Source of the DNA: a virus
IMG/VR virus record: IMGVR_UViG_3300028654_000001
Coordinates: 372,001 to 436,000 of that record
Direction: 5' to 3' (one strand)
DNA: 64,000 nt
In this document: piece after piece, positions 1 to 64,000 of the stretch
How positions within the stretch are numbered: the first letter of the stretch is position 1
Layout: every line of letters starts with the position of its first letter
Position numbers and translations under genes: made by a program
The notes under the pieces: generated by a model
Seen by the model: the letters and a program-made list of their open reading frames with translations, nothing else
Database searches by the model: none
Told to the model about the DNA's origin: nothing

Positions 1-1385
1 GCAACAATGGCTAACCTCTTAACCTTTGGCTGTAGCCCAGCCAACAGGAGAGCCGGGTACTGAGTAGAACCCTCACCAGCCTCTTTGAGACTGAAAGCAC
101 TCTTCTGAGCCTCACCTAGCGCAGCTAAAACCTCATTGAATGCGTTACCTATGGCCACGATAGCGGGGTGTTCATCACCAGCAGTGATGAAGTCCTCTGC
201 AATGACTGAAGACTTTCTGAACCATAGGTGAGGGGCTAGGGTGTTGGCGGGAATTGACTTCTTCATATAACGAAGGATCTCTTCGTCATTCTTCACCTCA
301 GGTCGACTATCATCGACCACGATCTTGTCCCCTTCCCACTTAGCGAAGTTCTTGCCTCCCAGTCCATTCTTTTCGAGTTCCTTGCCATCAGTGGTGAGCA
401 TCCCACCATGAGCCGGTTTCCTCTCATAGAAGGCATCAACAACCTTCTTCTCGGCTGCAGTCAGGGCTGCGGTAACTTCTGTGGCGGCAAGTTTCACAAG
501 AGCATGAGACCTCTCGAGACCATCGGGCTCCTTGAGTCTTTCAACCAACTCAAATGGCCCCACCCCCTCCGCTTGAAGAATGATAGCGTCCTTCGGGTCA
601 TATCCCTTAGAGGCCAGCAAAGCTTGTAACTCTTGAAGCTCGGCCTCTCTGGGGTCATAAACTGGCTCTGTTGGCTCCCCAACCTCGCCCAACGCTAGCC
701 TCTCGGGATCCGCAATGAACGACTTTCCGGTATAAGGAGACTTCATAGAACCCTTCCTACGAAGAGCCATGTAGAATTTCTGCCCATCCGAGTCCGTGTA
801 CTGCCATATAACGTTGGTCTTGTTACCTTGAGCTCTAAGCTCTTTGGCAACCGCAGTGAGGTTAACTCGAACTGGATGGCCAGGGAAGGTACTCCCGCTA
901 AAGGGATCTCGCATCATACCAGCCCTCTTCTCAGGAAGATAGAAAGTTACCCCATCGTCCCCCACATACTTCCACAAGACCGTGGAAGCTGCAGCTGTCT
1001 TCTCAGCTTTGTTGATCTCCCCAAAGTTCATCTTCTCACCCTTTGGGGTAAAGCTTCTTCCTGTGTAGGGAGACTTCAACGTTCCGGTGACCCGCTCCGG
1101 AAGGTAGAAGGTGGATCCGTCACCATCGGTATACTTCCAGAGAGCCCCCTTGACCTTGGCCTCATCCTCCTTGAGTTCCTTGCCAACATCCGAGAGGGAA
1201 GATCTTTCAGGATTAGCTGTAAAGGACTTACCAGTGTGCGGGGACTTTAACGTTCCAACTTTCTTCTCTGAGAGGTAGAAGTCCTTGCCCTCCTCGTCTG
1301 TGTACTTCCAGAGCACTGTAGCCGCGATCTTACTTTGAATGGAAGCCGCTCGTGCTAAAAGTGCCTGCTTGGGATCAGTCGTCAT
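1..1385 (-). CDS. Repeat-containing phage protein, C-terminus beyond window
   Basis: A continuous minus-strand reading frame runs from an ATG at 1385 to the window edge without a stop (461 codons seen), so the gene is cut at its 3' end. The first roughly 210 residues hold four tandem copies of a unit of about 55 residues. Each unit has the pattern W-K/Q-Y-x-D-x-x-G-x-x-F-Y-L followed by K-x-G-x-x-x-x-P-x-x-G-x-x-F. The rest is mixed alpha-rich sequence with no recognised domain. The gene lies at the downstream end of the structural block, so a virion or virion-associated role is inferred from position only. I do not recognise the family. Confidence 0.8.
   Translation of the reverse strand, partial: MTTDPKQALLARAASIQSKIAATVLWKYTDEEGKDFYLSEKKVGTLKSPHTGKSFTANPERSSLSDVGKELKEDEAKVKGALWKYTDGDGSTFYLPERVTGTLKSPYTGRSFTPKGEKMNFGEINKAEKTAAASTVLWKYVGDDGVTFYLPEKRAGMMRDPFSGSTFPGHPVRVNLTAVAKELRAQGNKTNVIWQYTDSDGQKFYMALRRKGSMKSPYTGKSFIADPERLALGEVGEPTEPVYDPREAELQELQALLASKGYDPKDAIILQAEGVGPFELVERLKEPDGLERSHALVKLAATEVTAALTAAEKKVVDAFYERKPAHGGMLTTDGKELEKNGLGGKNFAKWEGDKIVVDDSRPEVKNDEEILRYMKKSIPANTLAPHLWFRKSSVIAEDFITAGDEHPAIVAIGNAFNEVLAALGEAQKSAFSLKEAGEGSTQYPALLLAGLQPKVKRLAIV
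780..1320 (-). repeat. Four tandem ~167-bp coding repeats
   Basis: The Trp-Lys/Gln-Tyr codons that open each unit fall near 1306, 1137, 970 and 806, a spacing of about 164 to 169 bp. The units are diverged at the DNA level but keep the aromatic, Gly and Pro positions. This points to an old internal duplication of a small folded module, perhaps a binding domain. Confidence 0.7.
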
Positions 1386-1426
1386 GGATATCTAGCCTCT
1401 CCGTAACTGGGAAGATTGAAAGAACT

Positions 1427-2089
1427 TTAACCACCCTGCTTCCGAAATTTCCTTAGGGCCTGACTAGCCTTCTCAACATCAACACCATCGGTATGTATGA
1501 CTTTAGGGGTGATACTACCTGGGATGCTCCGCGCATCTGGCAACGTAGGTATGTAGTAAGGGGTTTTCTCTTCAGTATTAGGCTCAGAATAACCACTTAG
1601 GTTTGGTTGAGCTTGAGAAACAATCTGAACCGTGGAAGAGGAAAGATTATCCAACTTTTCCAAAATGGTTTTCAACTTGTCGTCTTCAGTAGACTTTCTA
1701 TCACCCTCAGCTCTCAATCTAGCATTTTCAGCCTCCAACCTTCCAACCCTCTCCAAGAGTTCCAGCTGAGCTCTCTCTGATTCTTCCTGTACTTTTGAGA
1801 GTTCTGATTGTAGGTTGGTATTAGAGATAGGGGGCGCCACCAGTGGCTGGGGCTCAATGACAGAAGGCTGAGTTGACTTAGGTGCTACCTGTTGTTGAGG
1901 AGTACTTGGTCTATTATGCCAGAAGATCTTGCCACAACTTATGTGATCCCATAGCTCTCTAGACTTTAGAGCTAGTTCACCAGGTATCGACGTAACTTTA
2001 CCGTGAGGTACGTTGAAGCTTATGTCGGTAACCACCACCATACTGGTGATACCGCTGACTATTACTACATCTCCTGGATTCATCTTCAT
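1427..2089 (-). CDS. Hypothetical coiled-coil protein
   Basis: This 220-residue protein has three parts. Residues 1-60 are a small beta-rich N-terminal part (start MNPGDVVIVSG, with many Val, Ile and Gly). A Pro/Gln-rich linker follows at about residues 61-90. A heptad-like charged coiled coil at about 92-150 is rich in Glu, Leu, Arg and Lys. The C-terminus ends in a basic segment. It sits between structural genes and was probably translated with them. No known family is recognised. A virion assembly or connector role is an inference from location. Confidence 0.75.
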   Translation of the reverse strand: MKMNPGDVVIVSGITSMVVVTDISFNVPHGKVTSIPGELALKSRELWDHISCGKIFWHNRPSTPQQQVAPKSTQPSVIEPQPLVAPPISNTNLQSELSKVQEESERAQLELLERVGRLEAENARLRAEGDRKSTEDDKLKTILEKLDNLSSSTVQIVSQAQPNLSGYSEPNTEEKTPYYIPTLPDARSIPGSITPKVIHTDGVDVEKASQALRKFRKQGG

Positions 2090-2100
2090 AATCTCTCTGG

Positions 2101-2592
2101 TTATCTCTTGGCGGATGCTGCAACACCAGCAGCCATCTTTCTTACTTCAAGTACAATAGCCTTCCGAATCTGTACTATTGCTTCCTTCTTGGCCTTCTCA
2201 ACAAAGTCGTAAGACTCTCGACCCGGGTGGATCCACTTGCCATCCTTCATTGACTTGATAGTGGCACTCCGGAAAATCAGTTCACCTGTCTCGGTGATAA
2301 TTGGGATCGGAACTCGAGACTTAGTCAGCCACCTCATTTGACCCTTCCGTTGACCCCTCATTAGATGAATGAAGGCAGGGTGGGTCGAGTAAAACGTAAG
2401 AGACGATGGGCCTTGCTTTACCTGAAGTGACTTTGATAAAGCCTTCTTTGCCCTATCAGAAAAGGTAGACTGAACGAGCTTCAGCCTCAATCTGGTGAGA
2501 ACACTGAACTTTACACGGTTGAGCGCCTTGTCTGGACTGGTCTCTACCTCCTTGAGGAAAGGCTTACCGTAGATAGTTGCAAGACGGTCCAT
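2101..2592 (-). CDS. Hypothetical phage protein, possible tail/neck component
   Basis: This 163-residue basic protein starts MDRLATIYGKPFLKEVE. Its helical N-terminal half is rich in Lys and Arg. A middle segment contains two Trp residues, and an alanine-rich C-terminal helix follows. It lies 8 bp downstream of the gene at 2601-3950 and 11 bp upstream of the next gene, so it is part of one operon. The length, basic character and position suggest a neck or tail-completion type protein, but no diagnostic motif is present. Confidence 0.75.
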   Translation of the reverse strand: MDRLATIYGKPFLKEVETSPDKALNRVKFSVLTRLRLKLVQSTFSDRAKKALSKSLQVKQGPSSLTFYSTHPAFIHLMRGQRKGQMRWLTKSRVPIPIITETGELIFRSATIKSMKDGKWIHPGRESYDFVEKAKKEAIVQIRKAIVLEVRKMAAGVAASAKR

Positions 2593-2600
2593 AGATCGAC

Positions 2601-3950
2601 TCAGTAATTAGAGTTCTCCCAAGCCTTTGTTCTACCCCTCAACTGTCTCTCTTCTGGGATGTTGGGTTTGTCCATAATCTCAGTTGGAGATCCGAACTCA
2701 GGTCCTTGAGGTCTGAATTGAACAGCCACAAACTTGATTGGGTTTGCAACAGGTACCTTGTATCGAATATCCTTCTCGTCGAAGCACCCAATGGTAAAAT
2801 GTTGCTGGAGCAGCATCCCTCGATTGGTGGGCATCCGCACCGGGCCGATACTGTAGCGATCCCCATTGATCTTGAGTAAAAAGTCCCTGTGACTCAGGAT
2901 TGGTTGTGGACCAGTCCACACTTCATAGGAGTGTTCGACTGTCCTGCCAATATCCCTCTGGGCAATCTTCACATCGGCATCATCCGGAGCAATGATGATC
3001 TCGTAGGGACCCTCATAACCCCCAAGGACCCCAGTTCCAAAACAGAAGGTGCAGTCCGAAATGGGTTGTTTATGGGTTTGGTCATAACACAGACACGGGA
3101 GACCGACTACTTTTCGTAAATAAGCTCGAACCCGTTCACCACCCTGTTCAAGAATCCACCTGTTTCTCCTGATCGCCTCCCTCCAATAATTGTCTAACTT
3201 CTCGATCTCAAAGTTATTGGTGGCTGATGCACTCTCAAGAGGAGTCTCAATGAGGTTATCAGGATTAGTCTCATCCCAAGTGTGGCTTGCTGGGATCCCA
3301 ACAGTTGTAACCCTATAGAAGATTCGTTGTTTTAGGTCAGTCTTGAGTAGATCCCTCTTAAATCGATAGGCACAAGTAACACGACTAGTACTTGTAGGAA
3401 CTACAGGAAGAATCCTCTGCTGGTGAGCGGTGTCCGTATAGATGTTGGCATCAATCTCAACCTCCCCCGTCTGCCCATTTACAGCCAAGACCCTCACCTG
3501 AACCCCATCGACGAATACCATTACATCTTGAGTATTCTTTGTCGGAACCCCTCGAGAGGCTTCACCAACAATCGGATAGTTCAAAGTCTTGAAGACGTAC
3601 CGAGGACCATCCATGCCCGTACTGGCCTCACCGAAGAGGATAAACTGACGAGTTACATCCTCTTCCGGTACGAGCTCGTTGTCAGTCTGATCCCTCCAAA
3701 ACTTAGCCCCTACTGGAAGATCAGTAATTCGATGATAGGGCCCGAATTCAGAGTCAAAGCTACGATAAACGTTGACCCCGAGAATCTTAAACCGACTATT
3801 CAGAGTCAGATAGGCAGGGTCATCCCAAAGAAGATCAATAACTCCAACCTCCCCACCTCTCATGAACAGATTCAGAGGTGGGGCCGGCCACGGAAGCTTG
3901 TTCAACTCAACAAGCTGTGGATTCCTATCTCGGTTGCTTACGTCCGCCAT
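2601..3950 (-). CDS. Structural protein with CxC/CxxC zinc-finger-like insert
   Basis: This 449-residue protein is beta-rich over its first 240 residues, with a segment resembling a fibronectin/Ig fold (LGVNVYRSFDSEFGPY). A helical segment follows (WREAIRRNRWILEQGGERVR). Near residues 285-310 the cysteine motif CLCYD...CTFCFGTG resembles the CxxCxGxG elements of DnaJ-type zinc fingers. The C-terminal part is again beta-rich. The gene belongs to the structural cluster, and a GAGG element precedes the ATG. The exact virion part is not known. The cysteines probably bind a metal that stabilises the fold. Confidence 0.75.
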   Translation of the reverse strand: MADVSNRDRNPQLVELNKLPWPAPPLNLFMRGGEVGVIDLLWDDPAYLTLNSRFKILGVNVYRSFDSEFGPYHRITDLPVGAKFWRDQTDNELVPEEDVTRQFILFGEASTGMDGPRYVFKTLNYPIVGEASRGVPTKNTQDVMVFVDGVQVRVLAVNGQTGEVEIDANIYTDTAHQQRILPVVPTSTSRVTCAYRFKRDLLKTDLKQRIFYRVTTVGIPASHTWDETNPDNLIETPLESASATNNFEIEKLDNYWREAIRRNRWILEQGGERVRAYLRKVVGLPCLCYDQTHKQPISDCTFCFGTGVLGGYEGPYEIIIAPDDADVKIAQRDIGRTVEHSYEVWTGPQPILSHRDFLLKINGDRYSIGPVRMPTNRGMLLQQHFTIGCFDEKDIRYKVPVANPIKFVAVQFRPQGPEFGSPTEIMDKPNIPEERQLRGRTKAWENSNY

Positions 3951-3975
3951 GGCTGGTCCTCACAAGAGGAGCCTA

Positions 3976-3996
3976 ATAAAGGGAAAAACCCTTTAT
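3976..3996 (-). terminator. Short hairpin between genes
   Basis: An 8-bp perfect inverted repeat (ATAAAGGG and CCCTTTAT) with a five-A loop lies just after the gene at 4018-4407 and before the gene starting at 3950. There is no strong T-tract, so it may be a weak terminator or a processing site. Confidence 0.4.
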
Positions 3997-4017
3997 ACGG
4001 ACACACTCAGAATGGGA

Positions 4018-4407
4018 TCAGTTGCCAGGGGCCCCCTTGGCTGCTTGAGCCTGATTAGACGCAAGCTGAGCTTGAAGAGCTGCTTGAGCTTGAGATGCTG
4101 CTTGTTGATTGAAGGCCTCCATGGCCTCTTCAACTGGCTTCACAGCCCCAGTCTTCGCATCAATCTCTACAGGGTAGTTAGTTGGAAGACCCCGAGATAT
4201 AAGGACACCCTCGAACAACCTCTGGCGCTCAGCCTCAATATTGGAAGCTGCTCGCATGAGACGAATCTTGTCCTGTTCCAAACTCAGGAGGCTGTCAGCA
4301 ACTTGAAGTCTTGAGGACTGAAGTTGTTGAAACTTCCTGAGTGTCTCCGCGTCAACTGGATCTGCTATGGTTAATTTTGGCTGATTTGATTCGGTCTGAT
4401 CACTCAT
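4018..4407 (-). CDS. Hypothetical alanine/glutamine-rich helical protein
   Basis: This 129-residue protein is mostly helical. Residues 20-75 look like a coiled coil (Leu, Gln, Arg and Glu in heptad-like spacing). The C-terminal 35 residues are very rich in Ala and Gln. It resembles small accessory or chaperone-like structural proteins of phages, but no family is recognised. Hairpin DNA follows its stop codon. Confidence 0.7.
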   Translation of the reverse strand: MSDQTESNQPKLTIADPVDAETLRKFQQLQSSRLQVADSLLSLEQDKIRLMRAASNIEAERQRLFEGVLISRGLPTNYPVEIDAKTGAVKPVEEAMEAFNQQAASQAQAALQAQLASNQAQAAKGAPGN

Positions 4408-4464
4408 TTGAGCTGTCTCCGTGAAATGGGGAGTACGCGTACTAAGCTATCGGTGATAAAAGGA

Positions 4465-4680
4465 TCAATCAGGGCAGCCAGCACAGCCCCTTCGAATAAC
4501 GTAGGAGAGTGATGGGCCACTATCAGGTATCAAGTTGAGTGTCCCATGAGAGAAGTTCGCCTTGATGATCTTAGCCCCTCTTCTATCAAGTATGGCCGTA
4601 CCCTCATTGATAGCCGTAAAGCACCGACCCATGTCCTCAGGAGACATGACATCATTACACTCGAAAGGAACCCCGAACAC
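4465..4680 (-). CDS. Small hypothetical protein (GTG start)
   Basis: This 71-codon frame begins at a GTG directly after an in-frame TAG (4681-4683), so it continues the reading frame of the endonuclease-like remnant upstream. It encodes a small protein with three Cys residues (one in the N-terminal part and CAGC near the end). No good ribosome binding site is visible. It could be a short real gene starting at this GTG or at an ATG 11 codons in, or part of a decayed mobile gene. Evidence is only moderate. Confidence 0.45.
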   Translation of the reverse strand: MFGVPFECNDVMSPEDMGRCFTAINEGTAILDRRGAKIIKANFSHGTLNLIPDSGPSLSYVIRRGCAGCPD

Positions 4681-4842
4681 CTAGGTGGATACACCGAGGA
4701 AGGCTTTGATTCTCGCTTGAGTCTCAACAGGGGCCTTCTTCACCTCTGATTCCCATACCACTAAGCACTCAATTCCAATCTCTGCAAAGGCAACTACCAA
4801 CTCAGACTCATGCTCGAAGTTAGCCAGAAAACCGCCGCTAAC
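4681..4842 (-). pseudogene. Remnant of a homing-endonuclease C-terminus
   Basis: This 53-codon open stretch has no ATG and starts after a TGA. It reads ...ELVVAFAEIGIECLVVWESE and ends with an amphipathic RIKAFL segment. The pattern of hydrophobic strand, LVVWE, then a helix ending in a bulky residue pair is the usual C-terminus of Vsr/DUF559-like and related phage endonucleases. It lies directly after the fractured intein locus and has no nuclease core, so I read it as a decayed mobile gene. The only possible start is a TTG at 4800, giving 39 residues. Confidence 0.4.
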
Positions 4843-5476
4843 TCACCCCCAGGAATTTTGCCGGGGCGAGCACCCCTCTACCGACGTACGGGCCGAAACT
4901 AGACCGGATGCCCGACCCGTAGCGAGGTTGCTGCAAGCCTCGGATGATCTTCACAGTAGCCTTGGCTCTTTCAAGCTGGGCGGTGAATTGATCGATCAAG
5001 CTCTGTTTCATATCACTGTACTTAGCAGACTTCTCAAGATCCAAAGAAACACCTCCAATCGAGTAGCTATTGTGGGCCAAGATCCCATTCGCCAGTACGA
5101 AGTTCTCAGGACCGGGAACAGATAAATCATACATAAAAGGTCTAGAGAGCGCCTCTCTAACCCCAAGAATTAGCTCTTTACCTAGGAGGTCTCCTTGAAC
5201 CACAGCTATGGGTTCACGATCTTCAAACTTATTTGAGGGCTTTGCTACAGGGAGGAGACCCCTCATTGAAAACAAACTATGGTCTGTTGTAACAATAACC
5301 TGTCTTCCATCCAGTAAGGTAACTTGAACGCAATCTTTCTCACTAGAGGGATGCTTAAGGATTGCAGTAACCTTTGACTTAGTAACACGCCCAGTAGGGG
5401 TAACTGATCTAACCCGCAGTAGACCAGCCTGAAAAGCACTCTTGATTGCGGACCTAACTTCCGGTTTCATAGACAC
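4838..5476 (-). CDS. Split-intein C-terminal half plus C-extein of structural protein
   Basis: This 212-residue protein has two parts. Residues 1-136 are the C-terminal piece of a Hint/intein domain. It shows block B (T63-x-x-H66 in TTDHSLF), a block F-like strand region, and block G ending NGILAHN at N136, followed by Ser137 as the +1 nucleophile. Residues 137-212 (SYSIGGVSLDLEK...) are the C-extein and fit as the continuation of the product encoded at 6435-7196. No splicing start is encoded here, so function requires trans-splicing with the partner. The 5' end overlaps the endonuclease gene by 23 bp, which suggests coupled translation. Confidence 0.85.
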   Translation of the reverse strand: MSMKPEVRSAIKSAFQAGLLRVRSVTPTGRVTKSKVTAILKHPSSEKDCVQVTLLDGRQVIVTTDHSLFSMRGLLPVAKPSNKFEDREPIAVVQGDLLGKELILGVREALSRPFMYDLSVPGPENFVLANGILAHNSYSIGGVSLDLEKSAKYSDMKQSLIDQFTAQLERAKATVKIIRGLQQPRYGSGIRSSFGPYVGRGVLAPAKFLGVS

Positions 5477-6533
5477 CTCGCAAGGTCACAAGAAGGTCTC
5501 TGACCCTATCAACCCAAACAGAAAAGTCACCTGAATCATGCTCAGGAACCCTAAGAAGAGTCCAACCATGGTTCAGTAGATAGGTGGTCTTTCGTTTGTC
5601 CAACTTTGCAATATCAGGATTAGCTGTAAGACCGCAGATAGAACACCCATGCCAGTAACAACCATCAACCTCTATAGCCAGCTTTAGTTCAGAGAATGCT
5701 TCGTCAATATGGTAATAACCCACTCTGAACTCTCGTTGAAACCCATGAACACCAGCTTCAACTAAAGCCGCTTCAAACCTCTGATGGAGTTTAGAGAAAG
5801 TTCTCCTGATAAACCCACGAGCCTTAGCAGCAGATTCCCGTATCTCACCCCGGTGCTCTTTTTGATATAAGGCCTGCTTAGCTACAAAATCAGGATCTTT
5901 CCAGAGCTTAGCACTTCGCTCTCCTACTCTCATACGTGCCTCAGGGGTTTTATTATACTGAGTCAAATGAAGGGTAGCCCTTTCACGATAACCTGAGTCT
6001 TGCATCCGACGAGAAGCTTCAGCTATCTGATTCCGCGTCTTTTTCCCCTCAGGCGTTTGAAACCTAAGTTTAAGAGTTTCAGCTTGCGCTATCTTCTGAG
6101 CTTCAGTCTTCTTTTTTTTAGCACGAGTAACTGATGAAGTTAGAGCAGCATTTGGCCACTTTTCCTGGTATTGGCTGAGTGTCAAACCGGAACAGGACTT
6201 TAGATGCTTAGTAGAGATACTTGCTTGTTTTCCTCTACACTCAAGGCAAGTAACGAAGTGCTCACCTTCTATAAGATTACTTAGACTACTCTCTACAATT
6301 GCTGACCCGACAGAACCAGAGCTAACTAATACCCCAGCCGATACTAGGTTGATCAATGCACGTTGATTCATTCCAAACTGAGTAGTTACACTCAATCTTG
6401 ACCTACAACCGATTGGAACCCTAAAACCAGCCATTTAAGAACCATAACATATATCGTACAGGTCCGCTATAGTTACATCGACTTCTTGACCCTCAGGTAA
6501 GATTACACGAACCTCAGTCTCAGGAGCAATCGA
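5069..6533 (-). mobile_element. Fractured-gene insertion: split intein with free-standing endonuclease gene
   Basis: The element comprises the intein N-part (6438-6533, 32 residues from Ser222), the endonuclease gene (5454-6434) and the intein C-part (5069-5476, 136 residues). The three frames are separate: the N-part stops with TAA just before the ATG of the nuclease, and the nuclease overlaps the C-part. Removing the element joins ...NWIADEF to SYSIGG... and restores one protein of 297 residues. The arrangement matches the fractured genes with split inteins and Vsr-like nucleases reported from metagenomic phage sequence. The short N-part resembles atypically split inteins such as AceL-TerL. 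Confidence 0.85.
5454..6434 (-). CDS. Vsr-like (EDxHD-type) homing endonuclease, free-standing
   Basis: This 326-residue protein probably cuts intein-free alleles of the host gene and so spreads the split intein. Residues 56-95 look like a MucR/Ros-type zinc finger (C63, C66, H77, C81, then LTLSQYQEKW). Residues 100-210 are basic repeated helical units like NUMOD DNA-binding segments. Residues 213-325 carry the Vsr/DUF559-like nuclease core: LAIEVDGCYWHGC around D257, W261 and H262, then a helix and GWTLLRVPEHD. The gene sits exactly between the two intein halves and is translationally linked to both. Confidence 0.8.
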   Translation of the reverse strand: MAGFRVPIGCRSRLSVTTQFGMNQRALINLVSAGVLVSSGSVGSAIVESSLSNLIEGEHFVTCLECRGKQASISTKHLKSCSGLTLSQYQEKWPNAALTSSVTRAKKKKTEAQKIAQAETLKLRFQTPEGKKTRNQIAEASRRMQDSGYRERATLHLTQYNKTPEARMRVGERSAKLWKDPDFVAKQALYQKEHRGEIRESAAKARGFIRRTFSKLHQRFEAALVEAGVHGFQREFRVGYYHIDEAFSELKLAIEVDGCYWHGCSICGLTANPDIAKLDKRKTTYLLNHGWTLLRVPEHDSGDFSVWVDRVRDLLVTLRGVYETGS

Positions 6534-7196
6534 GAACTCATCCGCGATCCAATTACTTTGAAGCATTTGAACAGCAAAAGACATGGCGGCAGTGAGAAGT
6601 AAGGTCTTCCACTCACTCTTCATCTGGACCATGTGGTCGACATCTTGGAAGAACGTCCTCGGTGGGGCGGCAATGATCATGTCTAGACCTTCGTCTAGAC
6701 ATTCGATGAGCTCCTCATCTTCCCAGATGTACCCGAATACACGACTGAACTGGTCAACAGTTTGCTCGTGGGCTGGGGGCCTAAATTTGTAGTTCTTGTC
6801 GGGATTGTTGTCTCGGGTGAGGATCCTCATTCTCCTTACCAACTCCATCTGTATCGCAGTATGACAGCTAGGGGTACTCGACTCTCTATCAGCAACATTG
6901 AACTCCTGTAGAGCCGTCTGAATAGGTCCACCCACCATTTCTCGGATAGTCCACCTAACTCGATAGTCTCCAAGGTTGGCATCCAGAGGTACCACAATGT
7001 TGGCAAAGTACTCGCCAACTGAAGCATTCACTGGAATCCGTCGTAGAGGGCCTACTAGAACCTCGAGGCCGGTTGTATTGTCATAGACGGCATAGTTGAT
7101 CTCAGCTGCATTGATCGGATGCCCTGAGGCGTTGGTAAGAAATACATTCAGGTCATTCCTACCTAGTTGTTGCCCGCGATAGAATAGAGTTCCCAT
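6435..7196 (-). CDS. Structural protein N-extein ending in split-intein N-terminal piece
   Basis: This 253-residue protein has two parts. Residues 1-221 are the N-extein. It contains a beta-sandwich-like segment (residues 5-100, related to the protein at 7200-7667) and then a helical region. Residues 222-253 start with Ser and read SIAPETEVRVILPEGQEVDV, which fits intein block A, and then the frame stops. Joining F221 to Ser137 of the gene at 4838 gives a continuous structural protein. Without trans-splicing this product would be truncated and would carry an intein tail. The virion role is inferred from the neighbouring genes. Confidence 0.8.
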   Translation of the reverse strand: MGTLFYRGQQLGRNDLNVFLTNASGHPINAAEINYAVYDNTTGLEVLVGPLRRIPVNASVGEYFANIVVPLDANLGDYRVRWTIREMVGGPIQTALQEFNVADRESSTPSCHTAIQMELVRRMRILTRDNNPDKNYKFRPPAHEQTVDQFSRVFGYIWEDEELIECLDEGLDMIIAAPPRTFFQDVDHMVQMKSEWKTLLLTAAMSFAVQMLQSNWIADEFSIAPETEVRVILPEGQEVDVTIADLYDICYGS

Positions 7197-7199
7197 GGT

Positions 7200-7667
7200 C
7201 TAAAACCTTCTCCCGCCACAACAGTGATACCCAGGCCCCCACTCCCGCTCGAGCCACTCCCGTTCCCCATGGTGATGCCCATCTGGTCTACAAGGGTTGT
7301 GGTGGAACTCAGCTGGACTGAATACCTCGAACCCAAATCGATCTTCTTGCAGTGGGCCCTCGAAGTACTCCTGAAACACCCATTCTACATACCACTGACC
7401 AGACTGCCCACCCTCACCAGCATACCCAGTAGCGTAGTACTCACCTATATCAGCTTGAACAGGCATCCTATGGCATGGAAATACCTTGATTAAGTGACTG
7501 CAATGAGGGCCATGATGTTCCCGAGGCTTAGGGTGATACAGCAAAGTATACTTGATGCTGTAAGGGCTAAAAGGAGACCCAGCCCCATCAACAATGTAGA
7601 TCGGTAGATCACCACGTTGAAATAGATGGCCACACTTGAACACACCAGGGCTTGATTTAACAATCAC
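7200..7667 (-). CDS. Structural protein, Ig-like module, His-rich C-terminus
   Basis: This 155-residue protein is related to the start of the adjacent gene: both share a pattern of LF-R-G, then G-x-P, then VGEYY/VGEYF and a later W-x-V/I-x-W stretch. The C-terminal 40 residues are unusual, with many His, Cys, Arg and Trp (for example DGHHHGEREW), which could bind metal. It lies 3 bp from the upstream stop and so belongs to the structural operon. The precise virion role is unknown. Confidence 0.7.
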   Translation of the reverse strand: MIVKSSPGVFKCGHLFQRGDLPIYIVDGAGSPFSPYSIKYTLLYHPKPREHHGPHCSHLIKVFPCHRMPVQADIGEYYATGYAGEGGQSGQWYVEWVFQEYFEGPLQEDRFGFEVFSPAEFHHNPCRPDGHHHGEREWLEREWGPGYHCCGGRRF

Positions 7668-7672
7668 TTGTC

Positions 7673-8071
7673 TTACCCTCCAGCACCCACAAATGAAACC
7701 TTCAAACCGCCGCCTGGTGGGACTACTCCAGTACCAGATTCAACATCGTAGTCTTGAGCAAGAATCTGAGATCCATCCGGGTATATGAGAAGAATCCTCC
7801 AATAGCCAATTGCATTGGGTCTCCACCTCACCCCATAGGATCCACCAGAGAGATTATCCAAGTAGACGTTACCAGAGGCTACTTGACCCTCGGTCACATC
7901 TGTTCCAGATACCAGCAACCAAGTCTGAGGTATATTGTCGTAATATACCTGCAGAACAAGTTGGGAAGTGGTCAAATCCGATACACGTGAGTAACCATCC
8001 AAACCAAAGAAATCGGCTTGGTCGTAAACGACCAAGTTGTTGAATACAAGCCGGCCTCTCGTGGTAGGCAT
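7673..8071 (-). CDS. Beta-rich virion protein module
   Basis: This 132-residue beta-rich protein (YDNIPQTWLLVSGTDV, then GVRWRPNAIGYWRILLIYP) shares its fold pattern with the C-terminal half of the next gene (8122-8721). The shared elements are an LVSGT/LVSGV strand, a Y-x-x-R-W/F strand, and a G-Y/L-WR-I/L-I strand. This suggests repeated duplication of an Ig-like module in the block. It ends in a Gly-rich tail. It is likely a tail or surface protein. Confidence 0.7.
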   Translation of the reverse strand: MPTTRGRLVFNNLVVYDQADFFGLDGYSRVSDLTTSQLVLQVYYDNIPQTWLLVSGTDVTEGQVASGNVYLDNLSGGSYGVRWRPNAIGYWRILLIYPDGSQILAQDYDVESGTGVVPPGGGLKVSFVGAGG

Positions 8072-8121
8072 CTCACCCTACTCTTTCAAAAAAAAGTTTC
8101 GCGAAGAGGGTCAGAGATCAG

Positions 8122-8721
8122 CTACCTTTTGAAGAATGAGGTCTTTACTCCGGTAGATGGATTAACCGAAACCTTTGAAACCACATCGTAAGTAAAGGAC
8201 ACTGCCTGATCGTAAGCCCGGTAGGTAATAATAAGTCTCCATAAACCAAGAACACTAGGGAAGAATCGGATGTTGTAGAAGCCATCCGCTATCTCAGTCC
8301 AGTAGATCTTACCAGCAACGATCCTAATATCGTTAATCCCTACTCCGGACACCAAAGGCCAAGTAACCTCATCACTGTTGCAAAACACCTTGAGTTGAAG
8401 GTCTAATACAGGTACTTCAACTACTCTTGTTCTCCCGTCAGCCAAAAACAGGTCGACGTTATCGAGAACCATCTTGCCAGCGGTAACTATTCGAGTTGGC
8501 GCTTGATATCGAATCGGAGCCTCGTAACCACCTAACTCAACCGTAGCTGCAGCAGATAGTGTTGAGGACCCTGTTAGGTGTGCCGAAAAGTTGTAGACAA
8601 GCCTTGCCCCTAATGATGAACCACCATTCAAGTGGGCACGAGCCGAACGACTGACCCCCATAACCTGAGTCATCGAGGAACCACCCGACAGATTAGCTGC
8701 AATATCAACAGGATTGGACAC
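8122..8721 (-). CDS. Virion surface protein with Gly/Ser repeats and Ig-like module
   Basis: This 199-residue protein has an N-terminal part with three short repeats (LSGGSSM, LNGGSSL, LTGSSTL) separated by about 20 residues, as seen in fibre-like phage proteins. From about residue 85 it carries a beta-rich module homologous in pattern to the 7673-8071 protein (LVSGVGINDIRI, GLWRLIITYR). The repeats may form an extended shaft. It is an operon member, and a tail or fibre role is inferred. Confidence 0.7.
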   Translation of the reverse strand: MSNPVDIAANLSGGSSMTQVMGVSRSARAHLNGGSSLGARLVYNFSAHLTGSSTLSAAATVELGGYEAPIRYQAPTRIVTAGKMVLDNVDLFLADGRTRVVEVPVLDLQLKVFCNSDEVTWPLVSGVGINDIRIVAGKIYWTEIADGFYNIRFFPSVLGLWRLIITYRAYDQAVSFTYDVVSKVSVNPSTGVKTSFFKR

Positions 8722-8770
8722 TTTACCTGACCCCCATTTCGGGTTACGAGTTCGAACAAGTAACTCAGGA

Positions 8771-9190
8771 TCAGACTTCGGCCATCACCAGCGCACCCAT
8801 TGCAAACGAAACCTGGTCACCAGCGTTAATAACTTTGGGGGTAACAAGGGGTCCTTGATAAAGCATGTTACCAGCCGCCACGAGGTCACAGATCCCAACC
8901 CAACCAATGGCTGTTGACCCATAACCTGCTGTAGAGACTTCCCAGGTGATCGCTATTGAGTTAGCTACTGAGTTCCCAACTCCGATAGTTGCCCAAGTGA
9001 TTGGTTGACGAACATAATCCGTAACCCCAGCTCCTGTAGGGACCTCACCAAGAAATGACCCTGATACAGTCGGGTCTGAAGTTAACAGAGCGGCAAAGAC
9101 TGTAGTTGGCCAAGAATAAGCAAGCTCAGAGTTGTGCTTGAGAGCTTGGTCTAAAACCCTGCCAGCAAGGAATGTAGTTTTTGCGGCCAT
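8771..9190 (-). CDS. Phage tail fibre-like protein
   Basis: This 139-residue protein matches a common phage tail-fibre-associated pattern. It starts MAAKTTFLAGRVLDQALKHN, then has a Pro/Thr-rich A-A-L-L-T-S-D-P segment, a Gly-rich Y-x-R-Q-P-I-T-W segment, a G-x-x-G-I-C-D segment with an N-M-L-Y-Q-G-P-L strand, and a C-terminal G-D-x-V-S-F-A-x-G-A-L. I recognise the pattern from many tailed phages where it is annotated as tail fibre or related. The position within the fibre block agrees. Confidence 0.7.
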   Translation of the reverse strand: MAAKTTFLAGRVLDQALKHNSELAYSWPTTVFAALLTSDPTVSGSFLGEVPTGAGVTDYVRQPITWATIGVGNSVANSIAITWEVSTAGYGSTAIGWVGICDLVAAGNMLYQGPLVTPKVINAGDQVSFAMGALVMAEV

Positions 9191-9276
9191 CGTGGTGTCT
9201 CCTGTCCCTTCTTCGAGGTGGTCTTCAGTACTGACCCATCAAACCCCACCCCATCAATGGATTGTTAGAGTAGTGG

Positions 9277-9561
9277 TTAGGCTGCCTGAGACACCCCAGG
9301 GATCACTGGTTTGATGAACTTAGCCATCACAAACACCGGACGATCCTTCTTCCGAGAGTTGCAATACTTGCAACAGGAGATCACATTGTCCTGCGTATTA
9401 GAACCACCTAGCTTAATGGAAACCAGATGATCAAATGTCTCTTTCTGATTAGAGGCATACTGAGCTGTAGTCAGAGGCTTTCGACAAGCATTACACACAG
9501 GATAGAGACCATCAGGGCGACTGCTATCCTTGTGAAGGTCAGTTGTTTGGTTTTTGGCCAC
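9277..9561 (-). CDS. HNH endonuclease
   Basis: This 94-residue protein shows a compact HNH (His-Asn-His) nuclease: C23-x-x-C26 (PVCNACRKP), the D44-H45 catalytic pair in TFDHLVSIKLGG, N59 in DNVISCC, and the C64-x-x-C67 zinc knuckle ending in CNSRKK. Free-standing HNH genes between structural genes are typical phage selfish nucleases; some act in packaging. Both flanking genes belong to the fibre block. Target specificity is unknown. Confidence 0.85.
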   Translation of the reverse strand: MAKNQTTDLHKDSSRPDGLYPVCNACRKPLTTAQYASNQKETFDHLVSIKLGGSNTQDNVISCCKYCNSRKKDRPVFVMAKFIKPVIPGVSQAA

Positions 9562-9603
9562 ATTTGATGCAAGTCCTCAGGGCTGTCATACGAAAGCCCC
9601 TAA

Positions 9604-9858
9604 TTATCCTTGCATATGGCACACGCTCTTGAGACTTTTTATATTATTTGCGTAGGGCTGAGCTGGAACCTTTGAGGTGTTATTGAACCACCCGGCCTTC
9701 AGCTCATCTACGTTGGCAATGGAGGTATCGAAGACAAAGAAGACTCGGTTGTTGTCCCTGTCAGTCCGGAGCATCTCCACGCCCGCCGTCTGAAGATATG
9801 CCGCGAAGTACAGGTCAGGAGTTCGAAACTCCTTCGTGCCGTTTACCTTGGTTGTCAT
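9604..9858 (-). CDS. DUF5659-like small protein
   Basis: This 84-residue protein has the pattern F-R-T-P-D-L-Y-F-A-A-Y-L, then R-x-x-N-R-V-F-F-V-F-D and a C-terminal Y-x-N-N-I-K-S-L-K. It resembles the DUF5659 family found in tailed phages and mobile DNA. Function is not known. It sits between the HNH gene and a structural gene. Confidence 0.6.
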   Translation of the reverse strand: MTTKVNGTKEFRTPDLYFAAYLQTAGVEMLRTDRDNNRVFFVFDTSIANVDELKAGWFNNTSKVPAQPYANNIKSLKSVCHMQG

Positions 9859-9929
9859 TCAGTCCTCATCTAATCTGGGTATAATTTCAGTTGTAAAGTG
9901 TGTGATCTGGGTTTGGTTCTACATCTAAG

Positions 9930-9954
9930 CGGCCCCCCTAGAGTAAGGGGGCCG
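9930..9954 (-). terminator. GC-rich hairpin after structural gene
   Basis: An 8-bp perfect inverted repeat (CGGCCCCC and GGGGGCCG) with a nine-base loop lies between the stop of the gene at 9972-10796 and the start of the gene at 9604-9858. There is no U-tract on the minus strand. It is probably a transcription terminator or attenuation/processing hairpin, and could shield the mRNA end. Confidence 0.5.
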
Positions 9955-9971
9955 AGAGGTAATAAATTGAA

Positions 9972-10796
9972 TCAGAGAGCAAAAGATGGGGACAATAAGT
10001 CATTGACCCTAACTCTGGCTGCCGTCTTCCCGGTAGCAATGGCCCCATGCGTATTTGAAGTTGTTGGACCCAGAACTACGGGAGCTGGGATTACAATCTG
10101 AGTGTCGGTAATGGTTCCACCACCGGCAAGAATCTGCTCCTGAGTAATTCTTTTTGCCCCTTGTCCACTGAGGATTACGGTTGTCTCATACAACCCGTAA
10201 CCTAAGAGACCCCCACTAGCCCCATTCAGAGTAAGAGCACCGCCGATTATGGAACTGCTTGTGATGATAGGAGTCTTCACCGTGAACTGAGTTGACCCGT
10301 CATCATCCAAGCACACGATGGCTTGACCACTTGTGATGGCTGGGAACCTACGGGGATCCGGATTGAACCCACCATTGACCGGGTTGGTCGCTGTATAAGG
10401 TGATAGGTAACCATGGATGTTACCATTGAGGAAGCTCTTCTTGACGACATCAGTCTCCACGAAGTGGTAGGCCAAGAGAGCTTGGAGTGCTGTCACCTGG
10501 GCACTTGAGGTACCGCCACCGGTTACCGTCTTAATCTGGGTAGCCGAGATGTTGTAGTTGCTCAGAGTGATAGCACCACCTGTATAGACAGGAACCGTAG
10601 CTGCAATCAAAGCAGCAGCGGATCCGCTGAGGCCTTGAGCAGTAATATATGTCTGAATCGCAGCCGAATTAGGAGGAGAGAGATACCTATCCTGTCCTTT
10701 CGGGGACTCAGTTGATGCATTGGCAATGGACTTAGGCTCCACGTCCGCAATGAAGATGGCTTTTTCGAGATCCCGACGAATGACTGCGATGAACAT
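9972..10796 (-). CDS. Virion structural protein with repeat module
   Basis: This 274-residue protein starts at the ATG at 10796, seven bases after a perfect AGGAGG ribosome binding site. A longer frame to 10850 would overlap the upstream gene. The protein is rich in Ser, Thr, Ala and Gly. Its C-terminal roughly 60 residues share the pattern TxVI-x-G-x-G-A, TQ-x-QIL-A-G-G, I-T-D-T-x-I-V with the C-terminus of the gene at 11189-12124. A surface or fibre role is inferred. Confidence 0.75.
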   Translation of the reverse strand: MFIAVIRRDLEKAIFIADVEPKSIANASTESPKGQDRYLSPPNSAAIQTYITAQGLSGSAAALIAATVPVYTGGAITLSNYNISATQIKTVTGGGTSSAQVTALQALLAYHFVETDVVKKSFLNGNIHGYLSPYTATNPVNGGFNPDPRRFPAITSGQAIVCLDDDGSTQFTVKTPIITSSSIIGGALTLNGASGGLLGYGLYETTVILSGQGAKRITQEQILAGGGTITDTQIVIPAPVVLGPTTSNTHGAIATGKTAARVRVNDLLSPSFAL

Positions 10797-10815
10797 AAAA
10801 GTGTCCTCCTGAGAA

Positions 10816-11202
10816 CTATGCGGACTGTAACTTGCCTCTTGCTTGATCAATTCTCAAAAACCGAAGAATCTGACCATAATGTGTGTAAAAATCGGATACA
10901 GCCTGTCCGAAAACCAGTTGATTGGACAGGCGAACAAACTTTGCACGCCTAAGGATCAGCTCTAACCGGCGCAATTGCTTTTGATAGATACTAGCTCGTT
11001 CGAGCTTTTTGAGCTCTCCCTCGTTAGCCTTCATAGTCTCAAAGCGCCGGTTCATGTCTCTTAGTAGCTCTTGAGTTTGAATCTGAAAGAAGAGGTTCTT
11101 AGGTCTCCAAACATTATCCAACTTCTGGAAAGCATCAACTTCCCTATCTAGAACTTGGATTAAGTTTGGTTGACCCTCCACCTTAGGCTCACGATACGTC
11201 AA
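10816..11202 (-). CDS. Hypothetical helical protein
   Basis: This 128-residue protein is highly charged and helical. Residues 25-90 form a probable coiled coil (many Arg, Lys, Glu and Leu). A C-terminal segment Y-G-Q-I-L-R-F-L-R-I-D-Q-A follows. It overlaps the gene upstream by 14 bp and precedes the well-marked ribosome binding site of the next gene. It could be a chaperone or scaffold for the neighbouring structural proteins. No family is recognised. Confidence 0.65.
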   Translation of the reverse strand: MTYREPKVEGQPNLIQVLDREVDAFQKLDNVWRPKNLFFQIQTQELLRDMNRRFETMKANEGELKKLERASIYQKQLRRLELILRRAKFVRLSNQLVFGQAVSDFYTHYGQILRFLRIDQARGKLQSA

Positions 11203-12124
11203 CTACTGGGGTAGACGTCAGAGTGTTAGCTGTGACTGCCACATGGGAGTTGGTTGTTACCACACCAGGGATCAAGGAAGCCTTGACCACAATCAAAGTG
11301 TCTGTTATGGACCCACCAGCTACACCAAGGATCTGAGCTTGGGTAAGGGTGACTGCACCAGTTCCAGTGATGATTACCGAAGTGGTATCTGGAGCTAGCG
11401 AGCGGAGACCAGTGCCAGCAATGTGCAGGTCAGTAGAGAGAGTGGCTGCCGAGACGGTGGGGGTAGTATTTGCAGCGGTGATCGCATGAGAGACCGTCTG
11501 GTTGTCAGCCGTCAATGAAACAGTGCTTGTGCCAGCTACGATACCAGCAGGAAGAAGAGCTTCCGGAATCACAACCGAAGTTGTTGGATGAGCTCCCACC
11601 GAACCACCGTGAGCCGCGATATAGGCAAACGTGTAAGTCACTGTGGTTGACCCAACAATATTAACCGTGCTGATGTCAGGAGACAAGGAGTCTAGGTTGG
11701 TCCCAGTGATCGTCAGATGATAAGTACTCCCAGAATCAACCACCGCTGAGGTGATCGCAGGGGCAGTGACATCAGCCGGAGTGAACGAGGTCACCGTAAT
11801 GAGGGGGGACGGGGCCTTATGGGACAACCCGTAGATGGTGCCTCGGTCTTGACTGATAAGAACCCTGTCCGATTCTGCAACGTCAATGTACCCTGGGATG
11901 CTATTGCCACTCCCGATTTTCCAGAATGGGATGTAACACTTCTGCTTCAGGTTATTCACGTCTGAGGCCACGCTTTTATCGGAACCCCCGAGTGAATTAC
12001 CATCTCTTTGGTACTTGTTTTTGTCACCAACTCCACGTTTCGCTGTCTTGTTCGGGAGTCCGTCATCAATATCATTGATAAGGATGCCACCTGTAGAAAC
12101 TTGTGTATGAGCTAACCTTAGCAT
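11189..12124 (-). CDS. Virion protein with two TIG/Ig-like modules
   Basis: This 311-residue protein has an N-terminal part of about 110 residues with basic and Gly-rich sequence, then two beta-rich modules. They begin near residue 120 (ITSAVVDSGSTYHLTITGTNLDSL) and near residue 225 (VSAATLSTDLHIAGTGLRSL). Both keep a repeating Gly-Thr-x-Leu pattern typical of IPT/TIG folds found on phage surfaces. It is the first minus-strand gene after the divergent gap at 12125-12455. Confidence 0.75.
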   Translation of the reverse strand: MLRLAHTQVSTGGILINDIDDGLPNKTAKRGVGDKNKYQRDGNSLGGSDKSVASDVNNLKQKCYIPFWKIGSGNSIPGYIDVAESDRVLISQDRGTIYGLSHKAPSPLITVTSFTPADVTAPAITSAVVDSGSTYHLTITGTNLDSLSPDISTVNIVGSTTVTYTFAYIAAHGGSVGAHPTTSVVIPEALLPAGIVAGTSTVSLTADNQTVSHAITAANTTPTVSAATLSTDLHIAGTGLRSLAPDTTSVIITGTGAVTLTQAQILGVAGGSITDTLIVVKASLIPGVVTTNSHVAVTANTLTSTPVVDVS

Positions 12125-12455
12125 CTTGAGACTCCTAATAGTGTCTTGGGTATTCGACCAGACTCCGGTGAACAGGGTTCACTGGAACAAGGGGTATAAG
12201 AAGATCAACCGGGGATACTCATCCTAGACCCCGTGGACCCCCCACAGGGCCACGCATCTAATATCAATTAAACCAAAAGTGGTGGTTTGAGAGGCTGTTG
12301 TGTTAGTGACCCTGAGAGGTGTTGTTGCTCTTCACCCAAGGATTGCTAGTTAGTTGATATGACTATTACCAATGTTAGACGGGGACACTGAATTTATAAG
12401 TACTTCTACGAATAGAGGTGTAATTAGAAACGGGCACAAGTACTAGGCTAAGAAT
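12125..12455. promoter_or_regulatory. Divergent intergenic region (about 330 bp)
   Basis: The gap lies between the minus-strand gene at 12124 and the plus-strand gene at 12456, the main strand switch in the window. Promoters for both directions should lie here. AT-rich stretches are visible near 12260 and 12390 to 12430, including TTTATAAG and TTGATA, but no pair with both good boxes and spacing is convincing. I see no ORF, hairpin or tRNA. Confidence 0.4.
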
Positions 12456-15400
12456 ATGACTATCGCTGGTATCAAAGTTCTCATAGTTGGAAAACAATTC
12501 GAACTCCCATATGACGTTGTTAATCTAGAGGGTACAGCACACCTACTCGAAACAATTGCCACTTTTAGGCCGGACGTTATAGTCACCTCAGACTACATAC
12601 CTGGATCTCTTACTATGGCTTGTTACGATCTCAGGAAGAGGTGGATCCATATACCCCCTGATGTATCAAATAAAGAACTTTGCGCAAATATTGAGAGTTG
12701 CTACTCTTTCAACATTTGGACAGAGCAGGAGTTTTCAAAAGACCACCCTATGGTCTCGGTCTACACCCCAACCCATGACACTGGAGATTACCTGCAAGAT
12801 ACCTTTCAGTCACTAAGAAGTCAGACCTATGTGAACTGGGAATGGATCGTTGTAGACGACCAATCCTCTGACAAGACCTGGGCTAGACTTCAAGAATTTG
12901 CAGCTCAGGATTACCGGATTAGACCTTTTCAAAGTGGAATACACCTAGGAAAGATCGGAGCTCTCAAAGATCTGACAACCAGACTGTGCAGGGGGAAGTA
13001 CTTAGTTGAGTTAGATCATGACGACATGCTTACGGAAACCGCTCTTGAAGAGGTGAAAAACACCTTCGAGGCCAACCCAGATGTTGGCATGGTCTACACA
13101 AATAGCGCATCATTCTATGAGAACGGGTCCCCTCAACGCTTTAATGGATCCCCTTGGGATGCTCCTGATAGGTATCGTGAAGTCGAGTACCACGGACGAA
13201 AGTATTTAGAGTGCAGCAATCCAAATATTTATGACCGCTTTGGACCTCACTTCACTCAAGTGTTCGGCTGGTTCCTCACGGTAGGCCCTCATCACATCAG
13301 AGCCTTTCGTGCAGAGACCTTTCGTCAACTAGGAGGCTACAACCCAGAGCTCCCCATCGCCGATGATTGGGACCTGTATGCTAGGTTCTTCCTGGAATCC
13401 AAGTGCTTTCACTTGGATAAGCTCCTGTACTTGTACCGATATCGAGACGGATTTGGAAATGTAACGTTCCAACGTCTCCAGTCTATCCAGGATCATTTAG
13501 CCCTAGGCCGAAACCACTATATGGATAAGTTCAAGAATAAGAACGATGAGTTACTAGCTAATCACCCACCCATGGTTCCTAATCCTATCTCAACAAGTGT
13601 TGGAGAGAAGAGCACGTCTGCTGATCTATCCTTCGTTGTCCTTGATGCCACGGGAAGCCAGAATGCCATTGATTGCTTGAAAAGCTTGAGATATTATGCC
13701 CCTGATGCGGAGATCATACTTGTTGAGAACGGTTGTAGGTCAAAAGCTAGCAATGAGGCCAACATAGTTCTTGAGAGTTCTCACAATCTGGGTTTTGGCG
13801 GGGGGTGCAACCTAGGAGCCTGTGCGGCCAATCGTCCGTATCTGTGCTTCATTAATGATGACGCGGTACTCGTGGACACAGTGACCGTCCCGAAGCTTCT
13901 AGACGCTGCCAAGAAAAACTCCATAGCTGGGAGCTACTCGGACAGAGCAAAGCCCCCCCAAGGTGACTGGTCCCATGACTCAGTCCCAAAGGATGACAAG
14001 GCCCTGCCCATGGTAGCCGGGCTCTGCATGGTATTGTCCAAGAGCCTGTTTGACTCCCTAGGTGGTTTTGACCCAAGGTTCATGACGTGGGAAGACGACG
14101 ACTTTTGTGTTAGGGCTGGACGCCTTGGGGTGACCAGCGTGGCTGTAGGAGGGGCCTTCGTACACCACAAGGGCCACCGGACCTTCGAAACTATGAAGTT
14201 GGACCATGTAGCAGTCGAAGCTGAGAACCAGAGACTCTTCAGAGTGAAACACCAGAAGATCAAGGTCATCGCCATTGCCAAGAATGAGGAAAATTGCATT
14301 GTCGAGTTCTTCAAGCAGTTCGAGTCAATCACGAGTAGTTGGTACATGCTTGACACGGGGTCGACGGATAGGACTGTTGAATTAGCCAAGTCTATTGGAG
14401 TAGAGGTAGTCAAAGGTCCATTCACAGACTTTGCAACTACTCGTAACCAAGCTTTGAAGCTATTTGACTCAGAAAATAGCTGGGTCATCATGCTCGACCC
14501 CGACGAACGTTTGGACAAGCGCACCATTGAAGCTATCCCCGAGCTGATCTTCAACAGGCGTATCGTCTCACAGAGCGTATTTGATACCTATCTTGCTCCT
14601 TTGACTGCTGTCTATCCGGATGGGAATAGGAAAGAGTTCGTGGCCAAGCCCTTCCTGTTCAAGAACAACCCTACTTCTAGATGGGTCTTCAAAGTTCATG
14701 AGAAGTGGATCACTAAGGATCATTGCTCGAACTATGGTCAGTGCGCGATAGTCACCAATGCACTCATCGAGCATAGGATTGAGTTTCACACGGGCAAGCA
14801 TCGTGATGGAGCTGAAGGATTGTACTCCAGGTTGATGTCAGAAGAGCCCTACTTTCAAGACTTGGACTACAAGACCCGGATGCGCGAGGAGTTCCCAATA
14901 CTTGACTATGACCGCACTGAGGATCCACGAATAACCAAGATACAAGCAGGGCCCTTAGTCAGCGTAGTGATCCCTACTTACAAGCGAACAGACCTCTTGA
15001 GGAAAGCAGTACTATCCGCTCTGACTCAATCCTACAAGACTCTGGAAGTCATCATTGTTGGAGATCACTGTCCAGAACTGGATTCAGCTGCATTCGGAGA
15101 ATGGCCCTACTCAGAAGAACCTCGAGTTAGAGTTGTCAACTTGGCAAAGAATTACGGAGCTGGTGGTGCAGAGCCTAGAAACGTAGCAATCAATCTAGCC
15201 GCTGGGCCCTACATCGCCTATTTGGACGATGACAACACCTGGGCAAAGGACCACGTGAGCAACTTACTGACTACCATCTTGGCTGAGAACAGTATCTGGG
15301 GTTGGTCGTCGATGATGGTGAACGGGATTGATATGGTGTTTGACCGATTAGAGAAAGGCAAGATCGATACCTCGTGTGTCATTCACCACAAGAGTCTCAT

Positions 15401-16217
15401 ACTAAAACACGGTGGGTGGAAGCCCCGAACCGAAGCGAACTACTGGCATGACTACGAGCTGTTCTCACGTTGGAGAGAGGAGCCTCAAACGGTAACCAGG
15501 TACCCGTCAGTTAACTATAATGCTAGTGCTTCGGGCCAAGGAGCTTTTCTGGCTAGTCTGACCTCTTCAGATCGAGTCACCGACATCCCATTTGAACCCC
15601 TAACTTCCATACCATCAGAACCAAACCTCTTGACCATTGGTATTCTCAGTTTGGAGTTCCGAGCTGAAATGCTAAATAAGTTGCTACAAGAGCTAGAGAG
15701 TCAAAGAAGTGCCCTCCCCTTTCCTGACTCAGTAAGAATCGTAAAAGTGGATACTAGAGAGGCCACTGTTGGTGAAAAACGACAGAAGATCATAAATGAA
15801 TGCAGTACTGAGTATCTATGCTTCGTAGATGACAATGACATGATTGAGCACAATTACCTAAGCTCAATCCTACGAGCTCTCAAAGACAATCCAGACTGTG
15901 TAACCTTCAAAGGCATAATCACCACGGACAGTAAGAACCCAGAGCTATTCCGCTTATCCTTGCATTACTCAATAGGGGCTTGGTCCAAAGATGTTCAGGG
16001 AACTCACATGCGAACCCCCAATCATCTATGTCCAATGAAGGTTAAGTTAATGAGGAGAGTGGCTTATCAGGACATCACTTCATATGAGGATGCTCTCTGG
16101 GGTATGTGGATCTACCCACTATTACACAGCCAGTGTCACATTGACGAAGTTCTTTACCACTACCAGTACAGCCCAACTGGGTCTGAAGCAGCTAAGAAAG
16201 CACCAAAGCTCATGTGA
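12456..16217 (+). CDS. Five-module GT-A glycosyltransferase (family 2-like)
   Basis: This 1253-residue protein has five tandem GT-A-like domains, each with a nucleotide-binding beta strand and an Asp-rich sugar-nucleotide/metal motif. Module 1 is 98-340 (MVSVYTPTHD, ELDHDD at 185-190). Module 2 is 391-598 (INDDA at 466-470, plus EDDDF). Module 3 is 601-790 (AIAKNEENC, LDPDER at 680-685). Module 4 is 833-1010 (VSVVIPTYKR, LDDDN at 923-927). Module 5 is 1056-1250 (FVDDND at 1123-1128). An N-terminal segment 1-95 resembles a short Rossmann-like fold. It probably transfers sugars to virion, host-surface or nucleic-acid acceptors; the substrate is not identifiable. Confidence 0.85.
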   Translation: MTIAGIKVLIVGKQFELPYDVVNLEGTAHLLETIATFRPDVIVTSDYIPGSLTMACYDLRKRWIHIPPDVSNKELCANIESCYSFNIWTEQEFSKDHPMVSVYTPTHDTGDYLQDTFQSLRSQTYVNWEWIVVDDQSSDKTWARLQEFAAQDYRIRPFQSGIHLGKIGALKDLTTRLCRGKYLVELDHDDMLTETALEEVKNTFEANPDVGMVYTNSASFYENGSPQRFNGSPWDAPDRYREVEYHGRKYLECSNPNIYDRFGPHFTQVFGWFLTVGPHHIRAFRAETFRQLGGYNPELPIADDWDLYARFFLESKCFHLDKLLYLYRYRDGFGNVTFQRLQSIQDHLALGRNHYMDKFKNKNDELLANHPPMVPNPISTSVGEKSTSADLSFVVLDATGSQNAIDCLKSLRYYAPDAEIILVENGCRSKASNEANIVLESSHNLGFGGGCNLGACAANRPYLCFINDDAVLVDTVTVPKLLDAAKKNSIAGSYSDRAKPPQGDWSHDSVPKDDKALPMVAGLCMVLSKSLFDSLGGFDPRFMTWEDDDFCVRAGRLGVTSVAVGGAFVHHKGHRTFETMKLDHVAVEAENQRLFRVKHQKIKVIAIAKNEENCIVEFFKQFESITSSWYMLDTGSTDRTVELAKSIGVEVVKGPFTDFATTRNQALKLFDSENSWVIMLDPDERLDKRTIEAIPELIFNRRIVSQSVFDTYLAPLTAVYPDGNRKEFVAKPFLFKNNPTSRWVFKVHEKWITKDHCSNYGQCAIVTNALIEHRIEFHTGKHRDGAEGLYSRLMSEEPYFQDLDYKTRMREEFPILDYDRTEDPRITKIQAGPLVSVVIPTYKRTDLLRKAVLSALTQSYKTLEVIIVGDHCPELDSAAFGEWPYSEEPRVRVVNLAKNYGAGGAEPRNVAINLAAGPYIAYLDDDNTWAKDHVSNLLTTILAENSIWGWSSMMVNGIDMVFDRLEKGKIDTSCVIHHKSLILKHGGWKPRTEANYWHDYELFSRWREEPQTVTRYPSVNYNASASGQGAFLASLTSSDRVTDIPFEPLTSIPSEPNLLTIGILSLEFRAEMLNKLLQELESQRSALPFPDSVRIVKVDTREATVGEKRQKIINECSTEYLCFVDDNDMIEHNYLSSILRALKDNPDCVTFKGIITTDSKNPELFRLSLHYSIGAWSKDVQGTHMRTPNHLCPMKVKLMRRVAYQDITSYEDALWGMWIYPLLHSQCHIDEVLYHYQYSPTGSEAAKKAPKLM

Positions 16218-16280
16218 GAACCAACGGAGGCACCTTCAGGTAATGAACACGTAATGTTTTTGGCTCAACATGACCCGAAA

Positions 16281-16322
16281 ACAGCAATCGAGTGTATCTA
16301 TATGAGTACACTCGATTGCTGT
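16281..16322 (-). terminator. Strong inverted repeat between convergent genes
   Basis: A perfect 16-bp inverted repeat (ACAGCAATCGAGTGTA, then TACACTCGATTGCTGT after a 10-base loop) separates the plus-strand glycosyltransferase from the minus-strand lipoprotein gene. In the minus direction the stem is followed by TTT before CGGG, as in an intrinsic terminator. Both converging transcripts could end here. Confidence 0.7.
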
Positions 16323-16337
16323 AAAACCATTTCACTT

Positions 16338-16991
16338 TTATCGCCAACGACCACCAGCACATGCAAAGGCGAACGCATAAGCGGAAGCCCATGCACATGC
16401 ATCAGCCTCAGCCCAAACGCAAATGGGATTAGCATTACCAATCACACATTGATTGCCATTTATAATAGCAATGATTCCTGGAACACACGCTTGTACTTTT
16501 ACCGACGCACATGCCTGGAAAGAAGCCCAAGCCGCAGCTTCCACGCAAAATGCACCCCAACCACCAGGAAAGATTACACCACCAGCTCCGCACACTACAC
16601 CACCGGCTCCAGCTGCACAAGCAGCAAGACCTGCTTGGAAGCCCGCCTGAGCACCTTGTACAGCGGCTTGTGGTGGAACATCAGGACAGTTGGGCCAACA
16701 CCCCAACGGACACCCAAGGCCAGCATTAGCCCAGGGTACGTTTGGATCTTGTTGTCCGCATGCTTCGGTGCAAACCCCGCTAGTACCTCCTATATCTGAA
16801 GTTCCTCCTGTATTTGAAGTTCCTCCTGTATTTGAAGTACCTCCTGCAGTACTTAGGTTACTTCTGGTACCACCAGAAGCTATACTGTTGCCACCAGAAC
16901 CCTGCATTGATGCCTGAGCTGTAGCTACAAGTTCTAAAGGGCTGGTGTTTGAGCATGCACACGACAACAAGAGTAGACTAAAGTATTTCAT
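16338..16991 (-). CDS. Predicted lipoprotein, Cys-rich with GGTS repeats
   Basis: This 217-residue protein begins with a signal peptide and a lipobox (MKYFSLLLLSC, Cys11). Residues 30-72 form a Gly/Ser/Thr-rich linker with repeated GGTSNT and GGTS units. A mature region follows with about 15 Cys residues and an Ala/Gly-rich segment. Such Cys-rich, GGTS-linked lipoproteins are common in Myxococcota. It would sit on a membrane of the infected host, perhaps blocking superinfection or altering the surface. It is not a standard phage gene and looks acquired. A strong hairpin follows it. Confidence 0.7.
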   Translation of the reverse strand: MKYFSLLLLSCACSNTSPLELVATAQASMQGSGGNSIASGGTRSNLSTAGGTSNTGGTSNTGGTSDIGGTSGVCTEACGQQDPNVPWANAGLGCPLGCWPNCPDVPPQAAVQGAQAGFQAGLAACAAGAGGVVCGAGGVIFPGGWGAFCVEAAAWASFQACASVKVQACVPGIIAIINGNQCVIGNANPICVWAEADACAWASAYAFAFACAGGRWR

Positions 16992-16993
16992 AA

Positions 16994-17278
16994 TTAACCC
17001 ACCTTTTCTTTACGTTCGACCACACTTGTAGATATAACTAACACACTAAGTAACCCTAATACTAGGCACAAGTAGGCCAAGTAAGATGTACCTTCGACAA
17101 CATTACCTACTCGTCTTCTGACAATCGAGGGTGTACCCCCGAGCGAAGGTGTGGTACCCCCGACCCCGAATGTACCCCCGACCCCGGCTGCACCTGCATC
17201 CATAACTGTGGTTAACGAGAGGAAACCGAAAACCAAGAGCAGTACAAGTATGGCTAGTTTAAATCGTTTCATTATCAA
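16994..17278 (-). CDS. Small membrane protein with two hydrophobic segments
   Basis: This 94-residue protein has a hydrophobic N-terminal segment at about residues 8-28 (a signal anchor), a short Gly/Thr-rich loop containing GVGGTFGVGGTTPSLGGT, and a second hydrophobic segment at about 67-85, then a charged tail (ERKEKVG). The loop composition resembles the downstream lipoprotein, so the two may form one unit. The two-segment topology could fit a holin-like or exclusion protein, but nothing specific supports either. Confidence 0.6.
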   Translation of the reverse strand: MIMKRFKLAILVLLLVFGFLSLTTVMDAGAAGVGGTFGVGGTTPSLGGTPSIVRRRVGNVVEGTSYLAYLCLVLGLLSVLVISTSVVERKEKVG

Positions 17279-19560
17279 TTTGGAAGTAGCAAACCATAGA
17301 TATAAATGTCGACATCACCATCAGTGACAGTGCCAACAACCGTAATGTTGCAGTAGATAACCTGATTATAGTTATACACCGCCTCATAAGCATTCAAAGA
17401 AGTCATGCCTGAGCCGAGCGATGCAATAGCTTCTCCAGCAATGACTGTTAGTACGCTTGCCGAAGTAACTGTAACTGGATTGATGATTTGGGTACCACCC
17501 GAGGTCGAACCGATAGAAACAGTCACGTTACCTGCTCCAACAACCGCTACAGACAAGCGCAAAATACAACGAGTCAGAATAAATCTACCCGACCCAGTTG
17601 GAGAGGGGACCGTATAGATCCCAACTGTTCGAGTTCCAGCAGAAAACCCGACTCGGGAAGTTACTTGCAAGCCGGTGTCGCCCTGGAATCCTTGCCAACC
17701 CTGATTTCCTTGGTTTCCTTGAAATCCGAGGTTACCCTGATTTCCTTGAAATCCGATGTTGCCTTGAAATCCGATGTTACCCTGATTTCCTTGATTTCCG
17801 ATGTTGCCTTGGGATCCGATGTCACCCTGATTTCCTTGGTTTCCTTGGAATCCGATGTCACCCTGATTTCCTTGGAATCCGAGGTTGCCTTGGATTCCGA
17901 GGTTACCCTGATTTCCTTGGTTGCCTTGAAATCCGAGGTTACCCTGATTTCCTTGGTTGCCTTGGGATCCGAGGTTACCCTGATTTCCTTGGTTGCCTTG
18001 GGATCCGAGGTTACCCTGATTTCCTTGGAATCCGAGGTTACCTTGATTTCCTTGGAATCCGAGGTTACCCTGATTTCCTTGCCTACCCTGATTTCCTTGG
18101 TTTCCCTGAAATCCTGTTAGACCAGTTGCCCCAAAACCCCTCATCACTTGAGTCCCGGAACCACTATAAGCAACCGCTACGAATAACCCTCCCCCGTAAG
18201 TTACGGAAGTCCACCCTGATACCTGTGATGGGGTACTGTCAACCCAATTAATGCCATCACTGGACCTCATCACTTGAGTCCCGGAACCACCATTAGCAAC
18301 CGCTACGAATAATCCTCCCCCGTAAGTTACGGAAGCCCAAGTTGCAACCTGTGATGGGGTACTGTCAACCCAATTAATACCATCACTGGACCTCATCACT
18401 TGCGTTCCGGAACTACTATAAGCAACCGCTACGAACAATCCTCCCCCGTAAGCTACGGAAGTCCACCCTGATACCTGTGATGGGGTACTATTGAACCAAT
18501 TAATGCCATCACTGGACCTCATCACTTGAGTCCCAGAACCACTATAAGCAACCGCTACGAATAATCCTCCCCCGTAAGCTACGGAAGTCCACCATGACAC
18601 CTGTGATGGGGTACTATTGAACCAATTAATGCCATCACTGGACCTCATCACTTGAGTCCCAGAACCACTATAAGCAACCGCTACGAATAATCCTCCCCCG
18701 TAAGCTACGGAAGTCCACCATGACACCTGTGATGGGGTACTATTGAACCAATTAATGCCATCACTGGACCTCATCACTTGAGTCCCGGAACTACTATAAG
18801 CAACTGCTACGAACAATCCTCCCCCGTAAGCTACAGAAGTCCAAGCTGCAACCTGTGATGGGGTACTGTCAACCCAATTAGTACCATCACTGGACCTCAT
18901 CACTTGCGTCCCAGAACCACTATTAGCAACTGCTACGAATAACCCTCCCCCGTAAGCTACAGATTCCCAAGTTGCAACCTGTGATGGGGTACTGTCAACC
19001 CAAGTAATAACTATAGGGATACCTGCTAACCCTTGTCTACCCTGATTCCCTTGTCTACCCTGCCATCCTTGGTTACCTTGAGGACCCTGATTCCCTTGTC
19101 TACCCTGCCATCCTTGGTTACCTTGAGGACCCTGATTCCCTTGAACCCCTGATCCAATGATTCCCTGCCACCCTTGGTTCCCTTGGTTCCCTTGGTTCCC
19201 TTGGTTCCCAGACAATCCGGAATCCCCTTGCGAGCCTTGAACTCCTGTACCCTGGAAGCCCTGATTACCCTGGACTCCAATCAATCCGACGTCTCCTTGG
19301 TTTCCTTGGTTCCCCTGATTGCCCTGCCATCCTTGCGGGCCTTGTGATCCTTGGTTCCCTTGGAATCCGATGTTACCTTGCCAACCCTGATTTCCCTGAT
19401 CTCCCGTCCCTTGGAAGCCCTGGACTCCTTGAGATCCGGTTGACCCAACATCTCCCTGATGCCCTTGGTTTCCTTGAGAGCCAGTTAACCCGGTGAGACC
19501 TTGGTTTCCCTGCCAACCTTGGTTGCCTTGGTCTAATTTCAGTTTGTTGACAAGATACAT
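17275..19560 (-). CDS. Tail fibre: collagen-like shafts around a seven-blade propeller
   Basis: This 761-residue protein reads as follows. Residues 10-180 and about 478-632 are collagen-like runs of Gly-x-Gln triplets (GNQG units). Between them lie seven 42-residue repeats with WVDSTPSQV, YGGGLFVAV and SGTQVMRSSDG, which should form a seven-blade beta-propeller. Copies 3 and 4 are identical in protein sequence. The C-terminal 130 residues are a beta-rich head ending GLLLPN. The collagen arms can trimerise and the propeller is a likely binding head. A tail fibre role is inferred. Confidence 0.8.
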   Translation of the reverse strand: MYLVNKLKLDQGNQGWQGNQGLTGLTGSQGNQGHQGDVGSTGSQGVQGFQGTGDQGNQGWQGNIGFQGNQGSQGPQGWQGNQGNQGNQGDVGLIGVQGNQGFQGTGVQGSQGDSGLSGNQGNQGNQGNQGWQGIIGSGVQGNQGPQGNQGWQGRQGNQGPQGNQGWQGRQGNQGRQGLAGIPIVITWVDSTPSQVATWESVAYGGGLFVAVANSGSGTQVMRSSDGTNWVDSTPSQVAAWTSVAYGGGLFVAVAYSSSGTQVMRSSDGINWFNSTPSQVSWWTSVAYGGGLFVAVAYSGSGTQVMRSSDGINWFNSTPSQVSWWTSVAYGGGLFVAVAYSGSGTQVMRSSDGINWFNSTPSQVSGWTSVAYGGGLFVAVAYSSSGTQVMRSSDGINWVDSTPSQVATWASVTYGGGLFVAVANGGSGTQVMRSSDGINWVDSTPSQVSGWTSVTYGGGLFVAVAYSGSGTQVMRGFGATGLTGFQGNQGNQGRQGNQGNLGFQGNQGNLGFQGNQGNLGSQGNQGNQGNLGSQGNQGNQGNLGFQGNQGNQGNLGIQGNLGFQGNQGDIGFQGNQGNQGDIGSQGNIGNQGNQGNIGFQGNIGFQGNQGNLGFQGNQGNQGWQGFQGDTGLQVTSRVGFSAGTRTVGIYTVPSPTGSGRFILTRCILRLSVAVVGAGNVTVSIGSTSGGTQIINPVTVTSASVLTVIAGEAIASLGSGMTSLNAYEAVYNYNQVIYCNITVVGTVTDGDVDIYIYGLLLPN
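17669..18122 (-). repeat. Collagen-like G-x-Q triplet repeats
   Basis: Repeated 9- and 18-bp units encode Gly-Asn-Gln, Gly-Phe-Gln and related triplets. A second stretch occurs at 19022-19550. Highly repetitive DNA here is prone to slippage, and related genomes may vary in repeat length. Confidence 0.75.
18130..19011 (-). repeat. Seven tandem 126-bp propeller-blade repeats
   Basis: Each repeat encodes 42 residues of WVDSTPSQVxxWTSVAYGGG type. Units differ mainly at the aromatic positions after SQV and in the NSGSG/YSGSG loop. The near-identity of neighbouring copies means recent duplication or gene conversion, and copy number could vary between related phages. Confidence 0.8.
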
Positions 19561-19593
19561 TAACGCCTCCCGTCGAGTTATGCCGAATATGAT

Positions 19594-20310
19594 TTATCTG
19601 GGATTTGCGTATGTGAACTGACAGGAGAACGCCGCGGTCGCTCCAGAACCTCGAACCCAGAAAGAAGAAACAATGCCGTCAAATCCAATACTCTCTTGGC
19701 TTGAGGCTTGACCTGGAACAATGATCTCAGGACCCCCCTCTTGGAAGGCTATGTACAGATCAGCTGAAGCACTCAAATTTCTAACTCTGAAGTTAGACAT
19801 CTGTCGTGGTAGGTCAATCTGTAGTGAATCAGAGATAGAAGACCCAGACGGAGCTGTAGAGTTGAACCCAGATTGCTCGTTACCTACAAACGGTGGTAAG
19901 ACTAGCGTAGGAGCACTCGGGGCCGGGTCCGTCATGTCTGCACCCGTCGAATCCACATAAACCAGCTTCAACCAAAAGTGACCAGAATCCGGTAGTGGAT
20001 AAGTATACGGACTTAGGTCTACTGGAGGGCTTACAGGTGGTGGGTTGTTCGGAAGCGCCGACGGCTTCAAAAGGATCTGTACGTTATTACCAGCTATGAT
20101 GGGATTCTGAAGCCTGGCTACTGCTGGATCAACAAACCCAGTATTAGGGACAGTAATCACTGGAGCTGGAGCTGTGAAGTTGGGATCATCATTGACATCA
20201 GTGTAAAGGCGATACTTCACAACTCCAGTGGACACGGAGTCCAACAATGGAGTTATTAGATGAATGAAGCCTGGCTTGCGTCGTATGATTGAAAAAGTGC
20301 GTCCGCTCAT
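19594..20310 (-). CDS. Structural protein, Pro-rich beta protein
   Basis: This 238-residue protein begins MSGRTFSIIRRKPGF. It has a Pro-rich central region (LPNNPPPVSPPVDLSP) and a C-terminal beta-rich part (SADLYIAFQEGGPEIIVPG...FWVRGSG). It ends 3 bp within the upstream gene, so it is part of the same operon. It may attach the collagen/propeller fibre or form a baseplate component. No family is recognised. Confidence 0.7.
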   Translation of the reverse strand: MSGRTFSIIRRKPGFIHLITPLLDSVSTGVVKYRLYTDVNDDPNFTAPAPVITVPNTGFVDPAVARLQNPIIAGNNVQILLKPSALPNNPPPVSPPVDLSPYTYPLPDSGHFWLKLVYVDSTGADMTDPAPSAPTLVLPPFVGNEQSGFNSTAPSGSSISDSLQIDLPRQMSNFRVRNLSASADLYIAFQEGGPEIIVPGQASSQESIGFDGIVSSFWVRGSGATAAFSCQFTYANPR

Positions 20311-20723
20311 GATGTCACCACCTGTGGGCTTTTGATAAGAGAGTCATAGGTCGACGCAGAAGCATCCCCCTTCTCTTTACGAGCTAGTTCTTGAGCCTCT
20401 TTCCAAGTTCCAGTCTCTACTCCATCAAAGTTTGGTTGTAGGCTTGCCTTGAAAACATGATCCCTCTCTCTTCTGCCAACCTCTTCGCGCCGCTTCTTAC
20501 GGTAAGCATTTTCCTTAATGGACTTGGTAGCCCATCCGCCAGACTCCCCTTCTTTCAAGATAAAACCTAAGTTTCCAGGGGAAAACCCAATATTAGCTGG
20601 TAGTCCGCAGTTGTTACAGTGGATCTCTTTCTTCTCAGCTTTGATGGAATCATACTCAGAATAGGAGAGGCGTTGGTCTCTTGTAGTTCCACACTCATGA
20701 CATTCTACAACATAGGTTGGCAT
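20307..20723 (-). CDS. Zinc-ribbon protein, FmdB-like N-terminus
   Basis: This 138-residue protein starts at the ATG at 20723, preceded by a GAGG ribosome binding element. The longer reading frame to 20813 would overlap the upstream gene. The N-terminus MPTYVVECHECGTTRD plus a later CNNCG gives a CxxC...CxxC zinc ribbon like the FmdB family. The C-terminal part is charged and helical. It may bind nucleic acid or act as a small structural adaptor; neither is shown by sequence. Confidence 0.7.
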   Translation of the reverse strand: MPTYVVECHECGTTRDQRLSYSEYDSIKAEKKEIHCNNCGLPANIGFSPGNLGFILKEGESGGWATKSIKENAYRKKRREEVGRRERDHVFKASLQPNFDGVETGTWKEAQELARKEKGDASASTYDSLIKSPQVVTS

Positions 20724-20736
20724 CTGATCCTCATTT

Positions 20737-21588
20737 TCATTTACCCCTCTTGCGAGTGGGGATTGACCACTTTCTTGAGTGGCCAATAACAGCGGCAACG
20801 TGCTTACATACACGATTGATCCTAGTAGGATCTTTTATGTCAGGGGTCGAAGCGGTACCTACTGGCTTACCATCGAGGTACTGATCTTGCTTCGCGTGAT
20901 ACTCAGACCCAAGCCACCTCCAAGCTTTGCAAGAACAGGAAAATAAAACATCCATCCTCGCCAGAGCTGTGATATTACCCTTTCTAGCGGCTTTGAGCCG
21001 AACCATCTTGGGGCCATTCCCACAATCAACAGTAAAGATCCACCGAAGATTGGTAACGTCGACCCGCTTGACTCCAACAGAACAGGTACGAGCCTTGATT
21101 CGAACCTTTGGATTAAGTCCCTCTTCAATATCAGAAATCTTGGTAGCTACTCGAATTGGACTCTCGAGGGGAACCCTGACCTCGTGAGCAGTCCGAAGAA
21201 GATACAACTGCACCACGTCCTCGATGAGAGCCGCGTTATGGCGGTTAGGGATCCCATCTCTATAGGGGTAGTGGGTTTCGTTGTAGTCCTTGTCAATGCG
21301 AGGGCCTGGCCTGTTGTAAGTAGGCTTGGCTTCTGAGTGATCTATTTCGTCACCTTTACTCTGATCCTTCAGGAGATCGTCAGCATCATCAACCTTGTAC
21401 ATTGAAGAATCCTCAACGTTAGGTTGCCTGGCATCCTCCTCAGACGGTTTTGCAAAGGTGGACTCCCCAGGGATATCCGAGTCTAGGGACACACCTTTAT
21501 CCGAAGGCCCTGTTCCAGGGAGACCCGACTCCGCTACGGGAGTACCCCCAGCTGCATACGGGGGACGGAGCACCAGAGGTTGGTTCAT
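20737..21588 (-). CDS. SWIM zinc-finger protein
   Basis: This 283-residue protein has an acidic, Pro/Asp-rich N-terminal half (residues 1-110, probably disordered) and a C-terminal fold. The latter carries FSCSCKAWRW followed by VCKHVAAVIG, the CxCx(n)CxH pattern of a SWIM zinc finger, which can bind DNA or protein. It overlaps the next gene by four bases. The role in the phage is not known; nucleic-acid binding or protein interaction is plausible. Confidence 0.7.
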   Translation of the reverse strand: MNQPLVLRPPYAAGGTPVAESGLPGTGPSDKGVSLDSDIPGESTFAKPSEEDARQPNVEDSSMYKVDDADDLLKDQSKGDEIDHSEAKPTYNRPGPRIDKDYNETHYPYRDGIPNRHNAALIEDVVQLYLLRTAHEVRVPLESPIRVATKISDIEEGLNPKVRIKARTCSVGVKRVDVTNLRWIFTVDCGNGPKMVRLKAARKGNITALARMDVLFSCSCKAWRWLGSEYHAKQDQYLDGKPVGTASTPDIKDPTRINRVCKHVAAVIGHSRKWSIPTRKRGK

Positions 21589-23192
21589 TCTTTTTCAGCT
21601 AGTTCCTGAGCTCTATCCTCAAGAGCACTCTTGAGCTTCTGATGGGCTGCACGAGTTTTGCTCTTCACAATCTTGGACAACTCATTGAGAGTCTTCTCAT
21701 CCTTGAAACAAGGGTCCCAATCCCCATCCCAGGTACCAACCCCAGCACCCTCAGCCTCCATGAAGTATAAGTACCCAGCACCACCTCTGAGTTCGGATAA
21801 CACCCCAACCACATCATCAGCATCAGTACAGCCCTTGAGGGGGCCTTTTTCAAGATCTAACTTGGACAGGTTTCCCTTCGCCCAGTCTTTCAGAACTCTC
21901 TCAACAGCATCATCGTAAGCACGAGCCGCACTCTTGATCTCTGAGTTCAACGTTGCCGATGATCGGTCAGATTCAATGTTCTCGAGCTCCATCTCCAAGA
22001 GACCCTCTAGCGTCTCTGCATCATTGATGGTGGAAGACTTGAGCATAGCCAGCCGAACATAGTGACGAGCTGTCTTCTCAGGCTTCAGCAGGTTACCTAT
22101 CTCAGAGGTGAGCCAGTTGACTACTTGCTCTGAGTAGTTCGATCTTGGGACTGGAATTGTCCCGTAAGGAGCATCCAGGGTTGCGATCCCAGAGGTTTCA
22201 TTAGAAGCAATGTTCAAGGTGAGTGCTGCCTTAACAGACTCTGTCGTGCCAGGAGGAGTAATCTCGAGGACAGTGTAATTCCCGTAGTCCCAACCCCGGG
22301 GCATAATGGTATCACTCTTGATAATCTTGACTTGAGTCCCCCTGCCAATACGAGTCTTCAACAACTTAATGTACTTAGCAGTGAGGGGTCTCGGGAGGTA
22401 CTCCCGATCCTTCACCAGGTAGTCATACCCGGCAGCTTCTTTGGCTATCGCCAATTGAACATAGTGGCGAGCAGTGAACCCAAACCCTAATTGAAGAGGG
22501 TTCTCCTCCTCCAACGCCTTAGGAATCTTAGGAGCCTTGAGGTTGTTCTTCGAGAGAACGTTGATTGCATCGGCCATCAACTTGCAACAATCTCGGAACT
22601 TCCCCAGCTTACTTGGACTTGTCAGACTATCCGGGAGATCTGACTCAACCCTATGGAACAGTCCTAGAGCTTCACTGATAGCTTCGGGGTCATCCTTCGG
22701 ACTCTTCTCTGAGTCGAACAGCTTGGCGAAGTCCTTGACAGCTTTTGTCAGTTCTGTCTCCCGAGTTACCTGTTCATTGATATCCAAGGTGTCTGCTAGG
22801 TAATCCAAACTCTTGTGAAGACTATTGTAGATGTCGTACACTACCGACATACTAACTGACTTCTTTTGCTCGAGTTCTTTCTCGAAGTCAGTATCGGACA
22901 CAAGAAGCTTCATACCTTTGACTTCAGCTTCAGCCTTGTCCCCTGCACGCTCCTTCTCGAGAGTCTTAACAACTTCCTCAATGTACTCCTTCTCATTCCT
23001 GAGAGACACCGTAACCGAGAAGATGGTGTCTCTCAGGTACTGAAGAGCAGTCTTTTCCCTTTTTACCACATCAAGGATCACTGGCTTTGATGGGATCTTA
23101 GCCGGAGCTTTCTTGGGAGCTCGCTTCCTTGCCGCCGCTGCTACGCGCTCGGCAAGGAGAATATCTTGAAAGTCACTGAGAAGGTTTGCCAT
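21585..23192 (-). CDS. Large hypothetical helical structural protein
   Basis: This 535-residue protein starts at the ATG at 23192 (a TTG five codons upstream is possible). It is mostly helical with many Lys, Glu and Leu and coiled-coil stretches at about residues 55-130. Two similar segments (TARHYVQLAIAK and TARHYVRLAMLK) suggest an internal duplication. Its position next to structural genes fits an accessory virion or scaffolding protein, but no known family is visible. Confidence 0.65.
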   Translation of the reverse strand: MANLLSDFQDILLAERVAAAARKRAPKKAPAKIPSKPVILDVVKREKTALQYLRDTIFSVTVSLRNEKEYIEEVVKTLEKERAGDKAEAEVKGMKLLVSDTDFEKELEQKKSVSMSVVYDIYNSLHKSLDYLADTLDINEQVTRETELTKAVKDFAKLFDSEKSPKDDPEAISEALGLFHRVESDLPDSLTSPSKLGKFRDCCKLMADAINVLSKNNLKAPKIPKALEEENPLQLGFGFTARHYVQLAIAKEAAGYDYLVKDREYLPRPLTAKYIKLLKTRIGRGTQVKIIKSDTIMPRGWDYGNYTVLEITPPGTTESVKAALTLNIASNETSGIATLDAPYGTIPVPRSNYSEQVVNWLTSEIGNLLKPEKTARHYVRLAMLKSSTINDAETLEGLLEMELENIESDRSSATLNSEIKSAARAYDDAVERVLKDWAKGNLSKLDLEKGPLKGCTDADDVVGVLSELRGGAGYLYFMEAEGAGVGTWDGDWDPCFKDEKTLNELSKIVKSKTRAAHQKLKSALEDRAQELAEKE

Positions 23193-23299
23193 AGTACCTG
23201 TTTCCAACTTTGGAGTCTATAACCAAGGAAAAGTCCTTAACGAACTCCCCAGTCACATTCATAGATACTCCCGATTACGAAGCGAGCCTGATGAGTCGC

Positions 23300-24187
23300 T
23301 TACTGATGTTTGTCTTTTACGACATCTTTGTTGGTTTCCCAATGATCGGCAATCTCATCGAGTTGATCCTTGGTCAGTGCTGGATTGGACTTCTTGAACC
23401 CATCAATTACATCCTGCCTGGTTGTTGCTTGGATCTGACCCATGGCCTCAACAGCTTCCTGAGCCGTCTGAGAGAGGGCCATTCGAACCATGCTCAGTCG
23501 ATAGCTGGCATCCTTGGGTGAGATTCGAGCTCCCTCGATCTCGTCAGCAATTCGACGAAGGGCTCCGGCAACGTGTGACTTAGAAGCTGCTTTGAACATT
23601 CGATGATTTCCTTGGTTTGAAGTAACAGATGACTTACGTCTGAGTTTTTTGAGAGCTGCCTCAGCATCCTCAAGAATAGAGTCAGCTACGCCTCGTTGAC
23701 TAGGTGGAATGCTCTTCTTCAACTCAATGGCTTTAGCTAGGATATCCTCGAGACTATCTTCCACCTTGTTGAAATCTTGAATGGTCAGAGCCGCAGCAGT
23801 CTTGGGTTGCTCTGGCCTTGGTTGAATAAAGGGGGATCTACGATCAATCTGCTTGATCCTGGTATCTCTTAGGACACCCTCCAACTCCTCCACCTTCTCA
23901 GGCTTGAGTTGCTCCTTCAGCTCTTCGTAATCAAGCCTGGATGCTGCAAGGGCCGTGGCCGCAAGAGCCTTATCTAGCTTGAATAGACTCTCTGGGATCC
24001 CATAAATGGTGTCTCCAGCCACCTCGTAGAAGTTATCCCGGTGCGGTGACATAGAGATCAACCGTACAGCTTGGCTGACGAAGTTCTTCAATTGCTCGCA
24101 ACGAAGGCGAGCATCCGTTAATTCCTCCATAATGTAGATTAACGCACCAGCTTCCTTGTTAGTGCTTGTAGGTTTGTCCGAGTCCAT
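23300..24187 (-). CDS. Hypothetical helical protein
   Basis: This 295-residue protein has several predicted helices (EELTDARLRCEQLKNFVSQ, then a Lys/Arg-rich region around KLRRKSSVTSNQG, and a C-terminal helix pair). Composition and length are like those of the gene at 21585. It is followed in the direction of transcription by a gap of 107 bp with no clear feature. No family is recognised. A virion-associated or scaffold role is inferred from position only. Confidence 0.65.
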   Translation of the reverse strand: MDSDKPTSTNKEAGALIYIMEELTDARLRCEQLKNFVSQAVRLISMSPHRDNFYEVAGDTIYGIPESLFKLDKALAATALAASRLDYEELKEQLKPEKVEELEGVLRDTRIKQIDRRSPFIQPRPEQPKTAAALTIQDFNKVEDSLEDILAKAIELKKSIPPSQRGVADSILEDAEAALKKLRRKSSVTSNQGNHRMFKAASKSHVAGALRRIADEIEGARISPKDASYRLSMVRMALSQTAQEAVEAMGQIQATTRQDVIDGFKKSNPALTKDQLDEIADHWETNKDVVKDKHQ

Positions 24188-24219
24188 TGAACAGTGGATG
24201 CTACAAGAAGATTAGGGGA

Positions 24220-24963
24220 TCAAGAATCCTCTGGCCTAACCACTTTCTTGGATCTGGATCTTCGGTTAGCCTCACGGCGCCTAATCCTACGTAGAGCTTC
24301 CTCTGGAGAACACTGAGTGTCTCTTTCCAGCGCTTTTGTTGCTTGTACAGCCCTGCCTTTGGCAAGGGCTTCAGCATTCCCAGCTAGCCATACTGGATTA
24401 TCAGAACGACGTGCTATACCCTCTGAGTGCTTCAATCTAAATTCTGGATCCTTATGCAGTTTCTGGAGTGTTGCAGAGTTTTTCTCTTTCCACTCCTGGC
24501 TCTCATGCATACGTCGTAATTGCTCCAGGTTATTCCGCACCCACTCAGGATCACTCAACCTCTTTTTAGCACCCTCAAACTGTGCAGCCTTCCATGTAGA
24601 GGTGGAGGAAGACTTACGAACCGCGGCATCATGCCTCTCGCGTACAACTGGTTGAGAAGAATCATAACCTTCCCCACCAGCGCTCAGATTATACCCTTTT
24701 GGACTAAGAGAAGAATATGATCTTATGAGCCTAATCTCTGCATCAACTAGATCAGAACGAGACCCAATCACAGTTTCTAAGCACTCGATACTAAACTTGT
24801 CCGAACCATACTTCTTGATGGCCCTATACAAGGGATGGGTACTATCCTTCTTGGATGCCCAACGGTGTTGTCGCCACCGTTGGGCAATTGAGACAGAAGT
24901 TTGGCCAATGTACACCTTGCCGTTAACAGTGTTGGTAATACGGTAGATGTACCCGGCTATCAA
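24220..24963 (-). CDS. GIY-YIG homing endonuclease
   Basis: This 247-residue protein has an N-terminal GIY-YIG nuclease: AGYIYRITNTVNGKVYIGQT gives the two paired motifs with a Gly and Tyr pattern, then R28 (AQRWRQHR) and the conserved GYNLSAGGEGY near residues 90-100. The C-terminal half has repeated basic units (DPEWVRNNLEQLRRMH, WKEKNSATLQKLHKDPEF) like NUMOD DNA-binding modules. It sits between two structural genes as a free-standing selfish nuclease, probably targeting a nearby gene. Confidence 0.85.
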   Translation of the reverse strand: MIAGYIYRITNTVNGKVYIGQTSVSIAQRWRQHRWASKKDSTHPLYRAIKKYGSDKFSIECLETVIGSRSDLVDAEIRLIRSYSSLSPKGYNLSAGGEGYDSSQPVVRERHDAAVRKSSSTSTWKAAQFEGAKKRLSDPEWVRNNLEQLRRMHESQEWKEKNSATLQKLHKDPEFRLKHSEGIARRSDNPVWLAGNAEALAKGRAVQATKALERDTQCSPEEALRRIRRREANRRSRSKKVVRPEDS

Positions 24964-24972
24964 GTCACCACC

Positions 24973-26265
24973 TCAGGACTGGAAAGCCTCAGGGAACTCT
25001 TCTAGCAGTAATCGTTTGAAATCATCACTCTCAGAGGCGAAGATTGCACGAATCACCCCATAGTTTTTCTCGAACTTGAAGCGAATCAAGGCTAACCTAC
25101 GCTTCCAGTGATCATTGAAGTCATACTCGTCTGGGAACTCACTGCAAATCATCTTGGCAGTCATCCGACGAGCATCAGCCGTACCATCTCGCTCAATGTG
25201 TGAGGGCTGCTCTTCCGGATACTCCTCTTCTCGGCTTGGAGCTTGAGCTTTCTCAGGCTGTGCCACAGGGGTGACACCCGGGAAGGCCTTCTTTGGCCCG
25301 TTGGTGTTCCTGAAGGTCATGCCCTCAGCTTGAACGACCGATTGCTGTGGGACGCTATCCGACCCCGAGGCATCGAATATCTCCGTTCCACCACCGGTGG
25401 TGACCCCAACACTGACACCTTCCACAGTCTTAGGTTGAACTGCTGAAGCTATCCTAGCCACCTGACGCGGCTCAGAAGCTACCGTAGTTCTGGCCTTGGG
25501 CTCTTGACGCTTGGGTTGAGTCTGGTTGTTCACAGCCAGGTTAGTAGTCTGAGCCGGGGGTGGGACATAACCAACAAGTCTGGTTAGGACATCCGCTTTC
25601 CTAGCTTCCTTAGACGCCTGGTGAGCCTCTCTCTCATCCTCAGTCATCGCAGCTAGAAGTTGTTCTTCGGTGATCCCTTGACCAGGCTGAATCTTAACTT
25701 GGTTTGCCTGACTAATAGCAGCCCCAACAGTGTTAGGAGTTACCTGCAGAGCTGACTTGGCTGGCGTCTGAAGGATTCGATTGACCTCAACTCCAAATTC
25801 AGAACCACCCACATCTGGGGCATTACCGCGAGCCACAAAAGCCCCAGCCCTACCTTGTTGAGCCCTTGCCTGGATTGTCTGTTGTTGAGCTGCAGCAGTC
25901 CGCTCTCCGCGGTTCATAACTACACGCTCATCAGACTCAACAACGGCAGCTGCAACTCTCTTTGGAGGAGACAGAGGATTCTGACCTAGATCGTTGGCGG
26001 GCCGGAACCCTATGTTGGCTGAGATGTTTGGTGAGATCCCTGCTTCAGGATCATACTGATCCTCTAACACCATCCAACCAAGACGGACAGCTCCACGAAG
26101 AGTCGGTAAAACCATGCGGGAGCCGTTGAGTTCGGCGTTAGTACCATCAAACAGGATTTCCATCCCGTCTAGTACCTTTTGCCCCGAATTACCAAGCTCA
26201 AAGCTCTTGGTGGTTATGTATTTCTCCATCTGACCTGGTCTATATCTAATCTGATCGGTTGGCAT
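24973..26265 (-). CDS. Hypothetical structural protein, Q/A-rich centre
   Basis: This 430-residue protein starts at 26265, just 5 bp after an AGGAG site that lies in a hairpin (26271-26310). Residues 1-110 look folded (MEKYITTKSFELGNSG). The centre (110-330) is long, polar and rich in Gln, Ala and Pro, so probably disordered. The C-terminal 80 residues are folded again (ADARRMTAKMICSEFPDEYD). It precedes the GIY-YIG gene by 10 bp. No family is recognised. Confidence 0.65.
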   Translation of the reverse strand: MPTDQIRYRPGQMEKYITTKSFELGNSGQKVLDGMEILFDGTNAELNGSRMVLPTLRGAVRLGWMVLEDQYDPEAGISPNISANIGFRPANDLGQNPLSPPKRVAAAVVESDERVVMNRGERTAAAQQQTIQARAQQGRAGAFVARGNAPDVGGSEFGVEVNRILQTPAKSALQVTPNTVGAAISQANQVKIQPGQGITEEQLLAAMTEDEREAHQASKEARKADVLTRLVGYVPPPAQTTNLAVNNQTQPKRQEPKARTTVASEPRQVARIASAVQPKTVEGVSVGVTTGGGTEIFDASGSDSVPQQSVVQAEGMTFRNTNGPKKAFPGVTPVAQPEKAQAPSREEEYPEEQPSHIERDGTADARRMTAKMICSEFPDEYDFNDHWKRRLALIRFKFEKNYGVIRAIFASESDDFKRLLLEEFPEAFQS

Positions 26266-26270
26266 CTGAT

Positions 26271-26310
26271 CTCCTATAAGGGGTGTTTACTTACCCGATA
26301 ACTATAGGAG
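26271..26310 (-). promoter_or_regulatory. Hairpin that contains the ribosome binding site of 24973-26265
   Basis: CTCCTATA at 26271-26278 pairs with TATAGGAG at 26303-26310, and a nested GGGT/ACCC pair closes the loop. On the mRNA the arm holds AGGAG, five bases before the start at 26265. It could end the upstream transcript, or hide the ribosome site and so limit translation. Either reading is an inference. Confidence 0.45.
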
Positions 26311-26323
26311 TCCTATAAACAAG

Positions 26324-27025
26324 TTATCCCTCACGGGGCTCCAGAGGATTGCAAAATTCACACGATGCCTTTGGCTTCTTGTGCCACCTCAAGTGAGTAT
26401 AGTACCGACCATTTTTAGACAATTCTTCGGGGTCAACCTCTCTTGGACCCTTCAAAGTACTACCCCTAAGAATGTTCATTTCATCAAAAGTCAGAAATTC
26501 TTTGATGTCTAGATCAGAGTTTAGCAACCACTCAATGACCCGCCCCTTCAACTCACGACGTCTTTCAGACCGAAATCTCTCAGTTTTTAGAATTCGAATC
26601 AAGGAGTCGTAAATAACAGTAGGGAGTTCCTTCAACTTCTCATCCCATGCAGAAGATAAGGAATGACTGATCTCAACGCGGTTGCCTCTAGGTAGGGATC
26701 CTCCAAACTCCCAAAGCTGCACCTCTTCTAATGAGGAATATCCAAGTTCCACCCTACACTCATTAATGAATGACAACAACCTAGAGGACAGTTTGAAAAA
26801 CTCTCTGAGGTAGGTTATACGCTCACTTTCAAACCGAGAGTGAACCTGCTTTTCTGAAAATTTGGTCCAAGCAAGAAAGGCCACCCTCCTGTAGCTAGCT
26901 GACCGTATACTCGATACTCTCGAACTGATACAGTTACTTGTACCAATCTTGAGTACTTCTGGCTCAACCAAAACAAAGTAAGTCCCACCAAAGTTTGGGG
27001 CTGGAAGGTCTACTAAGTCATTCAT
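26324..27025 (-). CDS. GIY-YIG superfamily protein (T5orf172/MUG113-like)
   Basis: This 233-residue protein starts with GTYFVLVEPEVLKIGTSN, then a basic R-x-x-S-x-R run, then HSRFESERITYLREFF. These are the Y-V...K-I-G, R and E elements of the T5orf172/MUG113 branch of GIY-YIG proteins. The middle region is helical and basic. The C-terminus has a SCEFC pair that may bind zinc. It is probably a mobile or regulatory nuclease. It lies next to HU and the LAGLIDADG genes. Confidence 0.7.
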   Translation of the reverse strand: MNDLVDLPAPNFGGTYFVLVEPEVLKIGTSNCISSRVSSIRSASYRRVAFLAWTKFSEKQVHSRFESERITYLREFFKLSSRLLSFINECRVELGYSSLEEVQLWEFGGSLPRGNRVEISHSLSSAWDEKLKELPTVIYDSLIRILKTERFRSERRRELKGRVIEWLLNSDLDIKEFLTFDEMNILRGSTLKGPREVDPEELSKNGRYYTHLRWHKKPKASCEFCNPLEPREG

Positions 27026-27037
27026 TAGGTTTAACGA

Positions 27038-27074
27038 ACACAGCTCTGGTATGACAGGTATACCAGAGCTGTGT
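27038..27074 (-). terminator. Hairpin after HU gene
   Basis: A perfect 15-bp inverted repeat (ACACAGCTCTGGTAT and ATACCAGAGCTGTGT) with a seven-base loop lies between the stop of the HU gene (27089) and the start of the next gene (27025). It is not followed by a strong T-tract, but its strength and position fit a terminator for the highly expressed HU-type gene. Confidence 0.65.
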
Positions 27075-27088
27075 CACGAACAGGATTA

Positions 27089-27442
27089 TTAGTCCTTTGC
27101 GGCCTTCTTGGTCGCCTTCTTGGTGGCTGGCTTCTCTACAGGAACAATCACGCCTGTATCGACCTTGATCGCCTTCAGGAAACGAGCCTTGAGCTTCTTC
27201 GAAGCAGGCTTCGCCGGCACAGTCATGGTAGCACCGGTTGCTGGGTTACGAGCGGTACGGGCTGCTTTGGGGCCAACCTTAACCAACACGAACTTGACCA
27301 CACCCGGAATCACGAACTTCTGTTCTTTCTTCAGGGTCTTGCCGGCAACTGTGACTAGAGCACCCAAAAAGGCCCGCACGTGGGTCTTGGTGGTGTTTTC
27401 CATTTCGGCTGAGATGGCATTGATGAGCTGAGTTTTCGTCAT
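27089..27442 (-). CDS. HU/IHF-family DNA-binding protein
   Basis: This 117-residue protein starts at the ATG at 27442 (MTKTQLINAISAEM). It has the HU fold: N-terminal helices, FVIPGVVKFVLVKV, then the arm ARTARNPATGATMTVPAKP, in which RNPATG is the classic HU DNA-contact motif. A Lys/Ala-rich tail (KKATKKAAKD) extends it. It bends and coats DNA and could help genome organisation or packaging. The tail resembles HU tails seen in some bacteria, so recent gene exchange is possible. Confidence 0.9.
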   Translation of the reverse strand: MTKTQLINAISAEMENTTKTHVRAFLGALVTVAGKTLKKEQKFVIPGVVKFVLVKVGPKAARTARNPATGATMTVPAKPASKKLKARFLKAIKVDTGVIVPVEKPATKKATKKAAKD

Positions 27443-27555
27443 AACTAGGACTTCCTTCTGATTTGTTAGGATCTGAAGGCACACTCTACGTGGTGCCTTG
27501 AATTACCCAGATAGCTACTCGAGTTGACCAGGGTTTCTGATTCAAGAGGTGTAGG

Positions 27556-27978
27556 TTAAACCTCTTGCTCAGGTTCCCCTTGCTCTCGGGTATCTGAACT
27601 GGGCCACATAGAGGCGAGGTCTGGATTTTGCTCATCGCAAACCGTCTTCATCGCCTGCTCCGCATATGTACTCTCTTCTACTCTAAGCATCAAGAAGTTT
27701 TGGATAGCTAACTGCACTTGTTTGAAGACCTCTCCGAAGGCCTCCACTTCTGTACTACCAGTTCCCCTATACTCTTGCTTGAACTCTAAGTTTGCCCCTT
27801 CTTCACTCACGCTCTTTGTACCTACTAAGAAAACGTGAAGGCTCCAGTCACCATCTAGCATCCCGGGCAGATCCGATGGAGTGTGCTCGAAGGACATTGA
27901 CACTTTGGTTATCGATTGAGGATCAATCGACTTCCCAAGTAGATGGAGAGCTGATGCTAGGGAACTGAAAGCACTCAT
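27556..27978 (-). CDS. Hypothetical protein
   Basis: This 140-residue protein starts at the ATG at 27978 (MSAFSSLASAL); a GTG five codons upstream is an alternative. It has a beta-rich centre (VSMSFEHTP..GDWSLHVFLVG) and a helical C-terminus ending in acidic residues. No motif is recognised. It precedes HU and follows the methyltransferase fusion. Confidence 0.6.
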   Translation of the reverse strand: MSAFSSLASALHLLGKSIDPQSITKVSMSFEHTPSDLPGMLDGDWSLHVFLVGTKSVSEEGANLEFKQEYRGTGSTEVEAFGEVFKQVQLAIQNFLMLRVEESTYAEQAMKTVCDEQNPDLASMWPSSDTREQGEPEQEV

Positions 27979-28109
27979 GTCCACGAAGTACACCGGAGAC
28001 TGGACTAACTTTCGGTGGATTCGACGTGGGAGCTAAAAAAGTTCCCTGAGGGTTCGGGGGCTTGCGACAAATCAGAGAAAAGACTGGTCAGATGGTCGGT
28101 GTTGGTGGA

Positions 28110-30416
28110 TCAGGTCTTCTTATAACAGCCGTTCAACGTCAGCCGTGTGGTCTTTGAAATAGTCTCAATCCCAAACTTATGACGAAGTTTCCTAATGGCT
28201 ACTTTAGATACGCTATAAAGTTTAGCGATCTGGTCATCACTATTGCGAAGGTATAGGTCTGAAAGAACATCCTTGGTCAACGAATCAAAAGAAAGGCTCC
28301 CAGAGGCCTTGGCACTTCTCTGGGTAAAGCTAATTGTTTGGATCCCCCACCGCTTTCGCTGCTGAGAGATCAAAACATCCGAAGTCCCGAATCTCTTACC
28401 GATCTCAGCATCAGTCATTAATTGGGCCTCGTACAACTCTCTCAAAGCGGCCTCAGTCAACCCAGATACCTTGGTATCACAGGTCTCTTTCTTATTGGGC
28501 TCTTTTGGTAGTTGGTAACAAGGAACCAAACACGTCCCCCCACCCTTCAGAAAGACTAAAATAGGTTCCATTCTATGATGACTACCGAAAGAGCCAAGCT
28601 TCATCTCAAGAGTACCCTCATACTCAAACCCGCACAGCTCGGCCATTCTAATTGACTCACTAACCAAAGGCAGTTGGGATCCATCAACTTGGATATCAGC
28701 CACATTAAGTAGCAGTCTTCCACCTGGGGCCAGACTGTTGAAGGACTTAGCTAGTAGTACAGAGAGAAATCTACTCAACCATAGATCCCAAGTTGGGTAA
28801 CGAACCCAACTCTGAGATGGATCATTGGAGTACCGCTCAACAGAAAAGTACGGAGGGCTAGTGAGAACCAAGTCAGCCTGAATATCACCTAGGTCTACCT
28901 CCTCAATTGGTTGATTGAAGAAAGTTAGGTTGACTCCTAGTAAATCCTGCAACTTTTGAAAAGACTCCCCAGCCTTCGGGTGAGGATCAACCCCAATATA
29001 TCGACGACCTGCTGCCAAAGCTCCGACAGCCCTACCCCCATATCCAGCACAGGGATCCAACACTAAACCACCAACTGAGGAGAAGTCCTCTACCAACCTC
29101 TTAGCAATAGCTGGTCTAAAGTTGGAAGGGGTTCGTACTATAGCTCGAAGTGCTCGAAATACATTCATTGGATACAGAGGGTCCCCAACTTTCAATTGGA
29201 AGTCTACAGCTCTTCGAATCAAGGCGGGGTCAAACCAAGCCCTAGTAAGAGATGGATTCTGTCCGTTGGTCGCTTCAAATCTATGTGGGAAGGCGGCCTG
29301 ACATACTGCTAACCCTACTCGACCACCCCCCTCAATCACCCCGTCACTTACTTTCGCCAAGGTTCTATGGCGTAGATTAGTGAAGTCCCTAACAACCTCA
29401 TCGTCAGAAGGCGGCTCTGGTAGCTTGAGTGAGGTTAGCAACTCAATCAAGGGTTCACCTTGCAACCCAGAATCTACGATACCTTTTGCTTCTTCCCAGG
29501 TAGGAATATACTTCGAGGTGTCTATTACAAAACCTGAACTTTTAACCGATCTTCGTACGGTATCGACCGAAGACCCTGTTGCCTGAGAAATCCACTCTAA
29601 GGATCGACCTTGCTCAACATAGTCACCAAGTTGATCCCTTAGTAAGTCAGCCGAAGATAGACCCCTAGCCCTGGGCACTAGTTCCAACTTATAGCCCATT
29701 GAAGGGGGGATATGAGGGGCTACCAAGTCCAAGAACCTGGTAAGGCTCTCACGATCGTGCAGCCATATATCAGCATCGTTAGTCTTGTAGAGTACAGGTA
29801 CGAGCCCAAACCGTTTCAGGAGTTCGAGTTGAACTTGTTGATCCTCGGGCCTTGGTGAAACAGAAAACCTAACATACCCGTTGGAGGTTTTTGAGCCATC
29901 ATCCAAGAACCAAATGGCCAAAGAGAAGGCATCAAACTCCGCAAGATCTATGTTGGAGAAGGACTTGTTCCCAGAACCATCAGGGTAGGCTTGCTTCCAA
30001 TAGGGGTATAAGTCCCTGGAACTATGCAGAGTCAGGCGAGATCCTGTATAGGTAACCCCATTCTTCACCGTCTTAGCTGGTTTGACTGAGCAAAGATGAT
30101 CGCCCCAAAGGGCGGCTTTCCAAGAGATGTAGTCATGCTGTTGGTCCGAGTGGTATTCACAGAGGCTTGCTGTGCAATCACTGCGAGAGGTGAGCCCAGC
30201 ATCTCCGAGTAGAGAGCCCAAGAGGAGAGTCTTCTGTAGTTGGGTCAGGGGCGGCAACTTCAAACGATCCGACTTTTGAATAGTCTGGATCTGGTACTTC
30301 ATTCTTCGTAGACTCACCTGCCTCTGACTCAACCCATACAACAAACCAATCTTGATCTCGGATAACCCATCATCCAGGTAAAGCCTGCGAAGTTCGGCTT
30401 CAGTGACGTCTGCCAT
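28110..30416 (-). CDS. LAGLIDADG endonuclease-DNA methyltransferase fusion
   Basis: This 768-residue protein has several domains: an N-terminal HTH module (5-50); a LAGLIDADG nuclease with motifs LLLGSLLGDAG (64-74) and SLAIWFLDDGS (165-175); an HTH-like segment (275-300); and an amino-methyltransferase core with motif I LDPCAGYGG (453-461), GVDP (475-478) and the catalytic TSPPY at 519-523. The last is typical of N4-cytosine or N6-adenine DNA methylation. Two C-terminal HTH modules (653-700, 713-758) repeat the N-terminal one. One protein could thus cut unmodified target DNA and methylate its own site. Confidence 0.8.
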   Translation of the reverse strand: MADVTEAELRRLYLDDGLSEIKIGLLYGLSQRQVSLRRMKYQIQTIQKSDRLKLPPLTQLQKTLLLGSLLGDAGLTSRSDCTASLCEYHSDQQHDYISWKAALWGDHLCSVKPAKTVKNGVTYTGSRLTLHSSRDLYPYWKQAYPDGSGNKSFSNIDLAEFDAFSLAIWFLDDGSKTSNGYVRFSVSPRPEDQQVQLELLKRFGLVPVLYKTNDADIWLHDRESLTRFLDLVAPHIPPSMGYKLELVPRARGLSSADLLRDQLGDYVEQGRSLEWISQATGSSVDTVRRSVKSSGFVIDTSKYIPTWEEAKGIVDSGLQGEPLIELLTSLKLPEPPSDDEVVRDFTNLRHRTLAKVSDGVIEGGGRVGLAVCQAAFPHRFEATNGQNPSLTRAWFDPALIRRAVDFQLKVGDPLYPMNVFRALRAIVRTPSNFRPAIAKRLVEDFSSVGGLVLDPCAGYGGRAVGALAAGRRYIGVDPHPKAGESFQKLQDLLGVNLTFFNQPIEEVDLGDIQADLVLTSPPYFSVERYSNDPSQSWVRYPTWDLWLSRFLSVLLAKSFNSLAPGGRLLLNVADIQVDGSQLPLVSESIRMAELCGFEYEGTLEMKLGSFGSHHRMEPILVFLKGGGTCLVPCYQLPKEPNKKETCDTKVSGLTEAALRELYEAQLMTDAEIGKRFGTSDVLISQQRKRWGIQTISFTQRSAKASGSLSFDSLTKDVLSDLYLRNSDDQIAKLYSVSKVAIRKLRHKFGIETISKTTRLTLNGCYKKT

Positions 30417-30423
30417 ACCGAAG

Positions 30424-30429
30424 AGTATA
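30424..30429 (-). promoter_or_regulatory. Possible extended -10 box for LAGLIDADG-methyltransferase gene
   Basis: TGCTATACT on the minus strand lies 7 bases before the ATG at 30416, giving a good extended -10 (TGnTATACT). No strong -35 is present. Transcription starting from this box would begin almost at the ATG, so the mRNA may have no leader. It is the only near-consensus box noticed here. Confidence 0.35.
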
Positions 30430-30516
30430 GCATGGTGTGTTTAGGTTGCACTAGAAAAGATAACTTTGGTGGGTTCCCAGTATGACCGACGTGTCCAAAC
30501 TGGAAACTACCGGGTT

Positions 30517-31452
30517 TCAAGATGAGGGACGCCCCACAACTCGAGGGTGCTCGATGCCATGCTTCTTTAGGTGCCGATCAACTGTGGTTGCGGCTACCCC
30601 AGTTAACTTGGCCATCCTTCGAATCGGTACACCTTGAGCTGCCAACTCACGAAGGGATACCTCGGGGGCCTTCTCTCGAACTTGATAATGAGGACCCTGA
30701 AAGCCGAAGTTCAACTTGTAGTGCATGAATTCAGGCATGTGCGGCTTCACCAGAGCAATAAGTAGGTGAGCTTGGTCTTCACCTTCGAAGATGAATTGAC
30801 CGGTGTTTCCCTGGACAGGAACCCATCGAGGATTAAGACTGAACTTCCGAAAAATAGCTTGTGCAACCTCACGACTCTCTGACCCCATCCCGAAAGTGAT
30901 AACAGGCCACCAAGCGGCGGAGCCATCATCCATAAACCAAATTGCAAGTGCAAGAGCATCAACTAAGTCAACTACCTGCATTTGAAGTTGCTTGGGTCCA
31001 GGTTCCGGATAAAACAGATCATGCCATGGAAGCATAGTTGCATGAGATACAGTCTCACACCTGAAACCAGGAAACTCACTCCCTAGTGTCTTCCAAAGTA
31101 CTGGACGTAGCCCCAACTTAACCCAAGACCCCCACTCCTTGCTCTTCCACTCCAAGTACTCTTTTTGATCTTCACAATGGTTCTCTGAATACCTAGCAAC
31201 ATGGGTACTCTTTGAGATCCTACCGTCACCAAGCATCGAACCAACAAGAACAGATCGAAGACGTCCTTCAATAGGTACTAACTCATGGCGCTCAGTGCGA
31301 CAAATCGTCTCAATCCCCCAACGATGTCGCCAACTACGTATATGCTTAATAGGACACCCTACCTGAGCAGCAATTTCAGAGTCAGTAAGCTTAGACTCCA
31401 GATATTGGATTCTTAATTCGGCTTCGGATATTGGACAAGGTACGAGCTTCAT
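30517..31452 (-). CDS. LAGLIDADG homing endonuclease
   Basis: This 311-residue protein starts at an ATG at 31452 (a TTG at 31485 is an alternative). Its N-terminal HTH module (SEAELRIQYLES...GIETICRTERHEL) resembles the modules of the neighbouring 768-residue fusion. The nuclease has two LAGLIDADG motifs (LRSVLVGSMLGDGRI and ALALAIWFMDDGS), so it is a single-chain enzyme that can cut on its own. A C-terminal HTH follows (GVPIRRMAKLTGVAATTVDRH). It is a likely selfish gene that inserted near the capsid gene. Confidence 0.85.
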   Translation of the reverse strand: MKLVPCPISEAELRIQYLESKLTDSEIAAQVGCPIKHIRSWRHRWGIETICRTERHELVPIEGRLRSVLVGSMLGDGRISKSTHVARYSENHCEDQKEYLEWKSKEWGSWVKLGLRPVLWKTLGSEFPGFRCETVSHATMLPWHDLFYPEPGPKQLQMQVVDLVDALALAIWFMDDGSAAWWPVITFGMGSESREVAQAIFRKFSLNPRWVPVQGNTGQFIFEGEDQAHLLIALVKPHMPEFMHYKLNFGFQGPHYQVREKAPEVSLRELAAQGVPIRRMAKLTGVAATTVDRHLKKHGIEHPRVVGRPSS

Positions 31453-31516
31453 ACTAAACCGTATCACTAAGCTTTTAGGTGTCAAGGGTTAGGTTCAATA
31501 AAAGCATTAAAGAGAA

Positions 31517-31546
31517 AGGCCGAGAGTCCTTTCGGAAACCCGGCCT
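31517..31546 (-). terminator. Terminator after major capsid gene
   Basis: An inverted repeat AGGCCG...CGGCCT, with inner pairing GTTTCC/GGA around GAAA, is followed on the minus strand by TTCTCTTT. It lies 25 bp past the stop of the capsid gene (31571). This is a typical intrinsic terminator for a highly transcribed gene. Confidence 0.7.
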
Positions 31547-31570
31547 ACACTCAATTTAGCCTATTTAGGC

Positions 31571-32440
31571 TTATACGCGAGTTACCAGCAACCTGGTGAG
31601 ACCGCGGGGGTTGAAGGCCCCAATGCCGACGTTTTCGAAGCAAGAAAATCCTATTGTCCTTGCTTTTGGATCGTCAGCCGACAGAACCGTGAGCTCTGTA
31701 CGTACGGGGAATCTTCCAAAGTTCTCAGGTTCCGCTGCGATGTACACAAAACCAGCAGGAACCAAACGGCTCGTGATGATCTGTGCACCCCACAGGTTCG
31801 CCTGAAGACCGGTCTTCAGAAGAACGGCTTGGCTCTCGATGTCGAGGATGTCCCTACCGAACTTACGGATATCCGCATAGTCGGTAGCATTCATGTAGAT
31901 ACGAGCTACACGAAGGTCATGACGCTCTACCTCAGCAAAGGCATCTGCTAGGACGCTTGGAGAGATCGGGGCCACAACGTTGATGTCGGGGTTGGTCTGA
32001 GGCAGGGTGTCGAAGCCCGAGACAGCAATGCTGTCGAGAACTGCGAACACACGCTCATCTTCAGCAGCCTGGATCTGGGCTTTCGCCAAGTCCTGGGCAC
32101 GTTCGATGAGGTCGAACCTACGCTCTTTGATCTGGGTGAGGGGGATCTCAGGGTTCGAGGCAATCTCGAAGAGCGGGAAGATGACCCTACGGGGCTTCTG
32201 GATCGCGAGGATGTTTTCACCCTCTTCGCCGACCACATAAGCCGTAACGTCTGGATCTTTATCATAAATTGGCAGGGCCCCGTCTGGGAGTTGCTCTACC
32301 AAAAATGTTTTCCGCCCGACGGCCGTGTAGTCACGACGCAGCCTGAGGGGCTGAATCATGGAGGCAGCGAGCTTCGCACGGCCAGCAGCCGTTTTGATAT
32401 ACTCACTGATGATCTGTTGCTTTACTTCGTTTGATACCAT
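31571..32440 (-). CDS. Major capsid protein (HK97-fold type)
   Basis: This 289-residue protein has the shape expected of an HK97-fold capsid protein. There is a helical N-terminal arm (residues 1-40), an E-loop region (ALPIYDKDPDVTAYVVGEEG), a long spine helix (LIERAQDLAKAQIQAAEDER), and a P/A-domain with NATDYADIRKFG and LWGAQIITSRLVPAGFVYIAAEP. It is preceded by a decoration-like protein, follows the scaffold and protease genes, and carries its own terminator. There is no large N-terminal scaffold domain, so a separate scaffold is expected. Confidence 0.75.
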   Translation of the reverse strand: MVSNEVKQQIISEYIKTAAGRAKLAASMIQPLRLRRDYTAVGRKTFLVEQLPDGALPIYDKDPDVTAYVVGEEGENILAIQKPRRVIFPLFEIASNPEIPLTQIKERRFDLIERAQDLAKAQIQAAEDERVFAVLDSIAVSGFDTLPQTNPDINVVAPISPSVLADAFAEVERHDLRVARIYMNATDYADIRKFGRDILDIESQAVLLKTGLQANLWGAQIITSRLVPAGFVYIAAEPENFGRFPVRTELTVLSADDPKARTIGFSCFENVGIGAFNPRGLTRLLVTRV

Positions 32441-32471
32441 GGTCGTGTCCTTGTCCTTTTCTTCTTCGTTC

Positions 32472-33104
32472 TCAGATCCGGAGATCGATCACGAGCATGG
32501 GTGTGTCTGAAGTTTGAACAGCCTTGACCACGCCGACCACGGTCAGAACTGACGATGAGCTAGCCACATACTCATAGGATTCGTGTGGCAGGTTTGTTGC
32601 GAGACCGTTGACACTTGCGTATACGAGGTCACCAACAGCCCAAGAGATAGGAGTGGTCCCATCAGCCTGAGATACCGTTTCGTAGATCGTCAACCCAAGA
32701 GTTGACCCTGATCCACAGACGTACGGACCCTTACCCGATGCTGGTCCAGGAGTGTTCTCATAGGCATTACCAACGGCATCGTTGATAAAGAAGCCAAGTG
32801 GACGTGCTCCCGTAACAATATTGGTTAGGTTCGTGATGAGAGCTCCGGGAGTTCCGGGAGTTCCACCGACGAGGTTGTTGCCAGTGGGGCGGGTGAATGC
32901 GATTGAACCACCGAGAACACCAACCTTGGTGATGCCGGCGAGTGTTGAGCTCTTCGCTCCTGCAGTTGTGATGAGAGCAGGGTTTAACTGAGTGAAAGCG
33001 TCAGCGGCAAGTGCACCCACAGAATTGCGGGTAACAACATGAAACAGCTGGACTCTTGCACTAGTTTCCTTGAAGTCACCAGAACTTTGTCCGTATAGAG
33101 GCAT
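32472..33104 (-). CDS. Virion protein, possible capsid decoration protein
   Basis: This 210-residue beta-rich protein with many Gly, Thr, Ser, Val and Pro residues (for example GGTPGTPGALITNLTNIV) lies just upstream of the capsid gene. Such position and composition are usual for capsid decoration or stabilisation proteins. There is no strong diagnostic motif, so the role is inferred. It precedes the capsid gene by 31 bp. Confidence 0.65.
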   Translation of the reverse strand: MPLYGQSSGDFKETSARVQLFHVVTRNSVGALAADAFTQLNPALITTAGAKSSTLAGITKVGVLGGSIAFTRPTGNNLVGGTPGTPGALITNLTNIVTGARPLGFFINDAVGNAYENTPGPASGKGPYVCGSGSTLGLTIYETVSQADGTTPISWAVGDLVYASVNGLATNLPHESYEYVASSSSVLTVVGVVKAVQTSDTPMLVIDLRI

Positions 33105-33195
33105 AGTTGCTCCTTGGGGGATAAAGTGAGGTTAACCTTCACATTCACATCTACATCTAGGCAGTCACGAAGACTGGGTAACTTTTGTGTTGGTA

Positions 33196-33220
33196 GAGTG
33201 GGCCACAAGGTGACCCACTC
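33196..33220 (-). terminator. Hairpin after Q-rich gene
   Basis: GAGTGGGCCA and TGACCCACTC form a stem with one mismatch around a five-base loop, just after the stop of the gene at 33231. It has no T-tract. Probably it partly ends or stabilises the transcript ahead of the decoration and capsid genes. Confidence 0.45.
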
Positions 33221-33230
33221 ACCACATGAC

Positions 33231-34670
33231 TCACTGATTTGTGGGGATACCGAATGCATCCCTTACGTCAGGAGCCGAGCTCCAGAGCGAGGAGAGTTGA
33301 TCACCACCACTGCTGGCCACCTTGGCCGTGGAGGTTCCACCGATCCTGCTCACTCCCTGGCTGGGAACCGTGCCTACGGTCCTCATCGAGGCAGTTCGAA
33401 CTGCATGAGCTTGCTTCTGCTGCTGTTGGCCACCGTCCTGAGCCTGCTGAGCTTGCTCGGTCTCGGCATTGGCAAAGAGCTGCATGAGCATGTCATCTTC
33501 CGGGCCTAGTTGAACTTCGCCGACATCCATGGTGGGGGTGTCGAGTTCGATGTCCATGTTGGCCATGGGCTGAACCTGTTGCTGCTGGGCAAGCATCTGG
33601 TCGATGAGTTCACCATCGCTACCCTGTTGCTGAGCCTGACCCTGCTGGGCCTGACCCATGCAAGCTGCAGCCGCTGCAACTGGATCCTGGCCATTCTGAA
33701 TCGCCTGTTGCACTGCTTGTGCAACCTGCTGGGCCTGACTCTGTTGCTGCATCTGAGCTTGTTGCTGTTGCTGACCAGCTTGTTGACCACCCTGTTGCTG
33801 TGCAGGTGGGGCTTGTACTTGCTGAGCCTGAAGCTTATCAAGCTGTTGCTGAGCTTGCTGAATCATCTGAGCGAGCTGTTGCTGCATCTGAGCCTGTTGC
33901 TCCTGTCCAGCTTGTTTCTGCTCCTGTTGCTGAGCTTGCTGACCCTGTTGGTCTTGAGCCAAGAGAGCCCTCACCGAAGTGTGACGAGGATCAGAAAAGT
34001 TCTGAGAAGCCTGAACCTGTTGCTCCTGTTGCTCCTGTTGCTGGTCCTGCTGAGCCGCTTGCTTCTGCTCCTGTTGCTGCTGACCCTGCTCTTGCTGAGT
34101 CTGCTGAGCTTGCTTCTGCTGCTCCTGTTGCTGCTGACCCTGCTCTTGCTGAGCTTGCTTCTGCTGCTCCTGCTGACCCTGGTCCTGCTGAGCTTGCTGG
34201 GCAGCCTGAACCTGTTGCTCCTGTTGCTGGTCCTGCTTGGCAGCAAGACGAGTAAATGTCGACATTAGCTCTTCATCAGGTAGGTGCATGAAGGAGATCG
34301 ACTGCTCTTCGATATCCATTGAGGAGGCAGTCTTCGGGAGTACCGACCGAGCCAGGGCGACACACACGGCAGCCTTCTTGACAAGAACCTCTTCCGAGGC
34401 GGTCTTCTCAGGGTGGTTGAAGGTGTCGTTCCTCATCTCAGGCATCCCGATCTCATTCCTCTTGACCTGACCACCTGAGTACTCGGCTTCCCAAGTTCCG
34501 GCGGCTGGGTGAATGTCTTCGGCAAATGTCGAGGGGTCACCAATCACGTAGGCATCAGCCGCTGGCTGCTGTCGAACGTGGTCTTGGTTCATGGTGTACG
34601 GGTCAGCAACCTTAAGACCCGCCTCTTTGGCGATGTTGTTGATATTCCAGGTTGAACGCTCGCGGGTCAT
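33231..34670 (-). CDS. Gln-rich scaffold-like protein
   Basis: This 479-residue protein has folded ends and a huge central Gln/Ala tract (about residues 140-400: QQEQ, QQAQ, EQQKQ). The acidic C-terminal part contains GEVQLGPEDDMLMQLFANAE. A long disordered Gln-rich centre next to the probable protease, decoration and capsid genes fits an internal core or scaffold protein, possibly processed by the protease. Low-complexity translation of CAG/CTG-type repeats makes homology weak. The opposite strand gives spurious Leu-rich frames. Confidence 0.7.
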   Translation of the reverse strand: MTRERSTWNINNIAKEAGLKVADPYTMNQDHVRQQPAADAYVIGDPSTFAEDIHPAAGTWEAEYSGGQVKRNEIGMPEMRNDTFNHPEKTASEEVLVKKAAVCVALARSVLPKTASSMDIEEQSISFMHLPDEELMSTFTRLAAKQDQQQEQQVQAAQQAQQDQGQQEQQKQAQQEQGQQQQEQQKQAQQTQQEQGQQQQEQKQAAQQDQQQEQQEQQVQASQNFSDPRHTSVRALLAQDQQGQQAQQQEQKQAGQEQQAQMQQQLAQMIQQAQQQLDKLQAQQVQAPPAQQQGGQQAGQQQQQAQMQQQSQAQQVAQAVQQAIQNGQDPVAAAAACMGQAQQGQAQQQGSDGELIDQMLAQQQQVQPMANMDIELDTPTMDVGEVQLGPEDDMLMQLFANAETEQAQQAQDGGQQQQKQAHAVRTASMRTVGTVPSQGVSRIGGTSTAKVASSGGDQLSSLWSSAPDVRDAFGIPTNQ

Positions 34671-34715
34671 GGATGTGATCCCTTTCTTGCTATCGAGTGT
34701 AGGCGTATAAAGAGT

Positions 34716-36386
34716 TCATTGGATACCGAGGGAGAACAGTTCACCTTTTTCGATTAGTTGAGCTCTCTCGGAAACTATTGGGGTTCGGCCCATTACCTCA
34801 CTACAAGCAGTGAGGTAATCATCTACATTTGGATATGATCTCGTTCCGCCTACTGCGATAACGGTCTTGTAAATTCGAGTGTCGCCTGCTAGGGAAGACT
34901 TTTTAGTCGCCCTCTCCAGAAGTCGGCACATAACAAGAATCTCACGACCACTAAATCTTTTTGCTTGAGCCACGGCTTGCCACCCACCTACATCGTGGAG
35001 GATCAGCCCAGCCAACACACTTTTTGCAGCTCTTTCGTCTTTAACGTTAGCTGCCACCATCTTAGCTCTGTCGATCCACTTAGAATACTTCAGAGCTGAT
35101 TTGATGAGAGATTCATTTGAATGGTTTGGATCTAAGGTGGACTCATCCTTATCTTTATTGGAGTCCGCCAAGTTCTTCTTGACCTTCTTGGTAACCTCAT
35201 CAACGATAGCCCCGTATAGGTCGTCGATGGTCTTCTTAAAGGGGTTCTCCTTCTCAGAAGGTGTGCTCGGAGCTGTGTCCTTAAACTCAGACTCACCAGG
35301 GAAGTCTTGTTGTGCAGCCACAGGACCCCCACCGTTAATCTCAGTGAGCCTCTGCTCTAAAGCCTGAGCAGCTCGGTCACTACCAGAGAAGGCGGCAGGA
35401 GTTTTTAAGTATCCCAGAGAGGGACCATCATAGAGGTATGCCAGGTGATCCCCTGGGGTGGCCTTGACGTTGATTGACCGACGAGGGGTATTGAGTCGTG
35501 CAGCCTTCTGCATCGCATTGACGTCGAAGACCTCAACAGGACGGGAGAAGGCTACCTGGATCTTCTGCCTGGCGTTCTCAACCATCAAGGCTGTCTTCGG
35601 GTCTAAGATCTTATTAAGGACAGCGCCGACGAAGGCTGGGTTGGCAACCCAGGAGCCCTCGATGAACTTCACCGACCCAGGCTCTACCTTAACGTGTCCG
35701 CAGAGCTCGGCAATCTTCCGACGCTTACCACTCGCGTCAATGAACCATTGACCCTTCTCGTACTTGATGTGCCTGCAGAGCTGAGTCTCATCCTCGGCTA
35801 CGTTACCGCACTTGGTGCAGACCGTGAACGAGACATGACACCCCATAGAGAGTGTGCTGAGGGTCCCGTCTAAGATAGCTGCTATGAGTTCTCGGTGCTT
35901 CCTGTCAGTGGCAATCAGGATGTCTACGTAAACTGAATCCCCAATATCTCGAGCTGCGGCATCAATGATCTTGCCCTTGGAGAGTTCTGGGATCTGAATG
36001 TGTTCAACGTAGTTCTCACCACCTATAAACGTCCTGAAAGACGAAAGAAGTAACTTTCTCTCCCAAGCATCATTGTTGTTATTAATGTACTTGGTGGTGC
36101 CGGCAGTAATATAGAAGTCTGGGAACTTACGGTCGATCTGGACACCATCGAACATCTGCTTGCCAGTGGGTAGCCCCACTGGAGTCTCTGTGTCGACTGA
36201 GGCAATGATGGTGCAGTGCGAAAGTAGGTACTGAGTCGGGTCATACTGTTGGAGTACAACCTGAGAGGCTTTCCTAATCTCAAATGTAGGTGATGGTAGA
36301 CACGCCTTAGCACGGATGTCTTCCCAGACGGCTTGGTTGATAGTCGCGTTGGTGACTCGAGCTTTTGCGTACTTTGGGAAACCCAT
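34716..36386 (-). CDS. Probable prohead protease, with zinc-knuckle insert
   Basis: This 556-residue protein has an N-terminal part (residues 1-190) like prohead proteases of the T4 gp21/HK97 type: H129 in VEHIQIPELSKG and S180 in STLSMGCHV, the usual catalytic His and Ser context. An insert at 190-206 (CTKCGN...CRHI) plus CGHV at about 229 may bind zinc. The C-terminal 250 residues are charged and probably a delivery or core segment. Neighbours are scaffold and capsid genes. Catalytic residues are inferred by pattern. Confidence 0.6.
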   Translation of the reverse strand: MGFPKYAKARVTNATINQAVWEDIRAKACLPSPTFEIRKASQVVLQQYDPTQYLLSHCTIIASVDTETPVGLPTGKQMFDGVQIDRKFPDFYITAGTTKYINNNNDAWERKLLLSSFRTFIGGENYVEHIQIPELSKGKIIDAAARDIGDSVYVDILIATDRKHRELIAAILDGTLSTLSMGCHVSFTVCTKCGNVAEDETQLCRHIKYEKGQWFIDASGKRRKIAELCGHVKVEPGSVKFIEGSWVANPAFVGAVLNKILDPKTALMVENARQKIQVAFSRPVEVFDVNAMQKAARLNTPRRSINVKATPGDHLAYLYDGPSLGYLKTPAAFSGSDRAAQALEQRLTEINGGGPVAAQQDFPGESEFKDTAPSTPSEKENPFKKTIDDLYGAIVDEVTKKVKKNLADSNKDKDESTLDPNHSNESLIKSALKYSKWIDRAKMVAANVKDERAAKSVLAGLILHDVGGWQAVAQAKRFSGREILVMCRLLERATKKSSLAGDTRIYKTVIAVGGTRSYPNVDDYLTACSEVMGRTPIVSERAQLIEKGELFSLGIQ

Positions 36387-36388
36387 GA

Positions 36389-37138
36389 TTAGGGACCTAC
36401 TCCAAGCCAGTTGTGTGGTTCACCTGTGGGGCCTAGAACTGAGACAGGATCGATGAGATAGAGGCACTTGGGGCAAGCGAATATCTTGTGCTTGGCTCCC
36501 TCATGCATCTTATAGGTAGCCCACCTCATCCGATTCGAACACTTGGGGCAAGCTGGCTTCCCAGTCTTGATGTCTTGACCGGTGGCTCTGTACTGACGGT
36601 TCTGGGCTACCCAGTAAGCGGCAGACTTCCTCATGTGATTTTGGAGTCTAATCTCTCCCGCATTCTTTGCGAAACGATAGAACTTTGAGACCTCATCACG
36701 AAGTGCCTCGTCATCCACATTAGGAGCAAGCGTTCTGTATAGGTCATCATAGGCGATGACCTCACTTGCCCCTTTGTGCCAGTGCTTAGCCAAGTCCCGG
36801 TAGACCGAGGGCTGGAAGTAGCTCTTCCTCCAGAGGGGTGAGGCAGAAGCCTCTTTTCGAGCCCTCTCGATTTCAACTGTCACGTAGCTCTGATCAAACT
36901 GAGGGGGTAGATACCGGATGAACTGGGGGGCTACTCGCACCACGTCATCAGGGAATACCCTCTCATTACCAAATGGCCACTGGACATCGAGAACACCCAA
37001 ACCCTTATGGACAGCCGTAACTGTACCAACATAGGGAGAGAGGTCCCCATCAATGACATCGATCTTCTGAACGACATCACCACGGGTGAACTCTTTTACT
37101 AATGACCAGTAATCAATCAAGTTGGGCTCTCTTTCCAA
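36389..37138 (-). CDS. Zinc-ribbon accessory protein
   Basis: This 249-residue protein has an SH3-like beta part at residues 18-70 (VVQKIDVIDGDLSPYVGTVT), then a helical region (YRDLAKHWHKGASEV), and a C-terminal zinc ribbon CPKCSNRM...CPKCLYLI (about residues 198-228). It is followed by the probable protease and preceded, with a 22-bp overlap, by an endonuclease gene that has inserted in the operon. Role unknown; a structural adaptor is plausible. Confidence 0.65.
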   Translation of the reverse strand: MEREPNLIDYWSLVKEFTRGDVVQKIDVIDGDLSPYVGTVTAVHKGLGVLDVQWPFGNERVFPDDVVRVAPQFIRYLPPQFDQSYVTVEIERARKEASASPLWRKSYFQPSVYRDLAKHWHKGASEVIAYDDLYRTLAPNVDDEALRDEVSKFYRFAKNAGEIRLQNHMRKSAAYWVAQNRQYRATGQDIKTGKPACPKCSNRMRWATYKMHEGAKHKIFACPKCLYLIDPVSVLGPTGEPHNWLGVGP

Positions 37139-37809
37139 CGGTTTAGGTACTTAACAGCCAAGTCTAACTTCGATTGATTTTTCTCTAACAACCCAAGCAA
37201 CAGATTGCACTGACGATGAAGCAAGCCACGAACACATTTACCACATGAAGATCCGGCTCGACCAGGACGCGGAGGGCAACATTGGTGGTCGTGATCAACC
37301 ACTACAGAATTAGCTTCCTTACCTCTAGGGAGCATGGGCTCACCACACAGGGCACACATACCCTTCTGTTGTTCCCACAAGGCATTGAAGTCAATATTAT
37401 ATTGATTACGTCTAAAGTTAATAGTTTGGTCTGGGTGGTTTGCCGCCCATTCCTTTGACCTCTCACTTTGACAATTCTTGCAAGTCCCGAATAACCCATC
37501 CTTATTCCTAGAGTCCTTGAGGAAGGATTCCTTGGGTAGAACTCGCTTACATCTCCTACAACGTTTAAGATTAGGATCTTCAACGATCAGAGACCCTGAC
37601 CGAGCAGCACTGATCTTAGACCCTATTTCAGATCTACGGTCATCAGTGGTATTATCCCATCTTAGTTGAATAACTTTAGCCTGATTTGTGCGTGACTCAT
37701 CATTCCAAGGCTTCCTTGGACCCTTGGAATGGCCTCTAAGAGCTTTCGAGATCTTGTCTCGACGCTCAAGTTCAGCTTCGGTTACTTTACAAGCAGGCAT
37801 GTTAGTCAA
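37117..37809 (-). CDS. Endonuclease VII-like (HNH superfamily) nuclease
   Basis: This 230-residue protein has a CRRCK...CKNCQ zinc pair (C84, C87, C110, C113) and a C-terminal endonuclease VII/HNH core: CALCGEP (C151, C154), VVDHDHQC (D172, H173, D174, H175), then VRGLLHRQCNLLLG. Endonuclease VII of T4 resolves Holliday and branched DNA; this version lies within the head genes and may be free-standing and mobile. Basic helices at the N-terminus (residues 1-70) may bind DNA. Its end overlaps the next gene by 22 bp. Confidence 0.8.
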   Translation of the reverse strand: MTNMPACKVTEAELERRDKISKALRGHSKGPRKPWNDESRTNQAKVIQLRWDNTTDDRRSEIGSKISAARSGSLIVEDPNLKRCRRCKRVLPKESFLKDSRNKDGLFGTCKNCQSERSKEWAANHPDQTINFRRNQYNIDFNALWEQQKGMCALCGEPMLPRGKEANSVVVDHDHQCCPPRPGRAGSSCGKCVRGLLHRQCNLLLGLLEKNQSKLDLAVKYLNRWKESPT

Positions 37810-37813
37810 CTAA

Positions 37814-38914
37814 TTATGGAGCTAGGGGACGGCCGGTGGTGGACTTGCCAGTTTCAACTGCTTGACTCTGGTCATCCTTGAACAAGGACATGTAGGTGTT
37901 CTCGTCTGCATCCGTCTGAATGGGGGCCATGGGCGCATTGAACGTGTCCATGTAACTCTCATCAGAGTCCTTCTGCACAACCTTGCCCTCTTTCGCGAGG
38001 GTATGGACCTGACGCTTGAGTAAAGACTCTGGGCCCATCGAAGCCGCTTCGATCTCATCAGCAACCTTATCGATGCTGTTGACGAGGGCCTTGGCTACAA
38101 CAAATGGGATTCCCCACTTCTCGTGGTTATCTTGAATTGAGGAGGCCATGTGATCCAGACGACCTAGAACCTGGCTTGCTTCTTCCTTGGCGAATTTCAT
38201 GCTCATAACGGTACCCTCTGACTGGTTTGTTGAAGACTCTCGGATTGTGAGAAGGGGATCTGTTTCCTTTTCCCCGGCTAACTTGGCTAACAGCATATTA
38301 TAGAGGTCTGAGTTGATGGCTCCTCCGTACCTGCCGTCACCTACAGATCTGATAGCAAGATCAAGGGCCGCTCTAAACCTTGTGTCAGGGAGCATCCCTT
38401 CAATCTGCTTTGACAGAACCGATGACTGCATCCACTCACGAGCAGATGCTAGCAACAGTGAGAAGTCCTCACTTGTTAGATCACGAACCCTACCCTGCTG
38501 CCACTTGACATAGGGATCAAGGCCACCCTTATCCTGTGGGTAAGGTGTGATACCGTGATATATCGAGGTTCTGATTGATGCCAGGAGGGGGTCGTTCGAA
38601 GGCATAGACTTGTCCGTCTGCCAAACCTGCAAGGGATAAGAAGAATAGGGGGTAGATCCATAAGCCCTTAGAGCAGCTTGAATGAACTCTCGATAGAGGT
38701 TAGAAGAACCCCCAATCTCGCGAAAGTTCATGGATTTGTCCTTGTCTTTCTTGATATCCTTATCCTCATCGGTATCCGGATCTTTTTCAGCGTGGACTCG
38801 TTCCCGACGCCGATCCTTCCGAGGGGGCTTAATCTTAGGCAGTGGATGGACAAGGCGTTCTGTCTCCTCGTCTTCTCGCTGACTTAGATCTTTGGTGCCA
38901 AGCAAGTCCATCAA
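37814..38914 (-). CDS. Hypothetical head-module protein
   Basis: This 366-residue protein is charged at the start (KDPDTDEDKDIKKDKDKS, probably disordered), then has a long helical part with REFIQAALRAYGSTPYS. It ends in a Pro/Thr-rich tail. It lies just after the portal gene in transcription and before the inserted nuclease. It could be a head-assembly or minor virion protein. No family is recognised. Confidence 0.65.
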   Translation of the reverse strand: MMDLLGTKDLSQREDEETERLVHPLPKIKPPRKDRRRERVHAEKDPDTDEDKDIKKDKDKSMNFREIGGSSNLYREFIQAALRAYGSTPYSSYPLQVWQTDKSMPSNDPLLASIRTSIYHGITPYPQDKGGLDPYVKWQQGRVRDLTSEDFSLLLASAREWMQSSVLSKQIEGMLPDTRFRAALDLAIRSVGDGRYGGAINSDLYNMLLAKLAGEKETDPLLTIRESSTNQSEGTVMSMKFAKEEASQVLGRLDHMASSIQDNHEKWGIPFVVAKALVNSIDKVADEIEAASMGPESLLKRQVHTLAKEGKVVQKDSDESYMDTFNAPMAPIQTDADENTYMSLFKDDQSQAVETGKSTTGRPLAP

Positions 38915-38942
38915 TGATGTCCAAAGTTGAAAAGGACTATTG

Positions 38943-40766
38943 TTAACCGAACCGACCCTCTTCTTCTTGAGCGGGTTCCGGTTTGACCGCTAGCTTTAGG
39001 TACTCAGCAATCTTGGGCATTACATCAGTCTTCTCAGCGAGCATTCTACCGACTTCACTGTAGATCCCGCGAATCACTTCATTGAATATCGCGTCGTTAA
39101 CAGTAAAGGCGTCTCTTTCAAGCTTCTCCTTGATATCAGCCGAATCAAGGTTGAAGAGTTCAAGGATGGTCTCAATGGGTACAGACCCTTTCTGATACAG
39201 GTTGAAGAGGGCGTCAAAGGTGTCTTGTGAGTCACGAAGGGCGAGTCTGGTAAAGCTTAGTTTCGGGTATAGAACCACCTCGTTGCCCCAGTCATCGGTC
39301 TCTACGAAGCCCTTCCTACGGGCAACTGGTTTGAACAAGTAATTCTCAACATACTCCTGAATAACCTCACGAAATAACAGGTACCGAGTGTTGAGAACCT
39401 CGAGCTTGACTCGGTCACCGGCAAAGGTTGACTCACCATTAAGGAGAGACTCGGTTACTCCAAGACCGGCGAAGAGCTGCTTGTCCGTAATCTCATATTC
39501 ACCGGACAAATCTAGCAAACGATCTCTAGATCCGATCTCTTCCCAATGAACTTCGTAGTTAGTGACAATCGAGAAGTCTGGGTCCACTAAAGAAAGATCA
39601 ACTTGCTCACGAAGATCGTCGACATCAGGATCTGAAAGGCCCTCACCCCATACCAGACGCTTGGGGGTCATGGCTCGAGTAGCAATCAAGGTTTGCGCCT
39701 GACGTAGCTTCTCACGGTAGTAAAGAGTCCTTAGGCAACGGTCAAGGAGACTAGCTCCAAGATCCTCGCCGGCTCCGCGTCTCCCGGCCAAATGATAGCA
39801 AAAGGAACCCTCATCTGCGTCAGTCCCAAGAGGGATGAGCTTTCCCGCTTCCAAGTACTCACGGACCTCAGGTGGGATCTCCTCCACCATCTCTTGGGCA
39901 CGTTCGTCACCAGACTTGGCCTGACTGAATAGGGCGCGGTCCCGCTCACTTGGGATCAGCTCGATTCTAACCTTGTCTGTAAATGAAAATGTAGTGAGTT
40001 TTACCTGATCAATTGGCAGAATGATGAGTTTAGACCACCCCTGGTAATTTTTCTGATAGTAGGCTAGCTCACGTTCGTCACGATCTTCATGCTCTTCTAC
40101 ATTTTCGTCTTCGAACTCTGATCCAGAACCGTCTTCATTAAGGACAGCTCTTGGTATCTTTTCGATCTTGTAACCAATCTCAGGAGGGACCTCTACAACG
40201 GAATCCTCAGCAAAAAAGAAGACGTTCCCATCCAACCAGTAGTGGTGGGTACCCATAATCAGACGGTTAAACAGTGAAACCTTGTTACACATCCTTTCGA
40301 AGAAGTCTAGGATGTACCTACCGTAGTCATCGGCGTCCTTGAAACCCTTGGGAAAGGTTCTTGGCTTCGGTCTGGATAGGCGAACCTTGGAGAGCGGGAT
40401 CTCCGTATGGATGTCAATAGCCTGCCCAACAAGTGGGTCGGTATTGTAGAAGTGACGGTAGATCTCCCTCTTCTCACGAAGTGACTGAGGGAGTTCCAGG
40501 AAGTCTGTGGAGAGCTGTGGAGAAAAGAAGGCACTCGTACCAGAGAGAGCTGTGTTCGAACCAGCACCAAGAGGTGACGGGCCTCCGTAGGAACCTCCAC
40601 CCATAACATTAGAAGTCCTGATCCTACGAGCAAGACGCTCCTTCTCAGTGAGGTTAGAATAGCTACTGCCCTTAGAGATGTAGGGGTTAGATCTAGGGTA
40701 CTTGTTCTGTTCAGACCCAAAGTTGGATCCGAGACTAGTGAAGTTAGTAAAACGATCTGATGGCAT
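38943..40766 (-). CDS. Portal protein
   Basis: This 607-residue protein has a Ser/Gly-rich flexible N-terminus (residues 1-95), then a portal-like body: LREKREIYRHFYNTDPLVGQ, a helical wing and stem region, and NGESTFAGDRVKLEVLNTRYLLF, which resembles the portal clip region. The end is acidic. Its position beside terminase and before protease and capsid is the normal head order. Gene overlap with the next gene is one base. Confidence 0.75.
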   Translation of the reverse strand: MPSDRFTNFTSLGSNFGSEQNKYPRSNPYISKGSSYSNLTEKERLARRIRTSNVMGGGSYGGPSPLGAGSNTALSGTSAFFSPQLSTDFLELPQSLREKREIYRHFYNTDPLVGQAIDIHTEIPLSKVRLSRPKPRTFPKGFKDADDYGRYILDFFERMCNKVSLFNRLIMGTHHYWLDGNVFFFAEDSVVEVPPEIGYKIEKIPRAVLNEDGSGSEFEDENVEEHEDRDERELAYYQKNYQGWSKLIILPIDQVKLTTFSFTDKVRIELIPSERDRALFSQAKSGDERAQEMVEEIPPEVREYLEAGKLIPLGTDADEGSFCYHLAGRRGAGEDLGASLLDRCLRTLYYREKLRQAQTLIATRAMTPKRLVWGEGLSDPDVDDLREQVDLSLVDPDFSIVTNYEVHWEEIGSRDRLLDLSGEYEITDKQLFAGLGVTESLLNGESTFAGDRVKLEVLNTRYLLFREVIQEYVENYLFKPVARRKGFVETDDWGNEVVLYPKLSFTRLALRDSQDTFDALFNLYQKGSVPIETILELFNLDSADIKEKLERDAFTVNDAIFNEVIRGIYSEVGRMLAEKTDVMPKIAEYLKLAVKPEPAQEEEGRFG

Positions 40767-41269
40767 TAGACCGGCTCCTCACCATACAGGTCATTGAGGT
40801 CAGAAGAGAGATCACCTTTAGGGATCAATTCACTGTCTATCAGGGCAGGGTCAGCCTCGGTCTTTGGCTTAACGACTCCGAACAATGCCTCTAAGGGATC
40901 AGCTCTTTCTTCTCGAGCTCGTTGCCTACGTTCTGAAGACTCTTTTTTCCTAGCACTCTCGCGAGCTCGTTGAGTTTTTTCCTCATTATCACGTTGGATG
41001 GCTAGTGTAAGCCTGCCTTCCATTGTAGTACTCCTACGAGAGGCTTGCATAACCATACCTGAAAAGCGTTTACCAACATTAGCTACTGAGAGGTAAGCGT
41101 AAACAGAGTCCCCATCTACGCTCTTCCTTACAATACTGTGTAAATGAGAGTAAACCGTGTGAAGTTTCTCAGCAGTGTCACTAATGGAGGTACGTAGAAA
41201 GTTAGCCTCTTCACAGAGCTCCGCCGGAGTCATTTGAGCAAGCGGCTTAGGATTCTGGTTAGGGGGCAT
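40766..41269 (-). CDS. Hypothetical head-module protein
   Basis: This 167-residue protein is helical with charged Arg/Glu-rich runs (REREE-type pattern at about residues 95-120) and a weakly acidic C-terminus. It sits between the three tandem virion paralogues and the portal and touches the portal start by one base. A chaperone or connector role is possible. No family is recognised. Confidence 0.65.
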   Translation of the reverse strand: MPPNQNPKPLAQMTPAELCEEANFLRTSISDTAEKLHTVYSHLHSIVRKSVDGDSVYAYLSVANVGKRFSGMVMQASRRSTTMEGRLTLAIQRDNEEKTQRARESARKKESSERRQRAREERADPLEALFGVVKPKTEADPALIDSELIPKGDLSSDLNDLYGEEPV

Positions 41270-41272
41270 AGA

Positions 41273-41791
41273 TTACATTGAAGTTTGGACACCCAAATAG
41301 AAGTTGTTGAGGTCCTTCGGTATTTGAGCAACAAAACCAGTGAAGAATGCTGGAGCCATCGAGTCACCCGCGAGGGTCATTTCATCTTCTATAGTCCAAT
41401 AACCTCGTCTCGATAAGTAGAGTATCGCATTAGGAGTGTAGACTAGAGGAACAAGAGGTCCGCCGAAGGTTCTTGAGTTGTATGTATAGCGTTCGTAACT
41501 TATCGTGGACATAAGAGCCCCACCTGAGACCATAACCGCGTACTGGTATTCAGGTTGCTGCTTAGTCATCGCAGTTAGTTTGTCGGACGCTTCATCGGAA
41601 CCCCAGATCAGGAACCCGCCGTATAGACCTGAGGAATAGGTTACAATTCTCTCATTAATGTTTGAGTCAACCCACTGAACCCCTTGCCCACCAGTCCAAC
41701 CTGAGTTGACCATAGCCTGGGACACGACAACCGGTTGGGTGTCGCCCATAAAGAAGACTACACAGTCACGACTTCGAACAATCTCAGGCAT
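41273..41791 (-). CDS. Tandem virion protein, copy 1
   Basis: This 172-residue beta-rich protein is a paralogue of the next two genes. The shared core is RSRDCVVFFMGD, GWTGGQGVQWVDS, GLYGGFLIWGSDE, SYERYTYNSR, GPLVPLVY, GYWTIEDE. It may be a tail or capsid-surface protein in multiple copies. A duplication gave three versions with different loops. Order and 5-bp spacing suggest co-transcription. Confidence 0.7.
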   Translation of the reverse strand: MPEIVRSRDCVVFFMGDTQPVVVSQAMVNSGWTGGQGVQWVDSNINERIVTYSSGLYGGFLIWGSDEASDKLTAMTKQQPEYQYAVMVSGGALMSTISYERYTYNSRTFGGPLVPLVYTPNAILYLSRRGYWTIEDEMTLAGDSMAPAFFTGFVAQIPKDLNNFYLGVQTSM

Positions 41792-41796
41792 ATTAG

Positions 41797-42324
41797 TCAG
41801 ATTGAGGTTTGAATCACTAGGTATTCGTTGTTATCCGGGATAGGTGGTTGCACAACACTTCCGATGTAGTAACCGTTTGGAGCTCTAGGGTCACCAGAGG
41901 GTGTCCACTCATCTTCTATCGTCCACAGACCTCGAAGGGAGAATAAGACTCTCACCCCAGCCGTATAGTTGATGGGAACCAATGGCCCAACTTGACGGGA
42001 GGCATAAGTGTACTTCTCGTAGGTTCGAGTGGCGATCAGCCACCCACCAGCGCAGAAAGTTCCGAACCCGTACAGGGGTTGGTTCCCAGTCAATGAGTTA
42101 TACTGATCTGAGGACTCATTAGAACCCCAGAGCATGAACCCACCGTAGATCCCATCAGAGTAGTCAACGATAAACTCGTCAATATCCGAGTCTACCCAGC
42201 GAACCCCCTGGCCTCCTTGCCACCCATTCAGCATCATATTCTTAGAAACAGAGACCGTGTATGCATCGCCCTTAAATATGACGTAGCAATCTCGATCTCT
42301 AGGGAATTGCTGGATGAATGACAT
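41797..42324 (-). CDS. Tandem virion protein, copy 2
   Basis: This 175-residue paralogue starts MSFIQQFPRDRDCYVIFKGD and keeps all the elements described for copy 1 (GWQGGQGVRWVDS, IYGGFMLWGSNE, YEKYTYASR, GPLVPINY). It is joined to copy 3 by a TAATG stop/start overlap, so translation is coupled. Function is unknown. Confidence 0.7.
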   Translation of the reverse strand: MSFIQQFPRDRDCYVIFKGDAYTVSVSKNMMLNGWQGGQGVRWVDSDIDEFIVDYSDGIYGGFMLWGSNESSDQYNSLTGNQPLYGFGTFCAGGWLIATRTYEKYTYASRQVGPLVPINYTAGVRVLFSLRGLWTIEDEWTPSGDPRAPNGYYIGSVVQPPIPDNNEYLVIQTSI

Positions 42325-42860
42325 TAGATGGAAACCTGAATGCTCATGTAGTTGTTCGTATAGGAACTTGGGGCTTGGGAAACGAATCCGATGTAGTAGG
42401 TGTTCAACCCTCTCGCGACAAGGTCAGGTATCCCCGAGTCAACCCACTCCGTGATCTCTTTCGTCCAGAAGCCTCGTATTGAGAAAACGAGGCGGTCACT
42501 CGCGTGGTATACAAGAGGGACTAGGGGACCACCTGACATCCTGGATTGGAACGTGTACTTCTCGTAAGAGGTAGTCGAGATTTGCCAGCCACCGGCGCCG
42601 ACGGTCCCAAACCGATAGTAGGGTTGGTTCCGAGTCATGGCCGTGAACTGGTCTGAAGACTCATCCGATCCCCAGAGCATGAACCCAGCGTAGTACCCAT
42701 CAGAGAGGGTAACGAGAAACTCATCCGAGGTTGGGTTCACCCACTTAACGCCCTGACCCCCTGCCCACCCTTGGGTGGCCAGCACATCATCTACAGTGAT
42801 AGGATAAGCGTCACCCTTCATTAGAATTATGCAATCTCTGGATCTGGGCTGCTCAGGCAT
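42324..42860 (-). CDS. Tandem virion protein, copy 3
   Basis: This 178-residue copy starts at the ATG at 42860, which overlaps the topoisomerase stop in TAATG. A longer frame to 42905 is not supported by the paralogues, which start MPE or similar. It reads MPEQPRSRDCIILMKGD, GWAGGQGVKWVNP, GYYAGFMLWGSDES. The three copies likely form a family of surface or assembly proteins. Confidence 0.75.
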   Translation of the reverse strand: MPEQPRSRDCIILMKGDAYPITVDDVLATQGWAGGQGVKWVNPTSDEFLVTLSDGYYAGFMLWGSDESSDQFTAMTRNQPYYRFGTVGAGGWQISTTSYEKYTFQSRMSGGPLVPLVYHASDRLVFSIRGFWTKEITEWVDSGIPDLVARGLNTYYIGFVSQAPSSYTNNYMSIQVSI

Positions 42861-43906
42861 TAGAGGGTTTCCTGCTTCTGCTTCCGCCCTGGCATCTGCG
42901 CCCATGCTGTGACGATCTTTTGAAGAAGCTCATTATTCAAAATGTCCCCGTTCATGAACTTCTCCCAAGACCCACCACAGGCTCGGAACACAACCCTCAT
43001 TGACTTAAAGTCAATGTCTTCCGTAATAGTGTTCTCTCCGATCATGTGATCGATCAGTTGTCGAATGATTCGATTTGAGAATACTAGAGGGGGCTGTTGA
43101 TCTGGGTCTAATCCAGCTGCCTTCTCATTGAACTTTTCTATGACAGACCCGTCCTTCATGTAGGACTCTTCCAAAGCCGGGACCAAGTATTGGCTACGGA
43201 GAGTAGATGCTTCATGCCCTACTGCTTCGGCTGCTCCCTCAAGAGCCTCCTTGAACTCACCCTTGAGGATCTTGTCTCGCTCCTTACGGTCATGCGGTAG
43301 CTTTACCCCTTTAGAGCGAAGAGCCCTCAACCTCTCCTGCATCTCTCGATTAGCGTGGAGCCCTCGTAAGTCTTTAGCTGTGATGTTGAAGGAGGCTAAA
43401 TACTCATTTACCTCCTTCGAACTAACGTCGTCAAAGAGCCCCCCACTAGACTTCTCAACTGAATCGTAGGCTGCCTTCAATGCTGGAAGGATCTTAGGGT
43501 CATCAACAACCTTCTCGTGTTTGACTCCTGACTTTCCTGTGTATTTGATAGTAGCTTTTCCCTTACCAATAGAGACATGTTGCTTCTGCCACCCAGTAAC
43601 TCCGAAGTGACCCCTCTCCTCAGCGGACTCGTCATTTCCTACCCTCTCGTAGGTATGGTCAATCAATGCCACCACAAGAGCCGTCAACTTAGTCTTCTGG
43701 TTACTCGAACTTAGATCAGAGTTGACCTTCTTACGAAGACTGTCCAGAGACTTACGAAGCTTCTCGATTCGGTCAGCCTTCTGATTATTCCTACGGGATA
43801 CCTGTTGGTCTGAGTACTCATACACAACGGTTCCAGTGTCCAAGACCTTCTTGTTCTTGTACCGAGCCGCTACACGTAGAGAGATCTCATCCAAGGGGAA
43901 AATCAT
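42860..43906 (-). CDS. DNA topoisomerase IB (poxvirus-like)
   Basis: This 348-residue protein carries the type IB pattern. R88 lies in ALIDHTYERVGNDES and FGVTGWQKQHV follows. K125 lies in YTGKSG, and R181 in NITAKDLRGLH. H231 and Y240 are spaced by nine residues in VGHEASTLRSQY, as in vaccinia topoisomerase (His265, Tyr274). These would form the catalytic pentad that cuts one strand and relaxes supercoils. A roughly 100-residue C-terminal extension is extra. It lies between TerL and the virion paralogues, joined by TAATG overlaps on both sides. Confidence 0.85.
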   Translation of the reverse strand: MIFPLDEISLRVAARYKNKKVLDTGTVVYEYSDQQVSRRNNQKADRIEKLRKSLDSLRKKVNSDLSSSNQKTKLTALVVALIDHTYERVGNDESAEERGHFGVTGWQKQHVSIGKGKATIKYTGKSGVKHEKVVDDPKILPALKAAYDSVEKSSGGLFDDVSSKEVNEYLASFNITAKDLRGLHANREMQERLRALRSKGVKLPHDRKERDKILKGEFKEALEGAAEAVGHEASTLRSQYLVPALEESYMKDGSVIEKFNEKAAGLDPDQQPPLVFSNRIIRQLIDHMIGENTITEDIDFKSMRVVFRACGGSWEKFMNGDILNNELLQKIVTAWAQMPGRKQKQETL

Positions 43907-45894
43907 TAGTATCTCCTGCCTAGTGCACGAGGTGCCATACGATCCCTGACTATCCCGTGACTCCGCATTCGAGACACATGATAGTGCTGTAGAGAGGAGG
44001 CAGTCTTTGGTTGTGACCCTGAATACCCACGAGCAACAACCTTAGTGTTAGCCAACTTCTCGAGTGACAACCAAATAGCTCGAACTAAAGCGTCTGAAAC
44101 GTCATCATGAGCCCCAGAAATCTTTGGACACTCAACGGTAACCTGACTCTTTGCAAACTGAGTAGCCTCGAGGGTCAGTAACTCAGTAATGAATGCCGAG
44201 TGCTTACCACTTGATCCGTCACTCTCTGGTAGAGGGAAGTCATACAGCTGCAGTCGATGATCTAGCATGGTAAGCTTTGCAGCCTGAAACATCCGACTCT
44301 TCTGGTCTCTGGTGAAAAACTCACTCTTGAATTGCTTCAACCCCTTTTTGTGCAGAGATTGCTCAAGAGGGAGTCCTTGCCAACGATCGAAAAGACCATC
44401 TGTGATGTAGAACTTCTTGCAGAGTTCAGCGATCCAGTTAGATATCTCGTCGAAGTCTAGTCGCTCAACCCCCTCAATGGTGCGAGCATACTGAAGAAGT
44501 GGGGTTTGTAGATGGGGGTTTGACTCCCTCCACGGAAGCCCGGCATACCAAACCTCATGATAATCCTGGATAACTGTACGCCCCTCTAAGTGAGTGATTA
44601 CGATAGCGGTACCGTCTTTCCCGGCAGTAACCCCCACGTCTATCCCCATCTGATGAGGGTACCTGGCTGGACCTGCTGTCCTTGGGCGACGAGCTAGGTC
44701 AACACACTCAAGGAGATCAGCTTCTCTTTCGATCCAACCACGAACACGGTCAGAGAACTCAGCTCCGTACTCTGTCATGAAGACCGTTGGATCCTCATGG
44801 TACTTTTGACGAAGAAAGTCAGGCTCAACCGTTGGATTCACTTCCCAGGTGGGTGCCTGAATAGCCAACATATTCTCGGATCCCTCAGCCCGAGACATAG
44901 CAAAATGGAATAACTCGTAGAACTTCCCACCTCTATTAAGGGGGGATGAGATTGAGATGATTCGACTCTCAACAGGACCAATTGGACGACTCTTGTTCTT
45001 TGGATCCTTCGGGGAGAAAGCTAAAGCTGAAGGAGTTACAGCGTCATAGATGTCCTTGGCTGATGAGATCCCTTTGTCCTGGAAGTGAGCCATCTCATCA
45101 AGGATGATCACAATATTACCAGAACCACGGAGACCCTTGGACACTGAAGCTTTGAAGGTAACTCTTATGCTAGCTTTACCATTGAACGACGTAAACTTAC
45201 CGTTTTCATGCCGAACTGTTGGACCATACTTCTCAATGTCATACGGGGTTCGGAATTGGACGTAACTCAAGGTGTTGTTAGCAATGTACGGCTTGAAAAA
45301 CTCACACTTTGTTAGGTGAGCTGTCACGTCATTAAATAGGAGGCCGGCCTGATCCTTGTCGGTAGCTACCGAGATGACTTGAATTCTGTTTCCGTTAGGG
45401 AGCCCGTAATACTTCTGAGGGTTACCTAGTTGAATCAGACGATACAACTCATAGCTAGCGAAGACTGCTGAGAGGGTTGTCTTACCAGACCTCCTACCGA
45501 TGGGTAGAATTAGCTGACGGCGCATGTGATCCTGCTCACCAATATTACAGCGACCCTCACTATACAGAAACTTCAGATATTCTACTTCAGTGAACTCGTA
45601 TAGAACCCTGGACTTGAACATATCAGTGACGAAGATGTCCCTGATCTTGTCATCCAAAGGCATATTGTAGTAGAGTTTTACAATGAATCTCTGGACAGGG
45701 TAAAGACCCATATCCAGACCCCAGCTGGCTTCAGCATATTGGAGTACGTTGAAGATCCTGACCTTGCGCCCGTCGAGAGCTTCCTCTACGATGTCACCAC
45801 AGCCGATGCTGTTCTCTGCAACTGATTGAGCTCTGAACCCTGAGCTCCTAATGAGGTCGGCTACTCCTCTCGACTTATTATCCTTAGAGGGCAT
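43906..45894 (-). CDS. terL: Terminase large subunit
   Basis: This 662-residue packaging motor and nuclease has a Walker A-like LPIGRRSGKTT (131-140), Walker B IVIILDE (261-267), and the C-terminal RNase H-fold nuclease with MGIDVGVTAGKDGTA (Asp near residue 420) and an acidic AHDDVSDAL near residue 600. It is preceded by a probable small terminase and followed by topoisomerase IB and virion genes. The long N-terminus (about 125 residues before the ATPase) is longer than usual and may bind the portal or small subunit. Confidence 0.85.
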   Translation of the reverse strand: MPSKDNKSRGVADLIRSSGFRAQSVAENSIGCGDIVEEALDGRKVRIFNVLQYAEASWGLDMGLYPVQRFIVKLYYNMPLDDKIRDIFVTDMFKSRVLYEFTEVEYLKFLYSEGRCNIGEQDHMRRQLILPIGRRSGKTTLSAVFASYELYRLIQLGNPQKYYGLPNGNRIQVISVATDKDQAGLLFNDVTAHLTKCEFFKPYIANNTLSYVQFRTPYDIEKYGPTVRHENGKFTSFNGKASIRVTFKASVSKGLRGSGNIVIILDEMAHFQDKGISSAKDIYDAVTPSALAFSPKDPKNKSRPIGPVESRIISISSPLNRGGKFYELFHFAMSRAEGSENMLAIQAPTWEVNPTVEPDFLRQKYHEDPTVFMTEYGAEFSDRVRGWIEREADLLECVDLARRPRTAGPARYPHQMGIDVGVTAGKDGTAIVITHLEGRTVIQDYHEVWYAGLPWRESNPHLQTPLLQYARTIEGVERLDFDEISNWIAELCKKFYITDGLFDRWQGLPLEQSLHKKGLKQFKSEFFTRDQKSRMFQAAKLTMLDHRLQLYDFPLPESDGSSGKHSAFITELLTLEATQFAKSQVTVECPKISGAHDDVSDALVRAIWLSLEKLANTKVVARGYSGSQPKTASSLQHYHVSRMRSHGIVRDRMAPRALGRRY

Positions 45895-45898
45895 ACCC

Positions 45899-46507
45899 TT
45901 ACCTCAAAACATTCTGGGCTTTGTCTTCCCAATCTTCCATTGCAGTGGAAAACTTGCTGAAGAATAAGTCCATGAACTCCGCTGGTAGCACCTCTTGAGC
46001 AACCTCCCGCATGACCTCAACCCAGAGAGCGAATATCTTCTGCATCTTCTCACTACCGAGGTTTATTGAGTCACGGTCAGCCTCCCTAATTTTTAACTCA
46101 ATTTTAGCGAGTCTTTCTAGGGCATCAATTCGACGAGAGGAGAGTTGTCCAGTATCCACCCCACGCTTCTCACTCTCGATTCGTTGAAAGTGAATAGCAG
46201 ACTGCTCTCGAGCAATATCAAGCTTAACCCTATGGAGCAGAGTCATAGTGTCACAGTTACCCTCGATGGCTCTCACCAAGGGATCAGTTTCTGTGAACCT
46301 CATCTTCTCTTCTGTCATCAACGCGTGATACTCAAGATCACTCGTTGTGGGCATCCGCTCAACCTTACGAGGTCGACCCGGACCACGCTTGACAACTAAG
46401 GCATTCTTTCCTGTATTAGGGGCAGCATGAACCGGAAGGATCGACATGGTCCCTTCAGCTCGAACCTTTTCTGGGATCTCTGTTACATCTGGTGCTTCAT
46501 CACTCAT
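45899..46507 (-). CDS. Probable small terminase subunit with AT-hook
   Basis: This 202-residue protein starts at the ATG at 46507; an alternative upstream GTG would overlap the previous gene. Its motif VKRGPGRPRK (around residue 42) is an AT-hook that binds DNA in the minor groove. A coiled-coil (residues 95-140) and helical C-terminus follow. Its place directly before TerL fits the small terminase subunit, though no classic HTH is obvious. Confidence is therefore moderate. Confidence 0.5.
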   Translation of the reverse strand: MSDEAPDVTEIPEKVRAEGTMSILPVHAAPNTGKNALVVKRGPGRPRKVERMPTTSDLEYHALMTEEKMRFTETDPLVRAIEGNCDTMTLLHRVKLDIAREQSAIHFQRIESEKRGVDTGQLSSRRIDALERLAKIELKIREADRDSINLGSEKMQKIFALWVEVMREVAQEVLPAEFMDLFFSKFSTAMEDWEDKAQNVLR

Positions 46508-46511
46508 GGGG

Positions 46512-46904
46512 TTACCTATTGACAGACTTTGTTCCACCACCGCCGCCTGTCTCTATTAGGTATTGAGACAGGTTGCGAACTGTCGCGTAACCCTTGTCCT
46601 TTGGGATCTGGTTCTCGATTGCGTTACTAAGATCCTTGCCAGTCTCAGCTAAGTTGAGAACCCCGGTCTGGTCTGGCTTTGGGAAGAAAACATCTTTAGG
46701 ACGTAGGTCGCGACGATCTGGGTCGATAGTGTCTTCATGGTCAGAATTCATTTCCTGACCGTATTCCTTGAGGACTCCTCTACTAATCCCTTTCGGGTTG
46801 TTGAGAGGTTTGACAAGATCCTTCACGTCTTTCCGCATACCAGGAGGTTGATCCGCTTGAAGGAACCTGGCGGCCACACGAAGGGTTAGGATGTCGTCTC
46901 TCAC
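46512..46904 (-). CDS. Hypothetical protein
   Basis: This 130-residue protein starts MRDDILTLRVAARF. It has helical and Asp/Pro-rich polar segments (DPDRRDLRPKDVFF). It overlaps its upstream neighbour by 4 bp. No family is recognised. It could be an accessory packaging protein by position. A V-A-A-R-F/Y start is shared with the topoisomerase start (SLRVAARY). Confidence 0.6.
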   Translation of the reverse strand: MRDDILTLRVAARFLQADQPPGMRKDVKDLVKPLNNPKGISRGVLKEYGQEMNSDHEDTIDPDRRDLRPKDVFFPKPDQTGVLNLAETGKDLSNAIENQIPKDKGYATVRNLSQYLIETGGGGGTKSVNR

Positions 46905-48937
46905 AGGTCTACCTTTGCCCTGCCCATCTGAACCGATACCTTCTCTGGCTTCACCGGTTCTGGGTTGAGATCAATGTTCATCGAGGTCATAGCGTACTCC
47001 GCCACGATCGAGTGAGATGGAATCATAAGGCTCTGGAGGTCATGCTCAGTTGAGTCACCAGATGCCAGGATCTCCCTCTGCATTGCCGTCTTGTCTGCAT
47101 AAGGGGGATCCACTACCAACGGCTTTGCATACTTCGAGCAAGTCCCCGGAACGGCCTGATGAATACAACTCGAGCACTTCGGGCCAATCTTAACATAAGG
47201 GACCTGTCGAGCTCTATGAAGCCTACCACCCTCCTCACACCCACGAGAATAGTCCTCATAGACTGTTGGATCGATGAAGAAGATCCCTTGAAGACCCTGT
47301 TCAGCGAGTGTAGTCTTGAGCAAGTCAGTAGCTGCCCTAATGTCTGTATTGGCAAACTTGGACTTGAGGAGACCTAGAAGCTGTCTTCCGTAGAGACCCT
47401 CATTCATGTATCGAGAAGCAGTCTTCAGGATCTCGTGGTTCAAGATATCCCGCTTGGTCAGGTCTTTGGCTTCCTTATCGTACTTGTACCCGTTGAATTC
47501 TTGCTCAATATAAGCTCGAAGCGGGGTGTTGGCCTTCTTAGGAGTAGTAGCTGTCCTGTAAATAGCCTTGATAGCTTCAGCAGGCGTTGCACCCCAAGCC
47601 ACCTTGTCAGATCCTGTCTCTAGGTTGCCAGCCTGACGATGCTCCCATAGGAGGGCGTTGACCGTCTCTTGTGTATACAGGTCCTCAGCCTTGGCAACCA
47701 ACCGCTTGCCATACATCATGCACCGAGCCACCTTATTGTAGAGGCACCCAGGGCACCTCCCACCAGCCACAATCCCTTTAATGGATGGGTTGTGCTTAGC
47801 AAGGAAATCGGCTCCCGTATGACAATCATCAAAGGTCTCTTGCGTTGAGTAGGTGGTCCCGAAGTAACCGGCCTCTTTGAAGACGGGCTCCCAAGTTGGC
47901 CTGGTTGCTTTCAGATCATCCAAGGAAAAGGATAGTTTAAGGGACTGCAACAGTTCCTGTTCTCCATGGCCCTTGAGCATCTCCCTACGCAGGAAGGCGG
48001 ATATATCGAATGCCTTCAAGTTCATAGCACTCTTGTTCACTGAGGCGGTCCGACCTGTGGCTACTTCTGGACTCCACGCTAAGTGTTCGTTGACAAGTCC
48101 CTGAGCTTGAGCAGAGATGATCGGTAGATGAACCTTCGGTGGTTCTACAGTAGCCTTAAGGAACTGTAGTGGGTTGACAACTGGCTTCTGCATCTCAGCA
48201 GAATCAGCAACCTTCACATCATCCGCCAAGAGGGCTCGCTTGATCCTACTTCGAGGATCTTCACTCGAGGCTTGAACAATCTGCTTACCCCTAGCGGATT
48301 GATTCCGCTCAACAGCATCTGCGAGAGCTTGGGTGTAGGGTACCTCGAGAACTATCTCTTTCTGAAAAACAGCACAATTCTGGCTAGATCCATGAATGCA
48401 ACCCAGACATCGATCTTTGGCTACAACGAACCTAGAGTCTTGAGCATACCTCTTAACGAAGTCAACCGTTTGACGGCTTGCTTGATGACAAGTGGGGAAG
48501 TCCTCCGAGTCAACGTATAACTTACCTAGAAGCCCGCGCTCAGCTACCACCTGAGTCAGGATCTGACGTGAGGCTACCAGAGTGTCCCGATCAAACCTTG
48601 ACGTCAATTCACCCTTGAACTTCTCAAGGTCAGTCGATTGCATAAGAGCCAACCGAGCCACTTTGATCACCCTCTGAAGGATATCCTCAGATGATAACTT
48701 CCCATGAGCCTGACTAAGATCACCCATGGTCCGAGGGGATTCCTTATTAGGAACCAAATAGGTGGATGGGCTCTTGTCCTCATGACTCCACAACGCCTGC
48801 ATATCAGGAGCTATATCTAGGTTTTGCTTCGGAAGAGTATCCAACTCACGATACTGCTTCTCATCCACATCGAGCCAATCGAGGTTGGCGACGGAGCCTT
48901 CTTTGATGAAACTGGAGATGTCGCCTAGCTCAGCCAT
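46901..48937 (-). CDS. Large protein with three Cys-rich modules
   Basis: This 678-residue protein has three related segments. Each has an upstream Cys with a conserved aromatic/Asp setting, then CxxC-x(7-8)-C: CLGCIHGSSQNC at about residue 190, CPGCLYNKVARC at about 405, and CSSCIHQAVPGTC at about 600, each followed by a basic K-x-hydrophobic strand. The repeat suggests three zinc-binding modules joined by helical linkers. It may bind nucleic acid or act as a packaging or structural adaptor. No family is recognised. Confidence 0.65.
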   Translation of the reverse strand: MAELGDISSFIKEGSVANLDWLDVDEKQYRELDTLPKQNLDIAPDMQALWSHEDKSPSTYLVPNKESPRTMGDLSQAHGKLSSEDILQRVIKVARLALMQSTDLEKFKGELTSRFDRDTLVASRQILTQVVAERGLLGKLYVDSEDFPTCHQASRQTVDFVKRYAQDSRFVVAKDRCLGCIHGSSQNCAVFQKEIVLEVPYTQALADAVERNQSARGKQIVQASSEDPRSRIKRALLADDVKVADSAEMQKPVVNPLQFLKATVEPPKVHLPIISAQAQGLVNEHLAWSPEVATGRTASVNKSAMNLKAFDISAFLRREMLKGHGEQELLQSLKLSFSLDDLKATRPTWEPVFKEAGYFGTTYSTQETFDDCHTGADFLAKHNPSIKGIVAGGRCPGCLYNKVARCMMYGKRLVAKAEDLYTQETVNALLWEHRQAGNLETGSDKVAWGATPAEAIKAIYRTATTPKKANTPLRAYIEQEFNGYKYDKEAKDLTKRDILNHEILKTASRYMNEGLYGRQLLGLLKSKFANTDIRAATDLLKTTLAEQGLQGIFFIDPTVYEDYSRGCEEGGRLHRARQVPYVKIGPKCSSCIHQAVPGTCSKYAKPLVVDPPYADKTAMQREILASGDSTEHDLQSLMIPSHSIVAEYAMTSMNIDLNPEPVKPEKVSVQMGRAKVDL

Positions 48938-50438
48938 TATAGTCTTCCCTGTAGAGATCTTGCTGATCGTTACGGTAATTATGAGTAGTGTAGTCGTACT
49001 TTATGTACGGAACCTCACCCTGCTCCATCCGATAGTCTGTGTTTGGTGAGATATCACGGTCATAGTTGTAGTTCGAGTCATCTCCAGGCATCTGGGAATC
49101 CGCAAACATGAACTCATCGTTGTGAGAGGGTCGCGGGGTAAGTGGGGCATCCTTACCGGGTGGGCTTCCTTGGGGCATCGTTGACTGCCCGAAGAGGCTC
49201 ACGTTGAATTGGTTTCCCTTGTCCCCCTCGTAGTAGTCCGACCGGGATACTCCGTCGGGGCCATCAAAAGGGAGGTCTGAACTCGCGTAGTTCGTCCAAA
49301 AGTCACTCGGAGACAGGGTGTCTTGGTAAGGTCCAGCACCCGGGTTTGGATCCTTGGTATTCGCTCCAGGATCATCAGGTAACTCACTCTGCGGACCCCA
49401 AACACCCCTACCATCTGGGTTTTTAGTTCCGTACCCTTCAGATCCCTGACCTTTGGCCCCATATCCGAGCCCAAAGTCATTGGCTTCAGTTGGGGTATCG
49501 TCATCACTGGGCATTGAGGACTCGCCCCAAACCTCACCAGTGGAATTTCTACTGAGTTGATTATCAAACCAAGAGGGGTAGTTGTACTCACTACCAACCC
49601 CATCGGTCTTGCCCCAGTCATCATCAACTGGCGGGTCATCCTCGTTGTAAGATCCACCGGGACCAGTTTGCTCCCCACGGTCTAAGTGATCTACCCGTGG
49701 CCCAGGAAGTGAACAAGGTGCAACAGACGAGTTAGCGTATTTTAATCTAGCACAAGGGGCTTTCCAATCCGAAGCCTCCTTTGTCTTGTAGGTCTCACCA
49801 GGGGGTTTAGCCTCATTAGTTTCGGGATCACTTCCTTGAGGGACTTGAGAAGCTCCAGTATCCTTCTTCTCATCCTTGATTTGATCCTTCATTTGCTTAG
49901 TCTTGGGTGGACTCTTCTTCTCGACCTCTTCCACCTCATCGTCCCCATAGCGCTCAGGATCCTCTAGGACTTCGTCAGCCTCATCAATGAGTTCTTCTAC
50001 GTCCGAAGCATCGGCATCATCTAGAATCGAGATCTGAGGTCTCCAGTGAGGCGCGTGAATCTCATCGTGAAGGGTGTCCGTGAGTGAGGAGAGGGTCTCA
50101 CAAGCCTCTTGGAGTCGTGACCTAACCTCCTTGACTTTGAGAACGTACCCCTTCCCGCCTAGCATACCATCAGGGGAGATGTCTGAGGACTTGAGCCTAG
50201 CGAATTCCTTGTAGGCTGTTAGGGTGTGACCTAAGGCTACCGAAGTCGAGAACAACGTTCTGGCTAATGGTTTGAGAGCCTTTAGGTCGAAGTCATGGTT
50301 CTTAGGGATCTCACGCTTTCCACCCTCACCCATAGGGGGAGGAACCGGAGGAGTTTTGGGAGGAGAGAGAGGAAGACCTTCTTCCCTCGCAATAACGATT
50401 CTAACCTTTTCACTAGAGTTCAAGAGGCCTCCGATCAA
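48930..50438 (-). CDS. Acidic low-complexity protein, TTG start
   Basis: This 502-residue protein starts at a TTG that overlaps the previous stop (TTGA); a later TTG at 50423 has a better GGAGG site. It is Pro-rich at the start, then helical (residues 50-130), then Asp/Glu/Lys-rich with about 250 residues of Gly, Pro, Asp, Ser and Tyr (disordered). Gene position and composition suggest an internal or surface virion protein. No motif is recognised. Confidence 0.55.
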   Translation of the reverse strand: MIGGLLNSSEKVRIVIAREEGLPLSPPKTPPVPPPMGEGGKREIPKNHDFDLKALKPLARTLFSTSVALGHTLTAYKEFARLKSSDISPDGMLGGKGYVLKVKEVRSRLQEACETLSSLTDTLHDEIHAPHWRPQISILDDADASDVEELIDEADEVLEDPERYGDDEVEEVEKKSPPKTKQMKDQIKDEKKDTGASQVPQGSDPETNEAKPPGETYKTKEASDWKAPCARLKYANSSVAPCSLPGPRVDHLDRGEQTGPGGSYNEDDPPVDDDWGKTDGVGSEYNYPSWFDNQLSRNSTGEVWGESSMPSDDDTPTEANDFGLGYGAKGQGSEGYGTKNPDGRGVWGPQSELPDDPGANTKDPNPGAGPYQDTLSPSDFWTNYASSDLPFDGPDGVSRSDYYEGDKGNQFNVSLFGQSTMPQGSPPGKDAPLTPRPSHNDEFMFADSQMPGDDSNYNYDRDISPNTDYRMEQGEVPYIKYDYTTHNYRNDQQDLYREDYNG

Positions 50439-50719
50439 ACTTTGAGTGGTGACCCGTTGTCGTCGAACATCCGCTCCACGTACATACCGCCACTGGGCTC
50501 ACGTCTGATTGACCACAGGTCTCTTTCCGCCTTATGGATCAGCTCGTCATTTGATAACCGAATGAACGGACTCAGATCTCGGATGGAGGCTACTCTTACT
50601 CGATGAGGGGTAGGGGTAACCATCTCGGGCTCTCTCTTGAAGAAGGCGTCAAGCCCTGTTGAGCCTTGAACCTCAAAACCACTCAAATCAAAGTTACGGT
50701 TAGACATCCTTAGCCTCAT
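50435..50719 (-). CDS. Small hypothetical protein
   Basis: This 94-residue protein reads FDLSGFEVQGSTGLDAFFKR and has a helix-rich C-terminus with basic residues. It overlaps the upstream gene by four bases and the downstream gene by four. It is of similar size to small head-tail connector proteins, but no diagnostic motif is visible. Confidence 0.55.
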   Translation of the reverse strand: MRLRMSNRNFDLSGFEVQGSTGLDAFFKREPEMVTPTPHRVRVASIRDLSPFIRLSNDELIHKAERDLWSIRREPSGGMYVERMFDDNGSPLKV

Positions 50720-51633
50720 GAAACAACAAGACGAATTTCAACGTCTAGATACTGGTTTGAACTGTACCCACTGATGCGAAGCTTCTCAGAATATGTACCT
50801 TGGAAAAGGTTATCTGGAGGTTGTACCGTCACAGTAACCGTTTGTGAGCCCCCAGAATTTATTTCGCCCTCAGATGGCAACCAACTTCTAAGCCAGTTGT
50901 TGCAGAGCCCGGTCAGAGCCCTGATGTCAAATTCCAATACAGATCCAACTGGGCCTGTATTTAGGACATTGAACGACTGTTGAGTCCCAGGGGGGTCAAC
51001 CATTGTGATATGCCCAGATACATCACGAATTGCGTTGAATGTTAGAATGGGTATGCTGGACCCGATGGTAGCTTTCGGTCGAACAATTACTGTAATCCCC
51101 ATTGTCTGTGGGTTATTAGAGGCTGTCGGATCTTGAATGGTAACTCCACCGCTATAGGGGCTATTGGCTGCTAGCAGCGAAGTGGAGTCAACCTCAACGG
51201 TGAACTCACCGCTCTCATTAATGGACAAGTTACCCACTGTAGATGGGTTGACCACAATGAATGGGGCAGATGTAGTGAGGCTCGCTCCAAGGAGAGAACC
51301 GTATACGCCTGCGTTGGTCAAACCAACGGTCTGAGAAGGTGAGAACCCTCTCCCCTCGTCTACCGCAAAGGTGAGCGAGCTTGGTGGACCAATGAGGATG
51401 CTTGGAGCGAAGTTAGCCTGAAGCTCAATAATGCTGTCAGCCATCGCTCTAACAACGGGACCTGGGATCGGAATGGAATCCCGTAGGAGCCCGTACGGAG
51501 ATATCACGTCCCTCACTTGGTAAGTGGGGTTCGATTGGGACACATCGAGTCGAGTAGTCCACTTCCAAGATCCTGGTGGGACTTGATACTCAAACTGGTA
51601 GTCGTGGTAGCGGAGGTTCTGTACGAGTGGCAA
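50716..51633 (-). CDS. BACON/Ig-like domain protein
   Basis: This 305-residue protein has two beta-sandwich modules of BACON/Ig type. Module 1 is at about residues 80-185 (SSLTFAVDEG, QTVGLTNAGVYGSLL, ISSG-type strands and ITVIV). Module 2 is at about 195-305 (QQSFNVLNTGPVGSVLEF, GGSQTVTVTVQ, YSEKLRISGY). Such modules occur on virion surfaces and can bind glycans. It lies between the sigma-like gene and the head genes. Surface display is inferred. Confidence 0.7.
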   Translation of the reverse strand: MPLVQNLRYHDYQFEYQVPPGSWKWTTRLDVSQSNPTYQVRDVISPYGLLRDSIPIPGPVVRAMADSIIELQANFAPSILIGPPSSLTFAVDEGRGFSPSQTVGLTNAGVYGSLLGASLTTSAPFIVVNPSTVGNLSINESGEFTVEVDSTSLLAANSPYSGGVTIQDPTASNNPQTMGITVIVRPKATIGSSIPILTFNAIRDVSGHITMVDPPGTQQSFNVLNTGPVGSVLEFDIRALTGLCNNWLRSWLPSEGEINSGGSQTVTVTVQPPDNLFQGTYSEKLRISGYSSNQYLDVEIRLVVS

Positions 51634-51685
51634 GGCAGTCCTCTAAACTGCCAGGCTACAAATAGAAGCTCAGGTTATCCCAAGG

Positions 51686-52309
51686 TTAGGTGATTGCATC
51701 CCCACCACGGTTACTCCACTGTGGAAGCGATACCGCTCTTAAGATGTTGAAATTTTTAGAGGCTATAGAGGTGAACACCTTAGCGTACGGTATAAAGCGC
51801 TCGTCTTCTTGAGATTTCTTTTCTAAAGCCCTCACTGCTCCAAAGAAGCGATGCCTAACACGACCTTGAGTTAGGTTGAGCCTGGAAGCGACCTCACTCT
51901 GGCACGTTGTCTCCCACATACCCAACATAATGTCTACGTCTATTGGCTTGAGTGGCACTTCCAACAGACTCTTCCTCATCTCTGTTTCTTCGAGCTGAGG
52001 CATAGACGTTAGAAACTTGATCCTTTGAATCCCCCTATCCAATCTGTAGCTGATAGCCGCTTGGGTAACTCCAAAGTAATGAGCAATACTGGCCTGCCTC
52101 ATCTTATCCTTGAAGTACATCTGAATCAAGTCAGCTTCTCTATCAGGGATCTTAGGGAATAATGGTTCTATCTCGTTCTCGTAACTCATCGAAGCAAGGT
52201 CAGAGTCTGCAGGATCGTCTGGATTCTCCATCTCATAGAAGGGGGATGGATCTGGAAATCGATTGGCTATTTCATAGGGGTCTACCGAAATCAGATAACC
52301 TGTGCTCAT
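51686..52309 (-). CDS. Sigma-factor-like/transcription regulator with two HTH
   Basis: This 207-residue protein contains a sigma-70 region 4-type HTH at about residues 54-95 (IPDREADLIQMYFKDKMRQA, SIAHYFGVTQAAISYRLDRG). A second HTH-like segment at about 130-160 (SEVASRLNLTQGRVRHRFFG) follows. Region 2 is missing or very different, so it may be a promoter-recognition accessory. It lies after the NusG-FEN gene and before the structural genes, where a regulator for late transcription would fit. Confidence 0.65.
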   Translation of the reverse strand: MSTGYLISVDPYEIANRFPDPSPFYEMENPDDPADSDLASMSYENEIEPLFPKIPDREADLIQMYFKDKMRQASIAHYFGVTQAAISYRLDRGIQRIKFLTSMPQLEETEMRKSLLEVPLKPIDVDIMLGMWETTCQSEVASRLNLTQGRVRHRFFGAVRALEKKSQEDERFIPYAKVFTSIASKNFNILRAVSLPQWSNRGGDAIT

Positions 52310-52322
52310 AGATCAAACTCCG

Positions 52323-54194
52323 TCAGCCAGTTTTGGAGAATCCTGGACCGTGTTGTGGGAAGAAAGAACCCATAATTGACTCAGGTTGGATTGAGCACTC
52401 TCTTAGTGAGTTAATAGCCGCGTCGTAATCAGCAGACGCCTCAGTGATTGGACATTCAACATCCTCACATAGAGCCATCAACTTTAGATTCAAACGAGCT
52501 TGCGTCTCAAAAGCACGGATCTTATCATACTGGGCGGTAGTGATACCTGCCAGATTTGAAGAGTATACGCCGTCTAGTGATTCGTAGTTATTCAAGAGTG
52601 ATGCAATCACTTTCCGGGGTATCCTAGCTACTCCGGGCAGGTTGTCTGAGTCATCGCCGATGAATGCTCGCAAGTGGATCATCTTACGAGGAGCGACCCC
52701 ATACTCTAGCACAACCTTGTCAGGGTCGTACAGGGTCTCTGGTCTAGATCCTACCTTGGGAACCAAAACTAAGTCTGTGTATGTGACCAACTGTAAGAAA
52801 TCTCTGTCTGTGGAAACTACGAAGTTGTGAGCTCCTTTCATTTTTACTTTTACTAGGTGAGCTATTAGATCGTCTGTTTCCTCATCGGGGTTATACGCTT
52901 GATTAACCCCAAACGAAGGCAACATACTTCGAAGTCGAAGCATCTCTTCGTGAACCCCTTCAGTGTGAGGCTCCCTAGTTGCCTTGTAATCAGGATAGTC
53001 CTTAACCCTACGTTGCCGAGACCCATCCCACACAACATAGATGTTTGCCTGACTGAAACGTTTTTTGAGAGCAGCAACACTTCGAAGGAATCCAAAAATG
53101 ATTGAGGTTGGACGCCCCTCACTGTCTATAAGTGATCCACCCTGAACGAACCTCAAAGCCTTTTCGGACCTGTAGGCTAGGTTATGCCCGTCGAAAATTA
53201 GATTCTGTACCATACTAGGTTCCCAATCCGGAATAGAACGCTCAATAACCTCAACAGATTCCTGAATCTTATGCAGTCGATCGAAAACAGTCTGAAGGTA
53301 TGCTAGCTGTAGCTCTTTATTATCGAGAGGAGTCATATCCTCTCGCTCGGTAGTGATCCTATACTTGTGAAATATACCCTTGCCCCTATCAAGGAAAGAG
53401 CAGATCTGCTGGTACTTCTGGTATTTTTCTGACAGTGACACCCCGTTCTCATCTATAATTCTATCAGAGGGGGAGGCCGAATCAGTTACAAGTCTAAGAA
53501 GTCGCCTGCCGCTAGAACACCACTTGTCTAACTGCACTATATTACTGAACTTAGTGGAAACTGTATTGATATTTGGGGTCCTACACTCTACGATGGGTGT
53601 AACTTTTCGTGTCCAATCTCTGATTCTGGTAACCTTCGTAATGAAGGGGGAGTGAAAGTACTGCTCATCATCTCCACTTCTTGGAATGTACCTCAATGAG
53701 GTACGCGGTAGAGTCAGCAAGGACTTCTTAGATCTGAGGTTTATGAATACCTGAACGCTACCTGTCTCAGGTATATCCTCAATGACGCGCCCCCTGAGGT
53801 TCTTGTATGGCTCGCTCATGATTACCACATCATCCCCAACCTCGATACCCTGCTCGGTCTCGATGTGGATCTGACGTCTCATCCGATCGATATCCTTGTC
53901 ATAGACACAAGCTAATCTACGAGATATACTGCTAGTAACCGTTAAAACAGAGGATATATATCGAGTACCCTCCATCTTGAGAAACTCAGCATCAGTTAGG
54001 TCACGCCTAACGAACACATAATTGTCAATCAGCTTGTGAACAACACGGGATCCACCAGGAACCTTTACTACCGAAGCGGGGATGAAGAACTCCTTACCCT
54101 TAACCATTCGATTAAGGGACTTATGAAGAACATCAGGGTCTTCATCCTCACCTTGAGGGTTTAGCTCTAGTACTACCCATTCAGTTGTTGCCAC
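52323..54194 (-). CDS. NusG-like (NGN-KOW) fused to FEN/FLAP nuclease
   Basis: This 623-residue protein starts at the GTG at 54194, 5 bases after GGAAGAGG; the longer frame to 54284 would overlap the clamp-loader gene too far. Residues 3-105 have the NGN-type fold of NusG (TEWVVLELN, IDNYVFVRRD) and residues 117-145 a KOW-like VGDDVVIMSEPYKNLRGRV. From about 330 is a FLAP/5' nuclease: IFDGHNLAYR (Asp335), VWDGSR, DEETDDLI, STDRDFLQL and IGDDSDNLPGV hold the acidic cluster. Such a nuclease removes RNA primers and flaps. Confidence 0.8.
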   Translation of the reverse strand: MATTEWVVLELNPQGEDEDPDVLHKSLNRMVKGKEFFIPASVVKVPGGSRVVHKLIDNYVFVRRDLTDAEFLKMEGTRYISSVLTVTSSISRRLACVYDKDIDRMRRQIHIETEQGIEVGDDVVIMSEPYKNLRGRVIEDIPETGSVQVFINLRSKKSLLTLPRTSLRYIPRSGDDEQYFHSPFITKVTRIRDWTRKVTPIVECRTPNINTVSTKFSNIVQLDKWCSSGRRLLRLVTDSASPSDRIIDENGVSLSEKYQKYQQICSFLDRGKGIFHKYRITTEREDMTPLDNKELQLAYLQTVFDRLHKIQESVEVIERSIPDWEPSMVQNLIFDGHNLAYRSEKALRFVQGGSLIDSEGRPTSIIFGFLRSVAALKKRFSQANIYVVWDGSRQRRVKDYPDYKATREPHTEGVHEEMLRLRSMLPSFGVNQAYNPDEETDDLIAHLVKVKMKGAHNFVVSTDRDFLQLVTYTDLVLVPKVGSRPETLYDPDKVVLEYGVAPRKMIHLRAFIGDDSDNLPGVARIPRKVIASLLNNYESLDGVYSSNLAGITTAQYDKIRAFETQARLNLKLMALCEDVECPITEASADYDAAINSLRECSIQPESIMGSFFPQHGPGFSKTG

Positions 54195-55626
54195 CAGCAC
54201 CTCTTCCAATCCAGATTCCTTCAAACTCCCTACGCCAATCGGATGGTGGGATGGGAGCTCTTCCATCCCTTGACTTAGTGTCAAAACTGATCGGTTTCTG
54301 CTTCCTACTCTGAGTAGGAAGTTCTTCAGGGATCACAGCCGTGTCATTCTCTGTAAGGGCCTGCATATCTCTTGAACCTAAGTTACCTTTCCCATCCTTC
54401 CGTAGCCCCTCCATGTCTTGTTCAATCGGAGGCGGGACTAAAGTTGTAGTTCTGATGGGTTTGGTTACTTCTACAGTAGGTTCTATAGGAGTGACATTTG
54501 GTTGTGTTTGTGGGGTAGCTGTTTGGACGAAAGTACTGACTGCGATAGTTTGGGTTACTTCTTGTTGGACTTGACGAGTAATAGGCCCTGACCTAAGTCT
54601 TTGATTCAGGGTGGTTATATCACAGATTAGTCCGATCTGTGTTGTATAGCGAGATTTGAGGAAGTGCTCTGCAATAGAAGTTAATCCAGTGCTGTACAGC
54701 TCACTGACTTTTGCGCTAAGTTCTTTGTCTGCGAATGTAAAATCAGCATTCATACCGTTAGCAAGACGAAATGAATTCATTGCAGCCTCAGCAAGACCTG
54801 AAGCTGCTTCCTCAGGGGTGATTCGCTCGCAGACAGAATCAACTAGAGATAGTGCTTGCTTGAGATTAGAGGGTATGTTGAGTAGGATCTCGTAATAAGT
54901 GCTAACTACGGAAAGGTTAAGGTGTTCCCTGACATTAGCCACCTTAACAGGACCCACCTGGGCTATCATCTCCAAGCGGTTCACCACATCTCGTACGTGA
55001 CCCCCAGAGAAGTCTATTACTATGAGTATGGCATCATCCTCATACTCGACCTTCTCCGCTTCAAGGATCCGTTTCATGCGGACAAGGATGTCTTCTCGAG
55101 TCACCCGACGTATCGAATACTCCTCGCACCTAGAGCGAATAGCACCACGAACCTTCTCAGGTTCAGTAGTGCAGAACATACCAAGCATCTTCCTCTCTTC
55201 AAGAGGTTTCAGAAGAACGTCTTGGGCATCCTTCGACATACGATGGCATTCATCGAATAGATAGATCCTCTTCGCTGCCCCCATCACCGTAAATGGTAGC
55301 TCATCGACGATCCTTCTAATTTGTTCTATGTTACCCTGACTAGCTGCATCCTGCTCCACGAAAACCATGGAAGTGTCATTCAAGATCGATAGACAACTCT
55401 CACACGTGTTACACGGTTCTGGGTTATTCTTATCCAGGTTGTGGCAGAGCATTGCCCGTGCAAAGATTCTTGCGAGAGTTGTCTTACCTTGCCCAGATCC
55501 ACCACTGAATATGTAACTAGTGTCGAGAGCGGTCCCGTTCCTCAACCTCGCTTTAAGGAGTTGAACAGTCCCGGTCTGACCTAGTACATCAGAGAAAATC
55601 AAAGGACGATGAGAGGTGTCCCACAT
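54181..55626 (-). CDS. dnaX: DNA polymerase III clamp-loader subunit (gamma/tau type)
   Basis: This 481-residue AAA+ clamp loader has Walker A GGSGQGKTT (42-50), a zinc site of Cys61, 72, 75 and 78, Walker B IYLFDEC (121-127), sensor-type CTTE near 152, and the SRC arginine finger (165-167). It opens and loads the clamp made by the dnaN-like gene upstream. The C-terminal part beyond about residue 350 is Pro/Thr-rich. It is followed by the NusG-FEN gene with a short overlap. Confidence 0.85.
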   Translation of the reverse strand: MWDTSHRPLIFSDVLGQTGTVQLLKARLRNGTALDTSYIFSGGSGQGKTTLARIFARAMLCHNLDKNNPEPCNTCESCLSILNDTSMVFVEQDAASQGNIEQIRRIVDELPFTVMGAAKRIYLFDECHRMSKDAQDVLLKPLEERKMLGMFCTTEPEKVRGAIRSRCEEYSIRRVTREDILVRMKRILEAEKVEYEDDAILIVIDFSGGHVRDVVNRLEMIAQVGPVKVANVREHLNLSVVSTYYEILLNIPSNLKQALSLVDSVCERITPEEAASGLAEAAMNSFRLANGMNADFTFADKELSAKVSELYSTGLTSIAEHFLKSRYTTQIGLICDITTLNQRLRSGPITRQVQQEVTQTIAVSTFVQTATPQTQPNVTPIEPTVEVTKPIRTTTLVPPPIEQDMEGLRKDGKGNLGSRDMQALTENDTAVIPEELPTQSRKQKPISFDTKSRDGRAPIPPSDWRREFEGIWIGRGAGGNN

Positions 55627-55628
55627 GG

Positions 55629-55766
55629 TTAGAAAACCTCTGAAGTAACAAGCCCTAAATCTTGAAGCCTATCCACAAGGTAAGCTCTCAAGTCTCTGCA
55701 GTCCCAACGAACCTCAATTACACGAACGTTGTGTATGGATGGGGTTACCCCAGAGATGATGTCCAT
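55629..55766 (-). CDS. Short protein between clamp loader and metallopeptidase-like gene
   Basis: This 45-residue frame starts at the ATG at 55766 and ends in TAA two bases before the DnaX start codon. Tight spacing on both sides supports a real gene. It reads MDIISGVTPSIHNVRVIEVR, then a helical WDCRDLRAYLVDRLQ end. A GGAG lies directly before the ATG, closer than usual. No motif is recognised. Confidence 0.5.
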   Translation of the reverse strand: MDIISGVTPSIHNVRVIEVRWDCRDLRAYLVDRLQDLGLVTSEVF

Positions 55767-55786
55767 GCTCCACACTACAGTACCCC

Positions 55787-56281
55787 TTAGTTGACTGTAG
55801 CTTGTTGGACTACTTCACTATCTTCACTATCCCCCGTCATGAAACTTAGGTCGAGCTCTTTAGCTACAGAAGCAAAGTTTGATAGATCTTCTGTCCAAGC
55901 TCCGTGCCGACGTAGGATCGAACTGAATTCGTGAACGTCTGGCTCCCTTGTAGCCCACTTCATTTCAGAGGTCTGCTCTTCTTCTTCTCCAGTGCATCGC
56001 TCAAGGAAGTGATCAACAAGAGCTGTTCTCTTGGCACCATCCATCTCATTCCAAACATCCAATGGGATTTCCAGCAAGAAGTCTGGGTGACCTTCCATGA
56101 GAAATTTCTGCTGATCACTTAGTTTCTTCACAGAGCCTAGTACTATCTTACCCCCTTTGGAGCTAGCTTTTTCCTTGAAAATATACCTGATAATGGCAGT
56201 TGCCAGTTCAGGATGGTGGGTGCCAATTAGGCTGTTAGCAAGATTCTCAACTGGTTCTGCTTCAGTATATACTTGAGCCAT
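55787..56281 (-). CDS. Phage metallopeptidase-like protein, degenerate active site
   Basis: This 164-residue protein resembles the phage metallopeptidase family (PhageMetallopep-like): an N-terminal HPELATAIIRYIFKEK, a hydrophobic FLLEIPLDVWNEM region, and a central ALVDHFLERC where the usual DHELxH-type zinc site would be. It then has PDVHEFSSILRRHGAWTED. The Glu and second His of the common HExxH site are missing (HFLER), so activity is doubtful. A non-enzymatic role near the replication genes is possible. Confidence 0.6.
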   Translation of the reverse strand: MAQVYTEAEPVENLANSLIGTHHPELATAIIRYIFKEKASSKGGKIVLGSVKKLSDQQKFLMEGHPDFLLEIPLDVWNEMDGAKRTALVDHFLERCTGEEEEQTSEMKWATREPDVHEFSSILRRHGAWTEDLSNFASVAKELDLSFMTGDSEDSEVVQQATVN

Positions 56282-56283
56282 GA

Positions 56284-56985
56284 CTACTCCGAGATCTGTT
56301 CCAAAAGGTACGGGCCTAATCTGTCATCACCCCACGCTTCCCAGAGGTCGGCGGGGTCCTTAACCGGTTTGCCATTTAGGGTTACACCTCTGGGGTACTC
56401 CAAAACCCGAACTAGTTCCACTTTGGAGCCATGGTCACGCAGAAAGTCGCTACTTGCCCTAAGACCACTCGAATCAGCATCAAAGAAGATGTACAGCTTG
56501 CGGACAAGCCTGATGATCCACCGCAACAGGTCCTCCCTAACTTTAGAGGTTATTGTTGAGAAAGCAAACGGGAGAACCCTCTGAACTGGGAATAAATCAA
56601 AGACCCCTTCGACAATACATGCAGATCCTGTATCCCAAATATACTGCATACTCTGGCCGAGTCCGAAAAGAACTGGCTCTAACTCAGTCAAAAAGTAATC
56701 CGAGTACTTCTTGACGGATCTATCAACAGGTCTAAATTGAAGACCGCAGATCTCACCAGACGTATTAGTCAAAGGCAACACATAGGAGTCTTCTAGACTT
56801 TCCCCGTTCTTAAACTGCTTCAGGAATTCCTGGGGGATTTGAATGTCTGGAAGTTTCTTATCTACGTAGCCAATTTGAAACAACTCTATCTGCGGAGAAG
56901 ATACTCCTCGAGTCCATAGGGCATCCAGGACTCTTTCATCCAAGTTACCCCTAGAAAAAGAAACGAAGTCATCAACCCATTCCAT
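56284..56985 (-). CDS. TOPRIM primase-like protein
   Basis: This 233-residue protein has an N-terminal domain (residues 1-110) and a TOPRIM domain: ACIVEGVFDLF (Glu near 125) and LYIFFDADSSG (the DxD pair near 168-170). This is the DnaG-type catalytic fold that makes RNA primers. No zinc-binding domain or helicase is attached, so other subunits must supply those. The gene is flanked by the metallopeptidase-like and hypothetical genes in the replication block. Confidence 0.75.
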   Translation of the reverse strand: MEWVDDFVSFSRGNLDERVLDALWTRGVSSPQIELFQIGYVDKKLPDIQIPQEFLKQFKNGESLEDSYVLPLTNTSGEICGLQFRPVDRSVKKYSDYFLTELEPVLFGLGQSMQYIWDTGSACIVEGVFDLFPVQRVLPFAFSTITSKVREDLLRWIIRLVRKLYIFFDADSSGLRASSDFLRDHGSKVELVRVLEYPRGVTLNGKPVKDPADLWEAWGDDRLGPYLLEQISE

Positions 56986-57556
56986 CGACTTTGATCACCG
57001 TTATGTTTTGACGGACATTATAGAACTGAAGACCGAGGTAGTCTCCAATCCTTACATAAACACCTAGGTTTGGTGGAGTTGTAAATAGAAGGGCGCCACC
57101 AAGCGGTAACTTGGCTGATAACACCTGAATCCCATCAACGATTCCGACAAGACCCTCAGATGAACTCGTGGTAAACTGAGACACCAAGTTATCAGATATG
57201 ACCAGATTCTTCGGCTTACTTGAGGATGCTCTCATGAACTCGATAGCAGAGTTTGTAGTGGTGAACCGGTTATTCCAACCAGACTCTACGGACAGAACCC
57301 CCAGAGCGCTGTAAAGTCGGCCTAGAAGGATAGACTCACTCTCCAGGGGGCAACCAGAGAACCCAAATCTAGCTATACCTTCTCGGCTACGTCTTGTCGG
57401 AACAAACGAGCCTCTGGCATTTGTTACCAACAGTGGCTCAGTCTCCTGTGGTACCTCCCGCTCTGACATGAAGGGCACCGAGAACCCACCTGATGGGGCA
57501 GCCCGCTGTCGGTAACGTTCAGTAACCAGGAGGTGAGCTAAAATTGATAGGTTCAT
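56972..57556 (-). CDS. Hypothetical protein
   Basis: This 194-residue protein starts at the ATG at 57556 (MNLSILAHLLVTERYRQ); a longer frame would overlap the neighbour by over 110 bp. It is mixed alpha and beta, with a basic central part (FVPTRRSREGIARFGF) and a C-terminal beta part (LLFTTPPNLGVYVRIGDY). It precedes the primase-like gene with a short overlap. No family is recognised; a replication accessory role is inferred. Confidence 0.6.
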   Translation of the reverse strand: MNLSILAHLLVTERYRQRAAPSGGFSVPFMSEREVPQETEPLLVTNARGSFVPTRRSREGIARFGFSGCPLESESILLGRLYSALGVLSVESGWNNRFTTTNSAIEFMRASSSKPKNLVISDNLVSQFTTSSSEGLVGIVDGIQVLSAKLPLGGALLFTTPPNLGVYVRIGDYLGLQFYNVRQNITVIKVDGMG

Positions 57557-58109
57557 CTCGAAAAACCCTCTCAACCTTCTCAGGTGCTGGTAGTAACTTT
57601 TGAGCATCAATCTTCGGTAGCACCGACTCAATCTTGATCCTCAAAAACTTGAAGAGAAGTTTCTTCCACCACGGAACCCCAAGTTTGAAGTCCCCGATCA
57701 CCCAGAGCAGGGCAAACACTTCTGGTAGGTTGTCACGTACCCAATTTATACTCTGCAAATCCATCTCTAGTTCTGGGAGGATAGATTCCTTGCCCTTAGC
57801 TGGGGTGAAATAAGGGCACTTCTTGGCATCAATAGGCTCCTCACAGATGGTCCCTCCCCATTCAGATGGGTCCTCACTCTGGAGCAGACATAACCCTATC
57901 GTCTGTAAAACTGGGAGCCCTACCTTATCAGTGATACGGTTGTAGCTCTCGTTCTCCTCCCCTTCGATCTGCTTCCGTTGGTCAAGTGGGTGTCGATAGT
58001 TATTGATACAGAGGTGAGGGAGCCTCTCAGAGGCCACTGCCACACGCCGGTCGAGCTCTTTACAAACAAGGTCTCTAACAAAGTCCTCAACCTCTGATTC
58101 AGTTTTCAT
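57519..58109 (-). CDS. Hypothetical protein
   Basis: This 196-residue protein is charged and helical at the start (ESEVEDFVRDLVCKELDRR). It has several Cys residues (NNY, CLLQS, GGTICEEP, KKCPYF) that may bind zinc or Fe-S, and a basic C-terminal helix (WKKLLFKFLRIKIES). It overlaps the ABC ATPase gene by four bases (ATGA). Its role in replication is not known. Confidence 0.6.
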   Translation of the reverse strand: MKTESEVEDFVRDLVCKELDRRVAVASERLPHLCINNYRHPLDQRKQIEGEENESYNRITDKVGLPVLQTIGLCLLQSEDPSEWGGTICEEPIDAKKCPYFTPAKGKESILPELEMDLQSINWVRDNLPEVFALLWVIGDFKLGVPWWKKLLFKFLRIKIESVLPKIDAQKLLPAPEKVERVFRDEPINFSSPPGY

Positions 58110-58795
58110 TTGGGGCCTCGTATGCGCTTGGCAACGAAATGGTTCCTACCAGACTCTTGTCTAGTTTCACACTGGTAGGCACTCACAGAGTGATCAAGGT
58201 AGGCAAGTTTGTGAGTCACCATCATAATTTGAATGCCAGTTGTTTCAGCAAGGCTCTTAAGGAATTGACCTGTATTCTCAATGTAGTCATCCGAAACAGC
58301 ATTTAGGGTCTCATCCAGTAATAGGATCTTGCCTTTATTAAGGCGTATTAGAGTCAGCAACCGTAAGATCAGGCTAGCTATACTCGAGGGTCCCCCACCA
58401 AATGAATCCAAAGGGGAGCCTTTGACCCCACCGTTATCTGGGTCACCAGAACAGATGAAGAACTCTGCACTGACCTTGTTGTACTTCGAGGATAGTTCAG
58501 CTTTGAAGCTCAAGTCCTGATCATAAAAGATGGTGCGAAGACCTTCGGTTATCACCTGTTCAATGAGCTGTACTTGCCCCATGATCATATGATCCATGAG
58601 AACTCTGAACAGCTCGGACACCTTTGTTAGAACTTCTTGACGCAAGGAGAGGGCAATTAGGTCCCTCTCCTTTGCTTCAAGATCCGTAACCAACTGGTCT
58701 CGAAGAGTACCCAGTTTTGTGGCCTTGTTACGGAGACTTTGGATTCTATGACTACGGGTCACTCCCTCGACGGCATGAACCTGGTCACTCTGCAT
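58106..58795 (-). CDS. ABC ATPase C-terminal lobe (SbcC/Rad50-like)
   Basis: This 229-residue protein has the C-terminal half of an SMC/Rad50-type ATPase: a short coiled coil (residues 20-90), the signature SFGGGPSSIASLILRLLTLI at about 129-148, Walker B KILLLDETLNAV (155-166), and the His switch VTHKL (192-196). No Walker A is present. It must pair with another chain carrying an N-lobe, such as the protein at 63343-64000. The start is supported by AGAAGG five bases before ATG. Confidence 0.75.
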   Translation of the reverse strand: MQSDQVHAVEGVTRSHRIQSLRNKATKLGTLRDQLVTDLEAKERDLIALSLRQEVLTKVSELFRVLMDHMIMGQVQLIEQVITEGLRTIFYDQDLSFKAELSSKYNKVSAEFFICSGDPDNGGVKGSPLDSFGGGPSSIASLILRLLTLIRLNKGKILLLDETLNAVSDDYIENTGQFLKSLAETTGIQIMMVTHKLAYLDHSVSAYQCETRQESGRNHFVAKRIRGPK

Positions 58796-60000
58796 GGAAT
58801 GGATCCTTCTGGTTCCGGGGTAACCTTACCGGTTTTCGCATCGAGTCTGAATTCATCGATTGTCCTGAAAAGACCAACCTCATTTTTACGAGTGGCAGTA
58901 GGGGGGGATATAACCCATCGTATCTCTGCATCGTGTCCCTTGATGGTCTGAACTAACTCGATGAAGAAGTCTACGTTGACTCCGATCGTATAAGCCTGTG
59001 GTTCAACAGCTTCCTCTTCAGATTCGTTGAACTTGTACTTGACATTGACAGCAATCGTCCGAGTCTTTGACTCTGGAAAGGAAAATCTCATCTCCTTCGA
59101 GTTAGGATTGAAGTTGATTTTGACTCGATTCTTGTCCTTAGCCATGCACGCACGGGCATGTTGAAGTGCATTAAGAAGGGCAGCTCTATTAGCAGTAACC
59201 GCTATTGGGTCCTTCTTAGTCGTATAGTAATTGAACTTGTCGTGAAACTTCTCGTGCTCAGGCCACCCGAATACACTATCCTTATCGTTGACAGCAAATG
59301 TGTAGTGTTTACCCTTACAGATAGTGACTTCACCATCGCACTTTGACAAGAAACTTAGGAAGGATGAAGCATGCTGCCCGTGGATCTCTAGACTCTTACC
59401 CTTAAACTCATCGGTATAGAAGTAGAATGCTCGATTACCGTCGGCCGCGTACAGATAACCATCACCGTTCGGGAGTCGATTCTTATCAATAACCTCAATA
59501 CCTTTCAAGTTTTCAGTTTTACTGTCCTTCAAGTCAGCAGTAAATGGTCTTGCTAGGCTGATTGCCTCGCGAAGGATACTCGAAGAAAATATATACTTGG
59601 TTTGAGCCGATTCAAAGTCAGTATCACAAGTTGCCAACAACCCGGGATCAAAAGATCCAAACTCAGACTCAGCACCGCCTGGTGTATGATACTCAACTGT
59701 GTAGCGACCCTCATCAGACGTAGCTTCGATGTCACAAGTACCCTCTGCGAGGAGGTACTTCAATGCTCCTATATACTCAGATGGGAATGCAAATGACCCA
59801 TCCCCTTCTGTCTCTAGAAGAGAGAACTTAGCTCTGGAAACACATTGAGTGTTACGGGAGTACAAGAAACACTCCAAGCCCCGAACTACGAAGAGGTAGC
59901 CTGCACCCCCGCTTTGGGTTACTCCGCTTGGGTTTACAATAGAAACTACCTCAAGAGCCTCACTCAGGTCTTGCAGGTTGAATTTGATCTTGGTCTTCAT
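58759..60000 (-). CDS. dnaN: DNA polymerase sliding clamp (beta/DnaN type)
   Basis: This 413-residue protein is like the beta clamp by length and its three-repeat domain pattern: each third has an N-terminal helix-strand and later strands (ALEVVSIVNPSG, LREAISLARPFTADLKDSK, RAALLNALQHARACMAKDKN). It would ring DNA and tether polymerase. It follows the 91-residue coil protein and lies upstream of the clamp loader in the same transcription unit. No polymerase is in the window. Confidence 0.75.
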   Translation of the reverse strand: MKTKIKFNLQDLSEALEVVSIVNPSGVTQSGGAGYLFVVRGLECFLYSRNTQCVSRAKFSLLETEGDGSFAFPSEYIGALKYLLAEGTCDIEATSDEGRYTVEYHTPGGAESEFGSFDPGLLATCDTDFESAQTKYIFSSSILREAISLARPFTADLKDSKTENLKGIEVIDKNRLPNGDGYLYAADGNRAFYFYTDEFKGKSLEIHGQHASSFLSFLSKCDGEVTICKGKHYTFAVNDKDSVFGWPEHEKFHDKFNYYTTKKDPIAVTANRAALLNALQHARACMAKDKNRVKINFNPNSKEMRFSFPESKTRTIAVNVKYKFNESEEEAVEPQAYTIGVNVDFFIELVQTIKGHDAEIRWVISPPTATRKNEVGLFRTIDEFRLDAKTGKVTPEPEGSIPCRVTRFMPSRE

Positions 60001-60007
60001 CTAATCC

Positions 60008-60283
60008 TCATCGGTTGTCGTAATCTGCCAAAATAGTCTCTGCTGAGATGAGCTCTTCCTCAAACCGCACTATGAGCCCCTCAAGTTCCTGTTGAGCCTT
60101 ATCTCTGTCTTCCACTAGTGTTCTTGGGTTGTAGCCAGCTTCCTGAATCTCCTTCACAAGGGAAGTCAACTCATCTCGCTTTGATTTTAGTTCCCCGCCT
60201 AACTCGGCTTTCCGCCGAAGTACTTTACTGTGTCGACTAGACAGGCTAGCCATCTTTTCTTGGAGTTTATCTGGTGTCAACAT
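60008..60283 (-). CDS. Small coiled-coil protein
   Basis: This 91-residue protein is almost wholly heptad-like helix (KLQEKMASLSSRHSKVLRRK, ELKSKRDELTSLVKEIQ). A Gly-Tyr-Asn-Pro break near residue 51 is typical of Rad50/SMC coiled-coil segments. It lies between the SbcCD genes and the clamp gene. It may be a linker part of the split SbcC-like complex. Confidence 0.6.
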   Translation of the reverse strand: MLTPDKLQEKMASLSSRHSKVLRRKAELGGELKSKRDELTSLVKEIQEAGYNPRTLVEDRDKAQQELEGLIVRFEEELISAETILADYDNR

Positions 60284-60291
60284 AGTTCAAC

Positions 60292-61257
60292 CTAATCATC
60301 AGACCCAAGGGTTAACTCTGTTACACCTTCCGGAAGGTTTAAGCGGGCCCTTCGACGATACTTTTGAATCTCCTTCTGTCCATCTTCACAAAGTGGTACA
60401 AAAGGGCACAGAGTGCAGTTATGACTTGGTTGAGCAGGAAACAATTCCTGCCGGAGCTCATCATGAGATTGCGGGGTATCCTCAATAGATTCCAACTTAC
60501 GAACTGACTGGTCAATCCTGGCCAACACTGAAAGAACCTCAGTTTGTAAGTTATCGAGGTCTTTCTCTGAAAATGGAATCCATTCTATGGCCTCTTCACC
60601 GCTAAACCTCCAGAATATGTAGCCTAGCTTATCGGGAATGATCTTACGTTTGGCACGGTATAATACCGCGTACCACTTCAGTTGGACCCCCTCAGCCTTC
60701 TCACCCTTCTTCAGCGGCTGACCATCAACGTATTTGTCCCGATGCTTTGACCCCTTACCGTCAAGAATCACCAAGTCGTTGTATGGAGGAACCCTCTGAA
60801 TGACAAAGTCTGATCTACCACCCATAATATAAGAACCAAACTTAGAGTCAAGTTTGAGTTCTGGCTCCATTCGCGGCCCAACAAGCCTATTATGGCGAAT
60901 TGTTTGGAGACCTACAGGGATTGTAGCATACAAGTCATTTAGAATCTCATCTTTGCTGTGGTAGTTGGCCTTCTCATCTGGCCAGTCAATGATACGACCC
61001 TTCTTAGTGGTATCCGCTATAGCAGCATCGAGATGAGGTTGAGCAAGATTTTGCAGTTTACCAGCACAATCGGAGTCTCTCCACAATCTATCTCGGTAGA
61101 ATGACTCAAAGAGTGTGCCTATTGCTGAACCATATAGAGCATTGATCCCATTCTCCGGCTCTGGTGGAGTAGCTTTCACCACATATTTATTCCAGTATGA
61201 GTATGGGCATTTCCTCTCCGTACTGAAACCAGAGTAGGATATATAATTGATGCTCAT
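60292..61257 (-). CDS. PD-(D/E)XK nuclease, Cas4/RecB-like with Fe-S motif
   Basis: This 321-residue exonuclease has a Cys17 and a C-terminal NCTLCPFVPLC, four Cys residues in the layout of a 4Fe-4S cluster. The PD-(D/E)XK core includes GGRSDFVIQ and LVILDGKGS (Asp-x-Lys). This is the fold of Cas4 and AddB/RecB-type nucleases, which trim DNA ends. The gene lies next to SbcD, so they likely form one end-processing system. No CRISPR is seen. Confidence 0.8.
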   Translation of the reverse strand: MSINYISYSGFSTERKCPYSYWNKYVVKATPPEPENGINALYGSAIGTLFESFYRDRLWRDSDCAGKLQNLAQPHLDAAIADTTKKGRIIDWPDEKANYHSKDEILNDLYATIPVGLQTIRHNRLVGPRMEPELKLDSKFGSYIMGGRSDFVIQRVPPYNDLVILDGKGSKHRDKYVDGQPLKKGEKAEGVQLKWYAVLYRAKRKIIPDKLGYIFWRFSGEEAIEWIPFSEKDLDNLQTEVLSVLARIDQSVRKLESIEDTPQSHDELRQELFPAQPSHNCTLCPFVPLCEDGQKEIQKYRRRARLNLPEGVTELTLGSDD

Positions 61258-63350
61258 CCGACCTCAGCTTGCTCTAGATACTTCATGGCCTCACTACGAA
61301 CATCATCAGCAAAGTCCAATGATGCTATGCTAGACTCGATGGATGCATTGGGATCCATTGCCAAGTCAGTCACGAGTCTAGTCACAAATTGATCTATATC
61401 GTGGTGCTCACGTTCTTGAAGGGCTTTCTTATCCAGGTCAAAAACATCGGCAGCAGGGGCCACAATCAACTTGGAAATGCTTACCTTGATAGTCTGACCA
61501 TCAAACTCGAGAAGGGATACTTGCGGGGTTCTCTCAAGATTCTCTCGTACCAAGGCCCCCCTAGAGACAGCCCCTTGATTGACAAAATACTTCCCACCAA
61601 TCTCCTCTATACCTTGATCTTTATGCCAATGTCCAAAGCAATTATGAACAAGAATACCTCCTGCAAGATACTCACCAGTGGAGGTTCTGAAGTTATGAAC
61701 TAGCCCTTTGTAGGGGGTTCTAGATACACTGCGAACTCGAACATAATACAACCCGTCAGAAAAGAAACCAGCTACTTTAGTCTTTGATCGATCTGGGGGT
61801 ATGATACCCATTCTATTTGACAGGGACTCTCCATCATCTCCATAGAACGAGATAACTTGACAAGGATGGTATCCATCTTTTTGTGGAGGTCTAACTGTGA
61901 AGTAAGGTCGGAGTCCAATAGACAGAGCTAGAAAGAAAATCTGAAATCCAAGAGTAATTGATACAGTAGCCCCCATTACTTCAGTTCTAGTTTTTCGTGC
62001 GTGACCATCCCCAAGCAGCCAGCCAACTAAGAACTCTAAGCGATCTATAGCTGATCTATTCCAGATCCAAGACGATAGACTCTTCTGATCAGAAAAACGC
62101 CCACTGTGTTCGAGGAAGAAATCAGAAACTTCTTTTCCATAAGCGCATACTTGAACACAAGACCCACTAGTCTTATGGGTATGAGTTTCAAGACCAAAGT
62201 GTTCACTCACTAATAGACGAACATCCTCATGTAGGTCTACTTCATCCTCATGAAAACTCCAAGCCACTCCAGCTACAGGAACCTTTTCTCTATTCTCTAT
62301 GATGTGCCCCTCTGCTGCGTAGTAACCCAAAAGCCTAGCTAACCCTGAGTATGAAGCTGAATCATTCGGAATCTGTGGAACAGGAATTGCCAGATAATCA
62401 CCAATACTAACACTTCCCGCTCTAACCCAAGAAGCTCTAACCTCAGGAGCATTAGGACATACCGAACATGGGTATGAAGAGACTGGCTTATCAGGATGAC
62501 ACCTACGTGTAGATCGAGAGGGTACTAAACACCGCATACCCGTAGCAACCCAGTAAGGGTGTTCAGAGGTTACCCCTAAGACTACAGGTGGGACTCCTTC
62601 CACATCAAAAGATATAAGATCTTCGTCTACCAATCTAGAAGGGTGGACACACTCAACACTATTACTTGGGTCTCTTCCAACAACAATAGTACCCCCCACA
62701 ACCTTCTCAATCAATATAGGCCGATACAGAGAATCTAATACGGGGGTACCTGATGGAAAGCACCACACATCGGGACCATTACGGCTCACGAGGGACTCGT
62801 AAGAGAAAACAGGCTCGTTCCAGAAGTCCTCAACAGCAGAGGGTGGAGTCTTGCAGGCTAGGGCGTGCACAATAGCAACAAGATGAGTGTCACCCTTCTG
62901 CTTCTGGATGCTCAGGAGATCAGCCAAAGAGCGGGTTGAACTGTATGGAACCCCAACCACTCGAACCCGAAGGTCCCCATCCTCAAAGACTTGCTCCCGG
63001 AGAAGCTTAAAGGCGTCACTCGCATAGATCACCCCCAGAGGCTGCTTGGCTAAGCTCTCCAAGTTGTTGTATGCTAAGTCATGATTACCCTCAACTCCGA
63101 AGGTTGGGCACCGGTAACCTCTATGGATTCGTATTGTTCTTTCAACAAGGTGATGCGGATTCTTAGAGGAAGCCTTGACGTGAAAGTAGTCTCCTCCATC
63201 AAGAACTGCATTCACCTCATACTTGGCTGCCAGACCACCGATCTGCTCTAGGTTAGAGAATATCTCTGCTGTATAATCCCCCTTCCACGAAATTGGGCTG
63301 TGAGCTGCCAAGTGAGTGTCTGTTCTGAACAAGAATGAGATCCTAGGCAT
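61254..63350 (-). CDS. sbcD: SbcD/Mre11 exonuclease containing an intein
   Basis: This 698-residue precursor has calcineurin-type phosphoesterase motifs: RTDTHL (residues 9-14), LDGGDYF (50-56), EGNHD (87-91), IVHAL (160-164) and, after the intein, GHWH (573-576). After removal of the intein (residues 197-570) the mature protein is 324 residues. The enzyme, together with SbcC, cuts hairpins and DNA ends. It overlaps the SbcC-like gene by 8 bp. Confidence 0.85.
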   Translation of the reverse strand: MPRISFLFRTDTHLAAHSPISWKGDYTAEIFSNLEQIGGLAAKYEVNAVLDGGDYFHVKASSKNPHHLVERTIRIHRGYRCPTFGVEGNHDLAYNNLESLAKQPLGVIYASDAFKLLREQVFEDGDLRVRVVGVPYSSTRSLADLLSIQKQKGDTHLVAIVHALACKTPPSAVEDFWNEPVFSYESLVSRNGPDVWCFPSGTPVLDSLYRPILIEKVVGGTIVVGRDPSNSVECVHPSRLVDEDLISFDVEGVPPVVLGVTSEHPYWVATGMRCLVPSRSTRRCHPDKPVSSYPCSVCPNAPEVRASWVRAGSVSIGDYLAIPVPQIPNDSASYSGLARLLGYYAAEGHIIENREKVPVAGVAWSFHEDEVDLHEDVRLLVSEHFGLETHTHKTSGSCVQVCAYGKEVSDFFLEHSGRFSDQKSLSSWIWNRSAIDRLEFLVGWLLGDGHARKTRTEVMGATVSITLGFQIFFLALSIGLRPYFTVRPPQKDGYHPCQVISFYGDDGESLSNRMGIIPPDRSKTKVAGFFSDGLYYVRVRSVSRTPYKGLVHNFRTSTGEYLAGGILVHNCFGHWHKDQGIEEIGGKYFVNQGAVSRGALVRENLERTPQVSLLEFDGQTIKVSISKLIVAPAADVFDLDKKALQEREHHDIDQFVTRLVTDLAMDPNASIESSIASLDFADDVRSEAMKYLEQAEVG
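61641..62762 (-). mobile_element. Intein in SbcD, with LAGLIDADG nuclease
   Basis: This 374-residue intein begins with Cys197 (CFPSGTPVLD) and ends at Asn570 in GGILVHN, followed by Cys571 as the +1 residue. It has block B T261-x-x-H264 and LAGLIDADG motifs LLGYYAAEGHI (340-350) and LVGWLLGDGHA (441-451). Cys274, Cys284, Cys295 and Cys298 could bind a zinc ion. It sits exactly before the active-site GHWH of the host protein. Confidence 0.85.
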
Positions 63351-64000
63351 ACTTTCTCTCTGATGTGTGCTGATGCCCCAAGCTCAATGGCTGGACGCAA
63401 GTAGGACAAACACCAAGAGAAGTAGCCTCCTTCTCTAATTCCCTCTCCTGTAGCTCGTAGGTAGTAATTTCAGCAGTAAGGTCATCGACAAGACTCTTCA
63501 GAGCCGTCAATCGTTGACTGAACTTAGACAAGTTCAGGATCTGGATGTGCAATCGATTCAAGTCATCGATAGGTGGGGGTCTGGACTTGCTAGCCGCGTC
63601 CAGTAATTTGAACTTCTCCTTTAGAACTCGAGCTCTTACAATTAACCCATCGAGTAATCGAATCACGTTAAGATTCTCCTTGATTGGATCAATCTCGGGT
63701 ACAGCCGATGAAAAGGTCTCAACCCAACTGAGATCCTCACAGTCTTCCTCACGTCGTCCAAGGTCATCAGATAACCTTGTGAGTACCCTTACCTTCTCGT
63801 ACGGGGTCTTCACCGCAGTTACTTCTGGCACAGCTACAGAACTAACTGCGGTAAGTGAGCGTACCTGTATAGCTATTGAACGAGTAGACCCTATGAATCC
63901 ATTCAATGCCGAGACAGATGACTCAACAGCGTCAACACTCTCACTTCTATGTGCTAAAGACTCAACCTTCTGTATTGCTTCATCGATCCCATCATACTTT
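63343..64000 (-). CDS. SbcC/Rad50-like, C-terminal part with zinc hook, start beyond window
   Basis: The frame runs open from the window edge to a stop at 63343. It is highly helical with coiled-coil composition and ends in a hook-like LGVCPTCVQPL about 15 residues before the stop. In normal SbcC the hook lies in the middle and a second coil and ATPase lobe follow. Here the protein ends after the hook, so the second half must come from another gene. The N-lobe should lie beyond the window. It overlaps SbcD by 8 bp. Confidence 0.65.
   Translation of the reverse strand, partial: KYDGIDEAIQKVESLAHRSESVDAVESSVSALNGFIGSTRSIAIQVRSLTAVSSVAVPEVTAVKTPYEKVRVLTRLSDDLGRREEDCEDLSWVETFSSAVPEIDPIKENLNVIRLLDGLIVRARVLKEKFKLLDAASKSRPPPIDDLNRLHIQILNLSKFSQRLTALKSLVDDLTAEITTYELQERELEKEATSLGVCPTCVQPLSLGHQHTSERKYA

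What the first reader, a model, noticed from the sequence alone, without database searches (positions are those of the whole stretch)
4838..7196. Fractured structural gene with a split intein and an intervening Vsr-like nuclease gene
Three linked frames hold, in order, an N-extein plus a 32-residue intein N-part (Ser222), a free-standing Vsr-like endonuclease, and an intein C-part plus C-extein (ends NGILAHN, then Ser). The joined exteins make a continuous 297-residue protein. Known fractured genes have the same three-part layout. The N-part is much shorter than in ordinary split inteins, as in AceL-TerL, so this may be an atypical split intein still linked to its nuclease gene. The system could give fast protein trans-splicing.
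Basis: partly seen in the sequence, partly recalled or inferred. Interest (0 to 1): 0.9.

Follow-up and report, generated by a model that had tools for sequence, protein, structure and literature searches.

The report
Phage gene fractured by split intein
A giant phage makes one of its head-to-tail connector proteins from two separate genes whose products should be welded together by a two-part intein, with a putative DNA-cutting homing gene sitting between the halves at an unusual position in the intein; relatives show the same element with, without and partly without its nuclease, so how such oddly split inteins arise and disappear can be studied directly.

Summary
On the minus strand of a 512,571-bp phage record lie, in order: N-extein plus a 32-aa IntN (Ser1), a 326-aa free-standing nuclease gene, and a 134-aa IntC (…GILAHN) plus C-extein (Ser+1). 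The joined 297 residues match unbroken relatives across the junction (82% identity over 296 aa); the phage record has no other connector copy. The nuclease folds like I-Bth0305I, an EDxHD (Vsr-like) homing endonuclease. Twenty-two related alleles share the insertion site and Ser1. Fifteen have the window's layout. Others have the nuclease fused to IntC, truncated, reduced to a relic or absent; the intein re-fused into one chain, once with a ribosome-binding-site scar; or the two halves in swapped gene order, which leaves only trans-splicing. Six relatives carry a second split intein upstream in the same gene, mostly beside an unrelated TnsA-like nuclease. Verdict: a new variant of the known 'fractured gene'. 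New is the split position (after helix α1, as in AceL/GOS-TerL) combined with Ser1/Ser+1 chemistry and a resident nuclease. Splicing and DNA cleavage are inferred, not shown.

The parts
6534..7196 (-). N-extein: residues 1-221 of the connector protein
   Evidence: 79% identical to residues 1-223 of the unbroken homologue L003
6438..6533 (-). IntN, 32 aa: SIAPETEVRVILPEGQEVDVTIADLYDICYGS (Ser1; two strands and helix alpha1)
   Evidence: homologous tails of 31-57 aa in 18 other split alleles; fold of the contiguous relative L062
5457..6434 (-). Free-standing putative homing endonuclease, 326 aa, ATG directly after the TAA of the N-part (TAAATG)
   Evidence: dN/dS 0.13-0.25 between related copies
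6270..6434 (-). Nuclease N-terminal region, residues 1-55, predicted small helix-turn-helix-like DNA-binding module
   Evidence: AlphaFold2 secondary structure; assignment as HTH is inference
6135..6269 (-). Nuclease residues 56-100, MucR/ROS-like zinc-finger region with invariant C63, C66, H77, C81
   Evidence: Pfam ROS_MUCR 3.1e-5, just below its cut-off; invariant in 17 sequences
5457..5792 (-). Nuclease catalytic domain, residues 215-326 (EVDGCYWHGCxxCG core), EDxHD/Vsr-like
   Evidence: 3r3p I-Bth0305I by HMM (2.5e-4) and by fold (TM 0.80)
5474..5479 (-). Possible ribosome-binding site GAGGTG for the C-part, inside the 3' end of the nuclease gene
   Evidence: sequence; stronger AGGAG/GGAGG at the same place in several relatives
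5069..5470 (-). IntC, 134 aa, with motif NX (LKH), N3 (TTDHSLF) and C-terminal GILAHN
5066..5068 (-). Ser+1 codon (first residue of the C-extein); intein-free alleles mostly have Asp here
4841..5068 (-). C-extein: residues 222-297 of the connector protein (stop codon at 4838-4840)
   Evidence: 85% identical to residues 215-296 of L003

Best explanation
This is a mobile split-intein element in the gene for a head-tail connector-like virion protein. The phage makes two half-proteins. The 32-aa IntN of the first docks into the 134-aa IntC of the second, completing a HINT fold; Ser1 attacks, Ser+1 takes over the N-extein, the last Asn cyclises, and a seamless 297-aa connector is released (inferred from conserved residues and from relatives). 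The nuclease between the halves is probably a homing endonuclease that cuts intein-free copies of the connector gene in co-infecting phages, so that repair copies in IntN, nuclease and IntC as one block, replacing the resident Asp with the Ser+1 that splicing needs (inferred). Over time the nuclease decays and is deleted; the intein then stays split, or its halves fuse again.
For: Unbroken homologues across the junction; this is the only connector copy in the 512-kb record. Ser1 in 22/22 alleles; Ser/Thr+1, N3 His, motif-NX His and terminal HN in 21/21 alleles with a visible C-part. The contiguous relative L062 is predicted as a full HINT fold with the window's split point in a loop between two short helices. 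In L064 the C-half gene lies upstream of the N-half gene, so only trans-splicing can join them. Nuclease fold = I-Bth0305I, under purifying selection. The sister of the window's connector gene is intein-free (100/100), presence of the intein needs at least 10 changes on the connector tree, and intein and nuclease distances correlate (0.80) more than either does with the host gene (0.41, 0.54). +1 residue: Ser/Thr in all 21 visible intein alleles, but Asp in 41 and Ser/Thr in only 5 of 58 intein-free ones.
Against: No splicing or cleavage assay. The intein-nuclease distance correlation could partly reflect shared vertical descent; the intein and nuclease trees are poorly resolved (3 of 18 and 4 of 14 inner branches well supported). 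The connector assignment is weak: PHROG 17327 at 4e-4 in 3 of 10 unbroken relatives, one annotated phage at 26.6%. The record may be incomplete.
Confidence: 0.88

Rival explanations
1. The gene is broken and dead: a nuclease inserted into a contiguous intein and the halves no longer splice.
For: One allele has a truncated nuclease (L065) and one a relic (L063), so parts of the element do decay.
Against: IntC dN/dS is 0.06-0.23; all splicing residues are kept in the visible alleles; no second connector copy in the record; split alleles persist even after the nuclease is gone (L063, L064).
Confidence: 0.03
2. The halves work as two non-covalent subunits without splicing, like genes-in-pieces.
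For: A phage ribonucleotide reductase split by a homing gene into two working polypeptides is reported (PMC10448857).
Against: Here both pieces carry conserved intein parts, and contiguous-intein relatives of the same gene exist (L060, L062, L071).
Confidence: 0.03
3. The element is a split intein, but the nuclease is a passenger or repair enzyme and not a homing nuclease for this site.
For: Similarity to Vsr repair enzymes; cleavage untested.
Against: All near-full-length relatives of this nuclease found sit in this gene at this codon; nuclease and intein distances correlate at 0.80; multi-domain build and closest solved structure are those of a homing endonuclease.
Confidence: 0.06

Closest known systems
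'Fractured genes' of Dassa et al. 2009 (gp41-1, NrdJ-1 and others), known to me from memory and from citing papers; the paper itself was not held
   Same: A gene broken by a split intein with a free-standing, often Vsr-like, nuclease gene between the halves, mainly in phages.
   Different: There the split is at the canonical endonuclease site (long IntN) and the host genes are DNA-synthesis and repair enzymes (from memory); here the IntN is 32 aa and the host gene is a virion connector.
AceL-TerL and GOS-TerL atypically split inteins
   Same: Short IntN with the split after helix alpha1 (S2 position, PMC13014065).
   Different: They are described as cysteine-dependent (GOS-TerL is Ser1/Cys+1); here Ser1/Ser+1 with motif NX. 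Whether their loci carry a nuclease could not be checked (source papers not held).
PolB16 OarG split intein
   Same: Naturally and atypically split, Ser1/Ser+1, motif-NX histidine (PMC10189870).
   Different: IntN of 15 aa, split at S1 after strand beta2; its paper does not mention an endonuclease (0 occurrences); called in 2026 the only natural cysteine-less atypically split intein (PMC13014065).
I-Bth0305I (EDxHD homing endonuclease family)
   Same: Catalytic-domain fold and extended multi-domain build (PMC3943268).
   Different: I-Bth0305I is deposited as a mobile intron protein; this one sits between intein halves and carries a MucR-like zinc finger.
Jumbo phage MIJ3 split PolB intein
   Same: Split intein with a nuclease gene between the halves in a jumbo phage, intein starting with Ser (PMC6892783).
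   Different: There blocks A to N4 lie in the N-part (canonical split) and the nuclease is HNH.

Membership tests
Fractured gene | Host gene split in two by an intein, exteins joining to an unbroken homologue | tested here: met
   82% unbroken homologue across the junction
Fractured gene | Free-standing nuclease ORF between the halves | tested here: met
   6434-5454
Fractured gene | Halves splice in trans | not testable with these tools
   Supported indirectly by swapped gene order in L064
EDxHD / Vsr-like homing endonuclease | Catalytic domain homologous to I-Bth0305I | tested here: met
   HMM 2.5e-4; fold TM 0.80 by target length
EDxHD / Vsr-like homing endonuclease | Cuts the intein-free site | not testable with these tools
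   needs purified enzyme
Atypically split intein (S2) | Short IntN ending after helix alpha1 | tested here: met
   32 aa; in the L062 model helix 243-251, then loop 252-256 at the split point
Ser1/oxyester inteins | Ser1, Ser/Thr+1 and motif-NX histidine | tested here: met
   21 of 21 alleles with a visible IntC; His preceded by K/R in 17 of 21
Fully cysteine-less intein | No Cys in the intein | tested here: not met
   2 Cys in the window intein, not at the catalytic 1 and +1 positions
Head-tail connector proteins | Homology to an annotated connector | tested here: inconclusive
   phrog_17327 4e-4 in 3 of 10 unbroken relatives; Tunturi_5 26.6%

The most novel reading that the evidence does not exclude
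Naturally 'atypically split' inteins arise when a free-standing homing nuclease gene settles in the loop after helix alpha1, away from the usual endonuclease site, and can revert by deleting the nuclease. Two unrelated nucleases (EDxHD at site b, TnsA-like at site a) occupy the same intein position in one gene, and allele L071 preserves a re-fusion scar.
Probability: 0.5. Interest if true: 0.75.

Novelty: new variant of a known kind. Interest (0 to 1): 0.62.

Why it matters
A structural study states that all endonuclease domains within inteins sit at one conserved site (PMC6801210), and atypically split inteins are known mainly as protein-engineering tools. This family shows one element in nearly every evolutionary state at one codon: empty, fractured with nuclease, nuclease decayed, split without nuclease, gene order swapped, re-fused. 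That makes the origin and loss of atypical split inteins testable, and supplies many natural Ser1/Ser+1 split inteins with IntN of about 31-43 aa, plus natural genes whose product needs two trans-splicing reactions.

Tried and rejected
Dead-gene and two-subunit readings were considered and judged unlikely (see rivals). The key papers of Dassa 2009, Bachmann 2015 and Aranko 2014 were looked up and not held; Thiel 2014 did not appear in the searches, so novelty against them is not fully checked. The nuclease family was not found in bacterial or archaeal genomes beyond one C-terminal match and not with full coverage in deposited phages. A scan with the unbroken connector returned the best 80 of 269 relatives, a score-ranked and so biased sample without inteins; it cannot give occupancy. 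The apparent 1.2-1.3 kb matches in it were joins with an upstream paralogous domain, not inteins. A first alignment for folding misplaced IntN tails and was replaced. PF03237 terminase was not found in the record.

Full report
OBSERVATION. The window is part of a 512,571-bp virus record. On its minus strand three adjacent ORFs run 7196-6435, 6434-5454 and 5476-4838. ORF 1 is a 221-residue N-extein and a 32-residue tail starting with Ser. ORF 2 starts directly at the stop of ORF 1 (TAAATG). ORF 3 most likely starts at ATG 5470, within the end of ORF 2, and holds a 134-residue intein part ending GILAHN, then a 76-residue C-extein starting with Ser. Joined, the exteins give 297 residues.

HOST GENE. 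An unbroken homologue matches residues 1-296 at 82% identity (L003); others match at 47-50%, and the annotated 'head-tail connector' of Tunturiibacter phage Tunturi_5 at 26.6% over 93% of the length. PHROG 17327 (head-tail connector) hits 3 of 10 unbroken relatives, best E 4e-4. The record holds no second copy: the only matches are the two halves and a 31% match of the N-terminal domain in the neighbouring gene. Head maturation protease and portal genes lie elsewhere in the window. A virion connector is therefore likely, though the name rests on weak similarity.

INTEIN. Pfam Intein_splicing scores 44.2 bits on IntN+IntC against a cut-off of 35.8. A profile of 15 related IntC parts matches solved inteins, best the TFIIB intein (5o9i, 5o9j) and PI-PkoII; PolB16 is weaker, 3e-4. 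Of 22 alleles at this codon (site b), all begin with Ser; the 21 with a visible C-part have Ser or Thr at +1, the N3 motif T..H, a motif-NX histidine (preceded by K/R in 17) and terminal HN. Motif NX was described as specific to Ser1 inteins (PMC10189870). The contiguous relative L062 was folded (mean pLDDT 79, intein region mostly around or above 90): the window's split point corresponds to a loop (252-256) after two strands and helix 243-251, and the best solved matches are inteins, including NpuDnaB, Aes123 PolB1 and VidaL. This is the S2 position reported for AceL-TerL and GOS-TerL (PMC13014065).

NUCLEASE. Sequence hits are ROS_MUCR, DUF559 and Vsr, all below curated cut-offs. A 17-sequence alignment gave a model with mean pLDDT 89 (pTM 0.40, so the relative placement of its domains is uncertain). 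Its C-terminal domain matches I-Bth0305I (3r3p), TM 0.80 by target length, E 2e-4, followed by Vsr; by HMM 3r3p is 2.5e-4. I-Bth0305I exemplifies the EDxHD homing endonucleases (PMC3943268). Related nuclease pairs show dN/dS 0.13-0.25. Near-full-length relatives were found only at this codon of this gene, not in sequenced prokaryotes or deposited phages.

FAMILY STATES. Site b: nuclease between the halves in 15 loci (window, L010, L011, L012, L013, L015, L016, L018, L019, L041, L045, L056, L057, L073, L074; L010 is cut by its contig end); nuclease fused to IntC in L021; truncated in L065; split without intact nuclease in L063 (about 38-aa relic) and L064; contiguous in L060, L062 and L071. In L064 the C-half gene (3995-4621) precedes the N-half gene (4663-5433), so the halves can only be joined in trans.

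RE-FUSION SCAR. In L018/L019 the N-part ends ...AAAGAGGAGGGTGAGGAGTAATG and the C-part begins ...AAAGGAGCGTATGATGGAC. L071 reads ...AAAGAGGAGCGTATGATGGAT: the nuclease is gone between two AGGAG repeats, and the old ribosome-binding site and start codons are now coding (EERMMD). L071 is nested among nuclease-bearing alleles in the connector tree (98/96, 96/88, 100/99). This favours a split-to-contiguous change; the reverse direction is not formally excluded.

SECOND SITE. Six of the site-b alleles (L012, L015, L018, L063, L071, L073) also carry an intein about 90 residues upstream (site a..LRD.|C..), so the connector is made of up to three extein pieces needing two splicing events. Site-a inteins start with Cys and lack the motif-NX histidine. 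A TnsA-like nuclease gene (PF08722, 1e-9 and 2e-8 for two members; family alignment) lies before the site-a IntC in L012, L015, L071 and L073 and in L001; L063 has a truncated one and L018 none. A scan found 15 loci with this nuclease family; all those inspected are at site a of this gene. L030 has a contiguous intein at site a, and L009 one a few residues further on. Thus two unrelated nucleases occupy the same position in two related inteins.

MOBILITY. The window's connector is sister to the intein-free L003 (100/100). Presence or absence needs at least 10 changes on the tree, 7 forced by well-supported branches, and is no more clustered than shuffled labels. Intein-nuclease distances correlate at 0.80, extein-intein 0.41, extein-nuclease 0.54. 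The +1 residue is Asp in 41 of 58 distinct intein-free alleles and Ser/Thr in 5, but Ser/Thr in all visible intein alleles, as expected if the element brings its own +1 codon by co-conversion.

SHOWN AND INFERRED. Shown from sequence: layout, homology, junction continuity, conserved residues, allele states, scar, swapped order. Inferred: trans-splicing, oxyester chemistry, DNA cleavage and homing, and the order of states.

NOVELTY. Fractured genes and atypically split inteins are both known. I found no held paper describing a nuclease gene at the S2 split, an S2-split Ser1/Ser+1 intein, or a re-fused split intein, but the main original papers were not held, so I file this as a new variant of a known kind.

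Noticed in passing
4687-4824 (-): 46-aa C-terminal relic (82.6% identical) of a DUF7487 nuclease gene that is intact directly downstream of the intein-free connector in L003 (5921-7474); the window seems to have lost this second nuclease.
   Followed up: partly
L001 4688-5728, L071 2349-3221, L012, L015, L073, L115-L129: TnsA-like (PF08722) nuclease genes linked to a second atypically split, Cys1 intein at another site of the same gene; a literature search for TnsA with homing endonuclease and intein found nothing relevant.
   Followed up: partly
L075 3074-4915: A different phage gene with two inteins nearly back to back, the second followed by a Vsr-like nuclease ORF.
   Followed up: no
L015 6329-8890, L056 5255-7891: The homologue of the window gene 2601-3950 carries a large intein in these relatives; it is uninterrupted in the window.
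   Followed up: no
28110-30416 (-): 768-aa ORF with both a LAGLIDADG_2 domain and an N6/N4 DNA methylase domain.
   Followed up: no
52323-54284 (-): ORF with a weak NusG-like N-terminal match (6e-4) and a 5'-3' exonuclease domain.
   Followed up: no
9277-9561 (-): Small 94-aa HNH endonuclease ORF.
   Followed up: no
12456-16217 (+): 1253-aa protein with four glycosyltransferase-2 stretches.
   Followed up: no
7200-7667 (-): Neighbouring gene with a 31% match to the connector's N-terminal domain, apparently a paralogous domain.
   Followed up: partly
outside the window, record position 292078-292290 (-): Another intein C-terminal match in a 990-codon frame of the same phage.
   Followed up: no

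Follow-up and report, generated by a model that had tools for sequence, protein, structure and literature searches.

A recurrent fusion of NusG-family and FEN nuclease domains in a conserved viral transcription–replication gene cluster

Introduction

We know of only one transcription factor family, NusG/Spt5, that is conserved in all domains of life. Through its NGN domain, NusG contacts the clamp of RNA polymerase during elongation, and the NusG/Spt5 family serves as a hub that couples transcription to other processes; in bacteria it includes specialised paralogues, such as RfaH, LoaP and UpxY. A review of the NusG family mentions phages, and the words ‘fused’ and ‘fusion’ are absent from it (PMC7819879). 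Our searches of the open-licence literature for NusG with a flap endonuclease (FEN) in phage, or for NusG in jumbo or huge phages, returned nothing relevant; nor did we find, in that literature, a covalent coupling of NusG/Spt5 to a replication nuclease or any earlier description of a NusG–FEN fusion.

As the closest parallel in logic to the locus described below we would suggest, by analogy, the late-transcription system of phage T4 (gp33, gp55, gp45; dsbA). The T4 rnh gene (RNase H) presumably adjoins dsbA and 33. T4 late transcription uses the host polymerase and is coupled to replication via the sliding clamp; there is also translational coupling between dsbA and 33 (PMC2988020). In T4, phage proteins thus connect host RNA polymerase with the replication machinery, and adjoining genes are translationally coupled; our locus would resemble it in both respects. 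The T4 system differs in that coupling proceeds via the sliding clamp and promoter initiation, through separate small proteins, with neither NusG nor a nuclease fusion.

The NusG–FEN fusion that we report here is a real, recurrent and apparently undescribed domain architecture, and it lies in a conserved transcription–replication gene cluster. Like bacterial NusG/Spt5 proteins, it has an NGN followed by a KOW domain, with profile and fold similarity over both; unlike them, it is phage-encoded and divergent (below the curated cut-off), and it is extended by a helical linker and a nuclease. The nuclease resembles the discrete FENs (M. smegmatis FEN 6c33, ExoIX, B. subtilis FEN) and the 5' nuclease of Pol I in having the whole domain, nine carboxylates and the YK motif, but it is attached to NusG, and neither stands alone nor precedes a polymerase. 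Discrete FENs cleave flaps and RNA–DNA hybrids, as described for B. subtilis FEN (PMC10191290).

Results

Domain architecture of the fusion protein

The stretch of DNA that we analysed, hereafter the window, comprises 64,000 nucleotides and corresponds to bases 372001–436000 of a 512,571-base IMG/VR virus record. The fusion gene (Table 1) is read without an internal stop over 623 residues. Its GTG lies at position 54194, with GGAAGAGG immediately 5' of it, and the gene shares 14 nt with the end of the clamp-loader gene. The protein was modelled with AlphaFold2 (AF2) from a 60-row alignment, with a mean pLDDT of 84.9. The initial annotation had described a two-part protein, NusG followed by FEN; both parts stand, but this layout left out a helical linker of about 150 residues between them. 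A short C-terminal tail extends beyond the FEN domain.

Table 1. Features of the fusion locus, in window coordinates
Feature	Position	Strand	Size or place	Basis
NusG–linker–FEN fusion gene	52323..54194	-	623 aa, GTG start, stop included	ORF translation, Pfam, AF2 model
NusG part	53685..54194	-	residues 1–170 (NGN ~1–118, KOW 121–170)	PF02357, TIGR00922, NusG structures by profile, AF2, Foldseek
Linker	53205..53684	-	residues 171–330	AF2 model, alignment
5'-3' exonuclease/FEN domain	52362..53204	-	residues 331–611	PF02739, PF01367, catalytic columns, structure comparison
Clamp-loader (DnaX-like) gene	54181..55626	-	upstream neighbour wherever the locus extends that far	
Sigma-region-4-like protein gene	51686..52309	-	downstream neighbour in all three architectures	

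The assignment of the N-terminal part to NGN and KOW, made initially from the sequence, is borne out both by domain libraries and by a profile of 38 relatives compared with the PDB. With the fusion protein alone, Pfam NusG (PF02357) matches residues 6–106 at E = 5.7e-4, which is modest single-sequence evidence; in a genome-level search the match reaches E = 1.2e-5, above the family cut-off. NCBIfam nusG (TIGR00922) matches residues 1–173 at E = 8.7e-8, and its score of about 30 bits (32) lies far below the cut-off of 135.7 for the housekeeping NusG equivalog. Judged by sequence, the N-terminal part is a member of the NusG superfamily, and not a NusG orthologue by the NCBI cut-off. The 38-relative profile aligns with T. 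maritima NusG over positions 3–172, nearly its whole length (E = 1.9e-11), with the bacterial NusG 8ehq_G (E = 1.9e-8), and with E. coli NusG over 6–160 (E = 1.1e-5). Furthermore, 37 of the 38 relatives match phrog_6386, a transcription antiterminator family.

Structure prediction, which had been proposed as a check, likewise yields a NusG-like N-terminal part by AF2, Foldseek and profile alike. Both NGN and KOW are modelled confidently, with pLDDT mostly 85–97 in the NGN domain, and a Foldseek search with the model retrieves NusG chains, including NusG of a lambda-N antitermination complex (6gov_G, E = 5.7e-8). The domain that follows NGN in the model is beta-rich, as well as being covered by the T. 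maritima alignment, and matches to the KOW family PF00467 are present in fused relatives. Thus, both of the domains that mark the NusG/Spt5 family were found. The VIA-align structure list is taken up by FENs, and so says little about this part of the protein.

The C-terminal part had been read as a FEN/FLAP nuclease with an intact acidic cluster, and every line of evidence agrees. The resolvase-like N-terminal domain (PF02739, E = 5.5e-28) and the SAM-fold C-terminal domain (PF01367, E = 5.4e-15) of 5'-3' exonucleases are both present, and structure comparison with M. smegmatis FEN (6c33) gives Z = 29.8 and 2.5 Å over 282 residues. All nine metal-binding carboxylates are kept (D335, D390, E439, D441, D442, D463, D465, D514 and D517); this set, together with the YK motif, is complete in all 17 fused entries checked, and it is nearly complete in the separate FENs described below, which have a few substitutions.

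Fused members share a C-terminal [ED]xxLxxFF motif, which we considered, and rejected, as a PIP-box or other clamp-binding motif: it coincides with the helix that ends the 5' nuclease domain (605–611 in the AF2 model), and we take SLLHEFG of Taq to be its counterpart. Separate FENs of type B loci (e.g. L023, L048, L052 and L070) carry a conserved tail resembling PxDWLxDI past the nuclease domain, and fused members are without it; from its sequence, this tail is perhaps a partner-binding peptide.

Between the two domains, AF2 predicts a linker that is helical for most of residues 184–320, at a pLDDT of about 50–74. According to the alignment, the linker evolves several times faster than either the NusG or the FEN domain.

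Recurrence and evolution of the fusion

Three scans, for which the sigma-like neighbour, the NusG part and the whole fusion served in turn as query, yielded 24 further IMG/VR contigs, from 24 metagenomes, that carry the complete fusion. Together with the window these make 25 contigs, each with a single continuous frame over the junction; they hold 22 distinct fusion sequences, and there is one partial contig besides. Twelve aligned fusion proteins are 36–53% identical to that of the window. A single-sequence viral scan returned nothing, and the relatives came through alignments.

In trees built with the fused members from the first two scans (sigma-like neighbour and NusG part), these form one clade, both for NusG (support 100/99) and for FEN (98/96). 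The nearest FEN outside this clade belongs to the separate pair of L045. In a combined tree, the members from the third scan join the same fused group (93.8/90). For those close pairs whose synonymous sites are not saturated, dN/dS is approximately 0.03–0.09 for both halves, a range that points to strong purifying selection on each.

L112 and L114, which nest within the fused clade, are split, each having NusG–linker and FEN as separate ORFs, so that the linker stays on the NusG side. The split in L114 falls at an ATGA overlap and looks, from the sequence, like a true fission; that in L112 coincides with a stretch of seven A and may reflect an artefactual frameshift.

Among named phages, a nucleotide search found no close relatives, and a protein search found FEN-only matches and no fusion. 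A search of named phages with the N-terminal part found one NusG relative, LR745208.1, which is without FEN. No fusion was found in cellular genomes, where a contig scan matched the FEN part only.

Gene order and genome context

The NusG and FEN genes occur in three architectures (fused, separate, and NusG alone), and the order dnaX, nusG, (fen), sigma-like is common to all three. More distant relatives, on 32 contigs, have nusG and fen as two adjoining genes, which usually overlap or abut: on 27 of these contigs a possible start codon for FEN falls between −14 and +20 nt relative to the nusG stop, and on 13 there is a 4-nt stop–start overlap. Adjacent genes that appear to be co-translated in one lineage, and fused in another, are a classic sign of functional linkage. 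The initial annotation held that relatives with separate parts might expose the join as an error; because the arrangement is conserved and adjacent, these relatives suggest a functional link instead.

NusG stands alone at 32 loci (type C), a count that includes repeats of one contig and near-identical copies. Those type C records that were searched over their full length, LR745208.1 among them, yielded no FEN. At many loci nusG overlaps the clamp-loader gene. The sigma-region-4-like protein, whose model was built on two sequences, has two HTH matches, an ETTCQSE motif shared with the LR745208.1 relative, and relatives on 71 viral loci. The DE-CH box of the LR745208.1 DnaX protein (L003, 3161–5047) contains an insert resembling an intein (CFTEDAQLV...ILVSN before CH), which the DnaX of the window lacks.

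The fusion is the sole NusG and the sole FEN found in the 512-kb genome; a search for a second copy of either in that genome found none. Neither RNA polymerase beta nor beta' had a match in the same record, and 17 related records yielded no beta; we therefore reject a phage-encoded RNA polymerase as partner of the NusG part. RNase HI was found in none of 17 records, the fusion's own included. Absences in the fusion's own record are provisional, because that record may be incomplete at its ends. The DNA polymerase is of family A, and its reading frame lies about 125 kb from the fusion.

Several other genes have composite matches. The family A DNA polymerase match at G000:C1:296443-298908, outside the window, is broken by about 1.26 kb within one 1422-aa frame, in an intein-like manner, and a 485-kb genome (G003) has a 1763-aa frame with two breaks of this kind. 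Within the window, an SbcD-like metallophosphoesterase (61254–63350, minus strand) has a LAGLIDADG match at residues 337–394, probably an intein; a 768-aa ORF (28110–30416, minus strand) mixes DNA methyltransferase, HNH and LAGLIDADG matches; and a 1253-aa protein (12456–16217, plus strand) carries several glycosyltransferase-type matches on one chain.

Discussion

We tentatively favour, at somewhat less than even confidence, the reading that the gene product is a NusG-family elongation factor that carries a phage FEN on host RNA polymerase, where the binding, the tether and the substrate are what we infer. Its NGN domain would engage host RNA polymerase in the fashion of NusG, and the helical linker and FEN would follow behind, upstream of the elongating enzyme. 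In this way the nuclease would reach phage DNA that is being transcribed, and could there remove RNA or DNA 5' ends on the template (primers, hybrids, flaps), so that phage transcription would be coupled with lagging-strand maturation.

Host RNA polymerase is the likely partner because no phage polymerase was detected and a sigma-like gene adjoins; conversely, use of the host enzyme fits both the undetected beta/beta' and this neighbour. Primers, hybrids and flaps on transcribed DNA are candidate substrates because discrete FENs cleave flaps and RNA–DNA hybrids. Three considerations temper this reading. Contact with RNA polymerase is not assured, since the NusG part is far from host NusG (below the TIGR00922 cut-off); the covalent join is not strictly needed, since L112 and L114 are split within the fused clade; and, against a tether, NusG holds its position in type C relatives, where no FEN was found. 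Away from RNA polymerase, the fusion probably also performs ordinary Okazaki-fragment processing, as we would expect of the only FEN found in the genome. The initial annotation did not consider this role; the jobs that it proposed for a nuclease tied to RNA polymerase, clearing R-loops or transcript-primed origins, are conjectural. We think it unlikely that it is a dedicated co-transcriptional nuclease, that is, that a NusG-type factor holds FEN on elongating host RNA polymerase to process RNA–DNA hybrids or transcript-derived primers, with the polymerase forming part of the replication apparatus.

It is nearly as likely as the tether that the chain merely co-expresses two independent activities, a NusG antiterminator or elongation factor and a FEN Okazaki nuclease, with no functional coupling at the polymerase. 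Adjacent, co-translated genes would then have fused because both products are required simultaneously and in set amounts. The translational coupling of adjacent nusG and fen in relatives agrees with this, as do the split members L112 and L114 within the fused clade and the rapid evolution of the linker, which is what a passive spacer would show; and with only one FEN and no RNase HI found, and a distant family A DNA polymerase, the nuclease would be needed for ordinary replication. Independence leaves unexplained, however, why FEN adjoins nusG in every sampled FEN-bearing relative (relatives were sampled via the gene cluster, which may under-count FENs located elsewhere), and why the fusion persists over a deep clade without frequent break-up.

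Quite improbable, in our view, is a third reading in which NGN–KOW is an adaptor to a partner other than RNA polymerase (the phage clamp loader, the clamp or a nucleic acid) and brings FEN to the replisome. The position of nusG after the clamp-loader gene, with overlap at many loci, would suit such an adaptor, and KOW domains occur in ribosomal proteins as well; but the sigma-like neighbour and the pairing of NGN with KOW indicate transcription, and the stand-alone NusG of type C loci has no FEN to recruit. Lastly, we give practically no credence to the join being a sequencing, assembly or frameshift artefact, as the existence of separate-gene relatives might suggest, since the recurrence of a continuous frame in 24 assemblies other than the window's refutes it.

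The fused and the neighbouring-gene forms, taken together, hint that transcription and DNA replication are physically linked, in a way that seems not to have been described. If the tether works, it would offer a simple, testable case of a virus that places a nuclease on RNA polymerase in order to resolve transcription–replication encounters or RNA primers. Even if only co-expression is involved, the clamp loader–NusG–FEN–sigma-like cluster characterises a large and poorly described group of huge phages, in which transcription and replication genes are kept together as one unit.
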